A DNA stretch of 43,170 nucleotides. Source: a virus. Below are positions 1-43,170 of this stretch, in pieces. The DNA lies in IMG/VR virus record IMGVR_UViG_3300033153_005623, positions 1 through 43,170 of that record; one strand, written 5' to 3'. The position numbers and the translations under genes are program-made. Within the stretch, counting starts at the first letter, position 1. Each line of letters starts with the position of its first letter. The notes beneath the pieces were generated by a model that was not told the origin of the DNA, did no database searches, and was given only the letters and a program-made list of their open reading frames with translations.

Positions 1-114
1 TACCCTTTATTTCAAAATCTTGTAAGGCAAAGTTTGGATTATTTCCAAAATTAACAGCATTATCAGTACCATTCATCTGAAGATAACTTCCTAATTTAGC
101 AGCTTCATCCCTAT
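1..114. repeat. Left copy of 114-bp terminal overlap
   Basis: These 114 bases are identical to the last 114 bases of the window. The repeat lies inside a coding region whose frame stays open across the joint, so the simplest reading is an assembly overlap of a circular or circularly permuted molecule. A true short direct terminal repeat would normally be intergenic. Confidence 0.95.
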
Positions 115-286
115 CACCCGTTAGATCACGCTGAAAATATTCATCTCCGTCTTTAAACGACTCTCCGAGATATTGCACTAGAGACGTGCCTTCGGGTAGA
201 GGTGGGAATATAGATCCAAAAATATTACCTATAAACATTCCACATTTTATAAAAGTTTTTTTAATTGATAAACCTATATTAATCAT
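1..286 (-). CDS. N-terminus of giant LamG-like tail fibre (crosses the circular junction)
   Basis: Reading the minus strand from the ATG at 284-286, the frame is open to position 1 and continues in the same frame at 43056 on the circular map into the long frame ending at 40013. The joined product is 1109 residues. The start is supported by an AGGAGAG ribosome site eight bases upstream (291-297) and by the preceding gene stopping at 296. The ATG at 43132 (equal to position 76) has no comparable site and would lose 70 residues. Those residues include a hydrophobic, glycine-rich stretch at about 3-30 and a charged segment before the first LamG-like domain. An N-terminal segment of this kind is a likely virion anchor, which is an inference. 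Confidence 0.85.
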   Translation of the reverse strand, partial: MINIGLSIKKTFIKCGMFIGNIFGSIFPPLPEGTSLVQYLGESFKDGDEYFQRDLTGDRDEAAKLGSYLQMNGTDNAVNFGNNPNFALQDFEIKG

Positions 287-295
287 TTAACTCTC

Positions 296-547
296 CTAAT
301 CATAAACAACTTGAGTTCCTTGTGTTGAATACATATAAATTTTAGATCCATCACTTACATCAATATTCATAAAAGATAAACATCCTGAATCAATTGACTT
401 TACAACATAAGATCCAGTTGTATCTGTTGGTTCAGAATCTCCTTTAAATAAACGTAAATCTCCCTTACCTATATTTTGAACACCAAAGTTATCTCCAGAA
501 GGATCAATCTCTGTCCATGAATTTGTTATATTAGTTTGTGTACTCAT
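296..547 (-). CDS. Small tail-associated protein, unknown function
   Basis: This 83-residue protein has no signal peptide or membrane segment. It has alternating hydrophobic and polar residues suggesting a small beta domain, with one Cys. It begins just after a very strong AAGGAGGT site and stops two bases before the ribosome site of the giant fibre gene. It sits between two fibre genes, so a role as a fibre accessory, chaperone or short decoration domain is plausible. I do not recognise the family. Confidence 0.8.
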   Translation of the reverse strand: MSTQTNITNSWTEIDPSGDNFGVQNIGKGDLRLFKGDSEPTDTTGSYVVKSIDSGCLSFMNIDVSDGSKIYMYSTQGTQVVYD

Positions 548-576
548 TTTATACCTCCTTAAGATATTATTTTGTA

Positions 577-1755
577 TTAACGTGAATATTTACCACCATA
601 ACAACTCAAAGTATTTTGAGCTGATACCATCGATGTTTCATGCATATAAACTTTTGCATTATTTGTTAAAATATATCCATTCCATGAAGTCTCTTCAGCT
701 GTTCCTGAAACACTTGCTTTATACATATAATTAACAGAAGGATCTTTATATGATTTATGAATAGGACTGTATATATTTCCACTATAATTACCAGCACCAG
801 ATGGATTTACTGATATATCAGCTGAAAAATCAATTCCAATAGGGGCTTTTATATATTTTAATCTAGGTGTTGAACTTGTACCAGCATCTGTATAACCATA
901 AAAGTCATCCCACCAAATCTGTTGATCATTATAATCTCCTGTTAAAATATATTGCTCAATATTTCCACTTGAATCAGTCAAGATAAATCCAATAAATCTA
1001 TATTTAGTTAATCCAGCAGAAATAACAGCAGTATCAGAAAGTAAATTAGACGCAGTAAAACTTGTATCAAAACCATTGTCTAAAACAGTTCCATCATCAT
1101 TACTTAATTCATGTAATGGATATGTAGTATCTGCTATCAAGGAAACACCAGAAGCAAGACCTCCTCTAAAAGAACCTTGTTCCCAAGTAGAATCAATCTT
1201 TTTAGTAATTTGTTTTGTTTTTTTTATATTAACAGTATTATCATAATCTCTACACTTTCCTATTCCAAATGTAATGTCTTTATTTATATCATTATAAGCA
1301 TATGTATCTAAAATTATATCATTATTAATTCTAATTGATGTATTTCTTGTATATATACGACCTTCAATTGATGACGTTTGCGCTACCTCACCGTTTGAAC
1401 CTATATAAAAATCTCTATTTGTTGGATTATGAATAACAAGAGATGATGTTTCAGATATATCATTTGTCCATGTCTTTGTTTCATCATCAATAGATTTTCC
1501 ATCATCAGACCAATCAATTTTATAAGCACCATCTTCATAATAAAACTTAAAATCATAATCTGTTGAAATATCCCAATCATTTTTTGATCCAGTTAATGTA
1601 AGTCCAATTGTTGTTCCATCAGAAGATAGATTTAAAGTTAAAACATGACTAGATGCTCCAATTGAACAATGTGCAGAGTATTCAGAACTTCCGCCAAATA
1701 AACCTTCATGGTTTCCATCTAATAAATCACTAAATCTACCACTAACATATATCAT
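577..1755 (-). CDS. Distal part of split tail fibre/spike, out of frame with its proximal part
   Basis: The sequence is rich in Ser, Thr, Gly, Asn and Tyr with short beta-like segments, as in the receptor-binding parts of podovirus fibres. From the first plausible ATG (1755) it is 392 residues. The open frame extends upstream to 1833, overlapping the end of the preceding gene in another frame. No Shine-Dalgarno site precedes the ATG at 1755 or any ATG in the overlap, while the neighbouring genes have strong ones. A one-base shift near 1775-1790 would join it to the T7-type anchor gene 1775-2596 and give one fibre of about 670 residues. It may therefore be expressed by frameshifting, be a broken gene, or reflect an assembly indel. 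Confidence 0.75.
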   Translation of the reverse strand: MIYVSGRFSDLLDGNHEGLFGGSSEYSAHCSIGASSHVLTLNLSSDGTTIGLTLTGSKNDWDISTDYDFKFYYEDGAYKIDWSDDGKSIDDETKTWTNDISETSSLVIHNPTNRDFYIGSNGEVAQTSSIEGRIYTRNTSIRINNDIILDTYAYNDINKDITFGIGKCRDYDNTVNIKKTKQITKKIDSTWEQGSFRGGLASGVSLIADTTYPLHELSNDDGTVLDNGFDTSFTASNLLSDTAVISAGLTKYRFIGFILTDSSGNIEQYILTGDYNDQQIWWDDFYGYTDAGTSSTPRLKYIKAPIGIDFSADISVNPSGAGNYSGNIYSPIHKSYKDPSVNYMYKASVSGTAEETSWNGYILTNNAKVYMHETSMVSAQNTLSCYGGKYSR

Positions 1756-1774
1756 TAAAGAATTATCTGAGATA

Positions 1775-2596
1775 TCATGGAATTGTAAAATAAGGATTAT
1801 CAGGGTCTGTTGTTGTATATGTAGCACTTCCAATAATAGTATATTGATTTAATGCATTTTTATGAGACAAACCATAAATATAAGTATCTGGAAATGGAGC
1901 TATTTGTATTTTATCATTAACATAAGGTTTAACCCAACCTTGAACAGTTAAAGAGGTTACTGGTCGATTATCAATAATACCAGCATCCATCTCTACTTGT
2001 GTTTGATAAGTAATTTTGTCTTCTGTTAAATTTATATATGAAATATTTTCTAAGTTTCCTATTGAATTAACACCTAATATAGTATTTGTAACAATAGGAA
2101 TAGGAGTAGTTCCGTCTGGAAAATCAATATTCACTAAAGCATTACCATCACCATTCCATCCAATAAGTTTATCAGGATCAGGTGATGGGAAATCAACATT
2201 TATAACAGATGTATCTGTTTCTATACCAAATTTAACAGAACGAGAAAGATATTCCTGTAATTCCTGTATCATATAAATAGGATCATCAGCCATAGCTTCT
2301 CTAACAGTAGAGCTTAATACACGATCTTGAGTAATAACAACTTTTTGCTCTTGTGGTGTTTCTCTTTCTATAATTACTTTTTCATCTTGCTCTGGTTGTA
2401 AAACCATCACGACATCAGAATTTACAACATTAAAATCTACACCTTCTGTTTGAAGTTGGTTTTCTGAATCTGTTAAAGATCTTAAATAAACTTTAATATT
2501 TAAAGAATCACCCAAAGCAAATGTAATAGGAAAAATGGTTGTAACATCATTTCCTATATAAATAATTCTTGGTAATGTAGTATTTATTACTGTCAT
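1775..2596 (-). CDS. T7-type tail fibre, N-terminal anchor domain
   Basis: Residues 1-130 match the pattern of the T7 gp17 N-terminal domain that docks fibres to the tail: an opening beta strand, then TTIFPITFAL, then a segment ending in V.I.RETP and a Q-rich helix (YMIQELQEYLSRS). The remaining 140 residues look like a beta-rich shaft, with I-P-I-V and short Asn/Gly turns. The total of 273 residues is short for a whole fibre. The gene ends abruptly at a TGA with a 58-base overlap into the open distal frame. It has a good AAGGAGA site. The product would be the tail-proximal part of the receptor-binding fibre. Confidence 0.85.
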   Translation of the reverse strand: MTVINTTLPRIIYIGNDVTTIFPITFALGDSLNIKVYLRSLTDSENQLQTEGVDFNVVNSDVVMVLQPEQDEKVIIERETPQEQKVVITQDRVLSSTVREAMADDPIYMIQELQEYLSRSVKFGIETDTSVINVDFPSPDPDKLIGWNGDGNALVNIDFPDGTTPIPIVTNTILGVNSIGNLENISYINLTEDKITYQTQVEMDAGIIDNRPVTSLTVQGWVKPYVNDKIQIAPFPDTYIYGLSHKNALNQYTIIGSATYTTTDPDNPYFTIP

Positions 2597-2616
2597 TTAT
2601 AGTCTCCTTTTAATAT

Positions 2617-2645
2617 ATTATGTATAAAATACTGGGAAAAATCAA
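2617..2645 (-). promoter_or_regulatory. Candidate late promoter upstream of fibre gene
   Basis: On the minus strand TTGATT (2640-2645) is separated by 17 bases from CATAAT (2617-2622). The bases TTGATTTTTCC are also found at 14903-14913, and TTGATTTTT occurs at 18450-18458, each time in one of the rare gaps of the late arm. The repeated location supports a late-promoter family. Confidence 0.45.
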
Positions 2646-2647
2646 TA

Positions 2648-5176
2648 TTATTCTAATCCTCTTGTATAAATTCTTTGCCCACGCTCTTTTAATTTCTTCT
2701 TTTCTCTTTTGGAAGCTCTCTTTCCAGCTTTTGGATCCATAGAATATCTTGCCATATCAGCAACATGAGCATTTACAGCTTTAGTTAATGGATGAGCTTT
2801 CAGCGGATTAACTTCTTTATTAATAAAATCAACAACATTTCCACCAAATTGACCAAATGTTTTATCTCCAGTTATTACATCATATCCTGATTTAGCTGTT
2901 TTTGCAGCATTCCTTACAGCACTAAAGGTTGGACTATCAATAGGATTAGCTCCATAACCAAATACACCCATAGGGACTTCTGTAAATACGCCAAACACAT
3001 TATAACTCAAAGCAGCTCTTGACCAAAGATATTTATTATCCCAATCAATCATTGTGTTTCCTTTAGTTAATTCATCTATTTGAATTTTAATAGCAGCCAT
3101 TGCAGATGTAATAACAAAACTTTTAGCCATAAACATACCAGCAGCGGCTTTATTTCTCTGTCCTAAGCTTTCAACTGTTCTCTTTGCGTTTGTAGCAAGA
3201 GAAGCTGGTGTACTCATTAAATTAGTCAAAGTACCAGCAATAACATTAAACACAGTTCCTTTACTGTAATTAAGCCCTAACATCTTAGCTGTTTTTAAAG
3301 AAGCCTCTGGTGTTATATCAAGTATCTTTTTTCTATTGTAAGACCATACTTTCTGAGCAAGTTCTTCACTTATATCTGCTATATCCTCAGTGAACATAAC
3401 AGTAGCACCATCTACCTTTCTTTGTTCTACTTTTTTTAAAGAAGCCCAATCTTGTGCATTCAAACCAACTTTAGAAGGTAACTCACTCATACCTTTGTTA
3501 AATGTATCAAAGTCCAAATCCTTAACACCTGCTGCTAGATCCGCCATATTAGTGTAAGCAACTTCTTCTCTTAAACTTTCTGTTATTTTAGCTATACCAG
3601 ATAATTGTTGAGCAGCATTTGTTGTTCTGTCTACCATTTGTGCTGATTGCATCTGACCTATACCTCTTACATGACCATTTAATGCTCTTAAATATCTTTC
3701 ATCAAATAAGCCTAAATCTTTAAAGAATGTTTTTTTATCCTCAGAAATTAAGCCAGCTAAATTCTTTAGATGACCACCTAATACTTTTAAAACAGGAAGC
3801 TTATGAACACCCGAATACATCATTAAGTTACCAAAATCGAGAGTAGCGTTTGTAATAGAAGACCCCATTAATTTAACTGTATTCAAGTAACTCACAGTTT
3901 TACCAGCAACAATTGCTCCATCAGAAACAAGATCTGATCTAAATTCTACATTAGCATCATAATAACTTTTAAATCTTTCTAAGTTCTTATCTATATGCTT
4001 CAATTGTTTTTTATCGGTAACACCTTTTTTAGTATTCTCTATAGTCTCCATTATTAAATTTTTAGAAGCTGAAGGGTTTGTACCAAACAATTGTAACGTG
4101 GCAAGATCACGAGACATTTCTTTCATATACTTACCAATCATATTATTGTAACCACCGCCATAAAGTTCAATAGCATCATATGTAGCATCAGCATTCTTAA
4201 AAAAGATTTTCTTTCTTTTAACACGAGAGTAATGCCCTGAGTTTAAAGAGGTTATATCTTTAATAAAATTGTCTAACCATTCATCTTGATCTATAACATC
4301 CTCAAAATTACTCATCTTAGCCCAATCGAAATTTTCTTTAGCCCACTCTTTAAATTTAGCAATATTTTTTGTTATAAACTTTTTCTCCCAACTCATAGGC
4401 ATAAAGTTTTTATCAGATCTAACATTGGCTGCATCTCCAAGTCTAACGCGTTGGTTCCCGACATAATCAAGCATTCTTCTTAACTTAACAGCAAATACCT
4501 TTTGTGAGGAGTCTTTTCCTTTACCGTCAATCATCCAGTTTAAAACATCTCTAGTATCAAATACCTCTCTATCTCTACGAAAAGCATCAACACTATCTGA
4601 TATATTTAACATAGAACTTAAACGAGATTGATAAAACTCTTCTGTAAATTCAAAGTTAGAAGACATGTCTTGATTTCTATTCTGATAGGTAAATGTACTT
4701 TCACCAAACCCAGAAGGATCTAATTGTCCTTTTAAGTTTTTATGAGTATTAATTTTTTCTAATATTTCGGATTCTTTTTCTAATCTATTCATAATATTAG
4801 CTTGCTTCTGTACCGATGAATGAAGGTATTCAGAATTAACAGCATCCGCCGCTTTTTGTTCTGGTGTACGAGATGTATCAAAACGCTCTTGAATGCTTTC
4901 AATAGGCTCACCTGATTCTATTTGTTTCTGAATTTTAGCTTCTTGTTTCTTAAATATATCAAGTTTATTATTATATCTTTTTACAAACTTATCTTGAAGA
5001 TCTTTAGATACTTTATCTGTATGTTCCTGAGCTAACTTTTCTGCATTTTCAGGATCTGTCTTTAGAAACTGCTTTTTCTTTTGCTCAAACAAATTACCAA
5101 GATAACCATCTTTGCTAGTAAGCTTCGCTGATAATTCTTTAATTTGATCTAAAATACAATTTGTATAATTACTCAT
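2648..5176 (-). CDS. Internal virion/ejection protein (842 aa)
   Basis: This is the last and longest of four consecutive ejection-protein candidates in the position of T7 gp16. The first 150 residues are charged and predicted coiled coil, rich in K, E and Q. The middle is helical. A hydrophobic segment lies at about 678-698. The C-terminus has a Gly/Pro-containing hydrophobic stretch followed by a strongly basic tail (KREKKKLKERGQR). Ejected podovirus proteins often combine long helices, a membrane-active segment and a basic end. No transglycosylase motif is obvious. It starts immediately after the stop of the 761-residue gene, with a GGGGGA ribosome site inside that gene's end, so the two are probably translationally coupled. 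Confidence 0.7.
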   Translation of the reverse strand: MSNYTNCILDQIKELSAKLTSKDGYLGNLFEQKKKQFLKTDPENAEKLAQEHTDKVSKDLQDKFVKRYNNKLDIFKKQEAKIQKQIESGEPIESIQERFDTSRTPEQKAADAVNSEYLHSSVQKQANIMNRLEKESEILEKINTHKNLKGQLDPSGFGESTFTYQNRNQDMSSNFEFTEEFYQSRLSSMLNISDSVDAFRRDREVFDTRDVLNWMIDGKGKDSSQKVFAVKLRRMLDYVGNQRVRLGDAANVRSDKNFMPMSWEKKFITKNIAKFKEWAKENFDWAKMSNFEDVIDQDEWLDNFIKDITSLNSGHYSRVKRKKIFFKNADATYDAIELYGGGYNNMIGKYMKEMSRDLATLQLFGTNPSASKNLIMETIENTKKGVTDKKQLKHIDKNLERFKSYYDANVEFRSDLVSDGAIVAGKTVSYLNTVKLMGSSITNATLDFGNLMMYSGVHKLPVLKVLGGHLKNLAGLISEDKKTFFKDLGLFDERYLRALNGHVRGIGQMQSAQMVDRTTNAAQQLSGIAKITESLREEVAYTNMADLAAGVKDLDFDTFNKGMSELPSKVGLNAQDWASLKKVEQRKVDGATVMFTEDIADISEELAQKVWSYNRKKILDITPEASLKTAKMLGLNYSKGTVFNVIAGTLTNLMSTPASLATNAKRTVESLGQRNKAAAGMFMAKSFVITSAMAAIKIQIDELTKGNTMIDWDNKYLWSRAALSYNVFGVFTEVPMGVFGYGANPIDSPTFSAVRNAAKTAKSGYDVITGDKTFGQFGGNVVDFINKEVNPLKAHPLTKAVNAHVADMARYSMDPKAGKRASKREKKKLKERGQRIYTRGLE

Positions 5177-7462
5177 TTATCCCCCTACAGAACAAGCGGT
5201 AGATGCTTGCTTGATTAATTCATCACTATTAGCGTCTTCTAATGCCTCACGATATGTCATAGATTGTTCTACACCGTCTACATCAGTAAATTTATATTCA
5301 GAATCAAGATCTATATTTCTATTCCCATAAACAATACTATTATCATTAACATTAAGTTCTTTGAAATTCCTTGATGTAGTTGCTTCTACTTCTGAGACGT
5401 TTGAGTACTTAACTGTGGAGTCATAAGCCTGATCTCCTCTTTTTGCATCACTGTTTCGTAATGGTTTTGGCGAGTTGATGTCAGCATCTGTAATGCTTCG
5501 AAGATCTCCTCGTCTGTAAGATTCGACAAATCTACGCCCTTCACTAATTCCTTTTCCGATGGCATCTCTAAACTCCTTATTGTTTTGATAGTTAGAATGA
5601 AGATAATGATCTATTATATCTTTATCTGATACTACAAGTCCAGGATTATTACGTCTTGCACCTACAAGTTGATCTTCAATGGCTAAAATAGATTTTTTCA
5701 TATCTTTTGGCATTCTTCGATAAGATGTAGCTATTTCATTAATACCTTCTTGGTAATATTTATACCCCATCATATCATCTTTTAATACAGACGTTTTTAA
5801 TCCATCTAAGTTTTCATCCCCATCTCTATACATTTGAAGAGCTTTTAATTGGTCATCACCTTTTAATTTAGTTATTTCATTAAATTTATCATAATTATAA
5901 AGATCTTTATTTTCCATCATAAAGCGTTTTGAATTATCATCCATACGCATAAATACAGAAAATGATTTATCCATATCTCTCATTGATTTAACCATACGTT
6001 CCGCTACATCATCAGCAAAGCCATATTTAGTAATCTTTTTAATATTTCCAGTTTTAACAGCAATATCAATATCAGAAAATGCTCTTGCACTTTTCTTTGT
6101 AAAACCTAATTCTTCTGATAAAACATATCCATTTATTTTACCATCAGCTGATTTAGCTCCTGCAATTCTTTTATCACCATCTAAAATAGATAAGTTTCCA
6201 TCTATATCTTTATAAATAACAACACCATTTGCTAAATCTCTATTATAATCTATTTTGTCATTCCACTTTCCTTTAGTTTCAATATTTGAAACATCTATAC
6301 TCTTTTCATAAATAATCCCTTCAGAGGCTATATTTTTTATTTCTAAAGTTTGATTTGCTTTTGTAGTGCTTTTCAAAGAAACAGGATTGTCATTAGTAGT
6401 TTGGAATTTTCTTGCATTAGAAACTTCTATAGAATCTTCAATAATAGCCATATTGCTTTTTGAATATATATTTGTAGGACTCATAGCTAAATAAGCATTA
6501 GCTCCAGTTTGAACATTTTCAGCTCCTTTTAATACAGATTTTTTAATTGTGCCTATACCCAATCTTGCTCCATAAACCCCAAGAGGTATACCTGCAGTTA
6601 ATAATCCTACCATTTTAGCATTTAATTTTGTACGTTCTTTAGCTTCTTCGCCTAATCCTTCAATTCCTAAAGACTTACCAACAGTTTCTGCTCCTGAAAC
6701 TATATCTTTAGATTGATGAGATATACTTGATGATGTTACGATTGCCTCAGGAACTGCTCTAACAAAAGTTTTTAATAATCCACCTGATACTATTTTTGCA
6801 GTTCCTCCAGTAACTAATCCAGCTATTTCTCCTACCGCTTCAAAAACATCCCCTGCACTTGCTCTTTGAGCATAAACATAATCTCCATCAGCAAAGTTCT
6901 TAGCTGTTTCAGTTACTCCAGTCCCGAATATTCCAGCACTAATTGTACCAGAAACACTTCCTATTAAATTAGAAGGGACATTATACCACGGTCCATATTC
7001 TGAGAATATATTATCTATATCTTTAATATCATTATATATTTCAGCAGTTGTATTTCTTTGCTCTTCTAATCCTCGCTGTCGATCTAAATCAATAAGTAAA
7101 TCATAAGATCCTTTTGTTATTTCAATATCTGTTCCAGGAAAAGTATTTAATTCTCCTTCTTTATATTCATAATCTTCAAATCCTGTCAAAACAGCATTTT
7201 TAGTAGATAAAATATCTGATACAACAGAAATGTCATTGTTTTTATATTTAACTCCTTTTGTATCAAACCCTGTTTTAAGATCTTTTCTTAATTGCCTTAA
7301 ATTTTCATGATAAAATCCAAGAGAAGAATCTGTTACTTCTTCTCTTTTAAATGATTTACTAAATCTTTCAAAAGTATTGCCCATTTCAACAATAGGTCTA
7401 GCATCTGGCAATTGACCTTTTGTTTCTATTCCAATATCTATTTGCTCTATTTTATTTCCCAT
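5177..7462 (-). CDS. Internal virion protein with ParB-like segment (761 aa)
   Basis: This is the third ejection-protein candidate. A long Gly/Ala-rich hydrophobic stretch (about residues 165-300) could insert into membranes. Residues about 385-440 resemble the ParB/DdrB-like domains found in injected polyvalent proteins: a KWND.IDYNRDLANG strand region followed by ILDGDKRIAGAK (427-437), similar in spacing to the usual DGHHR signature but with DGDKR. The C-terminal third is charged and helical. Its start overlaps the end of the upstream gene by 16 bases and its stop abuts the next start. The virion role is inferred from position and size, and the ParB-like assignment is tentative. Confidence 0.65.
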   Translation of the reverse strand: MGNKIEQIDIGIETKGQLPDARPIVEMGNTFERFSKSFKREEVTDSSLGFYHENLRQLRKDLKTGFDTKGVKYKNNDISVVSDILSTKNAVLTGFEDYEYKEGELNTFPGTDIEITKGSYDLLIDLDRQRGLEEQRNTTAEIYNDIKDIDNIFSEYGPWYNVPSNLIGSVSGTISAGIFGTGVTETAKNFADGDYVYAQRASAGDVFEAVGEIAGLVTGGTAKIVSGGLLKTFVRAVPEAIVTSSSISHQSKDIVSGAETVGKSLGIEGLGEEAKERTKLNAKMVGLLTAGIPLGVYGARLGIGTIKKSVLKGAENVQTGANAYLAMSPTNIYSKSNMAIIEDSIEVSNARKFQTTNDNPVSLKSTTKANQTLEIKNIASEGIIYEKSIDVSNIETKGKWNDKIDYNRDLANGVVIYKDIDGNLSILDGDKRIAGAKSADGKINGYVLSEELGFTKKSARAFSDIDIAVKTGNIKKITKYGFADDVAERMVKSMRDMDKSFSVFMRMDDNSKRFMMENKDLYNYDKFNEITKLKGDDQLKALQMYRDGDENLDGLKTSVLKDDMMGYKYYQEGINEIATSYRRMPKDMKKSILAIEDQLVGARRNNPGLVVSDKDIIDHYLHSNYQNNKEFRDAIGKGISEGRRFVESYRRGDLRSITDADINSPKPLRNSDAKRGDQAYDSTVKYSNVSEVEATTSRNFKELNVNDNSIVYGNRNIDLDSEYKFTDVDGVEQSMTYREALEDANSDELIKQASTACSVGG

Positions 7463-9738
7463 CGCGCCTTCACCATATAAGGTTTATAAACAATCCGTTC
7501 TCTTTTATTAGTATCACTTTCAGGTTTTGTTTTATCAAAAGCTTTATTGGGTACTCTCATTCCAGTAAGGGCTTTCTCCATTCTCCCTCCTGATGGATAC
7601 ATGGCTACAAATGTTGTTTTTGATCCATTAACAGGTCTAAAACTAATATCATCCATATCAGCAGCTATCTTTCTACCACCAATAGATGAAACTATATAAG
7701 GAAGACCATCATTTAATAATCTATCCTTTGGAATATATTCTTTTGTAAATCCAGTATTAACAACAACATTAGATGGCATATTAGTTATAAAGTTAAACAT
7801 TTGTTGTTCTGTAGTAGTTTTACTTATCTGAGTATCATCAAAAGCTCCTTCAATAGATCTATAAACAAGAGCTTTTTTTTCAGCCGCAATATTTATAATC
7901 TCTTTATCTTTTTGAGATAATTTTATTTCATTCTTTAAAAGTTTACCTCCACTTTTAGTATCAAGGTCTTTTATTATTTCTGCCTGTGCAAATAATTTTC
8001 TTTTTACTTCAGAAAAAAATCCACCAAAAGTTACTTCATCACCATCATTATTTTGAGTAATCTCTTTAAAAGCTTCTGATGGAGTAAGTCCATCATCAAT
8101 CCCATTATCTTTACGAAACTTCATAAGTAACGACATAGATCTAGTTGTAGAATCTATATAATTTCTATCACTTTCAGATTGAGATGTACTATCTGAATTA
8201 AAAAAATCTATAGCTTCATTTGTAGTTCTCCATTCTTGAATATCTTTATTTTTTAAATCTTCACCTTTATAAGCAGTATTTGCTTGAATAATATCTTGAG
8301 TTACCTGCCTAGGAGCATACATTAAAGATACTGCAATATTATTTCCTGCAATTGATCTAACAATATTATTAGAAAAATCTTCCCCACCAACAGCTTTTGA
8401 AATTTCCCCTATTTCTTTATAAGCTCTCATTTGACCTTGAATAGTAGGATTGTTAGATTTAATAGTTTCACCAATTTGTGATGCAATATTTTTAGCTAAA
8501 TAATCATCACTTATATCAGGATAACCTTTACTTTCTAAATATCCCCCATAACCATCTGTAACAGCTTTCATTGTTTGAAGCCCTGTAGTTATTTGCTTAA
8601 TATCACCTGACATGATTTGATTATAAGAATCATTTAATGCTTTTTTATCTTTTCCTTGAGCTACTTTATTTAGAATAAAACCAGAAGCATCGTTCTTAAC
8701 TTCAGATAATTTTAAATTATTAGATGCTTGTTGAGCTTTCTTAAAATCTGATTTTCCTTGTGTATCCGATGGTAATTGATTTGTTTTAAATATAACATCA
8801 TTAATATTTGCATCAGGACTATTAAGTTCAGCAGATTTCATCATTAACAAAGATTGCTCTTGTTTTGCAGAATTTAAAGAGCCAAAACCTTCTTTTAACG
8901 CAGCAACATCTTCTGAACGTATATGTAATCCATTTTTATAAGCTGTCTCAGCATTATTAAAAGCAGATTTAACAACAGATTTACTAGTAGATCCTTTCTT
9001 TTCTGATAAAGATAAAAGATCTCTAATTTGACTAGACTTTAATTTATTATTATATTTTCCATTTAATAGATCATTATTAACAGTATTTCTTTCATTAACA
9101 CTTTTTAAATCAATTTTTCCTCTAAGTTCATCATAAGTAAATGTATTCTTAATTTTATTTATAAGTTCGTCTTTTTTAACTCTTGGAAGGTCTAAGTTTT
9201 CAATAATGCCTATCATTCTATTAGTTTGAACTTTAGCTGTATTAGGAGATGTATAGATTAAACTAGCTGTGTCCTGTGATGCTTTACCAAAATCTTGTAA
9301 TAAAATCTTTTGTTCACCAGCAACAGAAAAAGTATTAATAGAAGACATTAATGAATCAAAGTCTTTATGAGATTGTTGTTGCAAATAACTTCTATTCTTT
9401 TCAAATTCAGTATTTTGTATAAAAGACATTTTTTCTTCATATACTTTTTTTGAAGATTCAGGCAATCCGCTATAATCTCCCGTTTTTTCAGCATTTCCCA
9501 TAAGCTTCATTATGTCTTTTTGAGCTTCATTTGAAGCATTATAATACTCTATAGAAGAATTGGACTTTTCTAAATTTTCTCTTTTATCTTCTTGTTGATT
9601 AACTAAACTTGCAATATTAGATATTCCTTGTGCTCCAGCCTTTAGTCCAGCTAAAGCAGCAGAGTTTTGTGTATCATCCATAGGTATCAACACACCTGAG
9701 TTAACACCACTAAATTGATCTTTCTTTAAACCCGCCAT
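7447..9738 (-). CDS. Internal virion protein (763 aa), T7 gp15 position
   Basis: This is a large, almost entirely alpha-helical, Asn/Ser/Lys-rich protein without signal peptide or clear membrane helix. Its length is close to T7 gp15 (747) and it sits right after a 153-residue gp14-like gene, matching the gp14-gp15-gp16 order of ejection proteins that form the core and the trans-envelope DNA channel. The start ATG shares one base with the TAA of the preceding gene (TAATG), typical of tight coupling. Sequence similarity to gp15 cannot be shown by eye, so the name rests on size, composition and order. Confidence 0.65.
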   Translation of the reverse strand: MAGLKKDQFSGVNSGVLIPMDDTQNSAALAGLKAGAQGISNIASLVNQQEDKRENLEKSNSSIEYYNASNEAQKDIMKLMGNAEKTGDYSGLPESSKKVYEEKMSFIQNTEFEKNRSYLQQQSHKDFDSLMSSINTFSVAGEQKILLQDFGKASQDTASLIYTSPNTAKVQTNRMIGIIENLDLPRVKKDELINKIKNTFTYDELRGKIDLKSVNERNTVNNDLLNGKYNNKLKSSQIRDLLSLSEKKGSTSKSVVKSAFNNAETAYKNGLHIRSEDVAALKEGFGSLNSAKQEQSLLMMKSAELNSPDANINDVIFKTNQLPSDTQGKSDFKKAQQASNNLKLSEVKNDASGFILNKVAQGKDKKALNDSYNQIMSGDIKQITTGLQTMKAVTDGYGGYLESKGYPDISDDYLAKNIASQIGETIKSNNPTIQGQMRAYKEIGEISKAVGGEDFSNNIVRSIAGNNIAVSLMYAPRQVTQDIIQANTAYKGEDLKNKDIQEWRTTNEAIDFFNSDSTSQSESDRNYIDSTTRSMSLLMKFRKDNGIDDGLTPSEAFKEITQNNDGDEVTFGGFFSEVKRKLFAQAEIIKDLDTKSGGKLLKNEIKLSQKDKEIINIAAEKKALVYRSIEGAFDDTQISKTTTEQQMFNFITNMPSNVVVNTGFTKEYIPKDRLLNDGLPYIVSSIGGRKIAADMDDISFRPVNGSKTTFVAMYPSGGRMEKALTGMRVPNKAFDKTKPESDTNKRERIVYKPYMVKARWEIK

Positions 9739-10199
9739 TAAGCCCCTCCTGCTGCAATTGATACAATTCCTTTTGCTGTTTGTGCTCCACCACTGGCTAT
9801 AGCGGCAGAACCAGCAGATAACTGTTGTAATCTTGCTTGAGCAAGTTCATTTTTTTGTTGTTGATATTGTCTCTCTATAGAATTTATATCTCTTAATGTA
9901 TTTGCACTAGATTCATTTAAAACATCAATAAATGTATTACCAATAAGATTAGAAGATGCTATTTGAACCTCATTAAAAGCATCTAAACTTTTTCCTTTTC
10001 TTTCTCTATCTTCAGTTGATATTACCATTTCTTCTTTATTCATAGCAATTAAATTAGGAATATAGTCAGAATTAATAGATTTTAATCCAGCATAAATATT
10101 TGTTATACCAGAAAATATATCAGATACAGCAGTTGCCATATCTCCAGAAGTATTTTTTCCAGTTTGAACTCCACTATCAATGTTTTCTAATTCTGCCAT
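9738..10199 (-). CDS. Small internal virion protein (153 aa), T7 gp14 position
   Basis: The protein is helical, with a central Gln/Ala-rich coiled region (QYQQQKNELAQARLQQ) and a C-terminal Ala/Gly-rich hydrophobic tail (about residues 128-153). This is the layout of small ejection proteins that insert in the outer membrane. It lies directly after the gp12-like tail gene and is coupled by TAATG to the 763-residue gene. Function is inferred from this context. Confidence 0.65.
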   Translation of the reverse strand: MAELENIDSGVQTGKNTSGDMATAVSDIFSGITNIYAGLKSINSDYIPNLIAMNKEEMVISTEDRERKGKSLDAFNEVQIASSNLIGNTFIDVLNESSANTLRDINSIERQYQQQKNELAQARLQQLSAGSAAIASGGAQTAKGIVSIAAGGA

Positions 10200-10202
10200 A
10201 TT

Positions 10203-12449
10203 CTACCGTTTTTGATTTGAGTTAAATGTTATAAAATAATTAGATATATTAAATGAATTAGGTTCTTCATGAATTATTTCTAAAAACGTATCTTCATTAG
10301 TCCCACTAGAAACAGGAAGATCTTTTGTATCACTTTTCCAGTCTACAAAAGTATCATACGCAACTTCAGAATTAAAATCAACAACATTAGAATTTTCTCC
10401 ACTTGAAGATATGCTTCCTCCCAAACTTTGGTATCTATTAATAGATACATTTATTACTTGAGATAATGTCTCATGTTCTTTTGAAAGAAGAAATGGAACT
10501 GATTTATCATATGTTTTTACAATATATCCAACCTGTATAAACCAATAACCTTCATAATTAGATAAGTCTAACGCACCACCAGAAACAGTCTGAGGAAGAA
10601 CTTTATTTGAATTGATAACAATATCTACTTTTTGTCCATCTAAATAAGAAATATCACTTACAGAAAAATTCTTTCTATAAATCATATATTTTGTGAAATT
10701 ACCCTTAACTGTTATTTCTGTTATAGGCAAATCATCTATAAAAGTAAGTTGAATAAACCCAGTTCCAATTGCTGTTACTGTTCCACTTTTTTTTATTTTA
10801 ACATCACCTATATCAGGAACAAAATAAACATCACTTACATTTACACCAGATTCGTCACAATAAAAGTTAAATACCTTTTTGTTTGATGGATTAACTATTT
10901 CAATTTTATCAATAACTTTACTATCGTACATAGTTGTTGAATTATCTAAATACACCATTCTTTCTTGATAGGAATCCTCTTTTAAAAAGTCAGATAATAA
11001 CTCTAAAGAATAAACTTTATCACCAGTCTCACTTATTCTTTCACATAAAAATGACGTAACAGATGACCCACAAGATAAACTTAAAACATTGCAATCATCA
11101 TTGTGAATTAAATCTATTTCTGATATTGCATTCATATTTTGCTCTAATGAATGAACAAGAGAAAACACCTTTCCATTTTCGTTTAATGTAAATAATATTT
11201 GATAAGGATCTTCAATATAATCCATTTCTTTTATTTTTGCATTAAACTTATTTTGAGCAAGGATTGAAATATCTTTAGACTTATATCCATCTTCAATTAA
11301 AACATAAGAAATAGAATTTAATCTGTCTGTATCCAATGTTCCACAAATAATTTCGTTATTCATTTTTATTGGATTTATATTTGAACACTTGATATTATTA
11401 AATAAATCAGCTCTAATATCTTCAGAAGAAAAGAATGATGTCTGTGTACCTCTTAATACAAATAAACCATTTGTAGTACCAACATTTAAACCAACATTAT
11501 TACCAGTTATATAAGATATAGATAAATTCTTTTCAGTTTGTATTTTTGTATAAACACCATAAGTAACTAAAACAGAACCATCTTTAAAGTTAACAGTAGA
11601 AAAATCACCAATACTACTTACATGAGAAGAAAATACTTCACTTAAAATATTTCCAAAAACTAATCTTCCATTTACAAGAGAAACATTAATTGGATACTCA
11701 TCACTTCCACCATAACCGCCCATTCGCCATACATAAGTATCTGTAGCAGATCCAACAATCCCAGCAGTATTGTAATATGTATCAATCCACTCAATATCTA
11801 AAACAGTACTACTTGTAAATCCAGTTACCTTTCCATAAGCATAAACAGTATCGCTTCCAGTAGAAGAACTAAGCATTATGAAATATTTACCTACATCTTC
11901 TGATGTGAAAATTGAATCAGTAGCAATAATTGTATTACCAGAAGCTTTTATTTGTATATTATTTTGTTGTATCCGAATAGGATATATAGTAAATGGATAA
12001 TCATCTATAGTAAATACAGATCCTGTAAATTTTAATAACTTAGGAACAGTTTCTTTTTCCACTATAATTAGAGAATTTCCAACTTCTTGATATTTAATAT
12101 CTTCTATATTCGTTATTTCATGAGGTATCTCAACAATAGGAGTAAGGGTGATGGAGTTTCCATTTACTTCATCTTTGTTAATCTTAAATGGTTTGATATT
12201 AGTATCATTAAGAACAAGATAGAACTCTTCTTCAGATACTGATTTAAAATAAATAACTTTCTTATCACCTGATGACAAAGAAACACCATGATATGTACCA
12301 ATACGCTTTTCTTTTCCACCAAAAAGTGTAGGGATAAAGTTTCTTGTTTCATAACTATAAGAATTATAATTAGCAAGTCCAGGACTTTTATAAAGTCTAT
12401 TAGATACAATTCCTCCATTTACACTTGTTAAAAATAAGTTTTGTAACAT
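10203..12449 (-). CDS. Tail tubular protein B-like (nozzle)
   Basis: The 748-residue beta-rich protein follows the gp11-like gene, with size and order as in T7 gp12 (794). The N-terminus has the typical opening, with residues NGGIVSNRLYKSPGLANY and later RNFIPTLFGG, close to the gp12 pattern of a conserved SPR.. and R.. segment where crossover-like strands start. In T7 this protein forms the hexameric nozzle below the gp11 ring, contacting the fibres. No membrane segment is seen. It is the second tail gene of a tightly packed cluster and ends three bases before the 153-residue gene. Confidence 0.8.
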   Translation of the reverse strand: MLQNLFLTSVNGGIVSNRLYKSPGLANYNSYSYETRNFIPTLFGGKEKRIGTYHGVSLSSGDKKVIYFKSVSEEEFYLVLNDTNIKPFKINKDEVNGNSITLTPIVEIPHEITNIEDIKYQEVGNSLIIVEKETVPKLLKFTGSVFTIDDYPFTIYPIRIQQNNIQIKASGNTIIATDSIFTSEDVGKYFIMLSSSTGSDTVYAYGKVTGFTSSTVLDIEWIDTYYNTAGIVGSATDTYVWRMGGYGGSDEYPINVSLVNGRLVFGNILSEVFSSHVSSIGDFSTVNFKDGSVLVTYGVYTKIQTEKNLSISYITGNNVGLNVGTTNGLFVLRGTQTSFFSSEDIRADLFNNIKCSNINPIKMNNEIICGTLDTDRLNSISYVLIEDGYKSKDISILAQNKFNAKIKEMDYIEDPYQILFTLNENGKVFSLVHSLEQNMNAISEIDLIHNDDCNVLSLSCGSSVTSFLCERISETGDKVYSLELLSDFLKEDSYQERMVYLDNSTTMYDSKVIDKIEIVNPSNKKVFNFYCDESGVNVSDVYFVPDIGDVKIKKSGTVTAIGTGFIQLTFIDDLPITEITVKGNFTKYMIYRKNFSVSDISYLDGQKVDIVINSNKVLPQTVSGGALDLSNYEGYWFIQVGYIVKTYDKSVPFLLSKEHETLSQVINVSINRYQSLGGSISSSGENSNVVDFNSEVAYDTFVDWKSDTKDLPVSSGTNEDTFLEIIHEEPNSFNISNYFITFNSNQKR

Positions 12450-12457
12450 TCATCCCC

Positions 12458-13048
12458 CTAATAATAGAATCTTTTTCTGATTAAATGTCCAGGATTTAGT
12501 ACTGAGTTTGGTTTAGATATACCGTTATTTTTAAATGCTCTCATTTTATTTTTACGAGCAATAATCATTGCAACTTCTAATCTTTTTCCATCAGAATTAA
12601 TAGGCATATTTATTTCTACAGCTAAAGATGAACTAAAGTAATTTGTGAACCAAATAGGCATAAGATGAGTTTCTGTAACATCGCGAATATAAACAACCTT
12701 TAAAGTATCGGCTGTTGATACACTTAAAATATAAGTATCTTTTACATTATATGTATTAGGACAATCTTCTGCGTCATATCCACCTATATTAATTAATCGA
12801 AGGCAATCGCTTGGTAAGTTAAATTTACAAACATATTTACCTTCACCTTCAAAACCATCTTCTTTTGCTAAAGAAACTTCTTTAGTAGAGAAGTTCCATA
12901 TATTTTCAGTAAGAATTGTCTTTCGTACTCTATCGTAATGTTGATTGCATTTTTTAGCTTGTAAAGAATTTCCATCTAAAGATGAAATATTAGCCTCTCT
13001 AATAATATCAAGACCATTATTACAAATATCTACTTGACTTGTTGACAT
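12458..13048 (-). CDS. Tail tubular protein A-like (adaptor)
   Basis: At 196 residues it has exactly the length of T7 gp11. It carries the usual pattern of this family: N-terminal helix with I.N.GL..I, then CNQHYDRVRKTIL.E..WNF, then a LP.DCLR segment, and DVTETHLMPIWFTNYFSSSLA in the last third. This adaptor forms the dodecameric ring that joins portal to nozzle. Its position before the gp12-like gene fits. Confidence 0.85.
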   Translation of the reverse strand: MSTSQVDICNNGLDIIREANISSLDGNSLQAKKCNQHYDRVRKTILTENIWNFSTKEVSLAKEDGFEGEGKYVCKFNLPSDCLRLINIGGYDAEDCPNTYNVKDTYILSVSTADTLKVVYIRDVTETHLMPIWFTNYFSSSLAVEINMPINSDGKRLEVAMIIARKNKMRAFKNNGISKPNSVLNPGHLIRKRFYY

Positions 13049-13059
13049 AGAAAAACCCC

Positions 13060-13260
13060 TTATGATTTAGGATGAATTATCTTAGCCTTAATATTATCCA
13101 ATAAACTTGAAATCTCTGCTGTAGTTGCAGTAGGCGGTAATAATAAATAAACACCCGTTGATTTTGTTGGAAGAGTTGTGATATCAGCCTTATCTTCAAC
13201 TTTGATAACTGATGTATAATCACGAATCTCACATGTTATTAATTTTGCTGGAATTGCCAT
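13060..13260 (-). CDS. Small unknown protein in tail/capsid block
   Basis: The protein has 66 residues and starts MAIPAKLI. It is mainly beta-like in the first half with one helix near the end. The ATG has a good AAGGAG site located just past the terminator that follows the decoration gene. It lies between the capsid unit and the tail adaptor, where podoviruses sometimes carry a head-completion or hinge protein. I do not recognise it. Confidence 0.7.
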   Translation of the reverse strand: MAIPAKLITCEIRDYTSVIKVEDKADITTLPTKSTGVYLLLPPTATTAEISSLLDNIKAKIIHPKS

Positions 13261-13281
13261 AGAATTACTCCTTAATTTAAA

Positions 13282-13300
13282 AGGGGAGGATTACTCCCCT
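13282..13300 (-). terminator. Rho-independent terminator after capsid unit
   Basis: On the minus strand AGGGGAG, loop TAATC and CTCCCCT form a 7-bp GC-rich stem followed by TTTTAAATT. It comes directly after the stop of the decoration gene and ends the capsid transcription unit. Confidence 0.8.
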
Positions 13301-13307
13301 AATTTAT

Positions 13308-13787
13308 TTAGTTTCCTGATACGAAATCAGCACGGAATATAATATCCCCAGCTACAACAGTAGTAGATGTTGCAACAAAACGAAAAGGAATAGATCCCTG
13401 AACATTAGTTGCAGGTGAAACCGCAGCCATTTCTCCAATTGTTAATTGTAAATCATCATTATCATTACCAAATCCACTTACAGTTTCATCGTAAAGAACT
13501 TTTTCAGTTCCACTTACAACTACTGGCGCAGCAGTGATTTTAGTTTCTCCAAAGTAAAGGTCGCCAGTCATTACACCAGTTCCATCACCAATTACTGTAA
13601 TTTTTACAATACGATCAGATCCGAAAAGTGGAAGCAATTCAAAGTCATCACCAATAGCAATAGTTGCTGGAGTTGTGATAACATCAACTAAATGCTTTAG
13701 CTTTCCACCACTTAGTAAATCAGATACGTAGCTATTAGCTTTATATGTATCTATATTTTCTTTATATTTTGAATTAATAGTAGTCAT
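13308..13787 (-). CDS. Putative capsid decoration protein
   Basis: This 159-residue protein is rich in Gly, Val, Thr and Asp with alternating beta strands and no Cys. It sits nine bases downstream of the major capsid gene and shares its transcription unit, which ends at a terminator just after this gene. Head decoration or head-fibre proteins commonly occupy this position and have this composition. No catalytic motif is visible. The assignment is from context. Confidence 0.6.
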   Translation of the reverse strand: MTTINSKYKENIDTYKANSYVSDLLSGGKLKHLVDVITTPATIAIGDDFELLPLFGSDRIVKITVIGDGTGVMTGDLYFGETKITAAPVVVSGTEKVLYDETVSGFGNDNDDLQLTIGEMAAVSPATNVQGSIPFRFVATSTTVVAGDIIFRADFVSGN

Positions 13788-13796
13788 TAATGCCTC

Positions 13797-14759
13797 CTAA
13801 GATGTTTGGATTCCGAACTCGATACGGAAATTTTTGTTAATATCAGTCATTGTGAAATTATGTTCTTGCATAGCTAACGCTTTATTGTTGTTATTACGAT
13901 CAATATCACGAGCTTCAACATTTACATCTATTCCACCCCAAATACCCTGAACGATTCCATCTCCAACAAATGCTGGACATGCCCATACATCATAAGTTAC
14001 TGAATTTATAACTTGAGATGTTTTACGATCATCCATTAATGTTTCAAAATAGATATGGATTCCAAGAGCTGGAATTTTTACAACACGACCATCTTCATAA
14101 GTAGCCGTACTTACAGCATTCATATTTGATAGTTGTTCAATTTGCCATAAAGGAACTGATGCAGTAGAAGGCATGATGATGTTTAAAATTTGACCATCAA
14201 GTTCTTTTGAATCACGCAACTGAGCTAAATTAATAAGTTTCAACCATGTAAGACCAACATCACTTGCTGTATCTCCAAATTCTGAAGCAGAAATTGTGTT
14301 ATTTGTATCGAAAGAAACAAGTGTACCTTGATCTTTTCCACAAACGATTGGGCTTTCAAAAGCATCCAACATACGAATTGTTGAATAACGACCAAGTGCC
14401 ATTTGCATACCTTGCAATTGTTTTGACATTGGATCTCCCAACATATTCTTAAATCTATCTAAAGATGCCATTTCAACAGCAACTGAAGAACGATCTGGTG
14501 ATAACCAAACGTTTTCAATTTGTGAACGTTGGAATTGAGTATCTGCAAAACGTTCATTATTTTCACTAGCTTCAATAGGTTCTAAACGTTCAACAACTTG
14601 AGCATTTTCACCTTCTGCTTCTACAATAGAAACAATTGATGCGTATTTTTTTTGATAACCTGAGTTTTGTAACGCAAGTTCAAAGTTAGTAGCAAACTTT
14701 TTAGAATATGTTTCTGTAAAGTCTCCAGTAACCATACCACGATTTAAATTTGGATTCAT
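13797..14759 (-). CDS. Major capsid protein
   Basis: This 320-residue protein (T7 gp10A is 345) follows the scaffold gene. It has the features of phage capsid families with an N-terminal extension and long helix: an acidic E-loop-like region (residues about 45-85, with ERFADTQFQRS), a helix with QLQGMQMALGRY, and strands near the end (AWC/WACPAFVGDGIVQGIWGG, then FTMTDINKNFRIEFG). The DTQ..R pattern resembles the Phage_capsid_2 group. It has a strong ribosome site (AGGAG). It is insulated by a large hairpin upstream and a terminator downstream of the decoration gene, which suits separate, high expression. Confidence 0.85.
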   Translation of the reverse strand: MNPNLNRGMVTGDFTETYSKKFATNFELALQNSGYQKKYASIVSIVEAEGENAQVVERLEPIEASENNERFADTQFQRSQIENVWLSPDRSSVAVEMASLDRFKNMLGDPMSKQLQGMQMALGRYSTIRMLDAFESPIVCGKDQGTLVSFDTNNTISASEFGDTASDVGLTWLKLINLAQLRDSKELDGQILNIIMPSTASVPLWQIEQLSNMNAVSTATYEDGRVVKIPALGIHIYFETLMDDRKTSQVINSVTYDVWACPAFVGDGIVQGIWGGIDVNVEARDIDRNNNNKALAMQEHNFTMTDINKNFRIEFGIQTS

Positions 14760-14842
14760 TTTCTTTTCTCCTAGTTAAATTAAAATAAATATACTTTCGT
14801 TTGACTTATCCTAATTCAAGGGGTCGTATGTTATAAATGAAC

Positions 14843-14888
14843 AAATAGGCTCTAAAGGAGTTATCTTATGTCCCTTTAGAGCCTATTT
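14843..14888. terminator. 16-bp perfect hairpin upstream of capsid gene
   Basis: The arms at 14843-14858 and 14873-14888 are exact 16-bp inverted repeats with a 14-base loop. It lies in the 160-base gap between scaffold and major capsid genes. On the minus strand the stem is followed by TTTGTTCATTT, so it can act as a terminator or attenuator for readthrough from the scaffold unit. It could also act as an RNA processing site. Confidence 0.75.
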
Positions 14889-14913
14889 AAACATATTTAA
14901 TAGGAAAAATCAA
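14885..14913 (-). promoter_or_regulatory. Candidate late promoter overlapping the hairpin
   Basis: On the minus strand TTGATT (14908-14913) lies 17 bases before TTAAAT (14885-14890). It shares the TTGATTTTTCC block with the promoter candidate at 2635-2645. The expected start would fall inside the right arm of the hairpin, so transcripts starting here would escape the terminator that stops upstream transcripts. Confidence 0.4.
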
Positions 14914-14919
14914 GTACTA

Positions 14920-15720
14920 TTAACTATATATTTTTTCTTGCAATGACATATACTCTTTATATTCAGGGCTTGTGCTATCAAATCCTTCACTACCCATTTT
15001 ATTTGTAAGATAAGTAAATCGAGAATGATCACTTTCTGAAACGCTTCCCGTAACAGGTGAAACATAAGTATCCTCTGATGATCTCATAGCAATATTATTT
15101 AAAAGTTTATATGTTTTTTCAGTACCAAGAGACTTACGTAATGCCAATAAATCAACGTCACTCATACCAAGTTCTTTTGAAACAGCATTTACTTTGGATA
15201 CTTTCGTTCCATACTCATCTCCCCATTCAACAGTAAGAGTTGCTATATCTTTAGCTTCGTTTTGATCAAAAACAGTTTTCTTTTTACTTCTTCCTTGATT
15301 TATACGATTTAATATTTTATTTACTTGACTTTCTGAAAAATTGCTTTCTTGAAAAAATTTAAACATTTCATCTTTTTCTGAACTTGTATTATTTTCAAAA
15401 TCTTTATATTTCTTATAATCTTCAGGAATACCCATTTTAGTCTTATAATCTTTTATTTCTGCATCTGAAGAATGATCATTTGGAATTAAAGCAAGACGAT
15501 CTTGACTTCCCATCTTTTTTTCTAATCCTTTATAAAATTCAAATAATTTTGCAAAATCAGGATTTCCTTTATTTTGAAGGTATTGATGATCGTTTGTATC
15601 TGTAATTCCCATTGCAATATATGGATTTACAGGATCTTTACCTACTGGTGGTATTGCAGGAGTAGGTGTTGGAACTGTTGGTTGTGGAGTTGGTACTCCG
15701 CCATTAATTGGATCTGTCAT
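14920..15720 (-). CDS. Capsid scaffolding protein
   Basis: This 266-residue protein lies directly upstream of the major capsid gene. The N-terminus is a Pro/Thr linker (residues about 8-28). It is followed by acidic, helical sequence with the common scaffold signature LALIPNDHSSDAEIKDYKTK.GIPEDYKKY (about residues 78-110) and a charged helical C-terminus suited to capsid binding. Scaffolds of this kind guide procapsid assembly and then leave. T7 gp9 is 307 residues. It has a good ribosome site. The gene is followed by the large hairpin. Confidence 0.8.
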   Translation of the reverse strand: MTDPINGGVPTPQPTVPTPTPAIPPVGKDPVNPYIAMGITDTNDHQYLQNKGNPDFAKLFEFYKGLEKKMGSQDRLALIPNDHSSDAEIKDYKTKMGIPEDYKKYKDFENNTSSEKDEMFKFFQESNFSESQVNKILNRINQGRSKKKTVFDQNEAKDIATLTVEWGDEYGTKVSKVNAVSKELGMSDVDLLALRKSLGTEKTYKLLNNIAMRSSEDTYVSPVTGSVSESDHSRFTYLTNKMGSEGFDSTSPEYKEYMSLQEKIYS

Positions 15721-15729
15721 TTTTGTCTC

Positions 15730-16185
15730 CTATACTACTTTTGACTGTGAATATACACGTCCATTTTTAATTTTAATAAAATATTTTAAACGATCATATT
15801 CTCGTTTAACAACCCCAATATCAATTGTATTATGAACATATTTACGAGAATTATCATACATTGTAAATGCTAATGAGTTCTTATCAAAAACAACTCCATT
15901 AATACCTATGTTACCTAAAAGTTTTTCAATAATTTCATTTTCACCAAATTCTTTTCCGATTTTATATTTATATTTATTTTTAGAGAAATGCTTTCCTTGA
16001 CGATAAATATCTTTAATTTCTTCTTTTTTAGATGGAATAGATACTTTATCTACATTAGGTTGTACTGATAATTCTTCTTTATAATCAACTAACGCTTTAG
16101 CTAAAGTTTCTTTCTTTGGCATAGGTGTATCAAAACTAATACCAAGTTTCTTAGCTTTGACTAGGTCTTCTTTATAATTTGACAT
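15730..16185 (-). CDS. Unknown head-module protein (151 aa)
   Basis: The protein is strongly basic with many Lys. The N-terminal 30 residues (KEDLVKAKKLGISFDTPMPKKETLAKAL) look like a small SAP/LEM-like helix-turn-helix hairpin, common in phage proteins next to the portal. The remainder ends in beta strands. Its ATG overlaps the last base of the upstream Bbp19-like gene. It may bind DNA or scaffold during packaging, but no family is certain. Confidence 0.7.
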   Translation of the reverse strand: MSNYKEDLVKAKKLGISFDTPMPKKETLAKALVDYKEELSVQPNVDKVSIPSKKEEIKDIYRQGKHFSKNKYKYKIGKEFGENEIIEKLLGNIGINGVVFDKNSLAFTMYDNSRKYVHNTIDIGVVKREYDRLKYFIKIKNGRVYSQSKVV

Positions 16186-16466
16186 TATTTAGTCTCCTTT
16201 ATTTTTTTTAATATTTGAATAATGACTTGCCGTCTTCCTTCTTTAGCAAAAGCTAAAGTTGGACTTTCCATCATAGTAGTTTCATCATAAAAGCACATTG
16301 CCTTTAGATCTTCTAAAACTAATTTACCATTATCAGAATTAAATATCTGATATGCTTTCTTTAGTCTTAAAATCTTATCACTCTTCTCTTGAGTACTTTT
16401 TTTGTTTTTTTCTTCTTGCTTGATTTGCTCTGTAGATTTTCCGAGTGTTTGCTTATCTAAATCCAT
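16185..16466 (-). CDS. Bbp19-like small head-module protein
   Basis: This 93-residue protein has a charged N-terminal helix. It then has the pattern typical of the Bbp19 family found next to podovirus portals: a helix with YQIFNSDNGKLVLEDLKAMC, then a region ending in AFAKEGRRQVIIQIL. The biochemical role of this family is not known to me. The gene lies ten bases after the portal stop and overlaps the next gene by one base. Confidence 0.75.
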   Translation of the reverse strand: MDLDKQTLGKSTEQIKQEEKNKKSTQEKSDKILRLKKAYQIFNSDNGKLVLEDLKAMCFYDETTMMESPTLAFAKEGRRQVIIQILKKIKETK

Positions 16467-16475
16467 AGTTATCTC

Positions 16476-18044
16476 CTATTGAGGTTGTTTACTATTATTG
16501 TCTATTTGTGATTGTAATAAATCATCTTGTAGTTTTTTATTTTTAGAAATTGACGCTTTTCTTTTGTCTTGAGCTGTTTTAACTTTAGCATCATCAAAAA
16601 TAAGATCTTGAGGAACGTTTAAAGAAACACCTAATGTCTTAATCATTTGAGAAACATCAATTCTATCATTAAATTCTGCTATAGCTTGAGGATTTATCTG
16701 AAATAACGGCATCAAAATATTTAACATCTTAACAACACCTAATACTCTCTCAGATTCCATTAATCTATTCGCTGGAGCATCAAAATAAAGAGAAAGACCA
16801 GAAGGAAGTTCAATCAATCCCTGTCTTGATAAGATATTTAATTCACGTTTAATAACTTTAGATAAAAACGAATCCTGAAGAAGAGTAATAAATGGCGCAA
16901 GCATTACAGAAGATTCACTTGATCTTTGCATAACTTCAGTCGCAGATTGTGTTTTATCTTGAGAAAATATTTGGAAAGCATTGTTATTAAATGCTGTAAG
17001 CACAGCTTGTGTTCTTCGTGCTATCTCATTAGCAGATAAATCAACATCTGATGCCAAAGGAATTGGTTTAATTAAAAGCTCACCTTCTGAATTAAGAAGA
17101 CCAGGAACAACTTCTCCAGGACTAAATTTAGATCCCCACATAATATCATCATCTGTCGTACCAATAACTGGATCATCATTATAAGTAGTTTTCTTTAAAA
17201 GTAGACGACTTAATTCATCCAATGTAGCAAGATCTGAAAAATTATCAACTCCAATACCACGAGCATATTTTTCATTATAAGCAGGGAGTAATTGTCCATA
17301 AATATAAGGCATATCTACAAAATAACCAGTTGAAATTATTTTTAAATCAACCTCAGATCCAGCAGTAGAAAAACTAGCTCCACCATATAAATAAACTGAT
17401 TTATATAAAAATCCCCGTTTCTTAACTGCCCTATCTGTATTCTTATGAACGCAATGAACAAATAAGAATTTTTCATTTTCTTGTTTACTATTTGTAACTT
17501 CAGCAGGAATGTTTTTAGGAAAAAGATCTTTTGCTTGTTCTTTTGTTAGATACATTTTTCTAAATACTTTAGTCAAATTTCTATTGAAATCAATATCTAT
17601 ATACATATCATTCAAAGGAACATTTATATATTTAGTTCCACCAAGAACTTTGTCTTCTTCTAAAAATAAAAATCCATTTCCAAAAACAATTACACTCATC
17701 ATACATTGTAATATTGCTTGAGAAAACCCATGGTCTGGTAAATATCTATATTTAAAAATCTCATCTGTTACTTGATCTGCTTTTGTTTCAGTACCGCCTT
17801 CTCCTTTTAATCCATGCCATCTTGTAGAACGTGGAGTAAGTTGACTAAATAACATTGTTACAAAACGTTGAGCAGCTCTATTTCCAGTATTATCAAAATT
17901 AAAATTAAGCTGGTCACCCTCAACATTAGTAGAATTAAATGATCCAGAATTAGGATAAATTAATTTTCCTACCTTTTCCCAAATATTATCCCATCCAGCT
18001 TGACGTTCTGCAACTAAACTTCCATATTGATCTTTATAATTCAT
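16476..18044 (-). CDS. Portal (head-tail connector) protein
   Basis: At 522 residues (T7 gp8 is 536) it shows the collar features of T7-like connectors. These are an N-terminal helix with W..I...IYP..G, the NTGNRAAQRFVTMLFSQLTPRSTRWHGL segment at about 52-80, the FGNGFLF.EED strand pair near 120, and TQSATEVMQRSSESSVMLAPF (about 365-385) with the TATEV-type motif. The C-terminal part is Lys/Gln-rich. It forms the dodecameric ring for packaging and tail attachment. It lies in order after terminase, as usual. Confidence 0.9.
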   Translation of the reverse strand: MNYKDQYGSLVAERQAGWDNIWEKVGKLIYPNSGSFNSTNVEGDQLNFNFDNTGNRAAQRFVTMLFSQLTPRSTRWHGLKGEGGTETKADQVTDEIFKYRYLPDHGFSQAILQCMMSVIVFGNGFLFLEEDKVLGGTKYINVPLNDMYIDIDFNRNLTKVFRKMYLTKEQAKDLFPKNIPAEVTNSKQENEKFLFVHCVHKNTDRAVKKRGFLYKSVYLYGGASFSTAGSEVDLKIISTGYFVDMPYIYGQLLPAYNEKYARGIGVDNFSDLATLDELSRLLLKKTTYNDDPVIGTTDDDIMWGSKFSPGEVVPGLLNSEGELLIKPIPLASDVDLSANEIARRTQAVLTAFNNNAFQIFSQDKTQSATEVMQRSSESSVMLAPFITLLQDSFLSKVIKRELNILSRQGLIELPSGLSLYFDAPANRLMESERVLGVVKMLNILMPLFQINPQAIAEFNDRIDVSQMIKTLGVSLNVPQDLIFDDAKVKTAQDKRKASISKNKKLQDDLLQSQIDNNSKQPQ

Positions 18045-18052
18045 ATGATTTC

Positions 18053-18397
18053 CTAAGCATTTATTCCTGAAAGTAATCCATCTTCATCATCTTCTTCATA
18101 TAAATCAGATAAACTTAATCCTTGTGTTTGACCAGAAGCTTCAATTGCAGCTCTATCTGCTGCAGCTTCTCTAGTAGCAGCGGCTTGAGTTTTAGCTCTA
18201 TTTGCAGATTCTATCTTTTCAGCTTTTTTTCTATCTTTAGAAGCGTATAATACTTCAGACGTTCCCATTGTTGCAATAGAAGCTAAACCGCGTGTGACAT
18301 CACTATTTAATTCTTGTTGTAAATGATCGTCAAAACTAGATAATCCTTCTTTTACCGTATCTTCTACACTATCCAATGCATCACTTAACCAACCCAT
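18053..18397 (-). CDS. Small acidic/Ala-rich head protein upstream of portal
   Basis: This 114-residue protein has an amphipathic N-terminus (MGWLSDALDSVEDTVKEGLSSF), a central Ala/Lys/Glu coiled coil (about 58-90) and an acidic C-terminal tail (DLYEEDDEDGLL). Such short proteins between terminase and portal in podoviruses are often minor head or core components. I cannot assign a specific family. It is the first gene after the promoter candidate at 18430-18458 and has a good GGGAG ribosome site. Confidence 0.7.
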   Translation of the reverse strand: MGWLSDALDSVEDTVKEGLSSFDDHLQQELNSDVTRGLASIATMGTSEVLYASKDRKKAEKIESANRAKTQAAATREAAADRAAIEASGQTQGLSLSDLYEEDDEDGLLSGINA

Positions 18398-18429
18398 ATT
18401 TAAACTCCCTATATATAATTATAAACTAA

Positions 18430-18458
18430 ATCTTATTATATTTATAAATAAAAATCAA
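18430..18458 (-). promoter_or_regulatory. Candidate late promoter upstream of portal unit
   Basis: On the minus strand TTGATT (18453-18458), a 17-base AT-only spacer and TAAGAT (18430-18435) lie in the short gap between TerL and the next gene. It shares the TTGATTTTT block with two other late-arm gaps. Confidence 0.5.
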
Positions 18459-18459
18459 G

Positions 18460-19971
18460 TTATATATTTCCAAATGGATTAAATCCAGTTATTTTGTGTG
18501 ATAATCGTCCTAAACGTTTTGCTCTCATCATGTTTTTACTCTTCTTATCAAATGGTTGTAAAAAAGTTAAAAGTAAAGCATCAAGCTTATCAGGAGACTG
18601 ATCTTTTAACAGCGATCTAAATTCTTTTTTTGAAATCATCTTAATTTTAGTAGATTGATTATCTGTAGATTTTGTAGAAACTCTTAATACTCTCAATTGA
18701 TCTCTTAATTCAGAATCATAAGGCAACTGACCACTCATCATCCAAACTTTTAAATCATCACACATCTCAGCACGCTTATTGTAAAACATCGTACTAACTG
18801 CCTTTTGTTTAGAGTTATCATAATTAATAACTTTATAATCAACTTTTCGTTTAAGAATATCAAAGAAACCCGCTCCGATTGTTGTAGCGTCAACAACAAC
18901 GTAATCAGGATCTATCTCAAGTAATTTAGTAGCAACAATCTCAGCCAATACAATAAAATCATTCCTTGCCCTCTGATCGTTAATCACAACAAATCTACTG
19001 ACCTTTCTTCCTTGTCTGATACTTAAAATCGTATCATCTGTATTTCTACCAACATCAATACCAACAACAATAGGTTTATCTTTATCATCTTCATATTGTC
19101 TCGTAGTCATACTCTCATCAATATCAATCCTTTGAATAAATGTATCATTATCACTTTGAGGAAACATCCCTCTAACATGTTTCTTTACTTCATCACTTTC
19201 CTCACCATAAATCTTAATCAATCGATCAATCTCACCCTTATTCGTAATTTCAACAGTTCTACTATCAATTTGTAAAGTAAACCAAGATTTTGACAATCTT
19301 TCATTATGAAAAATATCATAAAAATATCCATCCAACTTTACAGGATTACTGAAAACAACCCATAAACCACGAGTTTCTGTAAAAGATGTATCAACATGCT
19401 CATAAACAGGAGATGCAATAGCACTTCCCTCATCAAATAAAACTAACTGATTATCATCTCCTCCATGCTGACCAGATATCTTATCAGGATTAGCTTCATC
19501 CCATGTTTCACAAGCAATCTGCCAATCTTCCCCCCATTTACCATTATATCTTATTTTTTCAGCCGTCTTATCAAATAACTGATTAAAAGGAGGCTTTAAA
19601 TACATTAACCAACGAGTAAGTTCTCGCCATGTTTTATTACGTAGTTGGCTACCAGTACCTGCTGTAACAACTCCATCAGCTCCTCGTCTTGTACTCATCC
19701 ACCAAACCATAACCATAGCCATCAAAGCAGTCTTGCCAATACCACGACCACTCGCAACAGCTACTCGCAAACCAGGGTCATTCTTCTTAATATCTTTTAA
19801 ACCCTCAAGAACTTTTAAAACTTCTTTCTGCCATTTAAGAACTTTTTGTCCTTCTAACTTACCTCTACTCCAATCAATGTAGTTTTCTAAAAAACCAATA
19901 GGATCATATTTATACTTATCTTGAACACCGTGGAGACCTAGCTCTTGAAATTCTTTCTTTATATCAATCAT
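18460..19971 (-). CDS. terL: Terminase large subunit
   Basis: This 503-residue packaging motor has an N-terminal ATPase with Walker A SGRGIGKT (74-81), Walker B LVLFDE (176-181) and a coupling FSNP (207-210). The C-terminal RNase-H-like nuclease has GIDVG (304-308, catalytic Asp306), VVVDAT (Asp361) and SPDKLDALL (Asp461/464). It cuts and pumps DNA into the prohead at the portal. The order TerS, small gene, TerL, portal supports it. The type of nuclease fold is common in headful and cos packagers, so the end type cannot be deduced here. Confidence 0.95.
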   Translation of the reverse strand: MIDIKKEFQELGLHGVQDKYKYDPIGFLENYIDWSRGKLEGQKVLKWQKEVLKVLEGLKDIKKNDPGLRVAVASGRGIGKTALMAMVMVWWMSTRRGADGVVTAGTGSQLRNKTWRELTRWLMYLKPPFNQLFDKTAEKIRYNGKWGEDWQIACETWDEANPDKISGQHGGDDNQLVLFDEGSAIASPVYEHVDTSFTETRGLWVVFSNPVKLDGYFYDIFHNERLSKSWFTLQIDSRTVEITNKGEIDRLIKIYGEESDEVKKHVRGMFPQSDNDTFIQRIDIDESMTTRQYEDDKDKPIVVGIDVGRNTDDTILSIRQGRKVSRFVVINDQRARNDFIVLAEIVATKLLEIDPDYVVVDATTIGAGFFDILKRKVDYKVINYDNSKQKAVSTMFYNKRAEMCDDLKVWMMSGQLPYDSELRDQLRVLRVSTKSTDNQSTKIKMISKKEFRSLLKDQSPDKLDALLLTFLQPFDKKSKNMMRAKRLGRLSHKITGFNPFGNI

Positions 19972-19973
19972 CC

Positions 19974-20090
19974 TTAGCCTTTTTTAGAGTTATTTCTAGA
20001 TTTTGTCTTTAAATAATCATACTTCTGTTTTTTAAGAGACTGTTTTCCTTTTATAGTTTTTCTAACCCGAGGACTTCTTCTATGTGTCAT
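19974..20090 (-). CDS. 38-aa basic protein between terminase subunits
   Basis: This short frame is linked on both sides. Its ATG (20088-20090) shares a base with the TAA of the small terminase, and its TAA (19974-19976) is two bases before the ATG of the large terminase. The product, MTHRRSPRVRKTIKG..., has about 17 Lys, Arg or His residues in 38. It could bind DNA or RNA, act as a packaging cofactor, or simply couple translation. The exact joints suggest it is translated. Confidence 0.6.
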   Translation of the reverse strand: MTHRRSPRVRKTIKGKQSLKKQKYDYLKTKSRNNSKKG

Positions 20091-20533
20091 TACTTCAAAT
20101 CCCCAAATGGATCAATAGGAGAAACCTTATTTGAACCCTGTATACTCTTTCTACTCTTTACCAATCCAATATACTTCTGTAAATTATTATAATACAACTG
20201 TGGCTGTCTCTTACTATTCTCCGTCAACTCCCTAAAATCATGGATAACACAATCCGCCCCCATTAACATAGCACTATCATACCTCTTCTGAAAATCCCCT
20301 TCTTCTAAAACCTTCATAAAATCCATCATAGTAAACTCACACTTCTTCAAGATAGACCGTAGGTTATAACCATCAATAATATATTCCATCAATTGATCAA
20401 AGCTAATTTTAATATCTATAATTGGACTTTTTTTTAAATCACCCTCTAATGTTAATAAACGATTACTAGCCTCCTGAACCATAAAAGCATTAGCCTTCTC
20501 ACGACTATTTAACTCTCCATTCTTCTTCATCAA
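20090..20533 (-). CDS. terS: Terminase small subunit candidate
   Basis: This 147-residue protein is encoded first in the late arm, just before TerL. The middle has a helix-turn-helix-like stretch (YNLRSILKKCEFTMMDFMKVLEEGDFQKRYDSA), the usual form of TerS DNA-recognition domains. The C-terminus is predicted to be an oligomerising helix with a TerL-binding tail. It recognises phage DNA for packaging. Identification rests on position and the HTH-like segment, since TerS sequences are very divergent. Confidence 0.75.
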   Translation of the reverse strand: MMKKNGELNSREKANAFMVQEASNRLLTLEGDLKKSPIIDIKISFDQLMEYIIDGYNLRSILKKCEFTMMDFMKVLEEGDFQKRYDSAMLMGADCVIHDFRELTENSKRQPQLYYNNLQKYIGLVKSRKSIQGSNKVSPIDPFGDLK

Positions 20534-20560
20534 ACTTATCCTTATTATTAGGGGTAATTA

Positions 20561-20580
20561 TTTATGCGAAGACGCATAAA
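20561..20580. promoter_or_regulatory. Hairpin in TerS leader
   Basis: TTTATGCG, AAGA, CGCATAAA form an 8-bp perfect stem with a 4-base loop, 28 bases upstream of the small terminase start. In RNA from the minus strand the loop is UCUU. It may stabilise or control the late message, or be a protein-binding DNA site. Confidence 0.6.
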
Positions 20581-20747
20581 CCTTATATTTAGGGTGGAAA
20601 ATATTTTAAAATTTCCGCTGTGGGGATATACTATAATTGTTTAACAGAAATACTTTTAGGTATTCCCCCTTTTAAAAGAATCATGATATACGAACCTCAA
20701 AACCATTTAGGGGGTCAATCTTTTATCCACATAAAGCGATAAGAGCA

Positions 20748-20776
20748 ACACTAACACAACGTTATTATTTAGTCAA
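20748..20776 (-). promoter_or_regulatory. Candidate promoter for late arm
   Basis: On the minus strand TTGACT (20771-20776), 17 bases, TAGTGT (20748-20753). It points to the terminase genes from the divergent region and would give a long leader of about 200 bases containing the 20561-20580 hairpin. Confidence 0.45.
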
Positions 20777-20805
20777 GGCATTGTTCATTTTATCTATTTC
20801 CTCGC

Positions 20806-21070
20806 GTGTGTGTGTATTATATATTATATATTATATATTATATACTAAGAAAATATATAAAAGAATATTATATATTCATTAGGATATATTAATAGGAATA
20901 TATGAAAAAAGATAATCTATTTTTATATATTCTTTATTACATAATCATTATATATTTAGACCTAATATATTTATAGTTATATAATATATACTATATAAAA
21001 GAAAGAAATATAAAGAAAGAAATCTTCATATACAATGGTTTATGATTTTATTTATATTTATATGATATTA
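20806..21070. other. AT-rich divergent region, origin candidate
   Basis: The gene-free 620 bases between the arms include (GT)5 at 20806-20815 followed at once by four tandem copies of TTATATA (20817-20844). Next is a nearly pure A/T stretch and two direct copies of AAAGAAAGAAAT (20998-21009 and 21012-21023). No gene could be found here. The easily melted repeats between two divergent transcription units are typical of a replication origin, but no initiator site is proven. GapR-type proteins prefer AT-rich DNA. Confidence 0.5.
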
Positions 21071-21074
21071 GTAC

Positions 21075-21103
21075 TTGACTTTATTATATAGTAGTGTTAT
21101 ATT
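21075..21103 (+). promoter_or_regulatory. Strong early promoter (sigma70 type)
   Basis: TTGACT (21075-21080), exactly 17 bases, TATATT (21098-21103). It is the only promoter I see for the start of the early arm, about 50 bases before the first gene. Confidence 0.8.
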
Positions 21104-21155
21104 ATATAGTATACAAAGAGAGTAAGTATAATAAATTAAATAAAGGAATAATATT

Positions 21156-21452
21156 ATGAAACCAATACTACTATTAACATTTTTACTTTTAACTACTAAT
21201 GTAAGGGCTGATGATATGGTTATACAATCGTGTTTATCTTATGGCTTTGCGGGTCAAGAGTGTATACAAGACGTTGAAATGCTATGTAAAGAAAAGGGGC
21301 TTGATGGTGAGTATAGATTTACTTATTTGCCAAGTGGTGGGACTGATACTTTGATTGATAGTGAAGTAAGTAATCAATCTTATAATAAAGCAAGTGAGCA
21401 AGACATTATTTTATGTCAAGCTTTCGGATATTTAACTATAACAGAAGACTAA
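21156..21452 (+). CDS. Exported small protein, first early gene
   Basis: The 98-residue product begins with a clear Sec signal peptide (KPILLLTFLLLTTNVRA, cleavage likely after Ala18). The mature part of about 80 residues has four Cys (in QSC, QEC, LCK, LCQ), suggesting disulfides in the periplasm. It is the first gene after the strong early promoter, with an AAAGGAA site. Periplasmic early proteins can block superinfection or alter the envelope, but I do not recognise this family and do not assign a role. Confidence 0.8.
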   Translation: MKPILLLTFLLLTTNVRADDMVIQSCLSYGFAGQECIQDVEMLCKEKGLDGEYRFTYLPSGGTDTLIDSEVSNQSYNKASEQDIILCQAFGYLTITED

Positions 21453-21462
21453 GGGGATTATT

Positions 21463-21705
21463 ATGATTAAAGTAAAAAGTAAATATGTAAAGATGATTTA
21501 TGATTTATGTGAAAAACATGGGAAACAAGTAAATGAAAAGGAAAGCGGTGACAGGTCTTTATTCTCAAGTAGGATAGATCTTCATTGGAACGCAAAAACA
21601 TTAGCAATATCAAATGGTTCATTCAATGTATTGACTATAGACTCTGTAGGATGGAAAGAAATGTATTATAAAGTTTTATGGTGCTTTGAATCAAAAGAAT
21701 ATTAA
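21463..21705 (+). CDS. Unknown small early protein (80 aa)
   Basis: The protein is soluble with a mixed charge, four aromatic residues near the C-terminus and two Cys. It starts after AAGGGGAT, ten bases beyond the previous stop, in the first early operon. No family is recognised. Confidence 0.7.
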   Translation: MIKVKSKYVKMIYDLCEKHGKQVNEKESGDRSLFSSRIDLHWNAKTLAISNGSFNVLTIDSVGWKEMYYKVLWCFESKEY

Positions 21706-21752
21706 ATATAAAAGAGGTTAATAAATGATAAATAAATAAAAGAGACTAAATA

Positions 21753-21920
21753 ATGACAAAACAAATTTTAACAATCACAATAAATAGTGATGAAAACGAC
21801 ATGGTGGATGCAATGGATTATGTAAAACAAGACATTGAGAATGGGTTTACAAGCGGGGTTATAGGGTATAGTTCTGATTCTTGGAAATTAGAAACAATTA
21901 GGGAGAGTAAATATGACTAA
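21753..21920 (+). CDS. Unknown small early protein (55 aa)
   Basis: The product starts MTKQILTITI and has a pattern seen in many small phage proteins, with strand-helix-strand and the segment IENGFTSGV before a Trp-Lys-Leu-Glu end. The ATG follows AAAGAGA. The stop overlaps the next gene by 8 bases (ATATGACTAA), which supports real translation and coupling. Function is unknown. Confidence 0.65.
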   Translation: MTKQILTITINSDENDMVDAMDYVKQDIENGFTSGVIGYSSDSWKLETIRESKYD

Positions 21921-22107
21921 AAAATTTCAAATAAGACTTACACGTGCAGTATATGAGGAATCCTTTATAACTGTAAAAGCGAAAAATAAAGAAGAAGCAA
22001 AAGACCAATTTTATAATAAAGATATTGATTTTGACAATCTTGAATGGGAGCAACATAGTTGTGATTGTAATAGTATTGAATTAGATACAATTGAAGAAAT
22101 CAACTAG
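21913..22107 (+). CDS. Unknown small acidic protein (64 aa)
   Basis: It has strand-rich residues 1-25, a short helix KNKEEAKDQFYNK and an acidic C-terminus. This is similar in layout to small conserved phage proteins of the form beta-helix-beta that tend to follow one another in early operons. GGAGAG ribosome site. Function unknown. Confidence 0.65.
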   Translation: MTKKFQIRLTRAVYEESFITVKAKNKEEAKDQFYNKDIDFDNLEWEQHSCDCNSIELDTIEEIN

Positions 22108-22153
22108 ATTTTAAATAAAATAGTTTAACAAATAAAAGTAAAAGAGGGTTAAA

Positions 22154-22672
22154 ATGAAAATAAATTTAGATAAAAAAATATTAAAAGCTATGGTATTGTT
22201 TACGGGAAAATGTGAATCGCGCCTAAACTTAACAGGAGTCCATATTAAAATAGAAAATAATATAATAACATATGAAGCAACAACAGGTCATATATTGGCT
22301 CAATTTCAAACAAATATCGACAATACGGGCAAATATGATATAATTATTTCTAGGGACTCTATCAAACGTATATTAACAGGATATAAAAAACGGGACAAAA
22401 CGGAGTTTGAGTTAGATATAAAACCTGAGGATCTTATACATGAAGAATACTGTGATTTCAAAAGATTATGGATGAATTCACCTCAAAAGGTAAAAAAGGC
22501 ATCATTTAACGGGGATTACCTAGGTGTTTTCGGAAAGGCTAGTAAAATTTTGACCGATTCAAGAATGAGTGCGATCGAAATGCATTTTTACGGGGAAGGG
22601 ATTCCGTGTGAAATTAAAATCCCCCTCGAAGATAAGTTTAGAGGTTTAATTATGCCTCTGCGTATTGACTAA
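22154..22672 (+). CDS. Short sliding-clamp (DnaN)-like protein
   Basis: The N-terminal half follows the beginning of bacterial beta clamps: a helix (KILKAMVLFTGKC), then a LTGVHIKIENN.ITYEATTG strand-turn like the ATD motif of DnaN domain 1, and a helix ISRDSIKRIL. The C-terminal half has YLGVFGKASKIL, then a strand, IPCEIKI, and ends GLIMPLRID, matching the VLMPMR end of beta clamps. At 172 residues it has room for about two clamp-type repeats, whereas DnaN has three domains in about 370 residues. It may form a small trimeric or tetrameric ring or act as a decoy for host clamp-binding proteins. It has an AGAGGG ribosome site. The phage has no DNA polymerase of its own. Confidence 0.6.
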   Translation: MKINLDKKILKAMVLFTGKCESRLNLTGVHIKIENNIITYEATTGHILAQFQTNIDNTGKYDIIISRDSIKRILTGYKKRDKTEFELDIKPEDLIHEEYCDFKRLWMNSPQKVKKASFNGDYLGVFGKASKILTDSRMSAIEMHFYGEGIPCEIKIPLEDKFRGLIMPLRID

Positions 22673-22725
22673 GTAGAACAACTTGTAAATAATTTTAATG
22701 TATATATCAGTAAAGGAGATATAAA

Positions 22726-22896
22726 ATGAATATTTATAAAAAGAATGAATTTAAAGAAACGCCTACTAATGATTTTATAGAGCCAAAAGAAGAAATGTTA
22801 GATTTTGAAGCTGGACTAAATAACTTACTAGATGAAATGGGATTAAAAGAGCCTGCGGAATATAAACAATTAGCTTGTCAAGAACTTGAAAGATAA
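22726..22896 (+). CDS. Unknown small acidic protein (56 aa)
   Basis: It is acidic and helical, with an amphipathic centre (MLDFEAGLNNLLDEMGL). The ATG is preceded by a strong AAAGGAG site, and it is followed closely by another small gene. No family is recognised. Confidence 0.65.
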   Translation: MNIYKKNEFKETPTNDFIEPKEEMLDFEAGLNNLLDEMGLKEPAEYKQLACQELER

Positions 22897-22907
22897 AGGA
22901 GTTTAAA

Positions 22908-23084
22908 ATGCTTAAAACGAGTAAAACAATATATATTTTAATTGATACAGATGACGCAGGACGTGAGGCTTGGGATTGTATTCAATCGGCTTGGTATGAA
23001 AAAAGTGATGCACTTGAAGAAATGTCAAGGCTATATAAAGAAGAAGAAATAAAAACAACTATTGAAAAAATGGAGGTGTTTTAA
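22908..23084 (+). CDS. Unknown small protein (58 aa)
   Basis: It has a strand (TIYILIDTDDAG) followed by two helices with acidic character (YEKSDALEEMSRLYKEEE). It is preceded by AAAGGAG and its stop shares one base with the next ATG (TAATG), so it is likely translated in an operon. Function is unknown. Confidence 0.65.
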   Translation: MLKTSKTIYILIDTDDAGREAWDCIQSAWYEKSDALEEMSRLYKEEEIKTTIEKMEVF

Positions 23085-23212
23085 TGCGTGTTAAACTTAT
23101 CAAAATTGGACAGATGCTTGAACAATTAAAGCGAGAAATTAATCTTGATCGTGATAAGCGATTACGTGAGATTTATAATAATAACAACAAAACAACAAAG
23201 GAGAGTAAATAA
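23084..23212 (+). CDS. Unknown basic 42-aa protein
   Basis: The helical, Lys/Arg-rich product (KLIKIGQMLEQLKREINLDRDKRLREIYN) is coupled to the upstream gene through TAATG. The preceding gene supplies a GGAGG ribosome site. Short and hence less certain. Confidence 0.55.
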   Translation: MRVKLIKIGQMLEQLKREINLDRDKRLREIYNNNNKTTKESK

Positions 23213-23214
23213 TT

Positions 23215-23418
23215 ATGATAAAATGCGATAATTGCAAAAATACAATTACAAATAAATTCAAAGCAGAATTAAGGGTAGAGGATTTTATAAAATCTTTCTG
23301 TTCTTTCTCTTGTTTAGATAATTGGAAGAAAGAGAATAAAGAGGTTATAAATAACCGTAAATTTCTTTTTGAGGTGGTTAGGTATCCAACAAAGAAAGCA
23401 TCTCTTATAATTGATTAA
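23215..23418 (+). CDS. Small zinc-finger protein
   Basis: The 67-residue protein has four Cys in the pattern CDNC (4-7) and FCSFSC (28-33), followed by a helix-like DNWKKENKE. This resembles TRASH/MYM-type treble-clef fingers. It likely binds zinc and acts on protein or nucleic acid. A GGAG site lies 15 bases before the ATG, just inside the previous gene. Confidence 0.65.
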   Translation: MIKCDNCKNTITNKFKAELRVEDFIKSFCSFSCLDNWKKENKEVINNRKFLFEVVRYPTKKASLIID

Positions 23419-23507
23419 AACTTATTTAAATATATAATTAGTAAATAAAAATAATAAAGTGAGTATTTTATTTATAAAATGCAAGCGTGAACGACAAAGG
23501 AGTTGTT

Positions 23508-23735
23508 ATGTTAGAACTAAAAATTGATCATGTAAAAAAAATTATGGCTGAAAAAAATATATCTGGCTATTGGTTAGAAAAAGAAACTCGCCAAAATAGA
23601 GAAGATTATCCTATTATTTTAACTCAAGTCATGATTAGTAAGGTGTTAAATGGGTATAAAAAACCATCAATTAATTTTATCAAAACATTAGGATTGGTTT
23701 TTGAGGTTAGATGGAAAAGTTTATTGGAAGATTAA
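23508..23735 (+). CDS. Xre-like HTH regulator
   Basis: From the ATG at 23508, which has AAAGGAG eight bases upstream, the product has 75 residues. A longer GTG frame starting at 23487 has no such site. The protein has the layout of a lambda-repressor-type HTH domain: helix LKIDHVKKIMAEKNI, a YWLEKET region, then a recognition helix TQVMISKVLNGYKKPSINFIKTLG, a strong match to the typical STISRILNGKRKPS segment. The product probably binds an operator in this arm. Confidence 0.7.
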   Translation: MLELKIDHVKKIMAEKNISGYWLEKETRQNREDYPIILTQVMISKVLNGYKKPSINFIKTLGLVFEVRWKSLLED

Positions 23736-23794
23736 TATTGATTAATTAAATTAATTATGTTAAGGTGATTTATGTTATATTTTTATAATATAAT

Positions 23795-23835
23795 TACTGG
23801 GGAATCCTTTCCTTTCATAAAATCCCTCCCCAGTA
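23795..23835 (+). promoter_or_regulatory. Hairpin between HTH gene and exported gene
   Basis: TACTGGGGA (23795-23803) and TCCCCAGTA (23827-23835) make a 9-bp perfect stem with a 23-base loop. Only a few T follow, so termination would be weak. A 24-codon frame starting at 23772 with an AAGGTG site runs through it and stops at 23846, so a leader-peptide attenuator is also conceivable. Confidence 0.5.
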
Positions 23836-23842
23836 TTTCTCC

Positions 23843-23872
23843 TTGACTACGTGAGAAAATATTAAATACATA
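23843..23872 (+). promoter_or_regulatory. Candidate promoter before exported gene
   Basis: TTGACT (23843-23848), 18 bases, TACATA (23867-23872). Its expected start near 23879 lies beyond the ATG at 23873 and so favours the ATG at 23891 for the following gene. Confidence 0.5.
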
Positions 23873-23890
23873 ATGAAAGGATCATTTGTA

Positions 23891-24169
23891 ATGTTTAAAT
23901 TAATAATTTTTGTACCAATTCTTTTGTTTTCAATTTCCTGTAATGCAGGACTTGTGTATCAAGGGAGTATATCTAAAAATCATGCCGTAATGAAAGACCT
24001 TAAAACAGGATGTCATTACATTTATTACAATGAACGTCCAGCATGGGGTTTAACGGTTTACCTAGATAGAAATGGAAAACCTTATTGCGATGGATTGGTA
24101 AATTATCCACCTTTAGGTAAGCCTAAAATGGGGATTAATTTTGGTAAAGAAGGACTTTACTACGATTAA
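23891..24169 (+). CDS. Exported DUF6440-like small protein
   Basis: The product (92 residues from ATG 23891, or 98 from ATG 23873) has a hydrophobic export signal (KLIIFVPILLFSISCNAG). SISC is an imperfect lipobox; cleavage after CNA is also possible. The rest (MKDLKTGCHYIYY..., then GLTVYLDRNGKPYCDG) has the signature of small DUF6440-type domains, VMKDKETG and LDENGKP. AAAGGA lies ten bases before 23891, and the promoter position favours this start. Two Cys remain in the mature part. Its job is unknown; an envelope effect during infection is an inference. Confidence 0.65.
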   Translation: MFKLIIFVPILLFSISCNAGLVYQGSISKNHAVMKDLKTGCHYIYYNERPAWGLTVYLDRNGKPYCDGLVNYPPLGKPKMGINFGKEGLYYD

Positions 24170-24185
24170 ATATTATTTTACTTAC

Positions 24186-24214
24186 TTGACTAATTTATAA
24201 AATTATTGTATAGT
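24186..24214 (+). promoter_or_regulatory. Strong promoter of replication operon
   Basis: TTGACT (24186-24191), 17 bases, TATAGT (24209-24214). The start near 24221 gives a leader of about 100 bases. Confidence 0.8.
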
Positions 24215-24228
24215 AGTCAATACTAAGC

Positions 24229-24323
24229 AACTGCAATGCTATCAATTATTTAACTATGGGGCGTGAGGTTTTCATGCAGTTCACCAAAAAAGCCCCTCTA
24301 CTCTCAAAAGGAAACTGCAATGC
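24229..24323 (+). promoter_or_regulatory. Structured leader with alternative pairings before replication gene
   Basis: AACTGCAATGC occurs at 24229-24239 and again at 24313-24323, where it covers the space before the start codon and the ATG itself. TGCAGTT (24275-24281) can pair with AACTGCA of either copy but not both. GGGGC (24258-24262) can pair with GCCCC (24292-24296), interleaved with either helix, so pseudoknots are possible. The 15 bases at 24248-24262 (ATTTAACTATGGGGC) recur exactly at 33313-33327. Pairing with the second copy would block the start site; pairing with the first would free it. Confidence 0.6.
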
Positions 24324-24976
24324 AAGAAAAAAATACATTCATAAAACCAATAAAATGGTTCACTCAAGTCCATAATGCAATTATTAACGATGCAAATGTA
24401 TCTTTAAAAGCTAAAGGTTTATACTTATACCTAGAGTCTAAGCCAGATGGATGGGATTTTTATATAAAAGAAATAGCCTTAAATAATAAAGATGGATTAG
24501 AATCTGTTAGAGGATCACTTAACGAACTTCAATCAAATGGATACATTGAGAAAGTTCAAACAAAAAATGAAATGGGTCAATTTAGCTCTTATGATATTAA
24601 GCTTATATATAAACCGTGTGCGGGTAACCCTGTATCGGGTCAATCGAACGCTAGTAATACTAATATATTAAATAATACTAACTTAAATAATAAAAAAGAA
24701 ACTAAAGTTTCTACAAAAAAACCCGCCATAGAACACAAAGGCACAAAACTTCCTACTGATTGGCAACCCTCTACATCTTCGGCAGAACACTTAGAGAATG
24801 AGCTTGGATACCCAGCAGATCAAATAAAAAGGGAGTATTTGAGTTTTATTGACTACTGGACTGAGGGAGATGGAATGGGCAAAAAGAAGATCAATTGGGA
24901 TTCCGCATTTAAGAATTGGGTAAGAAAAAGACCACCATTTAAAAACAACAGAGATACGTCAAACGGGATATTTTAG
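24320..24976 (+). CDS. Replication initiator/helicase loader-like (HTH + DnaT-like)
   Basis: The 218-residue protein has an N-terminal winged-helix-type domain (about 8-95: FTQVHNAIINDANVSLKAKGLYLYL, a two-helix DNA-binding arrangement ending in the wing NELQSNGYIEKV). An Asn/Thr/Lys linker follows, then a C-terminal segment (about 150-210: LPTDWQPS...F.DYWTEGDGMGKKKINWDSAFKNWV) of the type found in DnaT and phage helicase-loader proteins. It probably binds the origin and delivers the phage primase-helicase. I chose ATG 24320, with AAGGA 8 bases upstream, over an in-frame GTG at 24263 that would lie inside the structured leader. Confidence 0.75.
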   Translation: MQEKNTFIKPIKWFTQVHNAIINDANVSLKAKGLYLYLESKPDGWDFYIKEIALNNKDGLESVRGSLNELQSNGYIEKVQTKNEMGQFSSYDIKLIYKPCAGNPVSGQSNASNTNILNNTNLNNKKETKVSTKKPAIEHKGTKLPTDWQPSTSSAEHLENELGYPADQIKREYLSFIDYWTEGDGMGKKKINWDSAFKNWVRKRPPFKNNRDTSNGIF

Positions 24977-24991
24977 AAAAGGAGAAAAGTT

Positions 24992-25420
24992 ATGAATTGC
25001 AAGAAAAGACCTTATGAAGAATTTCATGCAGAAATAATATTATTGAGAATACAGAATAAAAGGAACAGATCAAAACATAGGGGTGAATGCAGAATTTATA
25101 AGTGCAATAAATGCAACAAATGTCATTTAACAAGCATTCAAGCAAACCAAAAAAACTATGATGAACAATACAACGGGTTAAATGAAGACGAAAAGATCGT
25201 AAGAGATATTTTAGTAAATAATATAAAAGAAATACTTGATTATTTAGAATTTGAATACCGATTAGACAATATAAAAAATGGAATATCTTTGATTAGAATT
25301 AAAAACCCAATAACAAAAACAATATCATTTTCAAATACAAATATTGATGAATATGATTTTATGTTTAATATTAATTTAAAAAAACACTATCAAAGGAAGG
25401 CGTTATATCTAAAAACATGA
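24992..25420 (+). CDS. Small zinc-ribbon protein of replication operon
   Basis: The 142-residue product carries the CRIYKCNKCNKCHLTS segment (33-48), which with Cys3 can make a zinc ribbon of a type common in small phage proteins (C..C..WHLTS). Its C-terminal half is an alpha/beta domain rich in Asn and Ile. It lies between the initiator and primase genes and may be a replication accessory. No closer family is recognised. Confidence 0.65.
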   Translation: MNCKKRPYEEFHAEIILLRIQNKRNRSKHRGECRIYKCNKCNKCHLTSIQANQKNYDEQYNGLNEDEKIVRDILVNNIKEILDYLEFEYRLDNIKNGISLIRIKNPITKTISFSNTNIDEYDFMFNINLKKHYQRKALYLKT

Positions 25421-25476
25421 GAAAGGGATTATCAAAATATATAAAAAGAATTTAAAAACTATAGAAAGGATAGATT

Positions 25477-27177
25477 ATGAATTGGAGAGGAAAGTTAAAC
25501 GAATTAGGCATAAATGCAAGCAAATCAGGCAAGTATACATGCCCCAATTGCTCACATACACGAAAAGACAAAAGAGACCCATGTCTTTCAATTACATTCA
25601 CATCTACGGCAGTTAAGTATAAATGCCATAATTGTAACATAAAAGGCATAATACCATTTGAGGAAAGTAATTTTATAGAAAAACAAGTGAAATCCTATAA
25701 TAAACCAAAACCCATTATAAGCATCACACAGGATGATAAATTAAAAACACTGGGTGATAGTAGGAAAATATCATTAAGCACACTCAGTGTCTATGACATC
25801 TCATTTAACAGTATATCTGAGATAGTATTCCCCTATTATAAGTATGGTGAACTTGTAAATATCAAATATCGTAAGAATTTATCAGATGGAAAGAAATCTT
25901 TTAGACAAGAGGCTGGAACAGAAAAAACATTTTTTGGGATGGATCAAGTTCCTACTGATTGCAAAGAGCTTATTATTGTTGAGGGTGAGTGGGATGTTTT
26001 GAGTTTCTATGAAGTTGGTTTGTATGCTGTAAGCGTGCCACAAGGAGCAAGTGAGCATAAACTTGAATGTATTGACAATTGCTTTGAATGGTTAGAGAGT
26101 TTTGATAGTTTTGTTATAGCGGTTGATTCAGATGATGCAGGTAAAAAGTTAGAATTAAAATTAATTGATCGTTTAGGAAAGGGAAAATGTAAAATAGTTG
26201 ATTGGTCTCGATATGAGATAGAAGGAAAGGATGCAAACGACTTTTTAATGAAAGATGAAAGTGGTGTCTTAATTGATGCTGTTCAATTATCTGAATATAT
26301 CCCATTAGACGGCGTAGAGTTTTTTTCTTCTAAAAAAAATTCGATATTAAGTGAATATAGAAAAGAGCATAACGTTGGATTATCTACTGGATGGGATAAT
26401 GTTGATGAAATATTTAAAATACAAACAGGTAGAGTAATGATTATAACAGGAATACCTACTCGTGGAAAATCATTCTTTGCCGATAATTTATTAATAAATC
26501 TTTCTAAACTTCATGATTGGAAGCATTTAATTTGTAGTTTTGAAACTTCATCCTCTACTCATTTTAGAATGTTAAGTCAAATGGTTATAGGGAAAAGTTT
26601 TGATACAGAAAAATCAAATTGTATGAATGAAAGTGAAATACAAAAATCTATGAATTATTTAGATAGTCGATTTTTACGTTTGTCTGAGAATGAATGCTGG
26701 TCTATTGATGATATTTTAGAAAGAGCTGAATATTGCATAAGACGTTATGGAATTAAAACACTTACAATAGACCCGTACAATAGATTAAGACAAGAAAACT
26801 ATGATAGAGAGGATAAGTTTATCGATTCTATACTAGCTAAGCTATCATCTTTCTCTAAAAAACATAAAATACTTGTTATATTTATTGCTCATCCTACTAA
26901 AATGAGAGAAGGTCAAGATAAACCTAATATGTATTCAATCAGTGGTGGGGCAAGTTGGTATAATATGGCTGATTATGGTATTATCATACATAGAGACAGA
27001 TTGGTTACAGGTGAGTTATCGACAGAAACAAGTGTTATTATACAAAAAGTAAAAGATACAAGTTTAGGTAATCCTGCTGGTGGAACTGTTAATCTTATGT
27101 ATAATTTTAAAACATTATCACTTGTTAAATCTGTATTAATAAAACAATCAATATTTACAAAAGGATTAGGAAAATGA
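25477..27177 (+). CDS. Bifunctional DNA primase-helicase (T7 gp4-like)
   Basis: This 566-residue protein has three parts. A zinc-binding primase finger has CPNC (22-25) and CHNC (50-53). A TOPRIM domain has IIVEGEWD (166-173) and AVDSDDAGKK (215-224). A RecA/DnaB-type helicase has Walker A GIPTRGKS (325-332), SFETSSS (354-360), Walker B LTIDPYN (429-435), IAHPTK, and the GGASWYNMADYGI..HRD finger region. T7 gp4 is exactly 566 residues. It primes and unwinds at the fork. The gene ends in ATGA, shared with the next gene. It has a GAAAGGA ribosome site. Confidence 0.95.
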   Translation: MNWRGKLNELGINASKSGKYTCPNCSHTRKDKRDPCLSITFTSTAVKYKCHNCNIKGIIPFEESNFIEKQVKSYNKPKPIISITQDDKLKTLGDSRKISLSTLSVYDISFNSISEIVFPYYKYGELVNIKYRKNLSDGKKSFRQEAGTEKTFFGMDQVPTDCKELIIVEGEWDVLSFYEVGLYAVSVPQGASEHKLECIDNCFEWLESFDSFVIAVDSDDAGKKLELKLIDRLGKGKCKIVDWSRYEIEGKDANDFLMKDESGVLIDAVQLSEYIPLDGVEFFSSKKNSILSEYRKEHNVGLSTGWDNVDEIFKIQTGRVMIITGIPTRGKSFFADNLLINLSKLHDWKHLICSFETSSSTHFRMLSQMVIGKSFDTEKSNCMNESEIQKSMNYLDSRFLRLSENECWSIDDILERAEYCIRRYGIKTLTIDPYNRLRQENYDREDKFIDSILAKLSSFSKKHKILVIFIAHPTKMREGQDKPNMYSISGGASWYNMADYGIIIHRDRLVTGELSTETSVIIQKVKDTSLGNPAGGTVNLMYNFKTLSLVKSVLIKQSIFTKGLGK

Positions 27178-27341
27178 AAACAAGAGCAATTAAAATAAAA
27201 TTAATAAGTGATTTTGATGTAATTGAATTTAAGTCAATAACAGAAGCAGCTAAGTTCTTAGATGTGAGCATTAGTACAGTATCTAACTTTTTAAAACGAA
27301 AAAAAGGACTTATAAACGGATGGGAAATAGAAAAATTATAA
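27174..27341 (+). CDS. NUMOD1/IENR1-like small HTH protein
   Basis: The 55-residue protein overlaps the primase stop by four bases (ATGA) and has an AAGGATTAGG site. It contains FKSITEAAKFLDVSISTVSNFLKRKKGLINGW, the typical intron-encoded-nuclease repeat (NUMOD1-like) helix-turn-helix, with no nuclease domain attached. It may be a free DNA-binding relic of a homing endonuclease, or a phage transcription factor. Confidence 0.65.
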   Translation: MKTRAIKIKLISDFDVIEFKSITEAAKFLDVSISTVSNFLKRKKGLINGWEIEKL

Positions 27342-27724
27342 TTAGTATGGGTTTATTTGTTGACCTGCCTCGTAAAACTAAAAAAGATAAACGGTTACAC
27401 TTTAACCTAAATCAGTTTCGGAATTGGCATCATAGAACCTCAAATGAAGCTAAACATGCCTATAAACTTATGGCTAAAGAACAAATAGACCGTATAGAAT
27501 GTTTAGGATGTATAGAGCTTGTTTATACACTTTATAAAAAAGATAAAAGAGTGGTAGATATATCAAACGTTTTATGTATTCATGATAAATTCTTTTGTGA
27601 TGCTTTAGTTGAATATAACAAATTAGAGGATGATAATTTTAATTTCTTAAAAAAGATAACTTATTTGTATGGCGGGATAGATAAAGAAAATCCTCGAGTA
27701 GAAATTGAAATTATAGAACTATAA
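27320..27724 (+). CDS. rusA: RusA-like Holliday junction resolvase
   Basis: The 134-residue protein has the RusA-type arrangement: LNQFRNWHHRTSNEAK, a strand, then VVDISNVLCIHDKFFCDALVEYNKLEDDN. Here D..N...K...DAL...DD supplies the acidic pocket used to cut four-way junctions. It overlaps the preceding HTH gene by 22 bases. AAAGGAC precedes it with slightly long spacing; ATG 27347 is a second possible start. In phages it resolves replication and recombination intermediates before packaging. Confidence 0.75.
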   Translation: MGNRKIIISMGLFVDLPRKTKKDKRLHFNLNQFRNWHHRTSNEAKHAYKLMAKEQIDRIECLGCIELVYTLYKKDKRVVDISNVLCIHDKFFCDALVEYNKLEDDNFNFLKKITYLYGGIDKENPRVEIEIIEL

Positions 27725-27734
27725 ATTATATTGC

Positions 27735-27763
27735 TTGACATAGGAAACGTTGTGTGATAAGAT
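27735..27763 (+). promoter_or_regulatory. Consensus-like promoter for a leaderless gene
   Basis: TTGACA (27735-27740), 17 bases, TAAGAT (27758-27763). The next ATG starts six bases after the -10 box, which is where transcription would start. Confidence 0.75.
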
Positions 27764-27769
27764 CGTTTT

Positions 27770-28027
27770 ATGAAAGCACCAAAAAGAGTTTATAAATATA
27801 ATAAGAAAGACTTTATAACATTAAAGATAATAAAAGAAAATATTATTCCAAACTTATCTTTAGTTAATAGTATTGATGGAATTAATATTTATGAGGATAT
27901 TATTAAAAAGAAGTATCTTATAGGGATGTATCAAATAGATTCTTTTTTATGGGCTTTTGAAGTTAGAAGATTGCAATTAACACCTATCGATGATGAACTA
28001 CCTTATAAACGATGGGGTTGGATATAA
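27770..28027 (+). CDS. Unknown protein, likely leaderless message (85 aa)
   Basis: The protein is basic (about 15 Lys/Arg), with Tyr-rich segments and a LQLTPIDDELPYKRWGW end. The ATG is at the expected transcription start of the strong promoter upstream, and no Shine-Dalgarno sequence precedes it. Translation from a leaderless message therefore seems likely when the operon starts here; a readthrough message from the primase operon would carry the same ATG. No family recognised. Confidence 0.65.
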   Translation: MKAPKRVYKYNKKDFITLKIIKENIIPNLSLVNSIDGINIYEDIIKKKYLIGMYQIDSFLWAFEVRRLQLTPIDDELPYKRWGWI

Positions 28028-28037
28028 AGGATAAAAA

Positions 28038-28256
28038 ATGAAAAAAGAAGAACAAACAATTAAAGAAATGGAAACTTTTCATGATCTTCATGAATGTGAA
28101 AAGAGACTAAAAGAAATTCGCGATAAGAATAAATCTCTTTCAGTTGAAGAAATGGGTATCTTAGGTGGATTGCGAGGTTTAATTACAGAGATATTTAAGA
28201 ACCACGTAGAACAAAGCCCAATAATGGGTAATTTAACTAGTAAAAAGGAGTATTAA
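28038..28256 (+). CDS. Unknown coiled-coil-like protein (72 aa)
   Basis: The first 50 residues are charged and helical (KEEQTIKEMETFHDLHECEKRLKEIRDKN), consistent with a helical hairpin. It starts 10 bases after the preceding gene with an AAAGGAT site, and stops one base before the next ATG. It may be a partner of the following ssDNA-binding candidate. No family is recognised. Confidence 0.65.
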   Translation: MKKEEQTIKEMETFHDLHECEKRLKEIRDKNKSLSVEEMGILGGLRGLITEIFKNHVEQSPIMGNLTSKKEY

Positions 28257-28257
28257 A

Positions 28258-28848
28258 ATGAAAGCACCAGAACAGGTAGGTGAAAACAAAAGCTCAGGCA
28301 AAGGTTTTCAATCTCCAGAAGCGGGTAAATCAAGAGCTTGGGTATATAAGATTATTGATCTTGGTACTCAAGAAACAGAATATCAAGGAGAAGTTAGTTA
28401 TAAACGACAACTTATGTTTCTATTCGAGTTAGTTGATCAATTAATGGAAGATGGCAAGCCTTTAGTTATTCCTAAAACATATACTTTTTCATTTTATGAT
28501 AAAGCACGTTTGTATATGGATATTGATTCATGGATGGATGGATCTGCTTTTGAAGGAATGGAAAACCCTTCTTCTGAGTTTGATACAGAGGTTTTATTTA
28601 AAGTACCTTGTGAGCTTACAATAGAAACAAAGGGTAAAGGAACATACATTACTAAAATAGGACGCTGTAAGAGTACTGAGGGTCTTACTCAACGTGTTAA
28701 TCCATCTTTAGAATTTTCATTGGATAATTTTGACGAAACAACATATAATGGATTTTCAGATAAGATGAAAGCAAAAATAGCTTTATCTCCAGAATACCAA
28801 TCAGTAATGAAATCAATTAATGAAGCAAAGGAGGCTTTAAATGGATAA
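28258..28848 (+). CDS. Candidate single-stranded-DNA-binding protein
   Basis: The 196-residue protein has an N-terminal flexible Lys/Gly/Ser stretch, then a beta-rich central part: W.YKIIDLGTQETEYQGEVSYKRQLMFLFEL, LVIPKTYTFSFYDKARLYMDIDSW and TEVLFKVPCELTIETKG.TYITKIG. It ends in acidic helical residues. Phages with T7-like primase-helicases often have a protein of this type annotated as ssDNA-binding or unknown. Its placement between primase, resolvase and GapR supports a replication role. The OB fold is inferred, not shown. Confidence 0.5.
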   Translation: MKAPEQVGENKSSGKGFQSPEAGKSRAWVYKIIDLGTQETEYQGEVSYKRQLMFLFELVDQLMEDGKPLVIPKTYTFSFYDKARLYMDIDSWMDGSAFEGMENPSSEFDTEVLFKVPCELTIETKGKGTYITKIGRCKSTEGLTQRVNPSLEFSLDNFDETTYNGFSDKMKAKIALSPEYQSVMKSINEAKEALNG

Positions 28849-29080
28849 TTCTCAACACACAAAAGATCGCATTAATTCATTTGTTAATCGAGCTAATAAT
28901 ATAGAAGAAAGTATAAAAGATCTACGTATTGATTTAGCAGAAGTTTTTAAAGAAGCTAAAGATGATGGATACGATGTGTCAACAATAAAAAAAGTAATTA
29001 AACTATTGCGTAAAGATGCAGGTGAATTAGAACAAGATGATTTGTTTGAAAAACTATATCGTGAAGCTGTAGGTATCTAA
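28841..29080 (+). CDS. gapR: GapR/DUF2312-like DNA-binding protein
   Basis: The 79-residue protein has the GapR signature: a long N-terminal helix with RINSFVNRANNIEESIKDLRIDLAEVFKEAKDDGYDV, then IKKVIKLLRKD and a helix ending in LYREAVGI. GapR binds overtwisted AT-rich DNA ahead of polymerases and supports replication in Alphaproteobacteria. The gene overlaps the ssDNA-binding candidate by 8 bases and is followed by a terminator. The phage copy may structure phage DNA or redirect the host's GapR sites. Confidence 0.85.
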   Translation: MDNSQHTKDRINSFVNRANNIEESIKDLRIDLAEVFKEAKDDGYDVSTIKKVIKLLRKDAGELEQDDLFEKLYREAVGI

Positions 29081-29086
29081 ATAAAT

Positions 29087-29114
29087 AAAAGGGGCTTTAA
29101 ATAGCCTCTTTTTA
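29087..29114. terminator. Rho-independent terminator between convergent genes
   Basis: AAAAGGGGCT, loop TTAAAT, AGCCTCTTTTT forms a GC-containing stem with A/T tails on both sides. It ends the replication operon and may also stop the minus-strand gene 29112-29390. Confidence 0.75.
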
Positions 29115-29390
29115 TTTTATAATACTATATATATCAGCGTCTTTGTCATAGGTAAATTTAAGATTACAGTCTCTTGTGCAATATCTTATTGTAATAGGTT
29201 TATTTTTTTTTAAAACATAAAAGTATTTACCACAAGAACATTTCTTTTTAATTCCATATTCTTTTAAATATTCTCTACAACATTTTCTACTACAAAATTC
29301 TTCAGCAGGAAATGGTTGTCTCCATATATTAAAATAAACAGGTGTAGTATATTTTATTTTTATTCTTTTATTACATATTTTGCACTTCAT
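29112..29390 (-). CDS. Small multi-zinc-finger protein on opposite strand
   Basis: The 92-residue protein has Cys pairs in order CKIC (3-6), FCSRKCC (33-39), CSCG (50-53) and YCTRDC (70-75), which suggests two or more treble-clef fingers. It is the only minus-strand gene inside the early arm, with its own promoter (29420-29447) and AGGAG site. Its divergent partner is the Xre-like gene, so the two may make up a regulatory pair. Role unknown. Confidence 0.75.
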   Translation of the reverse strand: MKCKICNKRIKIKYTTPVYFNIWRQPFPAEEFCSRKCCREYLKEYGIKKKCSCGKYFYVLKKNKPITIRYCTRDCNLKFTYDKDADIYSIIK

Positions 29391-29419
29391 ATGAATCTCC
29401 TAATTTATTAATAATATTT

Positions 29420-29447
29420 ATTATATATAATTTTTTATTTAATACAA
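29420..29447 (-). promoter_or_regulatory. Promoter of zinc-finger gene
   Basis: On the minus strand TTGTAT (29442-29447), 16 bases, TATAAT (29420-29425). It is divergent from the Xre promoter. Confidence 0.6.
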
Positions 29448-29491
29448 GATAAATAATATAACTATTAAACATATGTTTACAATATTTATAA

Positions 29492-29530
29492 CACTATAGG
29501 TTGACACAGTGATTTATATGTGCTATAGTG
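29492..29530 (+). promoter_or_regulatory. Promoter with flanking operator-like inverted repeat
   Basis: TTGACA (29501-29506), 17 bases, TATAGT (29524-29529) make a near-consensus promoter. CACTATAG at 29492-29499 and CTATAGTG at 29523-29530 are exact inverted copies that bracket the promoter, 31 bases apart centre to centre. The second covers the -10 box, so binding there would shut the promoter. Confidence 0.7.
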
Positions 29531-29566
29531 ATATACATCGTTAAATAAATAGAAGGAATAATAAAT

Positions 29567-29761
29567 ATGACAAAAAAACAACAATCAATATATTTAAAAT
29601 TAAATAGAAAAAAAACAGGTCTTACTCAAAAGAAGATTTCTGAATTATTAAATATTAAAGAGCAATCATATCAAAAATATGAATATGGAGAATATGAAAT
29701 GAAGTGGAGTATGATGGATAAATTTAGAAATATAATAAAAGAATTTTGTAAAGATAAATAA
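29567..29761 (+). CDS. Xre-family repressor-like HTH protein (64 aa)
   Basis: The whole product is one lambda-Cro/repressor type HTH domain: RKKTGLTQKKISELLNIKEQSYQKYEYGEYEMKWSMMDKFRNII, close to the LTQ..LA..L.....Y..YE.G textbook pattern. It sits after a promoter flanked by an inverted repeat, so autoregulation is likely. GAAGGAATA ribosome site. No integrase accompanies it, so it is more likely an early-late or Cro-like switch than a prophage repressor. Confidence 0.8.
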   Translation: MTKKQQSIYLKLNRKKTGLTQKKISELLNIKEQSYQKYEYGEYEMKWSMMDKFRNIIKEFCKDK

Positions 29762-29788
29762 TATAAAATTAAAAAAGGAGAATAAATA

Positions 29789-30100
29789 ATGCTAAATCTA
29801 AGAAAATACGTAATTGATAATATATTAGAATACGCAATAGAAAATGATTATACAATCAATGAATCCACAACGGGCGATTGTTATTCAAAAGAAATCGATC
29901 AAGAAATTGAGCCATCTGAATTTAAAGATTGTGTTAATTCTATGTTTCAAGATATGGGGTATCACGATTTTCAAGAAATGTTTGAAGATGATACTGATAG
30001 AGCAAATGCACTTTCTGATTATCTGACAGAAGATAGAATAAGAAATGAAACAGACTTTATTCAATATTGTGTTGATGGGTTTTACTGGGATATGAAATAA
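29789..30100 (+). CDS. Highly acidic small protein (103 aa)
   Basis: The product has about 26 Asp or Glu against 8 Lys or Arg, with helix-forming stretches and several aromatic residues at the end. Highly acidic small early proteins of phages often mimic DNA and inhibit host nucleases or restriction enzymes, but nothing specific marks this one. AAAGGAG site, first gene after the Xre gene, and in an operon with the basic 44-residue gene that follows. Confidence 0.7.
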   Translation: MLNLRKYVIDNILEYAIENDYTINESTTGDCYSKEIDQEIEPSEFKDCVNSMFQDMGYHDFQEMFEDDTDRANALSDYLTEDRIRNETDFIQYCVDGFYWDMK

Positions 30101-30113
30101 AAGGAGGGATTTA

Positions 30114-30248
30114 ATGCTAAAACAATATTTAAAAAGACGAAGGGATTTCACAGTTAAAATCAAACTAATGAACAAAGAACGTTTACAACATGGTTATCCG
30201 CCATTGAAAAAGGGTGCGGTTGACTATTTAAAAAAGGAAGGTGAATAA
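30114..30248 (+). CDS. Small basic protein (44 aa)
   Basis: The peptide is rich in Lys and Arg (KQYLKRRRDFTVKIKLMNKERL), with a PPLKKGAVDYLKKEGE end. It has AAAGGAGG before the ATG and shares its last base with the next ATG (TAATG). Its charge is opposite to that of the preceding protein. Function is unknown. Confidence 0.6.
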   Translation: MLKQYLKRRRDFTVKIKLMNKERLQHGYPPLKKGAVDYLKKEGE

Positions 30249-30694
30249 TGACAGATGTTATTAAAAAAATGGTTGATAAAATTATGGATCAAAATAAACT
30301 TAAAAGAGAGAGTGAAATGTATTCTCTTGGAGACTTAATAAAAGAGCTTAAAAACTTTAACCCAGATGCTCACGTAGGTATTCCACCGTTTAATTTATAC
30401 CCAACTGGATTTGATAGCTATCGTGGATACTATGAAGACCTGGCTATTTCATACGAAGCTACTGATTATTCTAATCATATCACTGTTGCTGATTTCATTA
30501 AACTAGCTGAGGAGTGTATTGGAAAAACTTATACAGGATGGAAGGGTGGAGAATTTACAATGAGTGAAAAAACGCTTTTGTGGATCGGGAATACAGGAGA
30601 AACTACAGGATTAGGAATAGTTGGATTAGTTGATCCATATGAAAATTCATCACCTGGTGGATATGTAGATATTATAACAAAGCAAGAAGGCTAA
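30248..30694 (+). CDS. Conserved phage protein of unknown function (148 aa)
   Basis: The central pattern LGDLIKELKNFNPDAHVGIPPFNLYPTGFDSYRGYYEDLAISY is like a widespread phage family with LGELI..L and SYRGYYxDLA. The function of that family is not known to me. It starts at the shared base of TAATG with a GGAAGG site upstream. Confidence 0.75.
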   Translation: MTDVIKKMVDKIMDQNKLKRESEMYSLGDLIKELKNFNPDAHVGIPPFNLYPTGFDSYRGYYEDLAISYEATDYSNHITVADFIKLAEECIGKTYTGWKGGEFTMSEKTLLWIGNTGETTGLGIVGLVDPYENSSPGGYVDIITKQEG

Positions 30695-30725
30695 ATTTAA
30701 CAACAAACTTACAGGAGAATAAGTA

Positions 30726-31553
30726 ATGAATGATAAGAAAAATAATACAGGAGACAGTAATACAGGAGACAGTAATACAGGAGACAAGAATACAGGAAAC
30801 TGTAATACAGGATACTATAATACAGGAAACAGTAATACAGGAGACTGGAATACAGGAAACAGGAATACAGGAAACAGTAATACAGGAGACTGGAATACAG
30901 GAGACTGTAATACAGGAAACAGTAATACAGGATACTGGAATACAGGAGACTGGAATACAGGAAACAGTAATACAAGAGACAAGAATACAGGAAACTGTAA
31001 TACAGGAAACTGTAATACAGGAAACAGTAATACAGGATACTGTAATACAGGAGACTGGAATACAGGAAACAGGAATACAGGAAACAGTAATACAGGAGAC
31101 TGGAATACAGGAGACTGTAATACAGGAGACTGGAATACAGGAAACAGGAATACAGGATTTTTTAATACAGATTCACCTGATACTATTAGAGTATTTGGAA
31201 AAGAAATAGATATTAACAAGTGGGATAAATCCTATAAACCTTCTTTTTTATATTTTAACTTAACAGAATGGATATTAGAAGAGGATATGACTATAGAAGA
31301 AAAAACACTGTATCCCGATTCTCATATAACAGGAGGGTATTTAAAAAAGTATGAGTATAAAGAGGCGTTGCAGAAATCTTGGAATAAAGCAGATCCAAAA
31401 GATAGAATTCAAATTAAAGACTTACCTAATTTCGACGCTGATATATTTTATGAAATTTCAGGAATAAAAGTTGATCGTAAAATAACAATTGATGGTAAAG
31501 ATATTGAATTGAGTGAAGAAAGTTTTAATGAACTTAAAAAGCAATTAACTTAA
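30726..31553 (+). CDS. Pentapeptide-repeat protein with conserved C-terminal domain
   Basis: The 275-residue product has 28 contiguous five-residue units of the form N-T-G-x-x (residues 7-146), where x-x is DS, NS, DW, NR, NC, DC, YC and so on. The units belong to the pentapeptide class found in DNA-mimicking beta-helix proteins. The C-terminal 125 residues are a separate domain (FYFNLTEWILEED.T..E, ITGGYLKKYEYKEA, DLPNFDADIF.EI) that I have seen attached to such repeats in phage and bacterial proteins. It may be a beta-solenoid binding a nucleic-acid enzyme, but the function is unknown. AGGAGAA ribosome site. Confidence 0.8.
   Translation: MNDKKNNTGDSNTGDSNTGDKNTGNCNTGYYNTGNSNTGDWNTGNRNTGNSNTGDWNTGDCNTGNSNTGYWNTGDWNTGNSNTRDKNTGNCNTGNCNTGNSNTGYCNTGDWNTGNRNTGNSNTGDWNTGDCNTGDWNTGNRNTGFFNTDSPDTIRVFGKEIDINKWDKSYKPSFLYFNLTEWILEEDMTIEEKTLYPDSHITGGYLKKYEYKEALQKSWNKADPKDRIQIKDLPNFDADIFYEISGIKVDRKITIDGKDIELSEESFNELKKQLT
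30744..31163. repeat. 28 copies of a 15-bp unit
   Basis: The unit is AATACAGGAGACAGT with mainly the third and last codons varying. The period of 15 bases keeps frame and encodes the N-T-G-x-x array. Two reverse-strand frames and one other forward frame also stay open across it, because the repeat contains no stops in those frames. These are shadows. Confidence 0.95.
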
Positions 31554-31566
31554 AGGAGAATAAATA

Positions 31567-32115
31567 ATGAAAACAATACTAGACAGAATGAAAGATGAAA
31601 ATATTGCTGTTCAATGTGAAAATAAAGAACGGAGAATAAATATAAAGCGTTTATTAGAGGCTAAAGGATTCATGGTTATGCCTTATAGGGAGAGTGCTTT
31701 TACGTTTACAATAATCAATAAAATGGTTCAGTTTGTTAGTTTTCCTTCTGGATGCGAAATAATGCCCTACGAAAAATTTATGGAAATATATAATGCTGAA
31801 AATAAATCTGGTAAAATAGCAATTATTCAAGGTAGATTGAGAAATGGGGATATAATGGATTTTGACAATATTATCAGAAAGCGTGACCAATACAAAATCC
31901 AAGCAGAGGTGTATGAGGAGGCTTTGGAAGATGTTGTTATACGATGCGATGCTTTCCATGAAAATGATAAAATGAAAATAGGAATTATACGTAATATAGC
32001 ACAAGAAAACCTTAATCAATTCAAAGAACCTGAGACACGTAGTAATACAGAATTTACTATGAAAGAGTTTCTTTTAGAACTTATAGACAAGATTGAAAAA
32101 AAGAACCTGACTTGA
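31567..32115 (+). CDS. Unknown protein (182 aa)
   Basis: The first half is mixed alpha/beta with a KRLLEAKGFMVMPYRESAFTF stretch. The second half is helical and charged (YKIQAEVYEEALEDV..., EFLLELIDKIEKK). It has an AAAGGAG site. No motif or family is recognised. Confidence 0.65.
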   Translation: MKTILDRMKDENIAVQCENKERRINIKRLLEAKGFMVMPYRESAFTFTIINKMVQFVSFPSGCEIMPYEKFMEIYNAENKSGKIAIIQGRLRNGDIMDFDNIIRKRDQYKIQAEVYEEALEDVVIRCDAFHENDKMKIGIIRNIAQENLNQFKEPETRSNTEFTMKEFLLELIDKIEKKNLT

Positions 32116-32207
32116 ATGATATGCGTCAAATACTAAGTCAAACGATAATAGAGGATTAGAAATGAAAGAAATGACATTTAAATAATTAGTATAAAAGGGA
32201 GAATTAG

Positions 32208-32654
32208 ATGGGTGTTAAAGATGTATACGGGATGATTCCTATAAATAAACAAGCCTCTATGATAACAAGTCAAAAAGGATGTTCTAATAATATATTTGTT
32301 TCTTTAAAAGAGAAAAGAGAGATTTTAGGACAGAAGGATCAGATTCTATCATTACAAATTAGGGATCTAAAACATAAGATAGGAATAAAGAAAAATCATA
32401 CTAAAAAATCATTTGTCCCTCAGATTATATTAAATCACCCGAAGTATAGGTATTTATTAAATCTTAATGAAAAATCGGGAAATCTAAAAAATGAGATTAG
32501 AGAGATTAACGAAGAACTAAAGAAGATTAAGATTGAAAATTATGTATTCGAGGTGGCATTTATAAATACAATAAGAAATGAATATCCTGAAATATTCAAA
32601 GAAATAAAAGATAAAGTTTTTGAGGTACTAAACAAAGGGTATGGAGATAAGTAG
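32208..32654 (+). CDS. Unknown coiled-coil protein (148 aa)
   Basis: The protein is basic. It has two charged helical stretches (LKEKREILGQKDQILSLQIRDLKHKI and NLNEKSGNLKNEIREINEELKKI) that can form coiled coils, and an alpha-helical end. AAAGGGAGA site. The 90 bases before it hold only a 12-codon frame (32121-32159). No family is recognised. Confidence 0.65.
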   Translation: MGVKDVYGMIPINKQASMITSQKGCSNNIFVSLKEKREILGQKDQILSLQIRDLKHKIGIKKNHTKKSFVPQIILNHPKYRYLLNLNEKSGNLKNEIREINEELKKIKIENYVFEVAFINTIRNEYPEIFKEIKDKVFEVLNKGYGDK

Positions 32655-32733
32655 TAAATATTTAACAACAATGGAAAAGACCGCTTCGGCGAAGAACGCT
32701 TAACTGAAATACTAGCACAGGAGTTAAAGGATT

Positions 32734-32934
32734 ATGAGTAAAGAAAAATTAGCTGCTATTGAGTGTTTGAAAGAAATACTTGAAAGTTATATTGAATTTG
32801 CAGATTATGTTTCAAAAAATGCAGATGATTTTCATATTGGACTATTAGCCAATAATAAAAAAGAGTTATGGCAACCCGAGCTTGATAAAATAAAACATGA
32901 TCTTAAAGAGATTAGTAATGACAAAAATAAATAA
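32734..32934 (+). CDS. Unknown helical acidic protein (66 aa)
   Basis: The helical protein has an ECLKEILESYIEFADYVSKNADDF segment. It has GGAG and AAAGGA sites upstream of ATG 32734. In the gap just before it, CGC-TTCG-GCG forms a short stable hairpin near 32681-32690. Confidence 0.6.
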   Translation: MSKEKLAAIECLKEILESYIEFADYVSKNADDFHIGLLANNKKELWQPELDKIKHDLKEISNDKNK

Positions 32935-32950
32935 AAAGGAGGTGAGTAAT

Positions 32951-33136
32951 ATGACAGAACACAAAATAAGAGAGTTTAAGGCAATGAAACAAGGATTCTT
33001 AAATGGTATTCAAGAAATAAACAGCGAAATATGGGAAGACAAGGAAGCATTGATAGATCGATTGAGAGATGTATTTAAAAGTGAAATGACTAAAACAATT
33101 AAGTTTTGTGAAGAATTATTAAAAACAAAAAAGTAA
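32951..33136 (+). CDS. Unknown helical protein (61 aa)
   Basis: From ATG 32951, with AAAAAGGAGGTG a few bases upstream, the product is MTEHKIREFKAMKQG..., a fully helical, charged protein. An earlier in-frame ATG at 32897 lies inside the upstream gene and has no site. The product resembles the preceding protein in composition and length, and they may be a pair. Confidence 0.6.
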   Translation: MTEHKIREFKAMKQGFLNGIQEINSEIWEDKEALIDRLRDVFKSEMTKTIKFCEELLKTKK

Positions 33137-33164
33137 TGGAGAGTGAATAACAAATAAAAAATAT

Positions 33165-33297
33165 GTGGACGTGGCGGAATAGGTAGACGCTGTAAGCAGT
33201 TAAATTGAGCAAAAAACTGTATATATAAGATTGAGGATTTCTTTAAGCTCTGGAAAGGTATGACTAATCATGTGAGGTGCAAATCCTTACCGTCCAC
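33165..33297 (+). tRNA. tRNA-Leu-like gene, anticodon arm not recognisable
   Basis: GTGGACG (33165-33171) pairs perfectly with CGTCCAC (33291-33297) as a 7-bp acceptor, followed by ACC. TGGCGGAATAGGTAGACGC matches the D-arm region of bacterial tRNA-Leu almost base for base. GTGAGG-TGCAAAT-CCTTAC forms a T arm, and ATGA-CTAA-TCAT a long variable arm. Between D arm and variable arm there are about 70 bases, where a normal class II tRNA has about 20. TTAAATTGAGC in this part resembles the start of tRNA-Leu(UAA) introns but is far too short for a group I intron. It may be degenerate, carry an unusual insertion, or be a tRNA mimic. Confidence 0.6.
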
Positions 33298-33312
33298 ACC
33301 TATTATTAAACA

Positions 33313-33364
33313 ATTTAACTATGGGGCAATTAAGTCCCGCTTAAAACTAAAAGGACTAATAATG
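33313..33364 (+). promoter_or_regulatory. Second leader with shared element and SD-hiding hairpin
   Basis: ATTTAACTATGGGGC (33313-33327) is identical to 24248-24262. GGGGC (33323-33327) can pair with GTCCC (33334-33338). Alternatively AGTCC (33333-33337) pairs with GGACT (33353-33357), which includes the ribosome site AAGGA of the next gene. These two helices share bases and exclude each other. Confidence 0.6.
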
Positions 33365-33700
33365 AAAGCAATAGTATATCAAGAAAGTTATTCTAGGTTT
33401 TTTGGTCTTAAAAGATACCATATCCTTCAAGTATATATTAACGGTGAAATAGCAATTGATAATACCGAAGATGGAACATTAACTCCAAATGAAGAATATC
33501 GCACGGTAATCACCTCAGGGTATGATTATGAGCTTAAAGATGAAACGATAAGAAACTGGATTGAAAATAAACTAATAAGAATTAAGGAAAAAATTAGAGT
33601 AAGACGGTTGAAGTGTGCAGGCTGGCTTGTTTTTGATAAAGGACCAACAGAATTAGAAGTAAAAGAACTTAAAAAATATGTAAATAAAACAAAGGAGTAA
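33362..33700 (+). CDS. Unknown protein behind structured leader (112 aa)
   Basis: From ATG 33362 the product is basic and has a strand-rich first half (KAIVYQESYSRFFGLKRYHILQVYINGE) and a helical second half with many Arg and Lys. The open frame extends upstream to 33260, inside the tRNA-like gene, but the AAGGA at 33351 fits the ATG at 33362. Its translation may be controlled by the alternative helices in the leader. No family is recognised. Confidence 0.65.
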   Translation: MKAIVYQESYSRFFGLKRYHILQVYINGEIAIDNTEDGTLTPNEEYRTVITSGYDYELKDETIRNWIENKLIRIKEKIRVRRLKCAGWLVFDKGPTELEVKELKKYVNKTKE

Positions 33701-33704
33701 AGTG

Positions 33705-33926
33705 ATGAAAGTATCAGATAATTTTATTATGGCCATGAACGGCATATTGAATGGTGAGAAGTGGTATCGTAAGAAATTTATGTTTGATACAGCTTATCCT
33801 TATATTTACTTGTGTGTAAATTTGAGCAGTGAAAAAATAACAAGAGCTATTAGCCCTGATAATGAAGAAACTTATAGCATAACATCAGAAGACATGACTG
33901 CAACAGATTGGGTAAAGGTAAAATGA
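33705..33926 (+). CDS. DUF2829/Tad2-like protein (possible anti-Thoeris)
   Basis: The 73-residue protein follows the DUF2829 layout: an N-terminal helix (FIMAMNGILNGEKWYRKKF), a central strand (YPYIYLCVNL), and the ending SITSEDMTATDWVKVK, close to the family ending (T..DM.ATDW). Tad2, the anti-Thoeris sponge that binds the signalling cyclic ADP-ribose isomer, belongs to this family. Whether this phage copy binds such molecules is unknown. A GTG three bases earlier is also possible; the ATG at 33705 has AAAGGAG at good spacing. Confidence 0.65.
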   Translation: MKVSDNFIMAMNGILNGEKWYRKKFMFDTAYPYIYLCVNLSSEKITRAISPDNEETYSITSEDMTATDWVKVK

Positions 33927-33945
33927 ACAATAAAGGAGTAAAGTT

Positions 33946-34173
33946 GTGAGTGAAAAACATACACACGATATTAAGTTTGATGGGGTAGATAATTACATTG
34001 AAAATAAAATCAATTATCTAGTTGAATTACAACTAATAACTGTAGATGGTGATTATATAGGAATAAAATCAACTGTTAAAGAATGCACACAACAGGGTGC
34101 ATATCAAAAAATTTATGATTTAGTAAAAGATAAGATTCAAACGATGTTGTATCATTCAATAAAGGAACAATAA
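33946..34173 (+). CDS. Unknown protein with GTG start (75 aa)
   Basis: The gene begins with GTG after AAAGGAG. The product has beta strands and an end helix (YQKIYDLVKDKIQTMLYHSIKEQ). It lies between two DUF2829-like genes in a run where each gene is preceded by AAAGGAGTAA. No family is recognised. Confidence 0.65.
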   Translation: MSEKHTHDIKFDGVDNYIENKINYLVELQLITVDGDYIGIKSTVKECTQQGAYQKIYDLVKDKIQTMLYHSIKEQ

Positions 34174-34185
34174 AGGAGTAAGGTG

Positions 34186-34344
34186 ATGAGAAAGACAATT
34201 TATAAATATTTACTAACTATTACAATGTTTCCTATATGTATGACCCTATCTCTTTTAGTAGATATTGCGTACTGGATTAAAGATAAGTATGTTTTATATG
34301 ATACTATATTCAATCAAATGCTTGAAGATGAAACAAAAGGATAA
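34186..34344 (+). CDS. Single-pass membrane protein (52 aa)
   Basis: It has a basic start (MRKTIYKY), one hydrophobic segment of about 20 residues (LLTITMFPICMTLSLLVDIAYW), and a charged end, so the topology is probably N-in. The AAAGGAG site and the closeness of the neighbours suggest it is a real gene. Small early membrane proteins may act in superinfection exclusion, which is an inference. Confidence 0.65.
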   Translation: MRKTIYKYLLTITMFPICMTLSLLVDIAYWIKDKYVLYDTIFNQMLEDETKG

Positions 34345-34347
34345 GAC

Positions 34348-34623
34348 ATGAATCTTTTTAAAAGAATATTTGGTTTAAAAGGTAGTTATAAATGGGCGAT
34401 GAATATCTTACAAGACGGATATTTAGTCAAACGCAAAGAGGGTAAACGATTATTTAAGGATAACATAGCTGGAATACTTAAAATAAAAACAGACAAAAAG
34501 AAGTTGTCAAATGATGAGTTGTTCCAAATAGGTAAACTTTATGTGCTGAATAATAATATATGTGAATATTATAAGCCTTCAAAAGAAGATAAATTATCAA
34601 CAGATTGGGAAAAAGTAAAATGA
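34348..34623 (+). CDS. Second DUF2829/Tad2-like protein
   Basis: The 91-residue protein has YKWAMNILQDGYLVKRKEG, aligning with the AMNGILNGEKWYRKKF of the protein at 33705, and ends in YYKPSKEDKLSTDWEKVK, again the DUF2829 ending. The central region is more basic than in the first copy. The length is close to the 89 residues of SPO1 Tad2. The ribosome site overlaps the end of the previous gene (AAAGGATAAG). It is followed at once by an open frame without start codon. Confidence 0.65.
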   Translation: MNLFKRIFGLKGSYKWAMNILQDGYLVKRKEGKRLFKDNIAGILKIKTDKKKLSNDELFQIGKLYVLNNNICEYYKPSKEDKLSTDWEKVK

Positions 34624-34768
34624 ACACGCCACTTACTATCTTGATTATGAATGCTGGATAAGTAATGACGGAAAAGACAGGGGCAACGGAGATATTAGCT
34701 TTTTTGAATACGTCCAGCGTAAGGATCGCGAAAAGTGGGCGATGGAATATAGGGAGATAGTGAGATGA
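34619..34768 (+). pseudogene. Startless open frame after the second Tad2-like gene
   Basis: In the +1 frame relative to the preceding gene, 49 codons are open from 34619 to a TGA at 34766-34768, coding for YYLDYECWISNDGKDRG and later FFEYVQRKDREKWAMEY. The composition is typical of real protein, but there is no ATG, GTG or TTG near its beginning. It could be a decayed gene or be joined by frameshift to the upstream gene at AAAGTAAAATGA. The next gene's ATG overlaps its stop. Confidence 0.45.
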
Positions 34769-35475
34769 AAAAAGTAGATTTTGGAAAATACGGAGTTGCA
34801 TACTGTGGGGATTGTCTCGAGGTAATGCCTACGCTTGATAAAGTGGATTGTATACTAACGGATGTTCCGTATAAGCAAGAGTTTCATGGTCGTGGAATGG
34901 CTAAAAATCGTCCTAATTATGCTAAAATTAAGGAATATGGAAGTGATGTAAATTTAGATTATAGACAATTTTTAATGTCATGCTTATCAATATTGAAAGA
35001 AAAAAACTTTTTTACTTTTTGCGACAAAGAAACAAAGTATGATTTTATTACATACGCAAAAGAATTAAAATACGGATATAAAGAATTATCATTTTGTAAA
35101 ACAAGCCCTACTCCTTTTACTAATAATCAATGGCTAGCAGATCAAGAATATGGTGTACATATTTTTAAAGATTTAAAAGTTCGTGGCGATTATTCTACAA
35201 AGAGAAGTTTTTCTATTTTGAATAATTTGAGAGAAAAAGAAGAAAAGAATCATCCTAGTCCAAAAAGAATATCTGAGATTCAACGTATATTAAAAAATAT
35301 AACAGATATTGACGGTTTAATTTGTGATCCGTTTGCTGGAAGCGGTACACTTGCGGAATCCTGTATTAAAGAAGATCGTCGTTTTATTATCATTGAAAAA
35401 GATCCTGAATACTTTGATATATGCGTACAACGCATCAAAGAAGCAATAATAGAACGTGAAAGTATGTTGTTTTAA
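34765..35475 (+). CDS. Beta-class DNA N4/N6 methyltransferase
   Basis: This 236-residue enzyme has the catalytic motif TDVPY (32-36) before the S-adenosylmethionine-binding motif DPFAGSGT (188-195), the order of beta-class methyltransferases. HPSPKRI (163-169) is the usual HP..K region. The catalytic motif reads D-V-P-Y where D-P-P-Y or S-P-P-Y is more common, still compatible with activity. No restriction enzyme gene is adjacent, so it is a solitary phage methylase, perhaps protecting the phage DNA from host restriction or regulating its own promoters. ATG overlaps the end of the startless frame. Confidence 0.9.
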   Translation: MKKVDFGKYGVAYCGDCLEVMPTLDKVDCILTDVPYKQEFHGRGMAKNRPNYAKIKEYGSDVNLDYRQFLMSCLSILKEKNFFTFCDKETKYDFITYAKELKYGYKELSFCKTSPTPFTNNQWLADQEYGVHIFKDLKVRGDYSTKRSFSILNNLREKEEKNHPSPKRISEIQRILKNITDIDGLICDPFAGSGTLAESCIKEDRRFIIIEKDPEYFDICVQRIKEAIIERESMLF

Positions 35476-35566
35476 TTGACCTATTTATACATAATTAACA
35501 ACAGCAACAGTTTATTATCATAGAAATAAAAAGAAGATTAAATAATATAAGGAAATACAGAGATAA

Positions 35567-35785
35567 TTATTTCAAAACATGAAACTCATTTAAAACGCTC
35601 TTACGATCCTTTTCATCTCTGCAACTAGTAAATACCCAATAAAATGGTTTGTAGTACTCACAGCGTAGTATATTACATCTTAATGAATTACATTCAAGAG
35701 CATCTATCAATTCAATATCACTTACGCTTGTGTTTTGGCAACTCGCTAGGAAGAGACTTAATATAATCAATACGTTTTTTCTCAC
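35567..35785 (-). CDS. Lipoprotein, o-spanin-like candidate
   Basis: The 72-residue protein begins with GTG and has a type II signal peptide with a clear lipobox (LFLASC, Cys16). The mature part has several more Cys. In phages a small lipoprotein on the late strand near lysis genes is often the outer-membrane spanin, but it lacks the usual Pro-rich part, so this is uncertain. It lies at the end of the late arm, converging on the methyltransferase, with a terminator upstream. Confidence 0.6.
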   Translation of the reverse strand: MRKNVLIILSLFLASCQNTSVSDIELIDALECNSLRCNILRCEYYKPFYWVFTSCRDEKDRKSVLNEFHVLK

Positions 35786-35814
35786 GCCAATCCCTTATTT
35801 GTTTGTAAATTAAA

Positions 35815-35839
35815 AGGGGACTAAGTAGTTTAATCCCCT
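35815..35839 (-). terminator. Terminator after holin candidate
   Basis: On the minus strand AGGGGA, a 13-base loop, TCCCCT, then TTTTAATTT. It begins about nine bases after the stop of the 57-residue gene. Confidence 0.75.
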
Positions 35840-35847
35840 CTATTAGA

Positions 35848-36021
35848 TTACTTAGCATTTTTTGCTTTAAATGTGTTTGCGCCAATAAAATTGATTAGCT
35901 TCATCAATCCATTAAGCCATTTATTTTCGTAATTTTTGTTAAGAGCGGCAGAAAGTACGGCACACCCTCCCACTGCTGAAATGATATATTCAAGCACTTG
36001 TACAATCATATCTACATTCAT
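35848..36021 (-). CDS. Holin-like small membrane protein (57 aa)
   Basis: The product has an N-terminal hydrophobic segment (VQVLEYIISAVGGCAVLSAAL, about 7-27), a polar turn (NKNYENKW) and an amphipathic end (LMKLINFIGANTFKAKNAK). A closing stretch like L.KL.N.IA.N.G.AKN is typical of a family of small holin-like proteins in phages. It has an AAGGA site and its own unit made of a consensus promoter, a leader hairpin and a terminator, separate from the lysozyme genes. Confidence 0.65.
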   Translation of the reverse strand: MNVDMIVQVLEYIISAVGGCAVLSAALNKNYENKWLNGLMKLINFIGANTFKAKNAK

Positions 36022-36047
36022 AATATTATCCTTTTTTATGATTAAGA

Positions 36048-36101
36048 CTTATACGGAAAAGATTAAAGAGTTGAGAAGAAAGAAGAATATCTCCGTATAA
36101 G
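36048..36101 (-). promoter_or_regulatory. 5' hairpin in holin-candidate leader
   Basis: On the minus strand CTTATACGGA (complement of 36092-36101) and TCCGTATAAG (complement of 36048-36057) form a 10-bp stem, right at the expected 5' end of the message. The loop is about 34 bases and pyrimidine-rich. It may protect the message or hold a regulator. Confidence 0.6.
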
Positions 36102-36109
36102 CCAAGTAC

Positions 36110-36138
36110 ATTATAACTTATATAATAATGATTGTCAA
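36110..36138 (-). promoter_or_regulatory. Full-consensus sigma70 promoter
   Basis: On the minus strand TTGACA (36133-36138), exactly 17 bases, TATAAT (36110-36115). It is a perfect match to both boxes with ideal spacing, pointing to the holin candidate. Confidence 0.85.
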
Positions 36139-36184
36139 ATATGCAAAAAATGCATATTGCTTTTATTCTAACTTAAAATTAAAT

Positions 36185-36306
36185 ATAAGCAGGTGTGCAA
36201 CTCCATATACACATAACCAGATCACTTGATATCTTCCTCACTGAGTACGGTGATTAACCCGTGTTAGATCAACCTTGCTTACGCGTCTTTCTTATAGATC
36301 GACTTT
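36185..36306 (-). ncRNA. Probable structured small RNA
   Basis: A strong promoter at 36313-36341 points into a gap of over 300 bases without any long frame. The transcript from about 36306 can close a 10-bp helix with one bulge between GTAAGCAAGGT (complement of 36272-36282) and ACCTGCTTAT (complement of 36185-36194). The enclosed 77 bases contain further short stems, for example ACGG and CCGT (36247-36262). Near 36138-36158 an 8-bp hairpin could mark the 3' end, without a U-run. No known RNA class was recognised. Confidence 0.5.
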
Positions 36307-36312
36307 AAATAA

Positions 36313-36341
36313 AGTATACAGCTTTTATTATTTGTTGTCAA
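36313..36341 (-). promoter_or_regulatory. Strong promoter of the RNA gene
   Basis: On the minus strand TTGACA (36336-36341), 17 bases, TATACT (36313-36318). It overlaps the stop codon of the 159-residue gene. Confidence 0.75.
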
Positions 36342-36817
36342 GTATGGTAAAACAAGAATGTGAAATATGTATAGTCTCTATTTCCTATACGTGCTATTAT
36401 TAACTGTGTATAAGGGAAAAAATCTACATTATCGTTTTTATTCTTTTCTGTATCTGTGCAATAAAATATATCTGATAAAATCTTCATTTCCTTTAATTTA
36501 TTTAAAAGAAACTGATTCATTCCAATTTCAGAATATTTAAAAATTTCGTTAAAGCATTTTTTTACTAAATCCATATCTACACGTGCAGAATATGAAATAT
36601 CTTTAGAATTTAACTCAACATGTTTAAATGAGTTCATATATTGATGTAAATATTGACCTATTGGGAAGGTTTTAGGATTACCCTCAAGTCTTTCAAAATT
36701 TAGTATTGCTTTATTTACTGCTTGACCTAATTCTAAACCAGCTAAGTTTTCAAGATTATCGATAGATAGGTTTTTTAATTCACGAAACCCAAACGCATTG
36801 TTATATATTTTTGCCAT
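36338..36817 (-). CDS. Unknown protein with own promoter (159 aa)
   Basis: From ATG 36817, preceded by AAAGGAAAA, the product begins MAKIYNNAFGF and is mixed alpha/beta with a C-terminal aromatic stretch (NRDYTYFTFLFYHT). A longer frame upstream to 36904 lies inside the leader and is ignored. A good promoter at 36894-36922 precedes it, with a leader of about 70 bases containing the hairpin CACTC-GAGG-GAGTG. It is placed with holin and RNA genes in a module that looks added to the late arm. No family is recognised. Confidence 0.7.
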   Translation of the reverse strand: MAKIYNNAFGFRELKNLSIDNLENLAGLELGQAVNKAILNFERLEGNPKTFPIGQYLHQYMNSFKHVELNSKDISYSARVDMDLVKKCFNEIFKYSEIGMNQFLLNKLKEMKILSDIFYCTDTEKNKNDNVDFFPYTQLIIARIGNRDYTYFTFLFYHT

Positions 36818-36893
36818 TTTATTTTCCTTTGTTTTTAAGTTAGCTCGCCACTTGATATTATCGCATGGATACACTCCCTCGAGTGATAGACGT

Positions 36894-36922
36894 ATTATAA
36901 ACAATTATATCAGAAATATCAA
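36894..36922 (-). promoter_or_regulatory. Promoter of the 159-aa gene
   Basis: On the minus strand TTGATA (36917-36922), 17 bases, TATAAT (36894-36899). Confidence 0.7.
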
Positions 36923-36939
36923 GGCTCGGCGTAATTAAG

Positions 36940-37101
36940 CTATTTTTGATGGTTTTTTAATGTAAATATTTGATAAACACCATATAAACACTGCGGCACA
37001 CCAATAAAGTCAACCCCCTGCATTAACAGAGGGTTAAATAAAATAATAAGGGAATTTTGAAATTCCAACAAATCAAATAGTACTAACTTTGATATTATCA
37101 T
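36940..37101 (-). CDS. Possible small hydrophobic peptide (53 aa)
   Basis: An ATG at 37099-37101 with GAAAGGTGAT some ten bases upstream opens 53 codons, with hydrophobic stretches (SKLVLFDLLEF, LIILFNPLLM). It lies in the long leader of the promoter at 37179-37207, which has no other gene before 36817. It may be real or fortuitous. Confidence 0.35.
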   Translation of the reverse strand: MIISKLVLFDLLEFQNSLIILFNPLLMQGVDFIGVPQCLYGVYQIFTLKNHQK

Positions 37102-37178
37102 TTAAATTATCACCTTTCACAAGAAAAGATGACTCAGATAAATGAAAGAGTAAAAACGCTCTATATCTAACATCTTTA

Positions 37179-37207
37179 AATATATAGAACTTATTTAACT
37201 AAGTCAA
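37179..37207 (-). promoter_or_regulatory. Promoter after lysis genes
   Basis: On the minus strand TTGACT (37202-37207), 17 bases, TATATT (37179-37184). It lies nine bases beyond the stop of the M15 peptidase gene. Confidence 0.65.
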
Positions 37208-37215
37208 CACCTAAT

Positions 37216-37560
37216 TTAATATTTACCATAAAATAATGTTTGCAAGTCCCTTATATCGATATGAACAAAATTACTATAAATTCCAACAGACAAACCTTGA
37301 TTAAGGGCTATGTGAACCAATTCAGCCCTATATTGACTATCTGGAACTTTAATATCAATTGCCATACCTTTTGCATGATAACTATTCAGCGCACCTCCTA
37401 CATTTTTATTATGATCATCACAACGGTAACAACTGTTAACACTCATAGGCATACCAAAAACCACCCTTAATGCCTCCAGTCTCTCTAAAAACAGTTCTGT
37501 ACATTTATTTTTTTTGCAACAAGGACAATATAATTCTTCTTTACTGAAATATTTACTCAT
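37216..37560 (-). CDS. M15-family peptidase (endolysin-type)
   Basis: This 114-residue protein has the M15_3 pattern: an N-terminal CPCC segment, VNSCYRCDDHNKNVGGALNS, then YHAKGMAIDI giving ligands His62 and Asp69, and VHIDIR giving His100 as third zinc ligand. Such enzymes cut peptide bonds of peptidoglycan near D-alanine. There is no signal peptide. The gene overlaps the lysozyme gene by 8 bases, so the two muralytic enzymes are made together. Confidence 0.8.
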   Translation of the reverse strand: MSKYFSKEELYCPCCKKNKCTELFLERLEALRVVFGMPMSVNSCYRCDDHNKNVGGALNSYHAKGMAIDIKVPDSQYRAELVHIALNQGLSVGIYSNFVHIDIRDLQTLFYGKY

Positions 37561-37993
37561 TAAACTTTTTCCACTCCCTTAATACCCGATCAGGCACATC
37601 TTTTTGATTCTTTATAATATCAGATATACATTTATGATTTTTACATTTTTGAATACGTTTTGTTTTTACTGAATACATACCATTTCTATAAATAAAGCTT
37701 TGTACAGCGATTTTTTGATTACTTGATAGCGATAGTTCTATTTTATACATTGCAGGATAGACACGTTTAATTAAATGACAATTAAACATTATATCAGCCC
37801 GTTCCTTTAAAATAGGTTTATCTTTTAAAGATACCTTTGACCCATCACAATAAAAACGAGTACCCCAACCAATAGTAGCCTTTCCCTTTGAGCAACTATA
37901 AGGATAAAGTCTTATATTTTCTTCTTTCTTTATAAATTCATTACAATTACCAATATTTGTAAAAGCAATAATTAAAATAAATAAAACTCTCAA
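37553..37993 (-). CDS. GH24 lysozyme, exported (possible SAR endolysin)
   Basis: The 146-residue product has the phage lysozyme triad: Glu25, eight residues, Cys34, five residues, Thr40 in KEENIRLYPYSCSKGKATIGWGT. Cys in place of Asp is also found in P21-type SAR endolysins. The N-terminus (RVLFILIIAFTNIGNCN) is hydrophobic and could be a signal-arrest-release segment or a cleavable signal. The frame has no ATG at its beginning and starts with TTG (37991-37993) about nine bases after AAAGAG. It degrades the glycan strand at lysis. Confidence 0.8.
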   Translation of the reverse strand: MRVLFILIIAFTNIGNCNEFIKKEENIRLYPYSCSKGKATIGWGTRFYCDGSKVSLKDKPILKERADIMFNCHLIKRVYPAMYKIELSLSSNQKIAVQSFIYRNGMYSVKTKRIQKCKNHKCISDIIKNQKDVPDRVLREWKKFNE

Positions 37994-38006
37994 ATTAATT
38001 AACTCT

Positions 38007-38138
38007 TTAAAGCATTATCAGGATAATCCAAGAGATAATTATAGCACAAATGATTTTTAATGCAAGTAGACCGAATCTATTCGGATTTCTAAACCGCATA
38101 TCAGGACAAATCATTTCTTTCCAAAACTTACTGTTCAT
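38007..38138 (-). CDS. 43-aa single-TM peptide, holin/antiholin candidate
   Basis: The ATG at 38136-38138 overlaps the stop of the upstream gene by four bases (ATGA), a strong sign of translation. The product has a basic, Pro- and Arg-containing N-terminus (MNSKFWKEMICPDMRFRNPNR) and one hydrophobic segment (LLALKIICAIIISWIILIML). It is just upstream of the lysozyme gene. A small membrane peptide here is a candidate pinholin or holin regulator, especially if the lysozyme is exported by a SAR sequence. Confidence 0.65.
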   Translation of the reverse strand: MNSKFWKEMICPDMRFRNPNRFGLLALKIICAIIISWIILIML

Positions 38139-38434
38139 CGCTTATTATACTTATGTTTGTTGTATTTGTATTTTGAATCCTCTTTTAGGTATTCCTTAAC
38201 CCAGACAAGATCAGATTGAATAGAGGCTAGTTTAACATTCATATCCTCTTTAATGTTTTGCACCATTACTTGATTTATTTCTATGCGAGAATGGTTTGTA
38301 TCTATTCTTTTTTCAAGACCCGAAACATCACTAACTCTATAAGCAACCGCACCACCAAAGGCGAATATAATTAAAATGTATGAAACAAGTTGCTTAATAC
38401 TCAACTGAAATCTTTTTTCTAATATATCTCTCAC
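38135..38434 (-). CDS. TM plus coiled-coil protein in lysis cassette (99 aa)
   Basis: The N-terminal region is polar, then has a TM segment (QLVSYILIIFAFGGAVAYRV, about 15-34), followed by a long charged coiled coil (LEKRIDTNHSRIEINQVMVQNIKEDM...) and a Lys/Tyr-rich end. This is the layout of an inner-membrane spanin or of an XhlA-like protein inverted. It overlaps the upstream gene by four bases and the 43-residue gene by four. A lysis role is inferred from position. Confidence 0.65.
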   Translation of the reverse strand: MRDILEKRFQLSIKQLVSYILIIFAFGGAVAYRVSDVSGLEKRIDTNHSRIEINQVMVQNIKEDMNVKLASIQSDLVWVKEYLKEDSKYKYNKHKYNKR

Positions 38435-38862
38435 ATCTCAACCTTTTCAGTATAAGCGTCTGAACTAATTAAGTCTTGATTTTTAGAACGTGTCATAACA
38501 TTTTCAATACCGAAATAATCAGTCATTTTATAAAACATCTCATTTTTCATACCATTCCACGCCGTTAAAGATAAAGGCGTACACATACGAATAATAGCCT
38601 TTGTTTTATCAAGTGATACAACGATTGGAAATTCATCTTTCCATGCTTTTTTAATTAACTCACCCTCTTCATCTCGTCGCTCAATTACAGAGGCAGGCAC
38701 AAGATTATCTAGTTTTGAATAATCAACTTCAATACCACCTAAAAACCCATCAAATACATCTTCTAGTGCATTATACGATGCAATCATAGATTCATCTGAT
38801 CCGTCAAAAGCCTTATCTATAACTTTTACTGTGTGCGATTGTTCTACTAAATTAAAACCCAT
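38431..38862 (-). CDS. Unknown virion-associated protein (143 aa)
   Basis: Its start (MGFNLVEQSHTVKVID) resembles those of the two proteins encoded just upstream. The rest is mixed alpha/beta and acidic, with no membrane segment. It is translationally linked with the TM gene by four bases. A fibre or tail accessory is possible. Confidence 0.65.
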   Translation of the reverse strand: MGFNLVEQSHTVKVIDKAFDGSDESMIASYNALEDVFDGFLGGIEVDYSKLDNLVPASVIERRDEEGELIKKAWKDEFPIVVSLDKTKAIIRMCTPLSLTAWNGMKNEMFYKMTDYFGIENVMTRSKNQDLISSDAYTEKVEM

Positions 38863-38873
38863 AGTTTTCTCCT

Positions 38874-39401
38874 TTATGTTCTATATACCAAAATTCCACG
38901 ATCATACACTTCACCGTTTGCATCTGGTTTGTACTTAAAAATTAGACCTTTGTTTTTTATATCATAACCAGTTGTATCACCTATATAAAAAGTGAAGTTC
39001 ACTGAAATCCTTGTATCAGAAGCTTTGTAAGGTATACGTATGGTTGCCATTAAAATAGGGACTGTTTCATTTACATACATATTTATATCCATAAATCCAG
39101 CTGCTGCAACACTAGGATCAAAGTTTAATTGAACACGTGAAACATAAGGAGGTGTATCTAATTCTTCATCAAATACAGCTTTGTTATCTATAACGTCCCA
39201 TAAACGCGTCATATGTGCTGGAAAGTTTTTATCTTCAAAAGATAGACAATTAGATTCAAAATCATATTCTGTCGATCCAGTAACGGATTGACGTGATCCA
39301 GTAGTAAAAGCATTATCACCACAATCATGATGAGGTGTATTAGCTTGCGTATCTATTACTTTATTAACAGTGTCCCCTGTAAAATTTAATGTAAATCCCA
39401 T
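38874..39401 (-). CDS. Unknown beta-rich fibre-associated protein (175 aa)
   Basis: The protein begins MGFTLNFTGDTVNKVID and then is beta-rich (VTGSTEYDFESNCLSFEDKNF, FYIGDTTGYDIKNKGLIFKY), with little helix. The size, the position between the giant fibre and the lysis genes, and the shared N-terminus suggest a fibre subunit or receptor-binding accessory. AAGGAG site. No named family. Confidence 0.65.
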   Translation of the reverse strand: MGFTLNFTGDTVNKVIDTQANTPHHDCGDNAFTTGSRQSVTGSTEYDFESNCLSFEDKNFPAHMTRLWDVIDNKAVFDEELDTPPYVSRVQLNFDPSVAAAGFMDINMYVNETVPILMATIRIPYKASDTRISVNFTFYIGDTTGYDIKNKGLIFKYKPDANGEVYDRGILVYRT

Positions 39402-39410
39402 TTTATAATC

Positions 39411-40013
39411 CTATTTAATATATTCTTGACGTGAACCACGATCTTGATCGTAAGGTATGTGAGCATCAACAAAAGTCGCTTCAATATCTCCAGATGTTGA
39501 ATCCGTTCTTGCTAGTCTGAATTGAATTGTTGATGAAATACTAGCAGAAGATAAATCTATTTCTGCAAGCTTTGTAATCTGATTAAATGTTCCACTACCT
39601 GGATACGTAAAAGCACTATTATCGTCAGAGTTTCTAATAACCGTTGTCCAAGTTGTATTTTTAACAGCATTATTTGATTGAACTCTATATTGTAAAGTAA
39701 ACTCAATTTTATTAGTTGTTACTTGCTCCCAATGAACATGTAAGTTCATTGTTTCATTATCACTCATTCCGTGTGGTTTTTGAAAGTTAAATATTAATCT
39801 ATCCGTATTATTACCTATGCTTCCACTACTCTCCATTGTTATTGAATTTTCAGTGTAATTATATTGTAATTTTCCTGATGTACTTTCTAATCGTCTTGCA
39901 ATTAAAGAACCTACTAAATCATCCCACCCTACTTTAACACAAGGATCGCCATCGTATTGCTCGTTGATAGCGTCGTTAGCTTGTATTCCTGTTTTATCTA
40001 ATGTGTACCCCAT
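39411..40013 (-). CDS. Unknown beta-rich fibre-associated protein (200 aa)
   Basis: The product starts MGYTLDKTGIQANDAINEQ and has a beta-sandwich-like part (SSGSIGNNTDRLIFNFQKPHG, LHVHWEQVTTNKIEFTLQYRVQ, TIQFRLARTD). It ends right at the start of the next gene and begins one base after the giant fibre's stop. It shares its N-terminus with the next two proteins. A role in host recognition is an inference. Confidence 0.65.
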   Translation of the reverse strand: MGYTLDKTGIQANDAINEQYDGDPCVKVGWDDLVGSLIARRLESTSGKLQYNYTENSITMESSGSIGNNTDRLIFNFQKPHGMSDNETMNLHVHWEQVTTNKIEFTLQYRVQSNNAVKNTTWTTVIRNSDDNSAFTYPGSGTFNQITKLAEIDLSSASISSTIQFRLARTDSTSGDIEATFVDAHIPYDQDRGSRQEYIK

Positions 40014-43000
40014 TATTCTACTCCTGCTTTTAATACATATATTTCTTCGTCATTACTATCTAGCAATTGAACTCCACCACTATCTAATAATTTCTCAACA
40101 CTATTCATAAAGATATACATATCTGTTAAATATGGTTCTACAAGTGCTGTATCAACAACAGCCCACTTGTTTTTAATAGGATATAAAGTCGTTACATCCG
40201 CAAACCAAACACCAGCTAACTCATAATCATAGCTAATTGTTTCCCAATAGCAATTTACAGGCGTTGTGTCTCCCACAACTTTAAGTGATATAATTTCTAT
40301 AGCAAAGGATCTATTTAAGTATCCTCTAAAAAATAAATTATCATTACCTGAAAAAACACTTGTAAACGTTTGATTTCCATCATCTGTTATTGATTGAGAT
40401 GATGCTCCAAATTGAATAAGAGGATCAGTACCTCCACCTGTTAAATCTTGTATTTTAAATGTTGCAATATAAGTATCTCCACTCGATGATGCACCCGTAA
40501 TTGGCTGTAATAAAACCACTGAATTAGTAGTACCATCAAATATTGCCTTACCATCTGATATTGACCAACCAGCTTCTTTTGACCAATCGCTATCAAAAGT
40601 AAAATCTCCATTTACAATGTGCTCAACACCAAACCATATTGTATAATCAAAATTCTGCTCTACTACATATAAATTACTTGATGGTGGTTGTAGATAAGCT
40701 GTCTCTGCTCTATTATGTCCGCGCCCTGTCTCTCCTATACCTGGATTAGTTAATGATTCGCCTGTACCACTTGGGTCAATGGAAGAATAAGTCCGCGAGT
40801 AAGTTCCTGATTCAGTTTGAAAATCAAATAACTCTAAGGGTATGTTATCAACTTTAATGTCATAAACGGAATCTAAAGTTGATAATTGAACTGTTGTAAA
40901 TTTAGACGTTGTATATGTGCTATCAACGAAAGGATTTGTCCCGATTGTATTCGGAACTAACGCATAATCATTTCCTAAAGAACCACCTTTTGCATAAATG
41001 AAAAATGAATCAGCTGGGTAAACAGTATCGTCATTTGGTATTTTACCGATAAGTGCAGGATATAATTCAAGTACCTTGCCTTCTTCTTCAAGTCTAATAA
41101 CAAGCATTCTAGGAATGTCGTTTGGTGCATCTAAATAATTAAAGTCAGATATCAAATGCTGAAGACTAATAGCTCCTGAACTATTAGTCACAGTGAATAC
41201 TATTCTATCATCTGCTAACCATCTTATTACGTATGCTGATTTAGTATAATAAGTTCCCTTTTCTTTCGAATCCGAAATTATTGCAAAATTTGTAGTTGGG
41301 TTTCCTGCTAATCCTTTATTTATTGAATATTCCCAAAATCCATGTGTTTTTGTACTTTCTTTATAAACAATTCCTGCGCTAGAACAATACAGTCCTTGAG
41401 TAAACCCATCAAATAGATTATTAGGACGCGCAGTGTCATTAGTTGTATAATAGTTTGTCAAAGTTCCCTGTGGTGTTCCATTATTTTTATTTGGAGACTT
41501 ATCATAATGAATACCAGCCCCATCAGCTAATGTATGATAGAACAACGCTGTATCTTCATTATCAGTTGCATTATATGTATCCCACACAGCCATCTTAAAT
41601 AATTTACCAATATAACCTAATGCACCACCATAACCATTACCATATTGACTAACATATATTGAAGTAGAAGTAGGTGTAATATATCCCTTAGATACACCGT
41701 CAATGTAAAGGTGGATATTTGTTCCATCAGACGTAAATTTAAATATACCTGCCTGTGTACCATCTACCGCTATAGTATTTCCTGCACCACTCCATTCATG
41801 ATATAAAGTATCACTTGATCTAAAAAAAGGTCTTTTAGTAGAAGTAGAACGAGTCAATCCTATATTTTGTTGTGCAAGACCACCGGCAATAAAAGCATAT
41901 GCAACAGCTGTGCTAGCTGGTTTTTCAAAACAAACTGTCCATACGCTTGCATTATTAAGAGCAATAGTGTCGAGAATAGTATAATTAGATACCTCATATT
42001 CAACACAATTACTCTCTACTAACTTCGCATGATAAGCAACCTTACCTTTGTGATCCAAAGTATTACCTAAAACGTCTTGATTTAAATTTGATTGAGATGC
42101 TGGAATAAGTACGTCCGATGGATAAGAACGATCAATTTGGATATCTGATACTACAAATGATCCAGTAGTATTAAATACCATTCCAAGATCAGCTTCTACA
42201 CCTACCCTTTTGATTGTAAAATTATTAAAATCAGATGTAACAGTTCCATCTTCCCAATATGATGCCGATACTGTTGATAATACTTCTGATAAATTTGTAT
42301 AATCCAATGATGATATTTGAATACGATATGAATTATTATTTAATAATCCTAGTGGTGATTTATAAGCTCCTATTCCCGATAAAGTGTTTTCATTGTCAAT
42401 AAACCCACCTGAACGAGGTGTCCATCCATCCGTTATAAAACCGTTAAAGTCATAAATATTAGAACCAATACCACCTTCACTATAACCGAATTGATCAACA
42501 TAAGAATAAATAGTATCAATCTCTTGTCTAATTGAACCCATTGATCCTTCAATCGTACCATTATTCCCATTTATTTTAGTCACATCAAAAATATCTAGTC
42601 CATTTCTTTCTTCGAAATATCCCTCGAAAATAGTATTTCCATCACCATCATTTATAATAGTGTATTCTAAATCTATTTGTGCATTAGCACTTACCGTTCC
42701 ATTATTTCCATACCCTCCTAAAGAAGAGACGGGAGTAGCGTCTGATGGTGTGTAAAATATTGTAGCACTGTTTAGTGTATCATTTATCCATTCTTCATAT
42801 TCACCGCCATTTAAAGATACGCTTAAAATTAAAGATGTTCCTGATTTTGTTAGTGTATATGCTAATTTATCGTCTAATTCCACTACGTTTGTTGATTGCC
42901 CTAATGCTCCAGAGGATGCAGAAGTATATTGAAAGTAATATAAAGTATTATCTGGATTTATTCTAAACCATATGCCTGAAAAATCAAATGCTGAAGATGT

Positions 43001-43170
43001 TTGTGATTGTAATCCTAAAATACCTTGTGATGCGTTTATTTTTCTTACGGTATAAGTACCCTTTATTTCAAAATCTTGTAAGGCAAAGTTTGGATTATTT
43101 CCAAAATTAACAGCATTATCAGTACCATTCATCTGAAGATAACTTCCTAATTTAGCAGCTTCATCCCTAT
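40013..43170 (-). CDS. Giant tail fibre, LamG-like (C-terminal part; continues at 286-1)
   Basis: The frame runs open from the right window edge to 40013. Together with 286-1 it codes for 1109 residues. The protein is Asn/Gly/Thr/Ser-rich with repeated concanavalin/LamG-like segments. One is near the start (FALQDFEIKGTYTV..., then GIWFRINPDN.LYYF). Another near the centre has TSDGTNIHLYIDGVSKGYI and IGKLFKMAVWD, the typical strand pair of LamG domains. Such domains bind sugars, so it is probably a side fibre or spike reading surface polysaccharides. It comes after the 83-residue gene on the circular map. Confidence 0.85.
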   Translation of the reverse strand, partial: RDEAAKLGSYLQMNGTDNAVNFGNNPNFALQDFEIKGTYTVRKINASQGILGLQSQTSSAFDFSGIWFRINPDNTLYYFQYTSASSGALGQSTNVVELDDKLAYTLTKSGTSLILSVSLNGGEYEEWINDTLNSATIFYTPSDATPVSSLGGYGNNGTVSANAQIDLEYTIINDGDGNTIFEGYFEERNGLDIFDVTKINGNNGTIEGSMGSIRQEIDTIYSYVDQFGYSEGGIGSNIYDFNGFITDGWTPRSGGFIDNENTLSGIGAYKSPLGLLNNNSYRIQISSLDYTNLSEVLSTVSASYWEDGTVTSDFNNFTIKRVGVEADLGMVFNTTGSFVVSDIQIDRSYPSDVLIPASQSNLNQDVLGNTLDHKGKVAYHAKLVESNCVEYEVSNYTILDTIALNNASVWTVCFEKPASTAVAYAFIAGGLAQQNIGLTRSTSTKRPFFRSSDTLYHEWSGAGNTIAVDGTQAGIFKFTSDGTNIHLYIDGVSKGYITPTSTSIYVSQYGNGYGGALGYIGKLFKMAVWDTYNATDNEDTALFYHTLADGAGIHYDKSPNKNNGTPQGTLTNYYTTNDTARPNNLFDGFTQGLYCSSAGIVYKESTKTHGFWEYSINKGLAGNPTTNFAIISDSKEKGTYYTKSAYVIRWLADDRIVFTVTNSSGAISLQHLISDFNYLDAPNDIPRMLVIRLEEEGKVLELYPALIGKIPNDDTVYPADSFFIYAKGGSLGNDYALVPNTIGTNPFVDSTYTTSKFTTVQLSTLDSVYDIKVDNIPLELFDFQTESGTYSRTYSSIDPSGTGESLTNPGIGETGRGHNRAETAYLQPPSSNLYVVEQNFDYTIWFGVEHIVNGDFTFDSDWSKEAGWSISDGKAIFDGTTNSVVLLQPITGASSSGDTYIATFKIQDLTGGGTDPLIQFGASSQSITDDGNQTFTSVFSGNDNLFFRGYLNRSFAIEIISLKVVGDTTPVNCYWETISYDYELAGVWFADVTTLYPIKNKWAVVDTALVEPYLTDMYIFMNSVEKLLDSGGVQLLDSNDEEIYVLKAGVE
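43057..43170. repeat. Right copy of 114-bp terminal overlap
   Basis: Identical to 1-114. After removing one copy the circular length is 43,056 bp. Confidence 0.95.

Follow-up and report, generated by a model that had tools for sequence, protein, structure and literature searches.

A pseudoknot-capable leader at the start codon of a phage replication initiator is a candidate RNA control element

The mRNA of a phage replication initiator begins with a leader of roughly 100 bases that contains two copies of its own start region and a hairpin whose loop is complementary to both. We consider it about an even chance (roughly 0.5) that this leader is a cis-acting RNA element controlling initiator expression, in the manner of satellite phage P4 or of plasmid rep genes. 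It probably restrains phage replication at the level of RNA, by way of a putative switch. We regard the strongest competing explanation, a structured leader of the ordinary kind with expression controlled by the promoter, as unlikely.

The initiator gene and its leader

We analyzed a virus record of 43,170 bases from IMG/VR (the window), which has a G+C content of about 30%. The leader elements, the initiator and the primase/helicase gene are on the plus strand. The gene at 24320–24976 encodes a 218-aa protein that matches the DnaT C-terminal domain (Pfam, 1.6e-8) and several replication-initiation PHROGs (best 2.7e-16), and its N-terminal part is common to phage replication initiators. No Pfam match other than DnaT was found for it. 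Given the DnaT domain and the PHROG matches, “replication initiator” appears to be a fair name for the product. The gene order is a small protein (23508–23735), a DUF6440 protein with a signal-peptide-like N-terminal start (at 23873 or 23891), the leader, the initiator, a 142-aa protein and a DNA primase/helicase (25477–27177). The initial annotation had assigned the leader to a replication initiator, which is borne out by these matches and by the location before the primase/helicase. Farther downstream, the window encodes a GapR-like DNA-binding protein (28841–29080; Pfam 1.4e-15), whose family is best known from Alphaproteobacteria, a hint as to the host. Within an open frame at 30726–31553, a 15-nt unit (AATACAGGAGACAGT, with variant forms) is repeated in an array that spans 30742–31160.

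The sequence AACTGCA occurs at 24229–24235 and at 24313–24319, and its complement TGCAGTT at 24275–24281. The annotation had proposed that TGCAGTT pairs with either copy, and we confirmed these positions in the window sequence. The copies are in fact longer than the 7 nt first noted. AACTGCAATGC is an exact 11-nt direct repeat at 24229–24239 and 24313–24323, and the second copy extends across the initiator ATG (24320–24322), which lies immediately 3′ of the second AACTGCA. This copy directly follows the initiator Shine-Dalgarno sequence AAAGGA (24307–24312). Between the copies, GGGGC (24258–24262) and GCCCC (24292–24296) form a hairpin with TGCAGTT in its loop. This stem interleaves with both alternative helices, so that each state is a pseudoknot. 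The pairing arms in the window are AACTGCAATG/CATGCAGTT and GGGGC/GCCCC.

Both copies are complementary to the loop, and the pairing of the 3′ copy runs through the start codon. Specifically, the loop CAUGCAGUU can form 9 bp with AACUGC-A-AUG, with one bulged A, and these pairs include two bases of the start codon. Predicted duplex energies with the loop are −10.1 kcal/mol for the 5′ copy region, where the best duplex of the program combines the core of 7 bp with different pairs at its flanks, and −10.3 kcal/mol for the 3′ copy region. On reading the sequence, 10 of the 11 repeated bases fall inside a possible loop duplex, as they also do in the predicted duplex of the 3′ copy. This would be a reason for the repeat to exceed 7 nt.

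The arrangement is beyond ordinary background, with numbers that are post hoc. In dinucleotide shuffles of the leader, which give post hoc p-values because the feature was picked after it had been seen, a 7-mer flanked on either side by its complement arose in 29 of 3000 cases and an 11-nt direct repeat in 8 of 3000. On the same post hoc basis, two interleaved perfect helices that each stack at −12.8 kcal/mol or lower were present in 5/1500 shuffles (touching the start region in 3/1500), and a hairpin with a loop complementary to the start region downstream of it in 2/3000. Two of the 42 leaders in the window have a similar arrangement over the start region, namely the initiator's and that of the neighboring gene (start 23891); per 42 leaders, shuffles yield 0.13 such cases when the cut-off is loosened and none when it is stricter.

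The neighboring leader belongs to the DUF6440 gene, whose likely start is 23891. At 23795–23882 it has a strong hairpin (TACTGGGGA/TCCCCAGTA) with a loop, ATCCTTTC, that could pair with GAAAGGAT in the Shine-Dalgarno region of this gene. The loop-to-start-region arrangement is common to these two adjacent genes.

Folding, transcription signals and alternative explanations

In the nested ensemble, the GGGGC/GCCCC stem forms with a probability of ~0.99 and is accompanied by an inner stem, GUGAG/UUCAC (24263–24284). Pairing between the 5′ and 3′ copies, via the quasi-palindrome UGCA.A.UGC, has a probability of ~0.95 and hides the U and G of the initiator AUG. The helix of the 5′ copy with the loop has a probability of ~0, and that of the loop with the 3′ copy ~0.001; possible occlusion of the ribosome-binding site by the latter helix, a candidate counterpart to the OFF state of plasmid rep leaders, is negligible in this ensemble. 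Forcing either helix costs 7–10 kcal/mol in nested folding because each breaks the G stem. According to the model, the only way for either helix to form would be as a pseudoknot with that stem in place. Such pseudoknots are plausible in view of the stacking energies, −12.9 kcal/mol for the alternative arms and −13.2 kcal/mol for the stem. Opening the start site is predicted to cost 6.8 kcal/mol, which ranks third among the 42 window genes and is no outlier. The initial annotation had suggested a switch between mutually exclusive helices. The complementarity on which this idea depends is present, but the energy model does not yield balanced alternatives; it pairs the two copies with one another instead. 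As modeled, folding decides neither for nor against a switch.

A sigma70-like promoter, TTGACT-17-TATAGT, is predicted at 24186–24214 (10 of 12 matches). Transcription would start near 24221, which is about 8 nt upstream of the 5′ copy, and the RNA should therefore include every arm of the leader. The promoter is embraced by a 7-nt inverted repeat (TTGACTA-N21-TAGTCAA, 24186–24220) that may be a repressor operator. Opposite the leader, the minus strand has only weak promoter matches. With 52 promoter-like sites versus 41 +/- 7 in shuffles, the region is close to the random background, and the promoter scan of this region of the window found no convincing antisense promoter. A scan of the window found no intrinsic terminator after the leader hairpin, and DnaA boxes near the leader were not above chance.

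These data could be explained by an ordinary structured 5′ UTR, in which a GC-rich hairpin lies by a chance repeat and its complement, and the promoter with its operator-like inverted repeat sets expression. The modest pairing energies, a nested ensemble that ignores both proposed helices and a ribosome-binding site that is not exceptionally closed are all consistent with this explanation, and the dyad at the promoter offers a simpler means of control. Moreover, a two-sided 7-mer of some kind turns up in about 1% of shuffles, and this feature was one of many that were examined. On the other hand, shuffles seldom produce strong interleaved helices that reach the start, 40 of the 42 window leaders lack them, the repeat ends nearly where the complementarity to the loop ends, and interleaved helices are enriched before relatives of the initiator (see below). 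Overall, we find an ordinary leader unlikely, although it is the main rival.

The AACTGCA copies, two direct and one inverted, could instead be DNA sites, i.e., operators or iterons for the initiator or for a helix-turn-helix repressor. Initiators often bind repeats beside their own gene, and the leader has three copies within 91 nt. However, the copies are unevenly spaced, and the GGGGC/GCCCC stem would be left without a role. Only two other AACTGCA sequences occur in the 43 kb, far off near 6.6–6.8 kb, and the sites therefore do not belong to a larger group of operators. We regard DNA sites as improbable.

Next in order, and also improbable, is coupling to a leader peptide. A candidate ORF of 33 codons (24274–24375) has the Shine-Dalgarno sequence GAGGU and is out of frame with the initiator; it may encode a leader peptide or have arisen by chance. 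Ribosomes initiating at ATG 24274 would translate across the initiator start, opening or blocking it, in a way comparable to repY and repZ of ColIb-P9-type plasmids. An overlapping ORF with a Shine-Dalgarno sequence this strong occurs in 1.3% of shuffles, and the inner stem, which covers GAGGU, would gate it. However, this ORF extends ~53 nt past the initiator ATG, while known coupled leader ORFs end before the initiator start.

The annotation had also likened the leader to a translational riboswitch or autoregulated leader. The architecture downstream of the promoter is real and rarer than chance. Nothing suggests a small-molecule ligand, and a metabolite-binding riboswitch is very unlikely: pseudoknots near the start codon are known in several translational riboswitches, yet the leader has no Rfam match at the gathering score (a permissive search gave only a chance match), no conserved aptamer-like core and no homologs.

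Proposed mechanism and relation to known systems

If the leader is an RNA control element, the GC-clamped hairpin would present CAUGCAGUU in its loop. Capture of the loop by the upstream copy, AACUGCAAUG, would leave the start codon free (ON). Capture by the other copy, which lies between the Shine-Dalgarno sequence and the AUG and over the AUG, would block the start (OFF). A trigger could occupy the upstream copy or supply a second loop in trans, which would limit initiator synthesis. This trigger would most likely be an RNA from the same leader or its complement; the initiator protein is a less likely candidate.

By analogy, the leader would be a variant of already known RNA-controlled initiator leaders. 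In phage P4, the complementary sequence in the CI RNA is named seqB. The loop segment CATGCAGTT (24273–24281) is seqB-like, and the upstream and downstream copies are seqA-like and seqC-like, respectively. In both systems, an untranslated leader of a replication operon contains a copy, a complement in a structured segment and another copy (seqA-CI-seqC in P4). In the window, this layout is found at 24229–24239, 24275–24281 and 24313–24323, and the initiator and primase/helicase genes are downstream. The P4 RNA is processed from the leader and pairs with both flanking sequences, shutting off the replication genes of the prophage (PMC4825925). The part of that paper on P4 immunity cites Sabbattini 1995 and Briani 2000. 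The two systems differ in that the processed RNA terminates transcription in P4, whereas no termination signal was found in the window leader. Moreover, their sequences are unrelated, and in the window it is the start codon itself that the downstream copy covers.

The plasmids pT181, pIP501 and pSK41 likewise have initiator leaders that fold into alternative helices, which are set by an antisense RNA (PMC5703833). The helices decide termination in pT181 (pre-emptor versus stem-loop IV) and pIP501, and ribosome access in pSK41 (PMC5703833). These plasmids have a known counter-transcribed RNA, whereas no antisense promoter stands out in the window. The window initiator differs as well, having no Pfam match other than DnaT.

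A further relevant example is repZ of the ColIb-P9, IncB and IncIalpha plasmids. In these plasmids, a hairpin loop pairs near the initiator start, the resulting pseudoknot controls translation and a leader ORF lies beside it. The window leader is similar in that loop pairing is possible close to the initiator start with a candidate leader ORF alongside. However, the pseudoknot activates repZ, whereas the 3′ pairing in the window covers the start and would repress. The ORFs also differ, since that of the plasmids ends before the start and that of the window overlaps the initiator.

Leaders of related initiator genes

We found no homologous leader by DNA similarity in phage, plasmid and IMG/VR collections, only short chance matches, and the exact hairpin does not occur elsewhere in IMG/VR. 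Searching for the three arms with variable spacing gave two matches, but both are within helicase-like coding sequence and were rejected as chance. A 14.5-kb record (IMGVR_UViG_3300033148_004872) encodes a head-tail protein that is 100% identical to the window's; given how long this record is and which way it runs, it probably stops before the leader. The window's initiator is a deep branch in the tree. The nearest initiators are ~40% identical, and their leaders do not align with that of the window. Genes beside ~50%-identical primases have no detectable homology to the window initiator. A test for identical arms among 85 relatives gave just two weak cases, and a duplicated start region is not a general trait, being seen only in L090 and its near-copies.

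Interleaved helices of other sequence are nonetheless enriched among these relatives. We took leaders of initiator relatives from IMG/VR, phages and plasmids, and a script chose those without an ORF of at least 60 aa in the upstream 120 nt. These were de-duplicated, and the window was excluded. We counted interleaved perfect helices at p ≤ 0.003 against each leader's own shuffles, and used leaders of other genes on the same contigs as controls. Such helices occur in 10 of 32 unique free-standing initiator leaders (including L030, which is discussed below) versus 4 of 178 control leaders (Fisher 1.1e-6). When a family of four is counted once, the numbers are 7/29 versus 4/178 (1e-4). Restricting positives to the four families in which a promoter most clearly precedes the first arm, a subset of our own choosing, gives 4/29 (0.015). 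Most positive leaders have a promoter-like site, of the sigma70 or the Bacteroidetes TAnnTTTG type, that predicts transcription to begin slightly upstream of the first arm (by a few bases), as in the window; in L147, L195, L059 and L032 the site is not clear or is distant. Judging from these sequences, this kind of leader appears to recur, differently spelled, before diverged relatives of the initiator gene.

Two of the leaders are nearer in logic to that of the window. In L049 and L103, hairpin loops can pair with the Shine-Dalgarno region (CCUACGC/GCGUAGG and UUCUCUAG/CUAGAGAA, respectively), and a promoter lies just upstream of the first arm. Two cases of loop-to-Shine-Dalgarno pairing at that cut-off compare with 0.05 expected in 49 leaders.

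Five other leaders (L136, L145, L147, L149 and L195) form a family with two hairpins whose loops are complementary, the second hairpin being terminator-like and located directly before the initiator. We assigned the arms by eye, and checked perfect complementarity and order by script. The variants of the loop-loop helix are GTGAGAG/CTCTCAC, GTAGGAG/CTCCTAC, GTGGTAG/CTACCAC and GTAGTGAG/CTCACTAC. All are perfect, with compensatory changes at several pairs. The stems vary in a compensated manner as well, one as CGAAAG/CTTTCG, CGAAAA/TTTTCG and CGGAAG/CTTCCG, and the other as AAGCCGG/CCGGCTT, AAGCCTG/CAGGCTT and AAGCCAG/CTGGCTT. No Rfam entry matches this element at the gathering score. We consider the kissing-loop and terminator leader a candidate new RNA family.

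In two pairs of relatives, the leader has been replaced. L136 and L143, both from metagenome 3300020044, have the promoter and the initiator in common (mostly 80–98% identity in the initiator gene), but the leader, at 1869–1992 in each, is swapped. Likewise, L157 and L181 have kept the TAnnTTTG promoter and the initiator with a different leader. Leader identity drops to about 43% and 32% in the two pairs, respectively. The replacement leader is unrelated, yet it again has complementary loops (GATCTCAC/GTGAGATC). Replacement is expected for a control RNA that sets specificity, as in immunity or incompatibility; other causes are possible.

Tentatively, we suggest that tailed phages widely use swappable pseudoknot or kissing-loop initiator leaders for immunity or copy control, and that the window leader is a translational version in which a decoy copy competes with the start codon. 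This broader proposal is less probable than the role of the window leader itself. To date, P4 and plasmids are the main known examples of such an RNA-based layer. A search of open-licence papers turned up no description of leaders like these upstream of initiator genes in ordinary tailed phages, which is weak evidence of absence. Restraint of replication in temperate and plasmid-like phages is mostly explained by protein repressors. If the proposal is true, an RNA layer would be set by few base pairs and hence be quickly swappable, and leaders could decide which related phages coexist in one cell. Simple reporters would suffice to test this idea, given the family with covariation and the replaced leaders in relatives.

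Additional observations concern individual leaders. L030 and L072 (2360–2490 in each) have promoter-like sites before and inside a long inverted repeat. At first sight they resembled perfect anti-anti-Shine-Dalgarno switches, but we rejected them as clean RNA examples: the second promoter lies between the arms, and a shorter transcript would lose half of the structure. A segment between the two sites is complementary to an anti-Shine-Dalgarno sequence, so control would not be alike for the long and the short transcript. In L126 and L127 (1880–2004 in each), GCTGGGGAGC/GCTCCCCAGC is interleaved with ATAGTAGGT/ACCTACTAT and followed by a run of T, an arrangement reminiscent of a classical attenuator, here upstream of the initiator gene. 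Finally, the strongest of the control leaders (L005, upstream of 638) adjoins a gene preceding a primase/helicase, and is possibly another initiator leader.
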